A stretch of 32,415 nucleotides of DNA from NCBI RefSeq assembly GCF_000472665.1, contig NZ_AXAC01000044.1:1-32415 (forward strand). Direction: 5' to 3'. The notes under the pieces were generated by a model, which ran no database searches, had not been told where the DNA came from, and saw only the letters and a program-made list of their open reading frames with translations. Of the stretch, positions 1 to 32,415 are shown piece after piece. How positions within the stretch are numbered: the first letter of the stretch is position 1; every line of letters starts with the position of its first letter. The position numbers and the translations under genes were made by a program. Source of the DNA: Acetobacterium malicum subsp. dehalogenans DSM 11527. GTDB lineage: Bacteria > Bacillota > Clostridia > Eubacteriales > Eubacteriaceae.

Positions 1-195
1 AAAACATATAAAGCCATGCATAAGGCAATGAGAAAACAGGGAATCAAAGGTAGTGGTGAAAAGATGGCCGTGACGAAATGGAAGAATTCAAATGTCCATA
101 TCATCCATATGTTACTCCCAAACCAGTACTTTGAAGATCTGGGACTCATCGATTTATGTCAATATAAAGTTGGGTTACTGTCGAATTATTATTAA
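1..195 (+). CDS. Group II intron reverse transcriptase/maturase, C-terminal end (partial)
   Basis: The reading frame is open from base 1 to a TAA at 193-195 and gives 64 residues ending in GLLSNYY. The visible part is the basic C-terminal region typical of intron-encoded proteins, with HKAMRKQGIKGSGEKM followed by an aromatic/basic stretch. The reverse transcriptase and thumb domains lie upstream, outside the window. In the family, this protein splices its host intron RNA and copies it into new DNA sites. The position just 5' of domain V is where the ORF tail is expected if it is encoded in domain IV. Whether the full protein is intact cannot be judged here. Confidence 0.75.
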   Translation, partial: KTYKAMHKAMRKQGIKGSGEKMAVTKWKNSNVHIIHMLLPNQYFEDLGLIDLCQYKVGLLSNYY

Positions 196-295
196 TTCGG
201 TGAGAGATTTCAGGAGCCGTGTACGGCAAACGTAAGCACGGTTCTGTGAGAGCAAAGAAATCCGGACTAATTACCCGGATTTCTAGCTACTCGAT
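1..295 (+). mobile_element. Group II intron, 3' end (maturase tail plus domains V and VI)
   Basis: Only the 3' part of the intron lies in the window. After the maturase stop at 193-195, a domain V-like hairpin spans 214-244: GAGCCGTG pairs with CACGGTTC around a small upper stem. Domain VI follows. GAGAGC (248-253) pairs with GCT/CTC (286-288, 290-292), leaving A289 as a bulged branch-point adenosine, and an inner perfect stem pairs 256-265 with 275-284. A289 is the seventh base from a CGAT end at 295, the usual distance to a group II 3' splice site, so I place the intron end at about 295. The intron is antisense to the neighbouring EAL gene and supplies that gene's last codons. The structural reading is direct; the exact 3' boundary is inference. 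Confidence 0.85.
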
Positions 296-3113
296 ATTTT
301 TCCATAAAAGCCAGCAGCTCATCTTCGCCAAGCGGTTTGGCGTAGTAAAAGCCCTGGGCGATATGGCAATTATTTTTGAGTAAAAAGTCAATCTGTTCTG
401 GGGTTTCCACCCCTTCGGCGATGACCTGAAGATTGAAATTGCCAGCCAGTTCAATGATGACCTTGGCAATGGTGCCGTTGTCGTAATGGGGGATCCCTTT
501 AATAAAGGAACGGTCGATTTTGATCTTATCTACGGCAAATTTTTTCAGGTAGCTCAGAGAGGAATAACCTGTTCCAAAATCGTCGATGGAGACTTGGATC
601 CCCATCCCGTGGAATTCACTGAGGATTGATTCACATTCATCCTCATTGTCCATCAGAATCCCTTCAGTGATTTCCAGCTCCAATAGCTCTGGCGGAAGCT
701 TGGTTCGGGTCAAAATGGATTGGATCAATTCCCCGATATACGGGGCCTTAAACTGAAGCATCGACAGATTAACTGCAATCGGGGTTTGATAACCTCGAGC
801 GGCCAGTTTATTTCCGAATTCGCAGGCATTCTCCAGCACCCATTCACCAAGGGGGATAATCAGATTTGATTCTTCGGCAATGGGAATAAAACTTCCCGGA
901 GGAACCATACCATTGGGACTGTTCCAACGGATTAAAGCCTCCAGGCCAATGATTTGATTGGTGGCCATATCCACCTGGGGTTGGTAGTGGAGAATAAACT
1001 CCTGGTTGCTCAGGGCATTTCGCAGTTTGTTTTGCATCTCATATTTTTGAATTGAGAGGCTATTAATTTCCTTGTCATAGAATTCAAAACGGCGGCCCTT
1101 ATTGGCTTTGACATTGTTCAGGGCTGAAGCGGCAGTTTTTAGAAGTTTAGCATAATGGTTGGCATCACTGGGGTAGAGACTAATCCCGATGCTGACGTCA
1201 ATGATAAGTTCTTCATCATTAATGGCGATTTGTCTTTCCAGCTCTTTGCTTAAGTCCAGAATATACTCATATAAATCTTCATTGGAAGAAACATGGGCTT
1301 TCAGGATGCCAAACTCGTCATTACCCAAACGGGCCAGCACATCCTGGTCGCTGATCAAATTTTTTAGCCGATTGGCCAGGGCAATCAGAACCTTATTGCC
1401 GAAATCAAAGCCTTTTGCTTCATTGATAATTCTGAAATTATCAATGTTGATCAGGATCAGGGCATGGCTGGAAGCATTGTCGGTGTCCCCACTGATGAGT
1501 TCCACTCCCGATTCATCCAAAAACACCTTGTTGTTCAGTTTGGTCAGATGATCAAAATATTTCAGATAGTAAATATCTTTTTCGATTTGCTTATGGGCCG
1601 TGAGATTGGTGATGTTTCCGATATAATAATCAGCACCTCCATTTTGAACCTTACTGATCCGCAAAAAAAGAAACAGGGTTTCTGCGGAATTCTGAGCATA
1701 TTCAATTTCACCAGACCAGACCGGATTCATTTGCAGGCTGTCAATTAATGGTTGATCGATGAGGATATTATTCTCAGACAAGTTCAGCGCCGGGATTTCG
1801 GCTCCTGGGATACCGATAATTCTGGAAAAGGCGGCGTTGTGGTAGATACAGAAAAAATCGTCATTCAGGATAAAGATACCTTCGTCAGTACCGGACAGTA
1901 ATTCCAGGATCATTTCCAGCTGGGATTGGACAACCCGGCGTTTGTTAATTTCTTCGTTGAGAGCCTCATTGTTGGTTTGGACTTCTTCAATGTATTGGGT
2001 GATCCGGTGACTCATCATTTTCAGCCCCCGGGATAAAATACCGATCTCATCCTCACGACTATAAAGGTCATCTGGCAGATTGATTTCCTGATCTTCCTGG
2101 CTGAAGGTTTCGACCGAGTCTGAAATGGTCACAATCGGTTCGGAAATAAGCCGGGTCATCCGTTTGATAAACAGAGCGATCAAAAAAAGCAGCGCCAGTG
2201 AAATAAAGAAAAGGCTGAAAATAAATTGATTTAGCGGGGCCAGGACTTCGGAACGGGGGATTACGGTGGCCACAATCCAGTTGGATGACTGGGTGGGCAC
2301 ATAGGCAATATATTTGGCATTATTTGCCAGACTGTATTCAATGACGCCGCTGTTACCCGAGGTGATCTGAGTCATATAGGGTTCGAGATAGGCATAGGGG
2401 TCGGTTTGATCGACAGCTGAAACCTGGCGATCATCAGGATGGTAAAAAATACTGCCATCTTTATTAATTAATAGGGTATAGCCATTGTTGCCGACCTTGT
2501 AGGCATCCATCAGTTTCGAAATATCAGAAACCTGTAAATCAATGCCCATGGCGCCAATCACGTTGTTATTTTTTAGGATTGGGGTGGTGATGGAAACGAC
2601 CATCTTTTCGGTGACAATATCAATATAAGGACTGGTGACCGTTACGCCCCGGGATTTTAAGGTTTCAATATACCAGAGTCGTTTGTTCAGATCATAATCT
2701 GGTTTGGGATCAAACTCGGGGGTCGAAGAAATCAGATCGTTGGACTTGGTGATGCCGAGGTAAGCCAGCGAAATATTCGGATCGGAAGCCTTAATCGCCT
2801 GGAGTTCCTGGGTTATCACATTGAAAAGCGGGTGCTGACGTTTTTCCTCCCGGGTATTGAGGCCTTCGGTAACAGCCTGATAATCCTGGTTGGTTTTCAT
2901 CTGTTCGACGATGACAACATTTTTTTCAATAAACTTGTCAATTTCGGTGGCAATCTGCTGCGCATCCTGGGATAAGGCTTCCTTACTGTTGGCCTCAAAA
3001 AAATCACTCAGCATTTGGATGGAAATGATTCCATAAACGGCAAAGGCGACAAAAATAAATCCGATTACAATTGTTCCGATCCGTCGGATCAGGCTTTTTT
3101 TAAACCACTGCAC
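267..3113 (-). CDS. dCache-HAMP-PAS-GGDEF-EAL c-di-GMP phosphodiesterase, C-terminus altered by intron
   Basis: This is a 948-residue membrane signalling protein. Transmembrane helix 1 is about residues 13-36, an extracellular double Cache-like sensor about 37-290, helix 2 about 296-316, HAMP about 317-370, a coiled coil about 370-400, PAS about 400-510, GGDEF about 515-680 and EAL about 700-940. The EAL domain keeps its expected catalytic residues: E725 (EAL), N782, E814, D844-D845 in DDFGTGYSS, K865, E900 and Q920. It should hydrolyse c-di-GMP. The GGDEF domain is degenerate (GNDEF at 597-601, N556 and N573 replacing metal- and nucleotide-contacting aspartates), so cyclase activity is doubtful and it may be a regulatory domain. 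The start is GTG with AAAGGATGG seven or eight bases upstream. Residues 941-948 and the TAG stop are intron sequence (Y940 spans the junction); the native end lies on the far side of the intron. The ligand of the Cache domain cannot be told. Confidence 0.9.
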   Translation of the reverse strand: MQWFKKSLIRRIGTIVIGFIFVAFAVYGIISIQMLSDFFEANSKEALSQDAQQIATEIDKFIEKNVVIVEQMKTNQDYQAVTEGLNTREEKRQHPLFNVITQELQAIKASDPNISLAYLGITKSNDLISSTPEFDPKPDYDLNKRLWYIETLKSRGVTVTSPYIDIVTEKMVVSITTPILKNNNVIGAMGIDLQVSDISKLMDAYKVGNNGYTLLINKDGSIFYHPDDRQVSAVDQTDPYAYLEPYMTQITSGNSGVIEYSLANNAKYIAYVPTQSSNWIVATVIPRSEVLAPLNQFIFSLFFISLALLFLIALFIKRMTRLISEPIVTISDSVETFSQEDQEINLPDDLYSREDEIGILSRGLKMMSHRITQYIEEVQTNNEALNEEINKRRVVQSQLEMILELLSGTDEGIFILNDDFFCIYHNAAFSRIIGIPGAEIPALNLSENNILIDQPLIDSLQMNPVWSGEIEYAQNSAETLFLFLRISKVQNGGADYYIGNITNLTAHKQIEKDIYYLKYFDHLTKLNNKVFLDESGVELISGDTDNASSHALILINIDNFRIINEAKGFDFGNKVLIALANRLKNLISDQDVLARLGNDEFGILKAHVSSNEDLYEYILDLSKELERQIAINDEELIIDVSIGISLYPSDANHYAKLLKTAASALNNVKANKGRRFEFYDKEINSLSIQKYEMQNKLRNALSNQEFILHYQPQVDMATNQIIGLEALIRWNSPNGMVPPGSFIPIAEESNLIIPLGEWVLENACEFGNKLAARGYQTPIAVNLSMLQFKAPYIGELIQSILTRTKLPPELLELEITEGILMDNEDECESILSEFHGMGIQVSIDDFGTGYSSLSYLKKFAVDKIKIDRSFIKGIPHYDNGTIAKVIIELAGNFNLQVIAEGVETPEQIDFLLKNNCHIAQGFYYAKPLGEDELLAFMEKYRVARNPGN

Positions 3114-3233
3114 TGGCGTTCCATCCTTTCATTGAAGGTTCGGTCAATATCTCTAATATGTTAGTTTTAGCTTGCTTTTTCATGTTCCTATTATAAACGA
3201 AAAAGAGCGTAAAGAAAATTAATTTTTAACATA

Positions 3234-3263
3234 TTGACAGGAATATATCAATTATGTTAAAGT
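3234..3263 (+). promoter_or_regulatory. Candidate sigma-A promoter of the riboflavin operon
   Basis: A perfect TTGACA -35 (3234-3239) is followed 18 bases later by TAAAGT (3258-3263), with a TG one base before the -10. A start near 3270 would put the FMN aptamer almost at the 5' end of the transcript. The -10 is a weak match, so its exact placement is uncertain. Confidence 0.5.
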
Positions 3264-3282
3264 TTAATCAATTAAATATGAA

Positions 3283-3389
3283 GTCTTCAGGGCAGGGATA
3301 GTTTCCCTACCGGTGGTATAGCCCACGAGCCGCAAGGTATGATTCGGTGTAATTCCGAGGCCGACAGTTAAAGTCTGGATGAAAGAAGA
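3283..3389 (+). ncRNA. FMN riboswitch (RFN element)
   Basis: The conserved RFN segments appear in order: CAGGGCAGGG near 3288-3297, CCCTACCGGTGG, AGCCCACGAGC, GATTCGGTGTAATTCCGAGG, CCGACAGTTAAAGTCTGGAT and GAAAGAAGA at the end. TCTTC (3284-3288) pairs with GAAGA (3385-3389) as the closing stem P1. The aptamer binds FMN and, in Firmicute riboflavin operons, turns off transcription when FMN is plentiful. It lies upstream of ribD with terminator hairpins between, as expected for transcription attenuation. Confidence 0.97.
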
Positions 3390-3433
3390 TAATAAAGTTT
3401 TGCATGTTGTTTTGCATATGTCTTTGTTTATTT

Positions 3434-3468
3434 AGCTCTGAAATGGTAATCATTTCAGAGCTTTTTTT
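3434..3468 (+). terminator. Intrinsic terminator 1 of the FMN riboswitch
   Basis: A perfect 12-bp stem (AGCTCTGAAATG, 3434-3445, with its complement 3451-3462) has a 5-base loop and ends in a run of seven T. It follows the aptamer by 44 bases and is the expected expression platform. FMN binding should favour this hairpin and stop transcription before ribD. Confidence 0.9.
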
Positions 3469-3518
3469 ATAACAAGGAAACATTTATACAAAGTGATGTA
3501 GCCTGCAAATAAACCCGT

Positions 3519-3554
3519 TGCCCTGAATAAATGTTCAGGGCATTTTTGTTTTTT
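3519..3554 (+). terminator. Second terminator hairpin in the riboflavin leader
   Basis: TGCCCTGAA (3519-3527) pairs perfectly with TTCAGGGCA (3534-3542) around a 6-base loop. It is followed by TTTTTG and TTTTTT and ends just before the ribD ribosome binding site. The right arm, TTCAGGGCA, also occurs at 3286-3294 inside the 5' side of the FMN aptamer, so the left arm could pair with the aptamer instead. Whether this is a second control point or a fail-safe terminator is unknown. Confidence 0.8.
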
Positions 3555-3569
3555 GAGAGAGGAGAACGT

Positions 3570-4658
3570 GTGGAAAATCATCAAAAATATATGGATCTGG
3601 CCATCGACCTGGCGCAAAAAGGCCGCGGCCAGGTAAATCCGAATCCCCTGGTGGGAGCGGTGATCGTTAAAGATGATGTGATCATCGGCCGCGGCTATCA
3701 CGAAAAATATGGCGGGCCTCATGCCGAACGCCAGGCCCTGGCGGCCTGCACCCAGTCGGCGGCCGGGGCAACCCTGTATGTGACGTTGGAATCCTGCTGT
3801 CATCATGGCAAAACGCCGCCATGTACCGAGGCTATTATTGACAATAAAATCAGCCGGGTGGTCATTGGGTCTACCGATCCCAATCCGCTGGTCAGTGGCA
3901 AGGGGATTGAGATCCTCAGACAGCAGGGGATCACGGTGATAACCGGGGTGCGGGAAGAGGCGTGTCAGGAACTAAACACCGTTTTTTTTCACTATATCAA
4001 AACGAAAACCCCCTACGTGTTAATGAAATACGCCATGACCCTGGATGGTAAAATTGCCACCCATACTGGAAAATCGAAGTGGATTACCGGGGCAGCGGCC
4101 AGGCAGGCGGTCCATCAGACCCGCAGTGAAGTTGCCGGAATTATGGTCGGGGTCAACACTGTTTTACAGGACGATCCCCTACTGACCTGCCGGATTGAGG
4201 ATGGCAAAAACCCCAGCCGAATTATCTGCGATACCCATTTACGGACCCCGCTGACAGCACAGGTCGTGGCAACGGCCCGGAAAATACCAACCTATCTGGC
4301 CACCTGCTCCCGGGATCAGCATAAAATAAAGCGGTTTGAAATAATGGGCTGCAAAATTTTAGCTGTTCCGCCAGCCGGGGATCATCTTAATCTCCAGGAA
4401 TTGATGGTGCAATTAGGGCAGCAAGGGATTGACAGTATTCTGCTGGAAGGGGGCGGCACCCTGAATTTTAGTGCTTTAAAAAGCGGCATTGTCAATCAGC
4501 TGCAGGTTTATCTGGCTCCTAAGATATTTGGCGGCGCGGCGGCCAAAACTCCGGTGGAAGGCCCGGGGCTGGAAGATCCAGCGGAGGCCTTCCAGTTTAC
4601 GGACCGAAAAATAAAAAGTTTCGGGGCGGATATCTGCCTCGAATATGTGAAGAGGTAA
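3570..4658 (+). CDS. ribD: Bifunctional diaminohydroxyphosphoribosylaminopyrimidine deaminase / 5-amino-6-ribosylaminouracil reductase
   Basis: RibD carries out the second and third steps of riboflavin synthesis, deaminating the pyrimidine made from GTP and then reducing the ribosyl group with NADPH. The N-terminal cytidine-deaminase-like domain has HAE at 51-53, and C76 and C85 (in ESC...PPC) as the other zinc ligands. The reductase domain starts near residue 147, with MKYAMTLDGKIA. I choose GTG at 3570 because AGGAG sits five bases upstream and the protein then begins as RibD proteins do; an earlier in-frame start would lie inside the second terminator hairpin. This gives 362 residues, normal for the family. 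It is the first gene of the operon, four bases before ribE. Confidence 0.96.
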   Translation: MENHQKYMDLAIDLAQKGRGQVNPNPLVGAVIVKDDVIIGRGYHEKYGGPHAERQALAACTQSAAGATLYVTLESCCHHGKTPPCTEAIIDNKISRVVIGSTDPNPLVSGKGIEILRQQGITVITGVREEACQELNTVFFHYIKTKTPYVLMKYAMTLDGKIATHTGKSKWITGAAARQAVHQTRSEVAGIMVGVNTVLQDDPLLTCRIEDGKNPSRIICDTHLRTPLTAQVVATARKIPTYLATCSRDQHKIKRFEIMGCKILAVPPAGDHLNLQELMVQLGQQGIDSILLEGGGTLNFSALKSGIVNQLQVYLAPKIFGGAAAKTPVEGPGLEDPAEAFQFTDRKIKSFGADICLEYVKR

Positions 4659-4662
4659 AGAC

Positions 4663-5325
4663 ATGTTTACAGGAATTGTCGAAGAAATTGGCAAAATCAC
4701 GGCGGTCATTAAGGGGCAACGGTCTTCCCAGCTATGGGTTTCGGGTGCGGTCATCATGGATGATTTAAAACTGGGCGACAGCGTGGCGGTGAATGGGGTG
4801 TGTCTGACGGTGTCCCAGCTCCGCGGCAATAAGTGGATGGCTGACGTCATGAGTGAAACCCTGAACCGCAGCAATCTGGGCGATCTAAAAGGCGGCTCGG
4901 TAGTCAATCTGGAACGGGCGATGCCCGCCATTGGCCGTTTCGGAGGACATATCGTGTCCGGCCATATTGACGGAACCGGTCACATTGTTCAAATCAGCAA
5001 AGATGATAATGCGGTGATCTTTGAGATTAAGGCTGCGCCGAAAATACTCCGATACATCATCGAAAAAGGCTCCATTGCCATTGATGGCATCAGCTTAACG
5101 GTGACTGAAATAACCGCCGCCAGCTTTAAGGTGTCCATCATTCCCCATACCGTTAAGCAGACGATCCTGGGCATCAAGCAACCCGGCGATCCGGTCAATC
5201 TGGAAAACGACCTGGTCGGCAAATATATCGAAAAGCTGTTGATGAACCCAGCGCCCAAAACAGACCACCACCCGGAAAAGCCCAGTGGGTTGACCATTGA
5301 TTTTCTGACTGAGGCCGGGTTTTAA
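4663..5325 (+). CDS. ribE: Riboflavin synthase, alpha chain
   Basis: This 220-residue protein disproportionates two 6,7-dimethyl-8-ribityllumazine molecules into riboflavin and the pyrimidine precursor. It starts with the family signature MFTGIVEEIGK and shows the two tandem lumazine-binding beta-barrel repeats: repeat 1 about 1-95, repeat 2 about 97-195, with GHIVSGHIDGTG at the start of the second. It lies four bases after ribD and is clearly co-transcribed. The length is typical for the trimeric alpha-type enzyme. In some organisms the same protein is called RibC. Confidence 0.96.
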   Translation: MFTGIVEEIGKITAVIKGQRSSQLWVSGAVIMDDLKLGDSVAVNGVCLTVSQLRGNKWMADVMSETLNRSNLGDLKGGSVVNLERAMPAIGRFGGHIVSGHIDGTGHIVQISKDDNAVIFEIKAAPKILRYIIEKGSIAIDGISLTVTEITAASFKVSIIPHTVKQTILGIKQPGDPVNLENDLVGKYIEKLLMNPAPKTDHHPEKPSGLTIDFLTEAGF

Positions 5326-5363
5326 AATGAAATATTATTGAAAAACGTGAGCTAGTCAAAAGG

Positions 5364-5480
5364 AATAACTTAGTACCGACAATTGTTAGATCATGTTGTA
5401 TGCATCAAGGCGGACACGGCGTAGCCTGTCCGAGCTTGCAGCATACAACAGATTAACAATTGATCGGTACGGTAGTGTTT
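5364..5480. repeat. Palindromic repeat element, copy 1 (between ribE and ribBA)
   Basis: The core, 5373-5470, is a long imperfect palindrome. It opens with GTACCGACAATTGTTA and closes with the near-complement ending in CGGTAC; a GC-rich inner hairpin (CGGACA...TGTCCG) sits in the centre. The reverse complement of this element is nearly the same as 6728-6846, and the similarity runs beyond the core into AATAACTTA on the left and GGTAGTGTTT on the right. It has no coding capacity. It resembles a MITE or a REP-type intergenic repeat. Confidence 0.85.
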
Positions 5481-5516
5481 GGTAAAACTTTACAATTCAG
5501 AATAAGAGAGGGTACT

Positions 5517-6719
5517 ATGTTTAAATTTAATACCATTGAAGAAGCACTGGAAGATTTACGAGCCGGTAAAATTATCATCGTGACCGATGATGATGACCGC
5601 GAAAACGAGGGCGATTTTGTCTGTGCAGCTGAATTTGCCACCACCGAAAACGTCAATTTTATGGCCGTCTATGGCAAAGGGTTGATCTGCATGCCGATGA
5701 GCGAAAAATTGGTCAAAAAATTAGCCGTTCCCCAAATGGTGACGGATAACACCGACAATCATTGCACCGCTTTTACCGTGTCGATCGACCACGTCGATAC
5801 CACCACTGGCATTTCCGCCGCCGAACGTTCGGTTACCGCTATCAAGTGCGTTGACGAGAATGCCAGACCAGAAGATTTCCGCCGGCCCGGCCATATGTTT
5901 CCCCTGGTGGCCCGGGAAAACGGGGTGTTGGAACGAAACGGTCATACCGAGGCCACTGTTGATCTGGTCAAATTGGCCGGGTTGAAAGAATGCGGTCTGT
6001 GCTGCGAAATCATGCGGGAAGATGGTACCATGATGCGGACACCGGAACTGATTGAATTTGCCCAGACCCATCAGATGAAATTTATCACCATCAAGGATCT
6101 CCAGGATTATCGCAAACAAAATGAAAAACTGGTCGATTGTGTCACGATCACTAAAATGCCGACTAAATACGGTGAGTTTATGGCCTATGGTTATGTCAAT
6201 AAGCTTAATGGGGAACATCATGTGGCGCTGGTTAAGGGCGATGTGAGCGGAGCTAGTCCGGTGCTGTGTCGGGTTCATTCTGAATGCTTAACCGGCGATG
6301 CCTTTGGTTCGATCCGCTGTGATTGCGGCGATCAGTTTGGGGCAGCGATGACCGCCATTGAAAAAGAAGGTCGGGGGGTACTGCTCTACATGCGTCAGGA
6401 AGGACGGGGCATTGGTCTGATTAACAAATTAAAAGCTTATGCGCTTCAGGATATGGGCATGGATACGGTCCAGGCCAATATTGAACTGGGCTTCCCGGAA
6501 GACCTGCGGGAATACTATATTGGGGCCCAGATTTTAAGCGACCTGGGCATAAAAAAACTCCGACTGCTAACCAACAACCCTAAGAAAATGGATGGTCTGT
6601 CAGAATTCGGGCTGGAAATGGTGGAGCGGGTTCCCATTCAAATGGAAGCATCCAGCCACGATCTGTTTTATTTGAAAACCAAGCAGGAAAAAATGGGCCA
6701 TATTTTAAATTATAACTAA
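5517..6719 (+). CDS. ribBA: Bifunctional 3,4-dihydroxy-2-butanone-4-phosphate synthase / GTP cyclohydrolase II
   Basis: RibBA makes both entry intermediates of riboflavin: the four-carbon unit from ribulose 5-phosphate and the pyrimidine from GTP. The N-terminal domain (about 1-200) has the acidic active-site stretch [10 protein letters not shown] at 24-33 and HTEATVDL at 143-150. The C-terminal domain (about 205-400) has the zinc site C257, C268, C270 and the motif [10 protein letters not shown]. The start is ATG 5517, preceded by GAGAGGG; a longer in-frame reading upstream would begin inside the palindromic repeat and lacks a binding site. At 400 residues the fusion is full length. The gene sits between two inverted copies of that repeat, but its place in the operon is the usual one. 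Confidence 0.96.
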
Positions 6720-6727
6720 AACCTAGT

Positions 6728-6846
6728 GATAAACTGCCGTACCGACCAATTGTTAATCTGTTGTTTGCCGCGGACTCGGACAGGCTTGGGCCGTGTCCGC
6801 TCTGATGCAAACAACATGATGTAACAATTGTCGGTACTAGGTTATC
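6728..6846. repeat. Palindromic repeat element, copy 2 (between ribBA and ribH), inverted relative to copy 1
   Basis: The core, 6739-6837, opens with GTACCGACCAATTGTTA and closes with TAACAATTGTCGGTAC. Its terminal inverted repeats extend outwards to GATAAACTGCC on the left and GGTTATC on the right. The reverse complement matches copy 1 with few differences, including the central CGGACAGG/GTGTCCG hairpin. The pair therefore bounds ribBA as a 1.4-kb inverted repeat. In RNA each copy would fold into a long hairpin. Confidence 0.85.
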
Positions 6847-6890
6847 GTTTTGAAAGTTAGATAACAAAAATTATTATAGAGGAGAAGACG

Positions 6891-7358
6891 ATGAATGTAT
6901 ATGAAGGTAAGTTAGTATCAAAGGGAATTAAAGTGGGGATTGTGGTGGCGCGGTTCAATGAGTTTATTGGGTCGAAGCTGCTTGGCGGAGCGATTGATGG
7001 CTTGAAGCGTCATGATGTCAAGGAAGAGGACATTGATGTGGCCTGGGTACCGGGGGCCTTTGAAATTCCCTTGATTGCGGCCAAAATGGCCAAGCTGGGA
7101 AAATATGATGCCGTTATTTGTCTGGGGGCCGTGATCCGCGGTTCCACGACTCATTATGATTATGTCTGCAGTGAAGTGTCAAAGGGTGTCGCCCATGTCT
7201 CCCTGCAGTCAGAAATACCAGTGATCTTCGGGGTGCTGACCACCGAAAACATTGAACAGGCGATTGAACGGGCCGGAACCAAAGCCGGCAATAAAGGCTA
7301 CGACTGTGCCCTGACGGCCATTGAAATGGTCAATTTAATCAATGAAATAGCAAATTAG
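6891..7358 (+). CDS. ribH: 6,7-dimethyl-8-ribityllumazine synthase
   Basis: RibH joins the butanone phosphate made by RibBA to the ribitylaminouracil made by RibD and gives the lumazine substrate of riboflavin synthase. The 155-residue protein has the usual landmarks: ARFNEFI near the N-terminus, [25 protein letters not shown] (the phosphate-binding and catalytic region) and an alpha-helical C-terminus. AGAGGAG lies seven bases before the ATG. It is the last gene of the operon; a long hairpin follows. The family assembles into 60-subunit shells or pentamers; which form occurs here cannot be told. Confidence 0.96.
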
Positions 7359-7390
7359 ACAAATAGGAAGAATTAGGTTTTTAATTTAAA

Positions 7391-7438
7391 ATGCACTTCG
7401 AAATACCAATCGATATCCGATAAGTATTCGAAGTGCAT
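7391..7438. terminator. Hairpin between convergent ribH and the methyltransferase gene
   Basis: ATGCACTTCGAA (7391-7402) pairs perfectly with TTCGAAGTGCAT (7427-7438). On the plus strand it is followed by a short T-rich stretch (GAGTTTTACT) and on the minus strand by TTTTAAATTAA. Its place between two converging genes suggests a bidirectional terminator. The T runs are weak. Confidence 0.6.
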
Positions 7439-7470
7439 GAGTTTTACTAGTGTGTTCCTATGATTTAAGA

Positions 7471-8292
7471 TTAAGGCTTCCTAAGGTCTTTTTTTATCGA
7501 ACCGATTTGTCCGGTGCGATAAGCTTTACTGTATTTTCTGCAATGTTTGTCTTGTCCAAGCAATGCATTAGCTGCAAAGATCGTTCCCATCATGTCAAGA
7601 TTCATGGGATCCAGGACAGCTGAGTCCATACCTGCCTGGAGTGCATATGACATAGCGGTTTGATTAATTAGGGTTCTTATCGGTAATCCAAAAGATATAT
7701 TACTGATTGCACCCGTTACATGAATCTGAGGAAATAGTGCTTTGATGGTTCTGATTTCCTCAACAAAATTTAATAAGGCATTATGATCAGTTGATAGCGC
7801 CATAACACAGGGATCAATGTGAATGCGATCCGGGGTTATGCCGTATTTAGCAGCCTTTTCTACCATTGTTTTGGTTATGTTAACTTTAGTCTCCAAATCA
7901 TTCGGGATTCCGTTGTTATCACAGGTCAGACCAACCACTTCCCAGGTATTACCTTCCAAAAGCGGGAGTAGGACTTCACACTTGTCCCCTTCCTCTGAAA
8001 TCGAATTGATCACTCCTGGCTTTTGGGCATATTTAAAAACTGCTTCGATAACTCGTGGATTTGGACTATCAATGCTGAGTGGCGTATCAGTAGCATCCTG
8101 TACTACATCCATCAGCCATTTCAGCGTTTCAATCTCATGTTCTGGGGCAGTACTTGCACAAACATCAATAAAATTCGCACCTGCAGTTGTCTGTTTAATG
8201 GCCCGGTCGGCAATATAAGCTGCATCTCTCTTCTCGATGGCTTCTTTTACAACTGGTATGGTGCCGTTAATTTTTTCGCCAATAATAATCAT
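7471..8292 (-). CDS. Methylcorrinoid:tetrahydrofolate methyltransferase (MtgA/MtqA-like, pterin-binding family)
   Basis: This 273-residue protein begins with IIIGEKINGT and carries the pterin-binding TIM-barrel signature shared by MtrH, MetH and the acetogen methyltransferases. Visible motifs are AGANFIDVCAS, LSIDSPNPRVIEA and HIDPCVMALS, and VTGAISNISFGLP, which holds the conserved Asn of the pterin site. It should move the methyl group from the corrinoid protein encoded immediately upstream to tetrahydrofolate, giving methyl-THF for the Wood-Ljungdahl pathway. It is the last gene of the minus-strand operon. Relatives in betaine systems are MtgA and MtqA; the sequence alone does not decide between them. 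Confidence 0.9.
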   Translation of the reverse strand: MIIIGEKINGTIPVVKEAIEKRDAAYIADRAIKQTTAGANFIDVCASTAPEHEIETLKWLMDVVQDATDTPLSIDSPNPRVIEAVFKYAQKPGVINSISEEGDKCEVLLPLLEGNTWEVVGLTCDNNGIPNDLETKVNITKTMVEKAAKYGITPDRIHIDPCVMALSTDHNALLNFVEEIRTIKALFPQIHVTGAISNISFGLPIRTLINQTAMSYALQAGMDSAVLDPMNLDMMGTIFAANALLGQDKHCRKYSKAYRTGQIGSIKKDLRKP

Positions 8293-8355
8293 TTAAGTCT
8301 CCTTATCTATTTTTCTTAATACTGTTTAGTAGATAATCAAATCTATTGACATATT

Positions 8356-8985
8356 CTAAAGCCATCCTTGACAAATCTTAACACCTTCTGCGGCATTGTT
8401 AGTATAAGCGTCAGAACCGACAAATTCACAGCTTTCTTGAGTTACCGGATTTCCGCCGATGATAATTTTGGCATCGATGTTGGCGGTTTTAAGGGCTTCA
8501 ACCGTATTTTTCATTGAATCAACAGCCAATGTCAGTACACCGCTCATACCGATAACATCTGGTTTGATCTCAAGTGCTTTTTCAACAAAGGCATCTGCTT
8601 TAACATCAATGCCAAGATCAATGACTTCAAACCCAGCGGATTCAATCATGCTTTTAAAGATGTTTTTTCCAATATCATGTAAATCGCCTTGCACAGTACC
8701 AATCAGAATGGTGCCCTGTACCATTGATCCATCGCCACCCAGTGCTGGTTTCAGAACAGTGATTGCTTCAGTCAGTAACTCTCCGGCAAAAATAAGATCA
8801 CCAACAAAATACTCGCCCTTTTCAAACAGATCGCCAACAATGGCCATCCCAGCCTGGCAAGCGGTAACTGCTTCTAATGCTTCTGCTTCCGATGGTGCGG
8901 TAGCTAATAGTTCTTTCAACATTTCCATAACGACATCATCTTCCAAATCTCCAAGTGCTTGAGTTAATACATTTAAATCCATCAT
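8356..8985 (-). CDS. Corrinoid (B12-binding) methyl carrier protein, MtgC/MtqC/MttC-like
   Basis: The 209-residue protein has two parts. A helical cap domain spans about 1-88. A Rossmann-like cobalamin domain spans about 90-209, with the DxHxxG motif DLHDIGKN (H103 is the lower cobalt ligand), GMSGVLTLAVDSM and IIIGGNPVT. It receives a methyl group from a substrate-specific methyltransferase (here the MttB-family protein of the same operon) and passes it to the THF methyltransferase gene next door, 63 bases downstream. Two ATG codons lie in tandem after AGGAAGG; either could be used. A reductive activase (RamA/RACo-type), needed to rescue oxidised Co(II), is not in this window. Confidence 0.93.
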   Translation of the reverse strand: MMDLNVLTQALGDLEDDVVMEMLKELLATAPSEAEALEAVTACQAGMAIVGDLFEKGEYFVGDLIFAGELLTEAITVLKPALGGDGSMVQGTILIGTVQGDLHDIGKNIFKSMIESAGFEVIDLGIDVKADAFVEKALEIKPDVIGMSGVLTLAVDSMKNTVEALKTANIDAKIIIGGNPVTQESCEFVGSDAYTNNAAEGVKICQGWL

Positions 8986-9132
8986 TTTTATAACCTTCCT
9001 CTTAATAAATTTATATAAAAATCAGAATGATTGATATATACGTAGATAGTGGTCTTGCCAGTTAATTCGCAATTTGCGATGTTAATAGCAGTTCGTTTTT
9101 TAGTGACATTATTGGGTGGAAATTGCCAGGTT

Positions 9133-10653
9133 TTATTTTTGGGTATTCGAAACATATTCTTTCAATAGTTTGAAACAACTGAGAATCAAAACGATGTATA
9201 TTGCACAGGTTGGCAAAGCCAGAATAATCGATAGGGTTTGCAGCTCAATGAGTGAACCGCCAAAAATCATTAAAGTCATGGGTATAGCAGCCAAACAAAG
9301 AGCCCAGAAAATTGTTAGTTTTTTACCTGGGCGTTGGCCCAGTTGAATTTTTTTTGAGGAGACCATAGCCATTGTGTAAGCAGCGGAATCAAAATTAGTT
9401 GCCATTGATATGATTGAGGTTATCAGAATAACAAAGACCAGAATCGGCCCAAAAGGAGCCTTGCTAAATATATCAACAACGGTAGTAGGTCCACCATTTT
9501 CGAGGACGCCTTTAACTACATCATATGTTCCGCTAAGCTGTTGCTCCATGAAATAATTGCCGAATATTGAAAAGAAGGTGAATGAACCCAAGAAGCCATA
9601 GCCCAGACCACCAAAAATGACTTGTTTAATTGAACGACCTTTAGATATTTTGGCAATAAATAATCCCATGAACAGAGAATAAGACATCCACCAGGCCCAG
9701 TAGAAAACCGTCCAGGATTCGGTGTAGCCGCTATTATTAATGGGATCCATATAAGTGCTCATCTTAACAAATTGACTTAATAAAATTCCAAGTGAGGTGG
9801 TTTGCATTTTCAAAATAAATACGGTATTCCCCGTCACAAATAAAAATAAAACAGTTGCCAGCATTAAAAAAACATTGATATCACTTAGGATTTTAATCCC
9901 TTTTTTTATCCCATTATAGGCACTGATGGTAAAAATAATGGTAACAAGAACCATTACACCAAAGCGAAGAAGATTAGTGTCTTCCCATCCAAAAAGCTTA
10001 TTAAGACAGGCGGAGACTAAAGGTGAACCAATTCCGAGTGCGGTTCCGACACCGCCTATAATACCGAATAGAAAAAAAATATTGATAAACTTACCAAGCA
10101 GACCATCGACGCGATCACCAAGAATTGGTCGGCAGGCATTACTCACATCAAACTTTTCCTGTTTCAGATTATAGTGAACAAAAGCGAAGACGACGGCGGG
10201 AATCAAATAGACACTCCAAGCTGAGAACCCCCAATAAAAAAGAGGCAGCGTTGAAGCATACTCTGCCGCGGTGGTGCTTAAGGGTGCAATTTCGAAAGGC
10301 GGTTCCATGTAGTGAAAAACCCATTCAATGCTACCCCAATAGATGAAACCAGCGGCCATGGAAGCACAGAACATCATCGAAGCCCATGAAAATTCGCTGT
10401 ACTCTTTTTTCCCTGCTCCTAATTGGATAGAACCATATTGTCCGGCGCCCAGATAGAGGCAGAGAACAATTGAAATCAGAACAATCCAGATATAGATAAA
10501 CCCAAGATTGCTGGTAATAAAGTAATTCATTGACTGAATCGATGACTTTGAATAATCAGGAGCTATAAATAAACATAAACAAACTATACTTACAAATACG
10601 AGAACGATACCGATCATTGTTTTATCTGCTGTTGCGTTATCTGGTTTATTCAA
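9133..10653 (-). CDS. BCCT-family betaine/carnitine/choline transporter
   Basis: This 506-residue protein has about 12 hydrophobic helices. The BCCT hallmarks are GFIYWGSIEW (about 112-121) and the tryptophan-rich WTVFYWAWWMSYSLFMG segment, whose aromatic side chains form the trimethylammonium cage in this family. IAKISKGRS follows it. The protein should import a quaternary ammonium compound, usually with sodium or by exchange. The start is TTG, with GGAGG six bases upstream. It lies between the MFS and corrinoid genes of the methyltransferase operon, so it probably imports the methyl donor or exchanges it for the demethylated product. The exact substrate is not visible. Confidence 0.93.
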   Translation of the reverse strand: MNKPDNATADKTMIGIVLVFVSIVCLCLFIAPDYSKSSIQSMNYFITSNLGFIYIWIVLISIVLCLYLGAGQYGSIQLGAGKKEYSEFSWASMMFCASMAAGFIYWGSIEWVFHYMEPPFEIAPLSTTAAEYASTLPLFYWGFSAWSVYLIPAVVFAFVHYNLKQEKFDVSNACRPILGDRVDGLLGKFINIFFLFGIIGGVGTALGIGSPLVSACLNKLFGWEDTNLLRFGVMVLVTIIFTISAYNGIKKGIKILSDINVFLMLATVLFLFVTGNTVFILKMQTTSLGILLSQFVKMSTYMDPINNSGYTESWTVFYWAWWMSYSLFMGLFIAKISKGRSIKQVIFGGLGYGFLGSFTFFSIFGNYFMEQQLSGTYDVVKGVLENGGPTTVVDIFSKAPFGPILVFVILITSIISMATNFDSAAYTMAMVSSKKIQLGQRPGKKLTIFWALCLAAIPMTLMIFGGSLIELQTLSIILALPTCAIYIVLILSCFKLLKEYVSNTQK

Positions 10654-10680
10654 GGTATACCTCCGTTATAATTTTGTGGA

Positions 10681-10712
10681 TATAGGTAATTGTAATATTA
10701 CAATTACCTATA
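10681..10712. repeat. Perfect 32-bp palindrome between the MFS and BCCT genes
   Basis: TATAGGTAATTGTAAT is followed directly by its exact reverse complement with no spacer. The site lies 28 bases upstream of the BCCT start, inside the operon. No T run follows on the minus strand, so it is not a standard terminator. It could be a protein operator, a processing hairpin or an AT-rich cruciform. Confidence 0.85.
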
Positions 10713-10756
10713 CCCGTAGAAAAATGAAAACTAATGACGAATAGATTTATTTGAAA

Positions 10757-12046
10757 TTAAGAAAGCTCCAGGTTTATATTTTCTTTTTGGTTGAGTGACT
10801 TCTTTATATATAATTGGGTTGCAGCACAACAGATGACTGCGATAACACCACTTACCCCAAGGATACTGAAAATGATGGTATAACCACCATTGGCATATTG
10901 ATCAATATAACTACCAAAGAGTTGATGCATAAAGCTTTCGGGCAAGAATCCGATGACCGAGAGCATTCCGGTGGCAGCTCCAAAAATGTGAGGAGGGACA
11001 TGAGTTTCGGTTAAGACTGATGAGGCAATTCCGTAAGCTCCGTTAGCCAGAAAACCAAGTACCAGAATAATGACAATTGAGGCAATTAAAAAACTGGCAG
11101 TTTGAGGTAGAAAAACAAGAGCAAAACAGCAAATTGCAGCCCCGATCATTGCAACTAGAATCGTTTTGGAAGGAGAGTTGTTTTTCTTGGCAATACCACC
11201 CAATAATGGTGCTGAAATCAAGGCAATACCATAATATCGAATCATCCCGACGATACCGACTAAGGTTAAGGGGGCAAGAAATACGTCAGTCATATAGGGA
11301 GTTGTGTAATTCATACCCATATAGACAATCATGACAAAGAATAAGGTAATGCTTGCAAGCCAGACGCCGGGATGTTTCATGGCTGTTAGCATTTCATTGA
11401 TATTGAATTTTTTTGCCGGATCAGTGACAATTTCGTCCTCAAAACGGGGAATCGCGAAAAATGACAGAATCCCAAGAGCTAAAATAACAGCACCTAAAAA
11501 CATCAGTGCATATTGAACACCAATAACGTAATCGGGGGTTGCATTAAATATAATCAGGGCGACAGAATTAATCGCTAATCCCCCTAATCCATAAAGGGCA
11601 TAGCTGAATCCGACAACGGCCGGATAGTTTTCTTCCGAGTCGGAAAAACGTAATAACTTGTAGCGGCAACCCCAGAAGAGCAGGATTGTGGTAAAGGCAA
11701 AAAGGGCAAAAATCAGAACCAGTATGGTGTAGGATGGCATGGTAGCATACCAGAATACCAACAATGAAGTACTGACAAATCCAACCCATGCTAAAGTTCG
11801 CAGCCGGACTTTGTCGGCTAATATTCCGCAGGGAATATATAGAATAGTGGCCATGATACCGTACATACCGGATAGAAAGCCTAATTCTGCATTTGAAATA
11901 TTCAGGCCGATTAACAGGGGCTCATAAAATACATTTTTCATATAAATTGGGATATAGATAATCCCGCTTCCCGCACCTGAGATAAAAATCAACAGAAACC
12001 GGTGCCACTTACTGAGGTTCTGATAGGTTACTTCTTTTTTATTCAT
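10757..12046 (-). CDS. Major facilitator superfamily permease in the methyltransferase operon
   Basis: This 429-residue protein has about 12 predicted transmembrane helices with a cytoplasmic loop near residues 205-225. A motif-A-like GILADKVRLRT follows helix 2, as usual for MFS carriers. AAGGAG precedes its ATG. It sits between the mttB-type gene and the BCCT transporter and is transcribed with both. Having two unrelated permeases in one operon suggests that one imports the methylated substrate and the other exports the demethylated product, or that two related substrates are handled. The family placement is firm; the substrate and direction are unknown. Confidence 0.85.
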   Translation of the reverse strand: MNKKEVTYQNLSKWHRFLLIFISGAGSGIIYIPIYMKNVFYEPLLIGLNISNAELGFLSGMYGIMATILYIPCGILADKVRLRTLAWVGFVSTSLLVFWYATMPSYTILVLIFALFAFTTILLFWGCRYKLLRFSDSEENYPAVVGFSYALYGLGGLAINSVALIIFNATPDYVIGVQYALMFLGAVILALGILSFFAIPRFEDEIVTDPAKKFNINEMLTAMKHPGVWLASITLFFVMIVYMGMNYTTPYMTDVFLAPLTLVGIVGMIRYYGIALISAPLLGGIAKKNNSPSKTILVAMIGAAICCFALVFLPQTASFLIASIVIILVLGFLANGAYGIASSVLTETHVPPHIFGAATGMLSVIGFLPESFMHQLFGSYIDQYANGGYTIIFSILGVSGVIAVICCAATQLYIKKSLNQKENINLELS

Positions 12047-12067
12047 GAGATTTCTCCTTTTTCATTG

Positions 12068-12089
12068 GGGAGCGACTTGCATCGCTCCC
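12068..12089. terminator. Intercistronic GC-rich hairpin after the mttB-type gene
   Basis: GGGAGCGA (12068-12075) pairs perfectly with TCGCTCCC (12082-12089) around six bases. It lies between the mttB-type gene and the MFS gene and lacks a T run, so it probably causes partial termination or protects the 3' end of the upstream message. That would make more methyltransferase than permease. The effect is inferred. Confidence 0.55.
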
Positions 12090-12098
12090 GTCAGTATC

Positions 12099-13550
12099 CT
12101 AATATTGATATTTTTTGGGAAGGTATTTATTTAGAATTTCTTTTTGTTTTTTAGTTATGTCCGGTAATTCATAACTTTGAATTCGCTGGTCATAAACTTG
12201 TTTAGCTCGCGTTTTGATGTCGCCGGCTTTATTACGCCCGTCTTCGTTGCAAGCACCTCGATTAAACACGGGTGTTGTTAGATAGGTTTCTTCTTTATAG
12301 TCTTTTGGGGTTCGGCCCTGCAGGAAGTTGCCTCGGGGGCCAATCTTTTTCAAGAGGTCAATATTGGCCTTCTTTTCTGAGATCATCACGCCTTCGCGGA
12401 TACGACGCATATACCGAAGCATTTCTTCATCCATCATAAATTTTGGATAACTTAAGAGGTTAAAGTTAGACAAGTCTCCGGAAGCGTGGGGGAGGATGCA
12501 GGCATTGGTTAATGTTGCGGATAATGCCCCCAGGGTACTTTCTACACCCGCTTGATAATCAAAAGTAAAACCATCCGCCAGAGAACCGCCAGTTCGCATT
12601 GGAATGCGATAATAATCGCCCATTGCTAAATGACCTAAACAAATCAGCATAAATTCAGGTGCTCCGGTAGACAAACGGATTTCTCTCATGTCAGCGATGG
12701 AAGAGAAGGGACTGAATACCACTGGCAGACCCGGGGATTTTAACTGGATGAGTACAGCAACAGCCAGCATATTGGCAAAGTCAGCGACAATGGAACCCAT
12801 TAAAGAAGGCGGTGCGGTCATGTTGGACATTGAGCAGGTTGTGACATTGACAGGTTGTTTTTCTTCAGCAAAAGCGAGATAATGTTCGATCGCATCCCCC
12901 CCGACGGTTAAAGGAGGAAGTACACACATTCCACTGTACAAAACATAATCCTGATGATTATCCAGATACTCTTTGACTAGTTGAATACAAGCCCGGGAGC
13001 CGACTTTTGCATTCCCCTTCTTATAATTATGTGGTGTGATACCTAGAATATTATACATCGGTTTTCGAGAATATTTGGCCAGCATAGCCATTTGAGCCAT
13101 GGCAGATTCATCAGGAATATCTTCGAAACCGGGGATATCGGCAGCAACCATACTGGATATGCCATATACATCACTAGTATTGATGATTTTGTAAAAATTG
13201 ACCAGGTCATCAGCGTTTGTATTGCGATAATTTCCTTCAAAATCCTCAATCGTGGGGCAACCATTGGTAGGAGCCACAACCAATGGTTGCCCAATACCCA
13301 GCGTCAATTTGCTTTCGACACCAACAATTTCAAAAGATTCTGGAATTGTTGATAGGGATTTGATTAACAAGTCTTCGGATATATAAACGAGATCACCCTC
13401 TACTTTTGCCCCATGGTTTTTAAAAATTTCAAGTGCTTCTTCATCTTCAATCTTAACACCAATTTCCGTTAATACACGCATAATGCTTTCATGAATTAGC
13501 TCCACATCATCTTTAGAATAGAATTGATCAAATAGATTGCCTTTTAACAT
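12099..13550 (-). CDS. MttB-superfamily trimethylamine/betaine methyltransferase lacking pyrrolysine
   Basis: The 483-residue protein matches the MttB/MtgB family: an N-terminal FDQFYSKDDVELIHESIMRVL stretch beginning near residue 7, a glycine-rich barrel with MSNMTAPPSL and MRTGGSLADG, and a C-terminal RTPKDYKEET region. The frame is open throughout with no internal UAG, so it belongs to the non-pyrrolysine branch. That branch includes glycine betaine (MtgB), proline betaine (MtqB) and carnitine (MtcB) demethylases. It should transfer a methyl group from a quaternary amine to the Co(I) corrinoid protein encoded in the same operon. It is the first gene after the sigma-54 promoter, and AAGGAG precedes its ATG. 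The substrate could be any of several betaines and is not settled by sequence. Confidence 0.92.
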   Translation of the reverse strand: MLKGNLFDQFYSKDDVELIHESIMRVLTEIGVKIEDEEALEIFKNHGAKVEGDLVYISEDLLIKSLSTIPESFEIVGVESKLTLGIGQPLVVAPTNGCPTIEDFEGNYRNTNADDLVNFYKIINTSDVYGISSMVAADIPGFEDIPDESAMAQMAMLAKYSRKPMYNILGITPHNYKKGNAKVGSRACIQLVKEYLDNHQDYVLYSGMCVLPPLTVGGDAIEHYLAFAEEKQPVNVTTCSMSNMTAPPSLMGSIVADFANMLAVAVLIQLKSPGLPVVFSPFSSIADMREIRLSTGAPEFMLICLGHLAMGDYYRIPMRTGGSLADGFTFDYQAGVESTLGALSATLTNACILPHASGDLSNFNLLSYPKFMMDEEMLRYMRRIREGVMISEKKANIDLLKKIGPRGNFLQGRTPKDYKEETYLTTPVFNRGACNEDGRNKAGDIKTRAKQVYDQRIQSYELPDITKKQKEILNKYLPKKYQY

Positions 13551-13597
13551 TTCTTTTTCTCCTTATAATTTTATTTTGATTAATACAAATATTTAAA

Positions 13598-13612
13598 GCA
13601 AGGAACGTGCCA
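13598..13612 (-). promoter_or_regulatory. Sigma-54 (-24/-12) promoter of the methyltransferase operon
   Basis: On the minus strand the site reads TGGCACGTTCCTTGC, an exact match to the TGGCAC-N5-TTGC consensus. Transcription would start near 13587, about 37 bases before the ATG of the mttB-type gene. A sigma-54 activator gene is transcribed divergently from the same intergenic region, which supports the call. Confidence 0.93.
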
Positions 13613-13621
13613 AGTGTTAAA

Positions 13622-13637
13622 AATCATAAAAATGATT
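13622..13637. promoter_or_regulatory. Candidate activator binding site
   Basis: AATCAT (13622-13627) and ATGATT (13632-13637) form an inverted repeat with a 4-base spacer. A further ATGATT lies at 13661-13666. The dyad is only about 35 bases upstream of the expected start, closer than the usual 80-150 bases for a sigma-54 enhancer site. It could instead serve autoregulation. The assignment is by position and symmetry only. Confidence 0.35.
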
Positions 13638-13665
13638 GATATTACAAAGAAAACGATTAAATGAT

Positions 13666-13694
13666 TTGAGGTTTCTGAGTTATAATTATATAAT
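13666..13694 (+). promoter_or_regulatory. Candidate sigma-A promoter of the divergent activator gene
   Basis: TTGAGG (13666-13671) and a perfect TATAAT (13689-13694) are separated by 17 bases. The start would be about 60 bases upstream of the activator ATG. The surrounding DNA is very AT-rich, so chance matches are possible. Confidence 0.5.
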
Positions 13695-13763
13695 AAGACG
13701 TGTTTAGTTGAACTTTATGAGTCAAAATTGGTTCAAAAATGAGAGGTATTGAGGTCAGGGAAT

Positions 13764-15182
13764 ATGCAAGAAACTAGCTTTAAACATAGTGCAGAATATT
13801 GGGATTATCTGAACAGTTTGGATAAGCGATTCTATATTGATATATTAGAAAATAGTTGTAACGAAATTTATGTTACGAATAAAGAAGGAAAAATAATTTA
13901 TGTAAATCCAAACTCGATAAAAAACTATGGTCTTAAACCGGAGGATATTATTGGAAAAAACAACCATGATCTTTGGAGAGGCAAGTGGAGTCCTCCGGCC
14001 ATTCAAAGATGTGTGGAAGAACGGCGAACCATATTTGCACAACAAACATACTTGATCACGGGAAAAGAAATAACAACCATCGTGACACCAGTTTTTGATG
14101 ATGACGGCGAGATCAGCTTTGTATTGTGTATTGTTCAGGAAGAAGCTAAAGAATATGACATCAGTTATAAAAACATTGATATTGATGCTTTTGAAATAAA
14201 AAATAATCCCGTTGAAAAGAGAAAAAGCAAATTTCAAAGCGAGATTGTCGGATACAGTTATAATTTTTGTAAAATTATGGTGCAGATGAGACGTGTGGCA
14301 GGATCGGAGGTACCAGTCATGATTTTAGGAGAATCGGGTACCGGCAAAAGTCTGATGGCTGAATTTATTCATGAAAACAGTACTCGGAAAAACAAACCAT
14401 TTATCCAAATTAATTGTGCAGCAATTCCGGAAAATCTTTTAGAGTCAGAGCTTTTCGGTTATGCGCCGTATGCATTTACTGGCGCTAACCCAAAAGGAAA
14501 AATAGGACTGATTGAAATGGCTGATCAGGGAACCTTGTTTTTAGACGAAATTGGAGATTTAGCACCGAGTTTGCAGGCAAAACTGTTGGATGTGCTTGAA
14601 AACAAACGATTTATTCCGGTGGGCGGCCAAGAGATTAAATCGGTTGACATCCGCATTATTACAGCAACAAATCAAAACTTGGACAAACTTGTTAAAGAAA
14701 AGCGTTTCCGCGAAGATTTATATTGGCGTATCAATATTTCGAAAACGACGATTCCTCCTCTTAGAGAGCGAAGGGATGATATATTACCACTTTTGTCATT
14801 TTATTTGAATAAAAACAATAAGAAATACGGAAAGGTAAAAGATTTTTCACCAAATGTGATTGGAATCCTTCTTGAATATTCCTGGCCAGGAAATGTCAGA
14901 CAATTAAAAAATCTGGTCGAACTGCTATTTATCATGACCAGTGGAAACACGATTATGGTAAATCATCTGCCTGAGTTTATATTGGATGAAATAGAAGAAC
15001 CTAAAGGAATCAATCCTGATTCTTTCGAATATATTATTGAAAGTGTCAAAAAATCAGTTATCCGAGATTATTATAAAAAACATCCTACCAGTCGCGAGCT
15101 GGGTTTATCACTGGGGTTAAGCCAAACAAAGGCCAACCGGCTAATCAATCAGTATTGCGGGGGTATTGAGAATACAGAATAG
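13764..15182 (+). CDS. PAS-domain sigma-54-dependent transcriptional activator
   Basis: The 472-residue protein has a PAS sensor (about 22-130), an AAA+ sigma-54 interaction domain (about 160-405) and a C-terminal helix-turn-helix of the TyrR type (about 430-465, TSRELGLSLGLSQTKANRLI). Walker A is GESGTGKS (189-196) and Walker B is GTLFLDEIGD (256-265). The sigma-54-contacting loop reads YAFTGA (236-241) instead of GAFTGA. I start at ATG 13764, after GAGG and AGGG; the TTG 15 bases upstream sits too close to its own GAGAGG. Divergent from the methyltransferase operon, it probably switches on that operon when the PAS domain senses the methyl donor or another signal. It has no receiver domain, so phosphorylation is unlikely. 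Confidence 0.93.
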   Translation: MQETSFKHSAEYWDYLNSLDKRFYIDILENSCNEIYVTNKEGKIIYVNPNSIKNYGLKPEDIIGKNNHDLWRGKWSPPAIQRCVEERRTIFAQQTYLITGKEITTIVTPVFDDDGEISFVLCIVQEEAKEYDISYKNIDIDAFEIKNNPVEKRKSKFQSEIVGYSYNFCKIMVQMRRVAGSEVPVMILGESGTGKSLMAEFIHENSTRKNKPFIQINCAAIPENLLESELFGYAPYAFTGANPKGKIGLIEMADQGTLFLDEIGDLAPSLQAKLLDVLENKRFIPVGGQEIKSVDIRIITATNQNLDKLVKEKRFREDLYWRINISKTTIPPLRERRDDILPLLSFYLNKNNKKYGKVKDFSPNVIGILLEYSWPGNVRQLKNLVELLFIMTSGNTIMVNHLPEFILDEIEEPKGINPDSFEYIIESVKKSVIRDYYKKHPTSRELGLSLGLSQTKANRLINQYCGGIENTE

Positions 15183-15197
15183 AATAAAACAATAAAG

Positions 15198-15236
15198 AGA
15201 CCCTGTTATTTGAAAAAATTTCAAATAACAGGGTCT
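15198..15236. terminator. Long perfect hairpin between convergent genes
   Basis: An 18-bp perfect stem (15198-15215 with 15219-15236) closes a 3-base AAA loop right after the activator gene. The convergent DUF975 gene ends 19 bases further on. Only short T stretches follow on either strand, but the position and stability suggest a bidirectional terminator. Confidence 0.8.
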
Positions 15237-15254
15237 TAATTAAGCAGATAAAAC

Positions 15255-15884
15255 TTAAGCTAGTTCATCAAGGCTGACGACGCCATTTTGAAGCGCCAGT
15301 TCCTTGAGATCTTCATATTGTCCAGCCATGCTGGTAAAAAAATAGGGGTTAACATAAAAAATGCCAAGTATCCCAAAGGTAAATCCGTTCAGTAAAAACC
15401 ATCCCAGAAAGCTGAGGGACATCATAAAAATTTCGCCCTTGTGGCCCTGGGTCATCCGCATCGAAATTTTAACGGCTTCGGTAGCCGGAACGTTGGGATA
15501 TTCAGCCAGAATATAGGGGGTAAAACTATAGGCGAGGGACTTTATAATGCCGGGTACTACAAAAAGCAGGGACCAGAGAAAAATAAATAATTCCATCCAC
15601 AGCATGCCCCCCAGTTTTCGTCCAAAATCCGAAAAGCCGGTTTTAAACATATCTTCAATGGTCGGAGCGGGGAGTTCACCGCGGTAAATCCAGAGTGAAA
15701 AAAATTGCAGGCCAACCATCATCGGCGCCCAGACAATCAGACCGCCCAGACCACCCAAAAAGGAAGTCACCCCGGAAGCGGCACCAATCACAACAAATGC
15801 CAGGATCGTTGCGCCGACGCAGACCCAGTAATTCTCGGAAAAGCTCTGCTTGGCGAGTGCTTTAATTTCCTGTCTCGTTTTCAT
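15255..15884 (-). CDS. DUF975-family integral membrane protein
   Basis: The 209-residue protein has about five hydrophobic helices and the family's layout: an N-terminal amphipathic stretch (MKTRQEIKALAKQSF), a central FVVPGIIKSLAYS segment followed by ILAEYPNVPATEA, and RMTQGHKGEIF before the last helices. The function of DUF975 is not known. AGGAG lies upstream of its ATG. A small zinc-ribbon gene lies upstream on the same strand, but a hairpin separates the two, so they may be separate transcripts. Confidence 0.85.
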   Translation of the reverse strand: MKTRQEIKALAKQSFSENYWVCVGATILAFVVIGAASGVTSFLGGLGGLIVWAPMMVGLQFFSLWIYRGELPAPTIEDMFKTGFSDFGRKLGGMLWMELFIFLWSLLFVVPGIIKSLAYSFTPYILAEYPNVPATEAVKISMRMTQGHKGEIFMMSLSFLGWFLLNGFTFGILGIFYVNPYFFTSMAGQYEDLKELALQNGVVSLDELA

Positions 15885-15915
15885 AAAATCTCCTTTAAAG
15901 TTTTTTTATAATCTA

Positions 15916-15959
15916 CAATAAAAGTGCCAACTAAAAAAATTCGTCCAGCACTTTTATTG
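15916..15959. terminator. Hairpin between the zinc-ribbon gene and the DUF975 gene
   Basis: CAATAAAAGTGC (15916-15927) pairs perfectly with GCACTTTTATTG (15948-15959) around a 20-base loop. It comes just after the stop codon of the minus-strand gene at 15971. No good T run follows on that strand, so it may only weaken transcription or protect the RNA end. Confidence 0.55.
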
Positions 15960-15970
15960 GTATTAAAAAA

Positions 15971-16345
15971 TCAGGATTCCCAGGTTACAAAATAAACACC
16001 GTCGGCTCTTTTTTGTCCTTTGCCAAGTTCCGAATGCCTTAAAACACTGAGCTCCGCGCTGACTTCCTCAGGGGTCAGACCAAATTTTGCAATAAACTGG
16101 GGAACGGTTACCCCATTATTGGCGACGATATAGTCATAGAATTCTTTTTGACGGGGGGTCAGGCCCTGGGTTCCGGTGTGGCCGGATCGCTGGCGATCAA
16201 GCTTGGCACTGTGAACAGCACTGGGGTCACAGGTTTGCACCAGTTTATGCTGGCCTAAGGCACAGTCATCACAAAAAATCTTGCCTTTTACTTCATAGAT
16301 ATCGTCGTCTTCAAGTTCAGTACCGCAGGAAAAACATTTTTGCAT
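15971..16345 (-). CDS. Small LIM-like zinc-ribbon protein of unknown function
   Basis: This 124-residue protein starts with a four-cysteine metal site: C4 and C7 in CFSCG, and C25 and C28 in CDDC, spaced like a LIM or zinc-ribbon finger. A polar linker follows. The C-terminal half (about 70-124) begins TPRQKEFYDYIVANNGVTV and looks like a winged-helix-type segment, with PQFIAKFGLTPEEVSAELSV as the likely recognition region. That suggests DNA or protein binding, but I do not recognise a named family. Its ATG follows AGGAG. It stands alone between its own terminator-like hairpin and a divergent gene. Confidence 0.75.
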   Translation of the reverse strand: MQKCFSCGTELEDDDIYEVKGKIFCDDCALGQHKLVQTCDPSAVHSAKLDRQRSGHTGTQGLTPRQKEFYDYIVANNGVTVPQFIAKFGLTPEEVSAELSVLRHSELGKGQKRADGVYFVTWES

Positions 16346-16404
16346 AAGAAGCTCCTTTGTATAAAAAATAATAACCGAAATTGATCGATAGGCTTAAGAA
16401 AAGT

Positions 16405-16436
16405 TTGGTAATTTCTTAAGAATCTTTGTATATAAT
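16405..16436 (+). promoter_or_regulatory. Possible sigma-A promoter of the DUF1653/dipeptidase unit
   Basis: TTGGTA (16405-16410) is followed 18 bases later by TATATA (16429-16434), overlapping TATAAT (16431-16436). It lies in the divergent intergenic region about 45 bases before the DUF1653 start. The match is moderate and the region AT-rich. Confidence 0.35.
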
Positions 16437-16478
16437 ATCACGACTTACGGCAAGAAGAAAGCGAAAGTTGAGTGATTA

Positions 16479-16727
16479 GTGGTGAAACAAGAGATAATCA
16501 AACCCGGCCGATATCGGCATTATAAGGGCAATGAATATGAAGTGATCGGGGTTGGCAGCCACAGTGAAACGTTGGAAGCCATGGTAATTTACCGGCCGCT
16601 GTATGGTGAAGGTGGACTTTGGGTTCGACCGGCTGCGATGTGGAGCGAAATCATCGAAAAAGATGGCGTTACACAAAAACGTTTTGAATATATTGGAGAG
16701 GCATCATTAAAAAAAGATGAACTATAA
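16479..16727 (+). CDS. DUF1653 domain protein
   Basis: The 82-residue protein matches DUF1653: PGRYRHYKGNEYEVIGV, HSETLEAMVIYRPLYG, and GLWVRPAAMW. The family has a compact beta-rich fold and no established function. Two tandem GTG codons stand at the start (16479 and 16482). Its 3' end overlaps the next gene by 11 bases, so the two are probably translated together, yet the dipeptidase does not explain a role for DUF1653. Confidence 0.85.
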   Translation: MVKQEIIKPGRYRHYKGNEYEVIGVGSHSETLEAMVIYRPLYGEGGLWVRPAAMWSEIIEKDGVTQKRFEYIGEASLKKDEL

Positions 16728-17982
16728 ACTTAAGGAAAAAGACCTGTTAGACGACCTGAAGGGGTTGCTGCAAATTGATTCGACCAATGCTGACGCCGGG
16801 CCGGTGATACCGGGGGCACCTCTGGGAATGGGCATTAATGAGGCCATCAACTATGTTCTGGAACTGGGCGAGCGCTTCGGTTTTAAAACCAAAAATTGTG
16901 ACGGCTATTGCGGTTATATCGAAATGGGTCAGGGCGAAGAAATGATCGGCATTCTGACCCATGTGGACACCGTTCCGGTGGGGGACGGCTGGTCCGTGAA
17001 TCCCTTTGATCTGACCATTGACGGGGACAAAGCCTATGGCCGGGGCACCATCGACAACAAGGGTCCGACCCTGGTGGCGCTTTATGCCATGAAGGCCCTG
17101 GCCGATAGTGGTGCGCCGATCAATAAACGGGTGCGGCTGATTATCGGTGGCGATGAAGAAGGGGAACAATGGCATTGTATGAACCGCTACAAAGCCACTG
17201 AAGAAGCCCCGACCTATGCCTTTTCACCAGATTCCGGGTATCCGGCCATTTATGCCGAAAAGGGCATTCTGAATGTCTGCATCAAAAAGCATCTGGAGCC
17301 GGCCATTCACAACCTGGGCTTTTTCAGCGGCAATCAGATCAATACTGTTCCCGATTACGCCAAGGCCATTGTCAGTGATGCTGTTTATGAAAGTACTGGT
17401 AAACCCGCTCACGCATCTCAGCCCCATGAGGGGATCAATGCGATGTTTTTATTGGCCAGTGAGCTGAGAATGCTGGGATTGGAACACCCTTTTCTGGATC
17501 TTATCGATATTGCCACCTCGGAAGGACTGAATATCGATTTTGAAGATGAAATTTCCGGGAAACTGACTGTCAATCCATCAATTGCCAATGTCAATCAGGA
17601 AAAGGCGGTGTTAAAGTGCGATATCCGTTATCCGGTAACCATGAAAGGAACCGACATCCGTGACCACATTGAAAGAGCCGTTACCCCTCTGGGGTTTTCG
17701 GTTAACATCAATTATGATTTGCCACCGTTACATATTGAGAAAGAAAGTTATCTTATTGATGCCCTGCAAAAAATATATGAGGACTATACTGGGGATACGA
17801 CTGGCCCCAAGGCGATTGGCGGCGGTACCTACGCCCGGGCCTTTGATAACGCCGTGGCTTTTGGAGGGCGATTCCCCGAGGAACCGAACACCTGTCATCA
17901 GACCGATGAGTACTGGAGCATAATCAGCATGAACAAGAATTTTGATATTATCACCAAAGCCCTGGAAAGTCTGGTACAATAA
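16717..17982 (+). CDS. M20-family zinc/manganese dipeptidase (PepV/Sapep-like), paralogue 1
   Basis: The 421-residue protein has the two-metal peptidase sites: H82 and D84 in THVDTV, the bridging D113 in TIDNKG, E147/E148 in GGDEEG, and H394 in NTCHQTDEYW. The phrase YAFSPDSGYPAIYAEKG is typical of the PepV/Sapep dipeptidases, which release N-terminal residues from dipeptides in the cytoplasm. It starts inside the end of the DUF1653 gene. A second copy of similar length follows after 55 bases. Alternatives within M20 (acylases, carnosinase-like enzymes) are less likely given this motif set. Substrate preference is unknown. Confidence 0.9.
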   Translation: MNYKLKEKDLLDDLKGLLQIDSTNADAGPVIPGAPLGMGINEAINYVLELGERFGFKTKNCDGYCGYIEMGQGEEMIGILTHVDTVPVGDGWSVNPFDLTIDGDKAYGRGTIDNKGPTLVALYAMKALADSGAPINKRVRLIIGGDEEGEQWHCMNRYKATEEAPTYAFSPDSGYPAIYAEKGILNVCIKKHLEPAIHNLGFFSGNQINTVPDYAKAIVSDAVYESTGKPAHASQPHEGINAMFLLASELRMLGLEHPFLDLIDIATSEGLNIDFEDEISGKLTVNPSIANVNQEKAVLKCDIRYPVTMKGTDIRDHIERAVTPLGFSVNINYDLPPLHIEKESYLIDALQKIYEDYTGDTTGPKAIGGGTYARAFDNAVAFGGRFPEEPNTCHQTDEYWSIISMNKNFDIITKALESLVQ

Positions 17983-18037
17983 TAGCAAGGGGAGCCATGG
18001 GGCAACCCTAAATCATAGCGACAGAAATGGGGAAAAC

Positions 18038-19303
18038 ATGACCATTCATTTTGATAAACAAGCAGTGTTAGAGGCCCTACGAGGGCTGTTACAAATAAAG
18101 TCGGTGAACGCCAACGCTGGAGCGGTCACTCAAGAAGCGCCCTTGGGAACCGGGATCAATGAGGCCATCAATTACGTGTTAGAGTTGGGTAAAAGTTTCG
18201 GCTTGACCACCAAAAACTGTGACGGCTATTGTGGTTACGTGGAATTCGGAGCAGGCCCGGAAATGGTAGCAGCGATCACGCATGTTGATACGGTGGAAGT
18301 GGGCGATGATTGGACCGTGCCGCCGTTTGACTTGACTATTGACGGCGATACGGTTTATGGCCGTGGGGTATTGGACGATAAAGGGCTCACCATCATTGCC
18401 CTGTTTGCCTTGAAAGCCCTGAAAGAGGCCCAGCTCCCGATCAATAAACGGATTCGCCTGATTATCGGCGGCGATGAAGAAGGTGGCAGCTGGGCTTGTA
18501 TGAAACGCTACAAAGAAACTGAAGAAACACCGGTCTACGCCTTCTCGCCGGATTCCGGCTTCCCGGTTATTTTTGCGGAAAAGGGTATCATGAATGTGAT
18601 TTTCGAAAAAGAATTGGAGGCTGGCCGACCGGTGCTAAACCTAAGCAGCGGTAAACAGATTAATTCGGTTCCGGATGTTGCCCGGGCTGATTACAATGGT
18701 CAGAGCTACGAAGCCAGGGGTAAATCCGCTCATGCTTCCGATCCGCAAAAAGGTGATAATGCGCTACTAAAACTGGCGGGAGAATTACGGGCGGCGGGCA
18801 TCCAGCATCCGTTGCTGGAGCTGCTTGATCGGGCGACGCCGGAAGGTTTTGGAATTAACCGGTCTGATCAGGTGTCAGGGGATCTGACCCTTAATCCGGC
18901 CATTGCTTATGGGGATGAAAATATCGCCGTGCTCCGCTGTGATATCCGCTACCCGGTGACGATGAAGAGCAGCGAACTCTGCGCCGCGATTCAGAAAGCC
19001 ACCGGCGATCTGGGTTTTTCCCTCAAAATGGATCATGAAACCCTGCCGCTGCATGTGGATCGGGAAAGTTTTCTGGTCACCTCATTGCAAAAAGTATATG
19101 CCGACTATACTGGGGATACCAGCGGTCCGATTGTCTCGGGCGGCGGAACCTATGCCCGGGCCTTTGATAACGCCGTAGCTTTTGGCGGCGTCTTTCCCGG
19201 TGAGATCAACACCTGTCATCAGACTGATGAATTCTGGAGCATTGACAGCATGGCGAAGAATTTTGATATTATTGTCAAGGCACTGGCAGTGCTGGCCCAG
19301 TAA
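18038..19303 (+). CDS. M20-family dipeptidase (PepV/Sapep-like), paralogue 2
   Basis: This 421-residue protein aligns with the preceding one without gaps through the N-terminal third. It keeps H82, D84 and D113, the GGDEEG motif and the NTCHQTDEFW end. The start at ATG 18038 follows GGGG and matches the start of paralogue 1; the frame is open 96 bases further upstream but that stretch runs over the end of the first gene and is not conserved. The pair looks like a tandem duplication that has diverged mainly around residues 160-220, where the lid domain and substrate contacts are expected. That points to different dipeptide preferences. A strong terminator follows. Confidence 0.9.
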   Translation: MTIHFDKQAVLEALRGLLQIKSVNANAGAVTQEAPLGTGINEAINYVLELGKSFGLTTKNCDGYCGYVEFGAGPEMVAAITHVDTVEVGDDWTVPPFDLTIDGDTVYGRGVLDDKGLTIIALFALKALKEAQLPINKRIRLIIGGDEEGGSWACMKRYKETEETPVYAFSPDSGFPVIFAEKGIMNVIFEKELEAGRPVLNLSSGKQINSVPDVARADYNGQSYEARGKSAHASDPQKGDNALLKLAGELRAAGIQHPLLELLDRATPEGFGINRSDQVSGDLTLNPAIAYGDENIAVLRCDIRYPVTMKSSELCAAIQKATGDLGFSLKMDHETLPLHVDRESFLVTSLQKVYADYTGDTSGPIVSGGGTYARAFDNAVAFGGVFPGEINTCHQTDEFWSIDSMAKNFDIIVKALAVLAQ

Positions 19304-19318
19304 ATAAGCAAGCGATAA

Positions 19319-19369
19319 AAGCGATTGTCGACCATTAAAATCAAAATGGTTGACAATCGCTTTTTTTTT
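19319..19369 (+). terminator. Intrinsic terminator after the dipeptidase genes
   Basis: AGCGATTGTC-ACCATT (about 19320-19335) pairs with AATGGT-GACAATCGCT (19344-19361) with one G-T pair, and a run of nine T follows. The birA ribosome binding site begins about 15 bases later, so birA must have a promoter in or after this hairpin, or depend on readthrough. Confidence 0.9.
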
Positions 19370-19397
19370 GGTTAGAATACCAACAAGAGGTGATGAA

Positions 19398-20378
19398 ATG
19401 TCGACAAAACAAAAATTATTACAAACCTTGGAAGAAAATCGCGAAACCTATCTCTCAGGAGAAGTGCTGGCCAGCACCATGAATGTCTCCCGATCGGCCA
19501 TCTGGAAGGCCATCAAAGGATTAAAAGAAGCGGGCTACGAAATAGAGTCCACCACCAACAAAGGCTACCGGTTAAAAAGCGAATCGGACCGGATGTCGGC
19601 AGAAGGGATACACCCCTGGCTCTCCTCAACTAACCGGGAGCTTGAACTGATTGTCTATCAAACCGTTGGTTCTACGAATCAGGAAGCCAAGAAATTGGCA
19701 CTGGAAGGGGCAAAAACGGGAACGGTTATTATCGCTGAAGAGCAAACCCAGGGACGGGGCCGAATGGGCCGTTCCTTTTATTCACCGCCCAAAAGCGGGA
19801 TTTATTTAAGTCTGGTGTTACGACCCGATGTGGCCGCCCGGGATGCAGTGTTGTTAACCACTGGCGCATCGGTGGGGGTTTGCCGGGCGATCAAAAAAGT
19901 GACGGGTATTGATACCCAGATCAAGTGGGTCAATGATATTTATATGGGCGACCGAAAGATTGTCGGGATTCTCACCGAGGCGGTGACCAACTTTGAAAAC
20001 GGACAGTTCGAGTTTGTGATCATCGGCATTGGCCTGAATTTCAAACAGCCGGAAGCGGCCTTGCCCAAAGAACTGGAGGACATTGTCGGGACACTGTTTA
20101 ATGCAAAACCAGATGCCTTGACCCGTAATCGGCTGGCGGCGGAAATTATCAACGAGGTCTTAATGATATGTGACGATCTGACTAATCGGAGTTTTTTAGA
20201 GGAATACAAAACCCACTCGATGGTTTTGGGAAAACAGATTAAGGTTTTTAGAAACAATGAATGGGAAGTAGCAACCGCCCTGGACATCAGTGACGAAGGC
20301 GGTTTGATGATCAGAAATCAATTTGGACAGACGGAAACCCTGAATTCAGGAGAAATCAGTATTAGAAAATTAGAATAG
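19398..20378 (+). CDS. birA: Bifunctional biotin-protein ligase / biotin operon repressor
   Basis: BirA activates biotin with ATP and attaches it to carrier proteins; the long form also represses biotin genes as a biotinyl-AMP dimer. The 326-residue protein has a winged-helix domain (about 1-62, with VSRSAIWKAIKGLKEAGYEI as recognition region). The ligase domain carries QTVGSTNQEAK, the biotin/ATP loop GRGRMGR (119-125) and IKWVNDIY. The true start is ATG 19398 after AAGAGGTG; an upstream in-frame start would lie inside the terminator. It is followed directly by bioY, the biotin transporter gene. I see no clear BirA operator near either gene. Confidence 0.95.
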   Translation: MSTKQKLLQTLEENRETYLSGEVLASTMNVSRSAIWKAIKGLKEAGYEIESTTNKGYRLKSESDRMSAEGIHPWLSSTNRELELIVYQTVGSTNQEAKKLALEGAKTGTVIIAEEQTQGRGRMGRSFYSPPKSGIYLSLVLRPDVAARDAVLLTTGASVGVCRAIKKVTGIDTQIKWVNDIYMGDRKIVGILTEAVTNFENGQFEFVIIGIGLNFKQPEAALPKELEDIVGTLFNAKPDALTRNRLAAEIINEVLMICDDLTNRSFLEEYKTHSMVLGKQIKVFRNNEWEVATALDISDEGGLMIRNQFGQTETLNSGEISIRKLE

Positions 20379-20388
20379 GATGGACGAA

Positions 20389-20973
20389 ATGATCGAAAAA
20401 AATATAATCAATAAAAATACCCTCAATATAAGAATGCTGGTGCTGTGCGGACTGTTTTCCGCTTTGATCGTGGTCGGAGCGATGATTAAAGTGCCGCTGC
20501 CGGGAATACCTTTTACTCTCCAGACCCTGTTTGTACTTCTGGCCGGTTTGCTGTTGGGGTCCCGGGGCGGGCTGATTGCCGTGTTGGTTTATATTTTTCT
20601 CGGCCTGGTTGGTCTGCCGGTGTTTTCCGGTGGCGGCGGTTTGATGTATGTCTTAAAACCAAGCTTTGGCTATATTGTCGGCTTTGCCCTGGGGGCCTTT
20701 GTTACCGGCTGGCTGGCTGAAAAGAACACCAGTGACGAAACCCTGCCGATGGTCATCGCCGCCTTGGCGGGAACCGCAGTGATTTATGCGCTGGGACTGA
20801 CCTGGTATTATATTATTGCCAATTATTACCTCAATACCCCGGTGGGGGCAGCGACCCTGATGATGACCGGCTTTGTGATGACGCTACCGGGCGATCTGAT
20901 TAAGATCGCCGTCAGCGTACTACTGGCCAAACGACTGGCACCGGTGGTCGGGCGAGGGATGCTCACAAAATAA
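20389..20973 (+). CDS. bioY: Biotin transporter BioY (ECF S component)
   Basis: The 194-residue membrane protein has about six helices and typical BioY motifs: VPLPGIPFTLQTLFVLLAG near residue 32 onward, GSRGGLIAVLVYIFLGLVGLP, and SGGGGLMYVLKPSFGYIVGF. It binds biotin and works with the ECF energising module (two ATPases and EcfT), which is not in this window. I prefer ATG 20389, eight bases after AGGA; the ATG at 20380 lacks a binding site. It begins 10 bases after birA, so ligase and transporter are co-expressed. Confidence 0.94.
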   Translation: MIEKNIINKNTLNIRMLVLCGLFSALIVVGAMIKVPLPGIPFTLQTLFVLLAGLLLGSRGGLIAVLVYIFLGLVGLPVFSGGGGLMYVLKPSFGYIVGFALGAFVTGWLAEKNTSDETLPMVIAALAGTAVIYALGLTWYYIIANYYLNTPVGAATLMMTGFVMTLPGDLIKIAVSVLLAKRLAPVVGRGMLTK

Positions 20974-20977
20974 ATGA

Positions 20978-21086
20978 TAGCAAGCACATTTATTAAGATC
21001 GATCAGTTGGATTAAAGCAGTATACGGGCGATCACGGATCGCCCCTTGTGTCAGTACCTAATTCAACTGATCTAATATAGTTGCTA
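20978..21086. repeat. Nested palindromic intergenic element after bioY
   Basis: The ends are TAGCAA and TTGCTA. GATCAGTTG (21001-21009) pairs with CAACTGATC (21064-21072), and the centre is a GC-rich hairpin (GGGCGATC / GATCGCCC, 21026-21044). The layout of a long outer stem around a GC hairpin resembles the repeats flanking ribBA, although the sequence differs. It fills the space between the convergent bioY and histidine kinase genes and may also act as a bidirectional terminator. Confidence 0.75.
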
Positions 21087-21117
21087 AGACAGCATGATGA
21101 CGAAAATAAAATTCACA

Positions 21118-22476
21118 TTAAGAGATAAAAACAAGGGAAGCGGTACAGCCCCCATCGGGCAGATTTTCAAAGACAACGCTCCCGCCATGGATTTTCATGA
21201 TCCGACGAACAATGATCAGACCTAAGCCGTGGTTTCCGAGTAATAGCGATTCATCCAGTCCCCCTGAATTTTTGATAAGTTCAGGGGGATAGCCTTTGCC
21301 ATCGTCACTGACTTTAATCGCCAGGCCGACCGTCGATTTAATCACCGAAAGTTTAATCGCACAGCCCCGGGGATTGTGCCGGATACTGTTATCAATCAGG
21401 TTAGTCAGCGCCCGGCGAATTAGGGCCTGATCACAAAGTAAAATAGGGCCGTTGGCTTCCTCGGTCACATCGACAACGAGGGAATAGGGGGCGGGGAGAC
21501 CGTCGTTGATAAAATCCACCGCTACGCCCCGGATTAAGGCGGCGGGCGAAACCCGGGCCAGCTCCATCGGTTGGGCATGGTACTCCAGTTTGGAAGCCAG
21601 GTTTAAATCGCTGATCAGAGCTTTAATCCGTTGACTCTGCTGACGGATAATCCGGGCCTGATTTTGTTCGGCGGCGGGCAGAATAAGGTTGTTTTCCAGT
21701 TCGCTGGCATAGCCCATCACCATCGATAGCGGGGTGCGGATATCGTGGGAAACCCCGGCAATCCATTCCGTTCGGGCCTGATCCCGATGAGCCAGTTGTT
21801 GTTCCTGCTGCAAAAGAATCACCGATGTTTCATTGAGAATCCTTGCCACTTCCCCGGTAACACCACTGGTGGGCAGCGTCAAGGGTTCTTTTTTTGGTAG
21901 CGCGGTAATGCCATCATAAAGGGGCTTGAGTTTGTGATAGAGCCACAGTCCCAAAAACAAGGCCAGCATCAGGGCTGCCACAACGTTCAGGATCAAAAAA
22001 CCGGCCAAAAAACCGGGAATATGGGAAATGGTATCTTCGGTGGAGGTGATATTATATTTCCAGATGCTACTTTTAGGGTCGCCTAGAACCAGTAAACCGT
22101 CGGGATGTTCCCAAACCGAGACCGGATAGTCGTTGAGATACCAACGGCTGAAGGAGGCCACATCAGTAAGGGTATAGTGCCGGGGAATATCTCCCGGCAG
22201 GTTTTTGTTCCAGATCACCTGACCATCCCGGCCAATCAGCATCGCCCAAACATATTGTTTTTCCATCATCGCAGTGGCAGAGGGATTAAGCGCATAAGTC
22301 CCCTCGGTGTTGGTGAGGCCATCGGAAATATCGGCAATGGCATATTTAAGGGGCTGGTTACCGGAATATTTAAACATCCAGTTGGTGGCAAAAGCCATAT
22401 TGATGGCGACCAGCAACAGTGCAATCGTTGCCGTCAGCAGAATTGAACGGGTGATGATTTTTCGCAAACTTTTCAT
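21118..22476 (-). CDS. Sensor histidine kinase (partner of the LanFEG-type module)
   Basis: The 452-residue kinase has transmembrane helix 1 at about 8-30, an extracytoplasmic sensor of roughly 120 residues and helix 2 at about 154-180. A dimerisation domain carries the phospho-accepting H244 in GVSHDIRTPLS. The ATPase domain has an N box near N363, a G1 box DDGKG (391-395) and a G2 box HGLGL. It overlaps the response regulator gene by four bases (ATGA), so the two proteins are made together. The pair is divergent from an ABC transporter of the lantibiotic-immunity type. By analogy with NisK or VanS-like sensors it probably responds to a peptide antibiotic or envelope stress. The ligand is unknown. 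Confidence 0.9.
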   Translation of the reverse strand: MKSLRKIITRSILLTATIALLLVAINMAFATNWMFKYSGNQPLKYAIADISDGLTNTEGTYALNPSATAMMEKQYVWAMLIGRDGQVIWNKNLPGDIPRHYTLTDVASFSRWYLNDYPVSVWEHPDGLLVLGDPKSSIWKYNITSTEDTISHIPGFLAGFLILNVVAALMLALFLGLWLYHKLKPLYDGITALPKKEPLTLPTSGVTGEVARILNETSVILLQQEQQLAHRDQARTEWIAGVSHDIRTPLSMVMGYASELENNLILPAAEQNQARIIRQQSQRIKALISDLNLASKLEYHAQPMELARVSPAALIRGVAVDFINDGLPAPYSLVVDVTEEANGPILLCDQALIRRALTNLIDNSIRHNPRGCAIKLSVIKSTVGLAIKVSDDGKGYPPELIKNSGGLDESLLLGNHGLGLIIVRRIMKIHGGSVVFENLPDGGCTASLVFIS

Positions 22477-23207
22477 GGCTTGGTTTCCGTGGCCAGTTTA
22501 TAACCCATGCCGCGAACGGTCAGCAGGTATTGGGGTTGGGAAGGATCCACCTCAATTTTTTCCCGGAGCCTTCGGATGTGGACCATCAGGGTGTTTTCAT
22601 AGCCATAGAGATCATCATCCCAGGCGCTGCGACAGAGGCTGTCGGCGGTGACAATATGGCCCTGGTTTTGCCAGAGCTTTTTCAGCAGGGCGTGCTCCTT
22701 GGCAGTCAATGTTTTTTCACCATCACTGGTCTGCACGATGCCGCTTTTAAAATTGACGGTCACCGCCCCCAGTACCAGACATTCCTCCGCCGGTGGCTTA
22801 GTCAACAGCGGCTGGTAAACCCGCCGCAGGATTCCGCTTAAGCGCAGTACCAGTTCCCGGGGCAGAAAGGGTTTGGTGATGTAATCATCGGCCCCCAGCC
22901 CCAGTCCCAGGAGCCGGTTCTCATCCTCATCCCGAGCCGACAAAAACAGCATTGGCACATTTGACTGCTGCCGCAATTCCTGCATCAGCGAAAACCCGTC
23001 GCCATCCGGCAGCGTCACATCAAAAATGACCCCATCGGGCTTTTCTAAAGCAAAAAGCTCCCGCGCCTGCCGGCAATTTTCAGCGCTGATCACCTGAGCA
23101 AAACCCGCCTGATGGAGGATTGTTTTTAATAAATTGATAATTTCTGGTTCGTCATCGACAACCAGAAGCTTTGCTTCGAAAATTGTTTTTATTCTATTTG
23201 TTTCCAT
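22473..23207 (-). CDS. OmpR/PhoB-family response regulator
   Basis: The 244-residue protein has a receiver domain (about 13-128) with acidic pocket residues D19-E20, phospho-acceptor D63 in IFDVTLPDG and the conserved Lys in YITKPF. A winged-helix DNA-binding domain (about 145-240) contains LTAKEHALLKKLWQN and TVRGMGYKL. I start at ATG 23207, with GGGGGTG six bases upstream; a TTG 15 bases earlier is less likely. The gene precedes its kinase. It is likely to control the divergent ABC transporter operon from the shared 145-base intergenic region. Confidence 0.92.
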   Translation of the reverse strand: METNRIKTIFEAKLLVVDDEPEIINLLKTILHQAGFAQVISAENCRQARELFALEKPDGVIFDVTLPDGDGFSLMQELRQQSNVPMLFLSARDEDENRLLGLGLGADDYITKPFLPRELVLRLSGILRRVYQPLLTKPPAEECLVLGAVTVNFKSGIVQTSDGEKTLTAKEHALLKKLWQNQGHIVTADSLCRSAWDDDLYGYENTLMVHIRRLREKIEVDPSQPQYLLTVRGMGYKLATETKP

Positions 23208-23352
23208 ACTAATCACCCCCAAGTTATTATACCTGAAAAAATAGTTGGCGTTAGTAGATATGATTAAAATTAAGGTAAAAGTAAGGCCGGAGACAACCCG
23301 CCGTAAGGTTCATCGGCTATCATAAAGGTATAAAAAAGAAGGAGTGCATATT

Positions 23353-24267
23353 ATGAGTAATATCATCGAGACTGAGGGTCTCAGCAAACAATATGGAAAT
23401 ATTTATCGGGTCAAGGATGTCGATTTGAAGGTTCCGGAAGGGGCGATTTATGGTTTTTTGGGGCCCAACGGCGCCGGAAAATCGACGACGCTGAAGATGA
23501 TTCTGGGGTTGGCTAAGCCCACAGAAGGGGAGATTGCGGTTTTTGGGAAACGGGTCAACAGCAAAAACCGCCTGGAAAACCTTAAAAATGTCGGTTCGCT
23601 GATTGAGTCACCCAGCTATTACGGGCATCTAACCGGCGAGGAAAACCTGCGGATCTTTCAAACGCTGCGGGGAGTACCGAAACAGAACATTACGGAAGTA
23701 CTGAAAATAGTCCGGCTGGAGAATCAGCAGAGTAAAAAAGTCAGCCAGTATTCGCTGGGGATGAAACAGCGGTTGGGGCTGGCCAGTGCGTTATTGGGCT
23801 ATCCCAGGCTGCTGATTCTGGATGAACCCACCAATGGGCTGGACCCGGCTGGGATTCAGGAAATGCGGGAACTGATTCAGTCGCTGCCGCAAAAATTTGG
23901 GATGACAGTAGTGGTCTCCAGCCACCTCTTAAGCGAAATTGATCAACTGGCCACCCGGGTGGGAATTATCCGTGAAGGGGAACTGGTTTATCAGGATAGC
24001 CTGACCAAGCTGCATCAGTACAGTAAACAGCATCTGGCGGTGCGAACCATGAATAATGAGGTGACCAAATCATTCCTTAGTCAAAATGGCGTGGCCTGGG
24101 AAGCCGAGGATGATTATCTGATCATTCCGCAGATGAAAGATACAATGATGGCCGAAATCAGCAAGGCACTGGGACAGAATAATATTGGCCTGGTTCGGAT
24201 TGAAGAACGAAAAAAGAGCCTGGAGGATATTTTCCTGGAGCTGACGGGAACGGCGGTGAGCTTATGA
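23353..24267 (+). CDS. ABC transporter ATP-binding protein, LanF/BcrA-type
   Basis: The 304-residue ATPase has Walker A GPNGAGKS (37-44), the signature YSLGMKQRLGLA, Walker B LLILDEPTNGLDP and an H-loop SSHLLSEI. The position usually held by the Q-loop glutamine is a glutamate (E85 in SLIESPSYY), a mark of lantibiotic-immunity LanF proteins. About 80 C-terminal residues form the accessory region common to BcrA/LanF. AAGGAG lies eight bases before ATG 23353. Its stop overlaps the first permease by four bases. With the two permeases it should remove a membrane-active peptide from the cell envelope. Confidence 0.92.
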   Translation: MSNIIETEGLSKQYGNIYRVKDVDLKVPEGAIYGFLGPNGAGKSTTLKMILGLAKPTEGEIAVFGKRVNSKNRLENLKNVGSLIESPSYYGHLTGEENLRIFQTLRGVPKQNITEVLKIVRLENQQSKKVSQYSLGMKQRLGLASALLGYPRLLILDEPTNGLDPAGIQEMRELIQSLPQKFGMTVVVSSHLLSEIDQLATRVGIIREGELVYQDSLTKLHQYSKQHLAVRTMNNEVTKSFLSQNGVAWEAEDDYLIIPQMKDTMMAEISKALGQNNIGLVRIEERKKSLEDIFLELTGTAVSL

Positions 24268-25016
24268 GCGCCGCAATCGGGATGGAGGTTTTAAAAACAA
24301 AAGGCCGCAAGATCTGGCTGGTGGTGGCGGTGATGATGGCGGTTCAGCTGCTCTGGGCGGGCTGGGCTATTTCCAACAAGGATGCCAATGACCTGGCTCA
24401 GGGCTGGTTGTTTTTTCTCTATCAGTTTCCGATGCTCAACTGTATCATCATGCCGGTAATTGCCGCGGTAGTCGCTTCGCGTCTGAGCGATGTGGAGCAT
24501 AAGGGTCAAACCTTTAAGTTGCTGGAAACCATTATTCCGGCGCAGCGGATCTTTGCGGCCAAGTTTATCTGGGGCAGTATCTATATGCTTGGCGCCGCCC
24601 TGGGACAGCTGGCCATTATGATCGGCATGGGTTTCGTTCTGCATTTTGGCGGACCAGTGCCTTGGAGCGCGCTGGCGGGCTATCTGTTTTTTACCCTGGT
24701 GGTGAGTCTGACCATTTATATCTTTCAACAGGGGGTCTCGATGCTCGTTGCTAATCAAATGGTGCCGATGACCCTGGGACTCGTCGGCGGTTTTATCGGT
24801 CTATTCAGTATGTTTTTCCCCCAGGGCTTGCAAAAGCTGATTCTGTGGAGTTATTATGGGGTGCTGATGCAGGTTGGTATGAATTGGGATGAGGCCACCC
24901 GAGCGACTGATTTTTACTGGACGGCCATTGATTGGTCAGGGCTCGGTTTGATTTTGGTTTTCTTTGTACTGATTTATGGAATCGGCCGAATTTTATTTGT
25001 GAGAAAAGAGGTCTGA
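24264..25016 (+). CDS. ABC-2 type permease, LanE/MutE-like
   Basis: The 250-residue protein has about six transmembrane helices and the ABC-2 immunity permease shape, beginning with a short cytoplasmic helix (AIGMEVLKTKGRKIWL). YQFPMLNCIIMPVIAAVVASRLSD lies between helices 2 and 3. GQTFKLLETIIPAQRIFAAK follows and is typical of the LanE/LanG permeases. It overlaps the ATPase gene and is followed three bases later by the second permease. Two distinct permeases with one ATPase is the LanFEG layout. The peptide it handles is unknown. Confidence 0.87.
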   Translation: MSAAIGMEVLKTKGRKIWLVVAVMMAVQLLWAGWAISNKDANDLAQGWLFFLYQFPMLNCIIMPVIAAVVASRLSDVEHKGQTFKLLETIIPAQRIFAAKFIWGSIYMLGAALGQLAIMIGMGFVLHFGGPVPWSALAGYLFFTLVVSLTIYIFQQGVSMLVANQMVPMTLGLVGGFIGLFSMFFPQGLQKLILWSYYGVLMQVGMNWDEATRATDFYWTAIDWSGLGLILVFFVLIYGIGRILFVRKEV

Positions 25017-25019
25017 GCG

Positions 25020-25754
25020 ATGCTGATACGTGTTCTAAAAGCAGAAATAATCAAGATGCACCACAGCCCGGTGTGGCTGGCTTTTTTACTGATTCCCATT
25101 ATTCCGGCCTTTATGGGAACCTTTAATTATTTGAACAACCTGGGAATACTGGAGAATCAGTGGTACAGCCTGTGGACTCAGCATACCCTGTTTGCCTGTT
25201 ACTTTTTCCTGCCGGTATTGATTGGGATCTATGCGTCCTATCTGTTTCGGCTGGAACATGCCAATCATAATTGGAATGCGGTGATGACCGCCCCGGTTCT
25301 GATCACACAGTTATTTATGGCTAAACTGATGATGGGCTGGCTGATGGTGATTTTGACTCAGCTCTGGATTGGACTGTTGTTTATCATTTCGGGATTGCTG
25401 GCCGGGCTGGCGGGACCGATCCCGCCGGAATTATCAGTCTGGCTTTTGTTTGGAGCGTTGGGGGGCATGGTGGTATGCGCTTTGCAGCTTTGTCTATCGC
25501 TGGTGATTCGCAGCTTTGCGGTGCCGGTGGGCATTGCTCTGATGGGCGGGATTGCCGGGTTGGCACTGTTGTCGCAAGGCTACGGCATCTACTTTCCCTA
25601 TGCGCTAATCACCTTGGGCATGCGAGCCAATGATCCGGCGGCACCGATGGCGGTGAGCGAAATTTCCTTTCTGATCGCCTGCGCTGTTTTTATCGCTGGG
25701 TTTTGTCTATTTGCCATCACCTGGTTAAAACGGCGGGATGTGGTGACGGGTTAA
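25020..25754 (+). CDS. ABC-2 type permease, LanG/MutG-like
   Basis: The 244-residue protein has about six transmembrane helices. It starts RVLKAEIIKMHHSPVWLAF, like other LanG subunits, and carries SYLFRLEHANHNWNAVMTAP, the counterpart of the LEH/TFK region of the first permease. The ATG directly follows the upstream stop, within the same transcription unit. The protein completes a LanFEG-type transporter. No lanthipeptide precursor or modification gene is present in the window, so this is likely resistance to foreign peptides rather than self-immunity. Confidence 0.86.
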   Translation: MLIRVLKAEIIKMHHSPVWLAFLLIPIIPAFMGTFNYLNNLGILENQWYSLWTQHTLFACYFFLPVLIGIYASYLFRLEHANHNWNAVMTAPVLITQLFMAKLMMGWLMVILTQLWIGLLFIISGLLAGLAGPIPPELSVWLLFGALGGMVVCALQLCLSLVIRSFAVPVGIALMGGIAGLALLSQGYGIYFPYALITLGMRANDPAAPMAVSEISFLIACAVFIAGFCLFAITWLKRRDVVTG

Positions 25755-25808
25755 TCAACTGCGTTCAAATCCAAAGTAAAAGAATCACAAAAACAAAGCA
25801 AAAAAACA

Positions 25809-25846
25809 GGCCAGTGTTTAGCGACAATTATCGCTAAACACTGGCC
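25809..25846. terminator. Strong hairpin terminator between convergent genes
   Basis: A 16-bp perfect stem (25809-25824 with 25831-25846) closes a 6-base loop. On the minus strand it is followed by TGTTTTTTTGC, so it should end the metallo-beta-lactamase gene; on the plus strand it can serve the ABC operon, though with few T residues after it. Confidence 0.85.
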
Positions 25847-25864
25847 TTGATGATTTCGCACTTT

Positions 25865-26971
25865 TTAACTGGGCGGCTTACAGATCCCACAGGGGGTCAA
25901 TCCCTGGGCATGCACCTCGTCCAGACTGTTTAAATAGATCCGGTTGGCTTCTTTCGGTAAGCCGGAGCAGCTGGGCAGATGATAAACCTTGGAGTTTTTA
26001 TTGCCAATATAGCTGGCATTCTCGGCCGTGGCGGTATTGGCTGGGGTTTCCGAAACGGGGTTGGCCGTTATTGAAGAGAGGCCGTTATCCACCTCCTGAT
26101 AAGGCTGGGTCGGGGCAAGGCCGGTTTTGTCAAAACTCAGTTGGTCACCTTTACTGGTGGCCACGATGGTTCCTAGCAGGTCGGTGCGGAAAATGGTCGC
26201 GCCGGCATCGTTAAGCCGACTCAGGGTTTCCTCATGAGGGTGGCCATAGTCGTTGTTGACTCCGGCGGAGATCACCGCGTAACGGGGGTTCACCGTTCGC
26301 AGAAACAGATAACCGGTGGAGGAGTAGCTGCCATGATGGCCCACTTTAAGCACATCAGCCGCCAGATCGAGGTTCTGGGCCAGCAGTTCCTTTTCAGCCG
26401 TCTCTTCCATATCGCCAGTCAGCAGAAAGCGATGGGCACCATGGGTTACCTTGATCACCAGGGAATCATCATTGACGTCCTCATGGGCCTTGAGAGGGCC
26501 CAGAAAATTGATGGTGGAGCTGCCAAAAGCCATCGCTGTTCCCGGGCTGGGGGTGAAAATGGGGATGTTTTTAGATTTAGCTGCGGCGACCAGGTTTTGG
26601 GAAGCGGTGGTTTTTGCAGAGTTGGTCAGATATAAATTGCCGACATCCAGATTGGTCACCACATCGGTCAGTCCGCCGGCATGGTCATTGTGGTTGTGGG
26701 TAGCCACCACATAGTCCAGTTGATTGATGCCCAGATCATTAAGGTAGTTGATGATTTCCTTGCCATATTCGGGATTGCCACCGTCAATCAACATCGTTTC
26801 GTTATTATCCACCAGCAGCATGGCATCGCCCTGACCCACATCGAGAAAGTGGACCGCCAGTGAATCTTCGGGGATAAAGGTCGTCTGTGGGCCGGATAAA
26901 AACTGACAACCAGTGACGATCATCAGCAGGCTTAAAATAAGTGCGGCAATAAGAAAAAGTTTTCGTTTCAT
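25865..26971 (-). CDS. Lipoprotein ComEC/Rec2-like metallo-beta-lactamase-fold hydrolase with a C-terminal Ada-like metal-binding domain
   Basis: The 368-residue protein starts with a lipoprotein signal: a basic N-terminus, a hydrophobic stretch and the lipobox IVTGC with C22. The metallo-beta-lactamase domain (about 36-290) has HFLDVGQGDAMLL and the metal motif THNHNDH (H92, H94, D96, H97), plus LTGDMEE and KVGHHGS later. The C-terminal 45 residues contain GNKNSKVYHLPSCSGLP and the pair C-x-x-C in PCGICKP, like the Ada zinc-binding module. Relatives are the DNA-degrading C-terminal domain of ComEC and secreted hydrolases; nuclease or phosphodiesterase activity is plausible. I start at ATG 26971 (GGAGG eight bases upstream) instead of the TTG two codons earlier. 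Confidence 0.88.
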   Translation of the reverse strand: MKRKLFLIAALILSLLMIVTGCQFLSGPQTTFIPEDSLAVHFLDVGQGDAMLLVDNNETMLIDGGNPEYGKEIINYLNDLGINQLDYVVATHNHNDHAGGLTDVVTNLDVGNLYLTNSAKTTASQNLVAAAKSKNIPIFTPSPGTAMAFGSSTINFLGPLKAHEDVNDDSLVIKVTHGAHRFLLTGDMEETAEKELLAQNLDLAADVLKVGHHGSYSSTGYLFLRTVNPRYAVISAGVNNDYGHPHEETLSRLNDAGATIFRTDLLGTIVATSKGDQLSFDKTGLAPTQPYQEVDNGLSSITANPVSETPANTATAENASYIGNKNSKVYHLPSCSGLPKEANRIYLNSLDEVHAQGLTPCGICKPPS

Positions 26972-26977
26972 GTTCAA

Positions 26978-27324
26978 TTCCTCCGTAGCTTTATTTTAGC
27001 ATATTTAAGGAAGTCTTGCCTGTTATTTAATTAAAAACCGATCGCCGACAGCACTGCTGAGAAGCGCTTGAACAGGGTTTACCAACAAGCTGACGGGCAT
27101 TAATAGAGGCTGCCAAAAGCCTGGGAAAATTTCCGGCCTTTACCTTTTTACGGGAATACGTTACAATAGTCTGATGAATGGCTGGACCGTTCATTTAAGA
27201 AAGTCGGACAGGTCACATGAAAATTTAAAGTAGATGTGATAAAATCATCTCAATGCTTAAAATACAAAGGCGTATTTGATAGGAGAGGCATCGGAAATGA
27301 TGGGGAACAGAAGGAGACAAATTA
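26978..27324. other. Intergenic region without a recognised gene
   Basis: About 350 bases separate the divergent hydrolase and ASST-like genes. The half next to the ASST-like gene is AT-rich and ends in AGGAG-type binding sites. A very short reading frame, MMGNRRRQING (27297-27332), follows AGGAGAGG and overlaps the downstream start, but nothing shows that it is used. I see no repeat, RNA or promoter that I could defend. Confidence 0.6.
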
Positions 27325-28809
27325 ATGGATAGTTCAAGAAAATTTCTTATTGTATCAATCAGTGCGGCAGTGCTGTTGATCATTTTAGTCAGTTGCACAC
27401 TGGCCTACTCAGGGCGGGATAATACCCTGATGTCAGACAAAACCCTGAGCTTTGAAATCAACGGATTTAATGTGGAGCTGCCACTTTCAGAAAACGATGC
27501 AGTGTACGATGCGGTGAGCTTAAGCAGTATTACTGAAAATAAAATAAAATTACTCAATGAGGTCGGAGCCACTGTTAAAATAGATGGCAAGGGTATTGGC
27601 GCCGGGACAACCATGGATTTAAAGCTGGACGAGCTTTCGTCCGGCGAACTGATAAAAATACAGGTTGGCAACGAAAAGGATGAACGAGTGATTTATCTGA
27701 GAACTTTATCATCGCAACTGCCAGAAATTATTTCTGCCGGAGCAAGCAGTTACGAGGGAAATTACTTTACCGCCGTGGCAACCGGGGGGGCCGCCTTATA
27801 TGAACTGAATAATCAGGGTGAAGTTGTTTTTTATATCGCAAAATCTCCGGAAAAAGCCAATGGTGAATCCTATCGGGATTTTAAAAAGCACGTTTTTGAA
27901 AATGGCACCGTTCGTTACAGCTATCAACGGGTATACGGCGACAGCAACGGCATTGGTTATGCCGTGGGTGAGCGGGTGATTCTGGACGAACAGTATGAAG
28001 AAATAGATACCATTACCCTAGCCCAAAGTGATTTGGCTAATGAAGGAGATCCAGTTGATGGTCGGGATTTCATCCTAATTGATGATAACCACTATATTGT
28101 CGAAGCCTCTCAATTGGTGCTGGTGCAAAATGTCCCTGACGGGTTGGGCGCCAACACGATGGGATCAAAGGTGGTTCGTAATCTGATTCAGGAAGTTAAA
28201 GATGATCAGGTCGTCTTTGAATTTTCCACTGACTCCCATCCGGAATTTTATGGACTGAGTGTTACTGACCATGATTACAGCAACACCATCAGCCAGAGTC
28301 CCGATTATGCCGGATTGAATCGGATGATCATCGATCCTACCGATAATAATCTGATTGTCTCCTTTGGAAACATGAATACGATTATGAAAATCGATCGGGA
28401 AACCCGGGATGTCATCTGGAAATTATCCGGCAACGGCGATGAATTTGGGATGTCTCCGGAGCAAAAAACAGCGGGACAAACTGATTTGGCGATCACCGCC
28501 GAAGGGGAATTAACCGTATTTGACAATGCCACAAGCACCGGTCAAACCCGAATCCTGAAAATAAAACTGGATGAAGTCAATAAGAAAATCCTCGGATACC
28601 AGGAATACAAGGTGCCAGGAAAAACCGCCCTGGCCTACGGCAGTGCCCAGAAAATCGGTGATAACATTGAAGTCTACACAATCGGATGGGGTCTGCTCAA
28701 AGACGGTAATGTGGCGATTTCCGAAATAGATTTCAACACTGGTAAAAAACTGCTGGAAGTTACCTTGTCTCAGGGCGTGGCCAATGACCGGGTTCAAAAG
28801 TTCAAATAG
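27325..28809 (+). CDS. Arylsulfotransferase (ASST)-like lipoprotein, catalytic histidines apparently missing
   Basis: The 494-residue protein has a lipoprotein signal with lipobox LVSC (C24), an N-terminal beta domain (about 40-130) and a beta-propeller region that resembles ASST. The landmarks are NLIVSFGNMNTIMKIDRETRDVIWKLSG, TDLAITAEGELTVFDN and LKIKLDE. Active ASST enzymes carry a transiently sulfated histidine where this protein reads AGQTDLAI, and another histidine in the segment that here reads DYAGLNRM. Both positions seem to be other residues, so sulfotransfer is doubtful and a binding or structural role is possible. AAGGAG precedes the ATG. The family call rests on motif patterns only. 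Confidence 0.75.
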   Translation: MDSSRKFLIVSISAAVLLIILVSCTLAYSGRDNTLMSDKTLSFEINGFNVELPLSENDAVYDAVSLSSITENKIKLLNEVGATVKIDGKGIGAGTTMDLKLDELSSGELIKIQVGNEKDERVIYLRTLSSQLPEIISAGASSYEGNYFTAVATGGAALYELNNQGEVVFYIAKSPEKANGESYRDFKKHVFENGTVRYSYQRVYGDSNGIGYAVGERVILDEQYEEIDTITLAQSDLANEGDPVDGRDFILIDDNHYIVEASQLVLVQNVPDGLGANTMGSKVVRNLIQEVKDDQVVFEFSTDSHPEFYGLSVTDHDYSNTISQSPDYAGLNRMIIDPTDNNLIVSFGNMNTIMKIDRETRDVIWKLSGNGDEFGMSPEQKTAGQTDLAITAEGELTVFDNATSTGQTRILKIKLDEVNKKILGYQEYKVPGKTALAYGSAQKIGDNIEVYTIGWGLLKDGNVAISEIDFNTGKKLLEVTLSQGVANDRVQKFK

Positions 28810-28842
28810 AAAAAAGTTTAGCTCAGGGAATCGAGGAAAATC

Positions 28843-29214
28843 ATGAAACCATTATTTTTATGCTACCCCAAATGTTCAACCTGTCAGAAAGCGAAAAAGT
28901 TTCTGGCAGAAAATCAGATCGATGTGGAAGAACGGCATATTGTTGAGGATCATCCCCACAAAGACGAATTGATTAAATGGATGAATCGCTATCAGGGCGA
29001 AGCCAAAAAGTTTTTTAATACCAGCGGTCTGGTTTATCGGGATATGGAACTTAAAGACAAGGTTAAAACAATGACTCCGGATCAGATGGCGGAAGTGTTG
29101 GCTACCAATGGGATGCTGGTGAAGCGACCGCTGGTTATTTTGGCTGATACTGTCCTCGTCGGCTTCAAAGAAGAGCAGTGGAAAGCCGCATTATTGACCG
29201 ATAAGCAGGATTAA
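28843..29214 (+). CDS. ArsC/Spx-family thioredoxin-fold protein
   Basis: The 123-residue protein has the thioredoxin-like N-terminus FLCYPKCSTCQKAKKFL with a CxxC pair, the segment KKFFNTSGLVYRDMELKDKVK and RPLVILADTVLVGFKEEQW. This is the YffB/MgsR-type branch of the ArsC/Spx family. True arsenate reductases of this fold use a single N-terminal cysteine with three arginines, and Spx binds RNA polymerase. Here the short length and CxxC leave reductase or redox sensor both open. The gene follows the ASST-like gene by 33 bases and may share its transcript. Confidence 0.85.
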   Translation: MKPLFLCYPKCSTCQKAKKFLAENQIDVEERHIVEDHPHKDELIKWMNRYQGEAKKFFNTSGLVYRDMELKDKVKTMTPDQMAEVLATNGMLVKRPLVILADTVLVGFKEEQWKAALLTDKQD

Positions 29215-29250
29215 TCCCCAAAGTGGCCGTTATTTTTTCCTATAAATGAT

Positions 29251-29279
29251 TTGTAAGCGCAGCAGGGATGGTCTATAAT
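29251..29279 (+). promoter_or_regulatory. Sigma-A promoter of the zinc-ribbon miniprotein gene
   Basis: TTGTAA (29251-29256) and TATAAT (29274-29279) are 17 bases apart. The expected start is about 33 bases before the ATG at 29320. Confidence 0.6.
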
Positions 29280-29319
29280 GAAAAAAGGATTATTAATCGA
29301 ATACAAAGGAGAAAGTTAA

Positions 29320-29520
29320 ATGTCACGAAAAACCATTGAAAAATTCAAAAAACAACCTGAGACTGATGTGGTGGAAATAGTTGAAATGGAACTGACTGAA
29401 TATACCTACCCCAAAAGTGGCGTTGGTATCTGTCCTCAATGTGGCGGTAAAATGAACGGTGTTGGGCTTGACTGGGAATGTGAAGGCTGTGACTTAAAGC
29501 TTGTCGGTCCGGTATTTTAA
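29320..29520 (+). CDS. Small zinc-ribbon protein
   Basis: This 66-residue protein has an acidic N-terminal half and a C-terminal four-cysteine finger: CPQCGG and CEGC about 16 residues apart. Fingers like this bind zinc and often serve in nucleic-acid or protein contacts. I do not recognise the family. AAGGAG lies seven bases before the ATG, a good promoter stands upstream and a hairpin with a T run follows. It is therefore probably a real monocistronic gene in spite of its size. Confidence 0.8.
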   Translation: MSRKTIEKFKKQPETDVVEIVEMELTEYTYPKSGVGICPQCGGKMNGVGLDWECEGCDLKLVGPVF

Positions 29521-29548
29521 AAAAACAGACGAATAAAGAACCGAAGGA

Positions 29549-29592
29549 AGCACATTTGCCAACAAAGTCGATTGGAAGATGTGCTTTTTTAT
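29549..29592 (+). terminator. Terminator after the zinc-ribbon miniprotein
   Basis: AGCACAT (29549-29555) pairs with ATGTGCT near 29579-29585, with further CCAA/TTGG pairing inside after mismatches. A run of six T follows the stem. Confidence 0.75.
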
Positions 29593-29882
29593 TTAATATT
29601 GCGCTGAAGATTTGGCAGCTGGAGTAGAAAGAAAGCTTAAATATTTCCAAATGACAAGAGGAATAATTAGAGATATTCCTAGAAAATCATGATTTTACGT
29701 GACATCATGATTAAATATGGTAAAATGTTGATAACTTTTTATAACATTTGTTTGAAAGCAAGGACTCGATTAAACAATTTGACCGCGTTTCCCAATGCCC
29801 CGTAAGTCCTGATGAAGATAATGGATAAGCGAAGAAAATATACAAACAAATAAAAACAAACAAATTCCTGGAGGAAAATAAA
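29593..29882. other. AT-rich intergenic region with two palindromes before the radical SAM gene
   Basis: AAAATCATGATTTT (29683-29696) is a perfect 14-bp palindrome. ATCATGAT recurs at 29704-29711, with centres 18 bases apart, which would suit two sites for one dimeric regulator on nearly the same DNA face. A 6-bp stem (AGGACT 29761-29766 with AGTCCT 29805-29810) closes a longer loop downstream. I cannot match this leader to a known riboswitch. Confidence 0.5.
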
Positions 29883-30476
29883 ATGACGATTACCTATGAA
29901 TTAGGGAAATCTTTATATGCGAACATAACGAATCGATGTAGCAATGCCTGTACGTTTTGCGTAAGAAAAGATGAACCGACAATTAATGGAGTTGACGATC
30001 TCTGGCTGGAAAAAGAACCAACTCAGGAAGAAATACTGGAAGATATTTTAAAACGGGATCTGGATCAATATGATGAATTAGTTTTTTGCGGATATGGCGA
30101 GCCGACTTATCGTCTGGACGAAATCTGTGCCATTGCCAAAGACGTGAAAAAAAACCATGTGATTCCAATTCGTCTTAACACCAACGGTCATGGCAACTTG
30201 ATCTTTAAAAAAGATATGACGCCCCTGTTAAAAGATGCCATTGATGTGGTATCGATCAGCTTAAATGCAAAAAATAAAAGTGAATACGATGAATTATGCC
30301 GTCCTGTTTTTGAAGATGCCTATGACGAACTGTTGGAGTTTGCCCGATTGGCCGGAAGATATACCAAGGTGGTTTTAACCATTGTCGATATACTACCGAT
30401 TGAGGATCAGGAAGCTTGCCGCAGAATCAGTCAATCAGTAGGGGCAGAGTTACGGATCCGTTCATATATTGATTAA
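29883..30476 (+). CDS. Radical SAM protein of the TatD-linked type
   Basis: The 197-residue protein starts near a radical SAM cluster site of the form CxxxCxxC (CSNACTFC, about residues 19-26). It continues with ELVFCGYGEPTYRLDE and IPIRLNTNGHGN, both found in this small family. At under 200 residues it lacks an extended C-terminal domain. The expected chemistry is S-adenosylmethionine cleavage to a 5'-deoxyadenosyl radical; the substrate of this family is not known. Members usually neighbour tatD, but here the next gene encodes a UPF0489-like protein. TGGAGG lies nine bases before the ATG. Confidence 0.88.
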   Translation: MTITYELGKSLYANITNRCSNACTFCVRKDEPTINGVDDLWLEKEPTQEEILEDILKRDLDQYDELVFCGYGEPTYRLDEICAIAKDVKKNHVIPIRLNTNGHGNLIFKKDMTPLLKDAIDVVSISLNAKNKSEYDELCRPVFEDAYDELLEFARLAGRYTKVVLTIVDILPIEDQEACRRISQSVGAELRIRSYID

Positions 30477-30509
30477 TGATAATTGTCGGCGGGAGGAACC
30501 GATCCTGAT

Positions 30510-31229
30510 ATGAGTAACAGCAATTTAAATCCTCGCTGCCTGAGTATCGGTGGTAAAGAAATCCGGGTCGTAGACGACCATCAATATGTGCTGCTAATTT
30601 GGGGCCGATTGTTTCAAAACCGAAAACAGCCAATGGTACTGGTCAGTATTGATTACCATCCGGACACCAACCCGCCGTTCTGGCTATGGGCCTATCAAAA
30701 AGCCATGGCCATCGATCCTGACCGGGAAGTCGAACTGGTCGAAAAGTTTCAGCGTCGAATGCTGGCCGCCCTGGAGCCTTTCGATTTGGATAGTGTTCAA
30801 AGGGTCATGGGTCAGATGCGCAATGATGAGCATATCAATACCGCTCTGGAGTTAGGCTATCTGAGCAATTACCATATGATCAATTGTATGGAAAAACACG
30901 TTTATTCAAGGGGCAGCCACTATCTGGTACCCGAAAACCAATTTGGAAGCCTTGAGGACAGCATGTTTAAAAGCATCAATCTGCCGCTGGAAAAGATCAG
31001 CACTGCGGATTTGATCCTTGATATTGATCTGGACTATTTTATGCACCCGCAAAATTTAGCGCTGGATCTTAATCAAAACAGCATGTTTATAGATCTAGTC
31101 AAGCAGGCCCGGATTATCACTGTGGCTCGTTCAAGAACGTATTTTGATTTTTTAAAAACGGATCAGTTTACGATTGAAAGCTGCGAAGATAAACTCATCG
31201 ACCTGTTGGAAAAGATTATTCGCAGATAG
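30510..31229 (+). CDS. UPF0489-like protein (arginase-like fold)
   Basis: The 239-residue protein has VVDDHQYVLLIWG near the N-terminus, VLVSIDYHPDTN and DLILDIDLDYFMHP. These acidic and histidine motifs are spaced as in UPF0489, whose fold resembles arginase and deacetylases that bind two metals. Function is unknown. I start at ATG 30510, although GGGAGG is 13 bases away; a TTG further upstream overlaps that binding site. It follows the radical SAM gene by 33 bases and is probably co-transcribed with it. Confidence 0.72.
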   Translation: MSNSNLNPRCLSIGGKEIRVVDDHQYVLLIWGRLFQNRKQPMVLVSIDYHPDTNPPFWLWAYQKAMAIDPDREVELVEKFQRRMLAALEPFDLDSVQRVMGQMRNDEHINTALELGYLSNYHMINCMEKHVYSRGSHYLVPENQFGSLEDSMFKSINLPLEKISTADLILDIDLDYFMHPQNLALDLNQNSMFIDLVKQARIITVARSRTYFDFLKTDQFTIESCEDKLIDLLEKIIRR

Positions 31230-31286
31230 ATACAAAAAGGGCACGTCAGAGCAGAACCGCGAAAACGACGATGGGAGATAGACCTT

Positions 31287-32084
31287 ATGGGAAAATACAG
31301 TGAAGAAACTCGAATCATTAATCGGTCGAAAGACCAATGTGAAGCTCGCCTATTGGCTTTTGACGTCAGTAAATATGATTTAAAAAACCATATAACTGAC
31401 AAAGAAGAAAGTCTGCTCGTTTTCCATACGAAAATTGTTTTCTCAGCCAATGGCCAGCGGATTACCGTTAAGCTTAAAAATATTGATGATCACTCAACCG
31501 AAGTTAACGTGCGGTCGGAACTGACTTCAAATGTCCTGACGAACGACCGTGGTGTGAATAAAAAAAATATTAATACTATCTACAGCTATCTGAATCAAGA
31601 AAAAACAGCCACTCAGGAACAGCAACCAGAAAGCGCAGGAAATAACCAACCGCCCAAAACGAAAAAGAAGATGTTTTGCTGGGGTAAAAACACTTCTGAT
31701 GTAAAAATGTCGATGATGGCCAGTTATCTGGGCGGGTACAAAGAATTTGAAAAGTCGATTAAAGGAACCCTGGAAATTCATGAAGCCGGCATTGACTTCG
31801 GAGTCATGGGTCCCAAGTTTACAATTGAATTTTTAAATATGAAATCCGTCACTATTGCTTCAACCTTGGATATTGAACAAAATCAGGCCTGGCAATCGAC
31901 CTGCTTCAATGACGAACTCCAGAAGGATAAAACCGATTATCAAAAAGAAAAGAAAAACAAGCTGGTCGTTACCTATCAGAATGAGTCGGGACAAACCCAG
32001 TGTATTTTTAGAGCCGACAATTCATTTGAGGTAGAAAAGAGCGTTTTAAAAGCGCAAATGTTAATCCAGGACTTGATGGAATAA
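31287..32084 (+). CDS. Unrecognised two-part protein with a possible PH-like C-terminal domain
   Basis: The 265-residue protein has no signal peptide and no convincing transmembrane helix. The first part (about 1-105) is polar and ends in a helical stretch. A low-complexity linker rich in Gln, Glu and Lys (about 106-128) follows. The second part (about 138-265) has alternating strands ending in a helix, with GTLEIHEAGIDFGVMGPKFT, reminiscent of bacterial PH/GRAM-type domains. That resemblance is only a pattern impression. GGGAGA precedes the ATG by eight or nine bases. It may belong to the radical SAM/UPF0489 transcript, as only 57 bases separate it. Confidence 0.7.
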   Translation: MGKYSEETRIINRSKDQCEARLLAFDVSKYDLKNHITDKEESLLVFHTKIVFSANGQRITVKLKNIDDHSTEVNVRSELTSNVLTNDRGVNKKNINTIYSYLNQEKTATQEQQPESAGNNQPPKTKKKMFCWGKNTSDVKMSMMASYLGGYKEFEKSIKGTLEIHEAGIDFGVMGPKFTIEFLNMKSVTIASTLDIEQNQAWQSTCFNDELQKDKTDYQKEKKNKLVVTYQNESGQTQCIFRADNSFEVEKSVLKAQMLIQDLME

Positions 32085-32101
32085 TATAATCAAAAAAAGA
32101 T

Positions 32102-32130
32102 TTGACAAACGAAACAGAACGACGTATAAT
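32102..32130 (+). promoter_or_regulatory. Consensus sigma-A promoter of the rRNA unit
   Basis: TTGACA (32102-32107) and TATAAT (32125-32130) match the consensus perfectly with 17 bases between. Such promoters are usual for rRNA operons. A start near 32137 leaves a leader of about 195 bases before the 5S rRNA. Confidence 0.9.
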
Positions 32131-32184
32131 AGAGAAGTTGAAATAAACAAGAACTGAATATACATAGCAAGTAGGAACAAGGAA

Positions 32185-32243
32185 CATCTTTTTCTCTAAA
32201 AATATTTGATGAGTATTAAAGATTATTTTTAGAAAAAAAGATG
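32185..32243 (+). other. Leader hairpin 1 upstream of 5S rRNA
   Basis: CATCTTTTTCTCTAAAAATA (32185-32204) pairs with its near-complement 32224-32243, 19 of 20 pairs, around a 19-base loop. It lies in the transcribed leader. No T run follows, so an RNase III-type processing stem is more likely than a terminator. Confidence 0.6.
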
Positions 32244-32285
32244 GACAGTTTAGCCGGTTCAACCGCTAACGCTCCATTGAACCTA

Positions 32286-32320
32286 TTTGTTTCAGACGAT
32301 TTACAATCGCCTGAAACAAA
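32286..32320 (+). other. Leader hairpin 2 directly before 5S rRNA
   Basis: TTTGTTTCAG (32286-32295) pairs perfectly with CTGAAACAAA (32311-32320), with an inner CGATT/AATCG stem. It ends about 10 bases before the 5S start and may guide 5' processing. Confidence 0.6.
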
Positions 32321-32330
32321 GCTAAACTAG

Positions 32331-32415
32331 TCTCGCGACGATGGCGGAAGGGCCACACCTGTTCCCATACCGAACACAGAAGTAAAGTCTTCCAGCGCCG
32401 AAAGTACTTGGTGGG
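32331..32415 (+). rRNA. 5S ribosomal RNA (5' part, cut by window end)
   Basis: GCGACGATGGCGGAAGGG, CACACCTGTTCCCATACCGA and ACACAGAAGTAAAG, then CCAGCGCCGAAAGTACTTGG, match the conserved blocks of bacterial 5S rRNA in order. About 85 of the usual 115-120 bases are present. The exact 5' end is estimated from the alignment of these blocks. It is the first rRNA gene after the promoter; what follows lies outside the window. Confidence 0.93.

Follow-up and report, generated by a model that had tools for sequence, protein, structure and literature searches.

In the FMN riboswitch of the Bacillus subtilis ribD type, an RFN element upstream of ribD is followed by one terminator, and the customary picture of a transcriptional riboswitch has one aptamer taking one decision. 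The closest described system with two terminators seems to be the Bc1 c-di-GMP-I riboswitch of the Bacillus cereus group, reported to combine one aptamer with a long leader in which 28 bp separate two intrinsic terminators; its authors call such a pair within a single platform rarely seen (PMC11218506). For FMN switches, kinetic control has been described (PMC7573352, PMC12288461), and in A. bakii the starts of two FMN riboswitches have been mapped (PMC6239172). In the literature searched, Bc1 was the only switch found with one aptamer and two terminators, subscription papers lying outside its scope, and an FMN switch built in this way was not encountered there; the classic RFN surveys, which may mention one, were outside that scope as well.

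Here we analyze a window of 32,415 nucleotides, i.e., the whole stretch of DNA studied, from Acetobacterium malicum subsp. dehalogenans DSM 11527, in which an earlier note had pointed to an FMN riboswitch leader upstream of ribD. Compared with the B. subtilis ribD type, this leader carries two terminators, both complementary to the switching strand, instead of one.

Results

The Leader and the rib Operon

The features of the locus are collected in Table 1. The coordinates given in the earlier note are right. The RF00050 match lies above the gathering score of 66.2 and ribD-ribE-ribBA-ribH are encoded 3' of it, so that covariance model and riboflavin genes both identify an FMN riboswitch. An Rfam scan of the whole window at the gathering threshold gave one aptamer only and no second one in the leader, as a tandem riboswitch would have; the other two matches are a 5S rRNA and a piece of a group II intron. 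The latter (212-295) matches the end of such introns with 45.4 bits, just above the gathering score of 40. A 948-aa c-di-GMP protein of the GGDEF/EAL type is encoded divergently on the minus strand (267-3113), immediately upstream of the promoter of the riboswitch. The promoter agrees with the consensus at 10/12 positions in a consensus scan and its position suits the leader, but it is weak when taken alone, because five such sites occur in the 701-base region where 2.3 are expected.

As had been claimed, a second complete terminator lies ahead of the ribosome binding site of ribD, its T tract (3543-3554) being interrupted by one G. Within the operon, the true start of ribBA is probably 3' of 5460, because its family matches do not start before residue 18. 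In the gaps 5326-5459 and 6720-6890, no further gated terminators of this type were seen by eye; a palindromic repeat is present there. It is a near-perfect palindrome of about 105 nt with a folding energy of -58 kcal/mol (z -10.9), and each of the two long gaps of the rib operon is filled by a copy (5370-5474 and 6737-6839). The repeat is MITE-like; this genome has at least 41 matches to it, and matches are also present in 12 of the 21 genomes searched, all within one of 7 genera.

Table 1. Features of the FMN riboswitch leader and the rib operon in the window.
Feature	Positions	Strand	Remarks
Likely promoter	3234-3263	+	TTGACA, 18-nt spacer, TAAAGT; TG ahead of second hexamer
FMN riboswitch aptamer (RFN element)	3279-3394	+	RF00050, 97.5 bits, E 1.3e-21, full model 1-138
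P1 5' strand	3283-3288	+	Partner 3385-3390; 6 pairs; stem agrees with Rfam alignment
Switching strand TTCAGGGCA (P1 5' end and J1/2)	3286-3294	+	Predicted antiterminator strand for both terminators
Terminator T1	3434-3469	+	Stem 3434-3462 (13 pairs), T tract 3463-3469; dG -16.9
Terminator T2	3519-3554	+	Stem 3519-3542 (10 pairs); dG -15.2
Ribosome binding site of ribD	3560-3564	+	AGGAG, read from bases
ribD	3570-4658	+	GTG start; ORF list; TIGR00326, 372.6 bits
ribE, riboflavin synthase	4663-5325	+	ORF list and family matches
ribBA	5460-6719	+	ORF as listed and family matches
ribH, lumazine synthase	6891-7358	+	ORF list and family matches

One Aptamer Strand and Two Terminator Arms

The bases confirm that the right arm of T2 (3534-3542) is identical to positions 3286-3294 of the aptamer, and the left arm of T2, TGCCCTGAA (3519-3527), pairs with the latter over 9/9 bp without any G-U. 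This sharing of a 9-mer is not special to T2, because the left arm of T1, GCTCTGAA (3435-3442), pairs with the same aptamer strand (3286-3293) over 8 bp including one G-U. The earlier note had taken T1 for the standard expression platform; the terminator is indeed present, but through this pairing it is not of a separate kind. The expression platform behind this single RF00050 aptamer thus contains two intrinsic terminators, and the left arms of both compete with the 5' strand of P1 and J1/2. Positions 3286-3294 correspond to the switching sequence with J1/2 outlined for the FMN riboswitch (PMC7573352). The shared 9-mer is thus the ordinary antitermination signature of an FMN switch, apparently employed twice by one aptamer.

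Comparison With Hairpins of the Same Genome

As background, we collected the 201 terminator-like hairpins with dG ≤ -8 that occur in the window and in 400 kb of this genome, sampled as 20 pieces of 20 kb. When these are sorted by the energy of the duplex between left arm and aptamer 5' strand, T2 (-16.1) takes the first and T1 (-12.4) the fifth place. When T2 was replaced in silico by each of 199 own-genome hairpins (T1 and T2 left out), the aptamer strand was captured with P ≥ 0.5 in 9/199 and with P ≥ 0.9 in 0/199 cases; the largest value was 0.75, compared with 0.93 for native T2. A chance origin of the complementarity between T2 and the aptamer is unlikely.

Close Relatives

Among 19 genomes of the genus (G000-G018), 17 contain a full ribD leader, whereas the leader of G005 ends at the contig end and G012 yielded a single leader, which belongs to the transporter type. 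An unguided finder reports two terminators in 15 of these 17 ribD leaders. It overlooks T2 of L034, which a motif-guided search recovers, and also long-loop hairpins such as a non-complementary one in L085 seen by eye. A lack of the second hairpin in close relatives, named in the earlier note as grounds for refuting its reading, was not encountered in general: with the motif-guided search T2 is found in register in 16/17 genus ribD leaders, the exception (L046 from G011) having a long hairpin with a CCCCTGAA arm and no clear T tract. In the genus g3, T2 with the arm TGCCTTGAA is present in 5/5 ribD leaders. The second hairpins of two g4 leaders (L081, L084) and of one from g9 (L091) are not complementary to the aptamer strand. 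In the ribD leader L037 (G008), the palindrome of the rib gaps apparently follows T1 and precedes the last terminator, where it interrupts or adjoins a copy of T2, with a partial T2-like hairpin 5' and a complete T2 3' of the repeat.

An arm asymmetry test, confined to cells where the two arms of T2 imply different bases, gave cases in which the left arm alone versus the right arm alone is compatible with the aptamer (17 vs. 0 in the genus, 3 vs. 0 in g3, 15 vs. 1 in others). We reject it as evidence, since the motif used for searching had itself restricted the left arm and since G-U rules are enough to favor changes of G-C pairs in the right arm; the register given to L181 and L179 in this test was wrong as well.

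Two Terminators in Leaders of Other Clostridia

The survey comprised 266 loci, 68 at family and 34 at order level and, among the matches listed, 80 named RibD and 84 at class level, the latter being the best-scoring among the matches listed plus 60 further regions in list order. No aptamer was found in 24 and no gene in 2 of them, which leaves 240 loci with both. Among the matches listed, at least two terminators occur in 54/106 ribD leaders (none in 6, one in 46, two in 52, three in 2) versus 2/134 other or unclassified FMN leaders (none in 24, one in 108, two in 2), the gene caller putting several RibD loci in the class 'other'. One of the latter two leaders, L189, is a misclassed RibD locus and in the other, L279, the first hairpin overlaps the aptamer end. 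If a strict gating rule is applied (run ≥ 7 with at most 2 G-U), at least two gated terminators are present in 27/106 ribD leaders and in 0/134 others, again among the matches listed. After identical entries had been collapsed, 222 leaders remained, and at least two terminators were counted in 49/98 ribD leaders among the matches listed. In these collapsed tandem ribD leaders, a duplex energy of ≤ -11 kcal/mol to the aptamer strand is reached by 42/49 last and 41/49 first terminators versus 27/248 flank hairpins (last terminators versus flank hairpins, Fisher p ~2e-25 with kinship between leaders ignored). Of the flank hairpins, 24/248 (9.7%) reach a run of 7 if up to 2 G-U are allowed. The spacer between T1 and T2 varies from 2 to 348 nt across the sample.

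Native folding of the two-terminator ribD leaders predicts capture of the aptamer strand with ≥ 0.5 at T2 in 46/52, at T1 in 40/52 and at both in 35/52; misfits with capture < 0.5 amount to 6/52 for T2 and 12/52 for T1. Leaders with predicted capture at both or at all three terminators are spread over seven families, coded f1, f4, f6, f22, f38, f52, and f54, and over named Clostridia that include Lacrimispora, Clostridium frigidicarnis, C. vincentii, and Peptostreptococcus anaerobius. One ribD leader (L146 from G061:C16, f4) possesses three successive terminators, all of them complementary to the aptamer strand, with capture of 0.70, 0.96, and 0.99. In four ribD leaders of f18 (L260, L269, L294, L317), T1 shows little or no complementarity to the aptamer strand. 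In two Monoglobus ribD leaders (L164, L165) the first terminator is little complementary as well; in L260, L269, L294, and L165, the second one is complementary despite the poorly matching first. Taken together, the sequence studied and its relatives suggest control of two successive terminators by one strand of the aptamer, and the arrangement recurs in other Clostridia.

Covariation and Differences Between T1 and T2

In first terminators, the base of the aptamer strand at position 4 and the opposing arm base occur as A/T (119), A/C (11), A/A (2), A/G (1), G/C (13), G/T (9), and G/A (1), and the arm base follows the aptamer base (Fisher p = 2.8e-7 for the four main cells, kinship ignored). 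Position 8 is looser, the aptamer C being opposite G in 90/130. For the 42 alignable last terminators, the corresponding counts are A/T 38, G/C 1, G/T 1, and A/C 2, and covariation at T2 is thin because the aptamer strand is strongly conserved. The G/C case, from C. vincentii (L181), combines the aptamer sequence TTCGGGGC with the T2 arm GCCTCGAA and represents one compensatory change; L146 retains a wobble, and L164 and L177 break the pair.

A CTC opposite aptamer positions 7 to 5 is found in 36/47 classifiable first terminators of tandem leaders and in 2/42 last ones, in 8/36 single ribD terminators and in 2/71 other leaders (2 first, 7 last, 7 single ribD and 29 other leaders being unclassifiable). 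The T of this CTC forms a G-U with the aptamer strand and is the recurrent wobble of T1. In 37 leaders with runs ≥ 7 at both terminators, the duplex of T2 is stronger than that of T1 in 29, equal in 2, and weaker in 6. This pattern fits a weak first contact that would be displaced by a strong second one, and common descent of T1 can account for part of it.

Ligand-Free Folding of the Growing Transcript

The strand hand-off and its energies are computed predictions, from equilibrium folding of growing transcripts with an energy model that operates without FMN, tertiary structure and kinetics. AT1 and AT2 denote the switching strand on the arm of T1 and of T2, respectively. In the ligand-free growing transcript, the strand is predicted on T1's arm with P 0.84 before T1 closes, and on T2's arm with P 0.93 before T2 closes, T1 being already closed. 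In constrained ensemble energies, AT1 amounts to -49.2 kcal/mol versus -43.4 for P1 once T1's arm is out. With T2's arm out (3531), the T1 hairpin plus AT2 has -79.2 versus -65.3 for AT1 and -70.5 kcal/mol for P1+T1, and is thus better than AT1 by 13.9 kcal/mol. As soon as a hairpin is complete, the ligand-free model prefers the terminator, for T1 (3463) by 9.0 kcal/mol (P1+T1 -59.6 vs. AT1 -50.6) and for T2 (3543) by 4.8 kcal/mol (P1+T1+T2 -85.6 vs. T1+AT2 -80.8). Since complete hairpins are preferred at ligand-free equilibrium, antitermination would have to be kinetic, in agreement with the general description of FMN switches (PMC7573352). Throughout the sample this preference is the rule: once the hairpin has closed, capture ≥ 0.5 is predicted for T1 in 0/43, for T2 in 8/52, for single ribD terminators in 2/43, and for other leaders in 8/101, and the same model predicts kinetic antitermination for nearly all leaders.

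Discussion

A complete terminator between switch and operon would silence the operon unless it is opened in some state, and apart from the aptamer strand no partner was found that would be able to open T2. We consider it likely that T2 is a second, FMN-gated checkpoint that is antiterminated by hand-off of the same aptamer strand. A second FMN-dependent decision through pairing of T2's arm with the aptamer was already proposed in the earlier note; comparison and energies favor it, and we infer control of T2 by FMN together with the gain that it would bring, less leak and a longer decision window. The leader would then be an FMN OFF riboswitch in which one aptamer is followed by two consecutive expression platforms. 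As long as FMN is absent, neither P1 nor J1/2 would be held and the strand UUCAGGGCA (3286-3294) would be free to pair elsewhere. It would be taken up first by the emerging left arm of T1, so that T1 could not close, and when the left arm of T2 emerges it would shift to this longer duplex of Watson-Crick pairs only. After the shift, T1 might close harmlessly behind the polymerase while T2 is held open, and with both terminators bypassed ribD-ribE-ribBA-ribH would be transcribed. If FMN is bound, the strand would be retained in the aptamer and both hairpins may close, T1 halting most polymerases and T2 catching those that slip past or bind FMN late.

T2 could also be a constitutive, FMN-blind attenuator that trims transcription by a fixed factor, only T1 responding to FMN and the likeness to the aptamer being a by-product of a duplication of T1. 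We regard this as unlikely, although the second terminator of Bc1 is described as staying folded regardless of ligand and masking T1 (PMC11218506), although the energy model prefers the completed T2 hairpin, and although some tandem leaders have a second hairpin without complementarity (6/52 below 0.5). Against it, the complementarity is kept in 42/49 last terminators, in contrast to 27/248 in the background, despite the varying spacer, and the arm types of T1 and T2 consistently differ (CTC in 36/47 versus 2/42), which simple duplication and drift do not predict. Another arrangement, in which the left arm of T1 keeps the aptamer strand and the left arm of T2 is held by the released right arm of T1, draws on the fact that, as read from the bases, most complementarity is common to these two arms. 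However, owing to the recurrent CTC of T1, an A of its right arm would face a C in the left arm of T2 and form a mismatch, and at 3531 AT1 with everything else free is worse than T1 plus AT2 by the 13.9 kcal/mol given above; this chain of arms seems very improbable to us.

Pure coincidence, which the earlier note had allowed for, is hardly credible. With GCC...GGC stems common among the terminators of this genome and a GC-rich aptamer strand, a 9-base match might be unremarkable; nearly a tenth of the flank hairpins reach the run of 7 described above, and the aptamer bases are conserved for other reasons. However, T2 ranks first of 201 in its own genome, none of the 199 swapped hairpins reaches 0.9, flank hairpins match the strand far less often than last terminators do, and the complementarity recurs in distant ribD leaders, a second terminator being rare in other leaders.

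Beyond a gated T2, we would give an even chance to a broader idea, namely that the strand is a reusable antiterminator passed from a weak, wobble-marked T1 to a strong T2 (and T3 in G061), forming a kinetic switch with multiple checkpoints that has been kept by clostridial riboflavin biosynthesis operons and not by the sampled transporter leaders. If the hand-off is real, one aptamer takes two or three serial decisions, leading to lower leak and a longer time for ligand binding, and a switch is annotated incompletely when the first terminator 3' of its aptamer alone is marked. The recurrent wobble of T1 would in that case be a tuned element, which is directly testable.

By every feature tested, this leader is an FMN riboswitch; it is set apart by one aptamer that serves two platforms. 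With tandem riboswitches (PMC9481103), for example the Na+/c-di-AMP gate (PMC9337991), it shares two terminators in series before one gene; unlike these, which are described as having two aptamers and two platforms (PMC9481103), one aptamer was found in this leader. Two tandem terminators in one leader are also known from rimP of Gammaproteobacteria, where there is no riboswitch and where the account describes a potential antiterminator for the upstream terminator only (PMC2965389). The leader resembles Bc1 in combining one aptamer and one long leader with two intrinsic terminators; in contrast to Bc1, whose T2 is described as intact irrespective of ligand (PMC11218506), the left arm of T2 pairs here with the aptamer and T2 is predicted to be gated.
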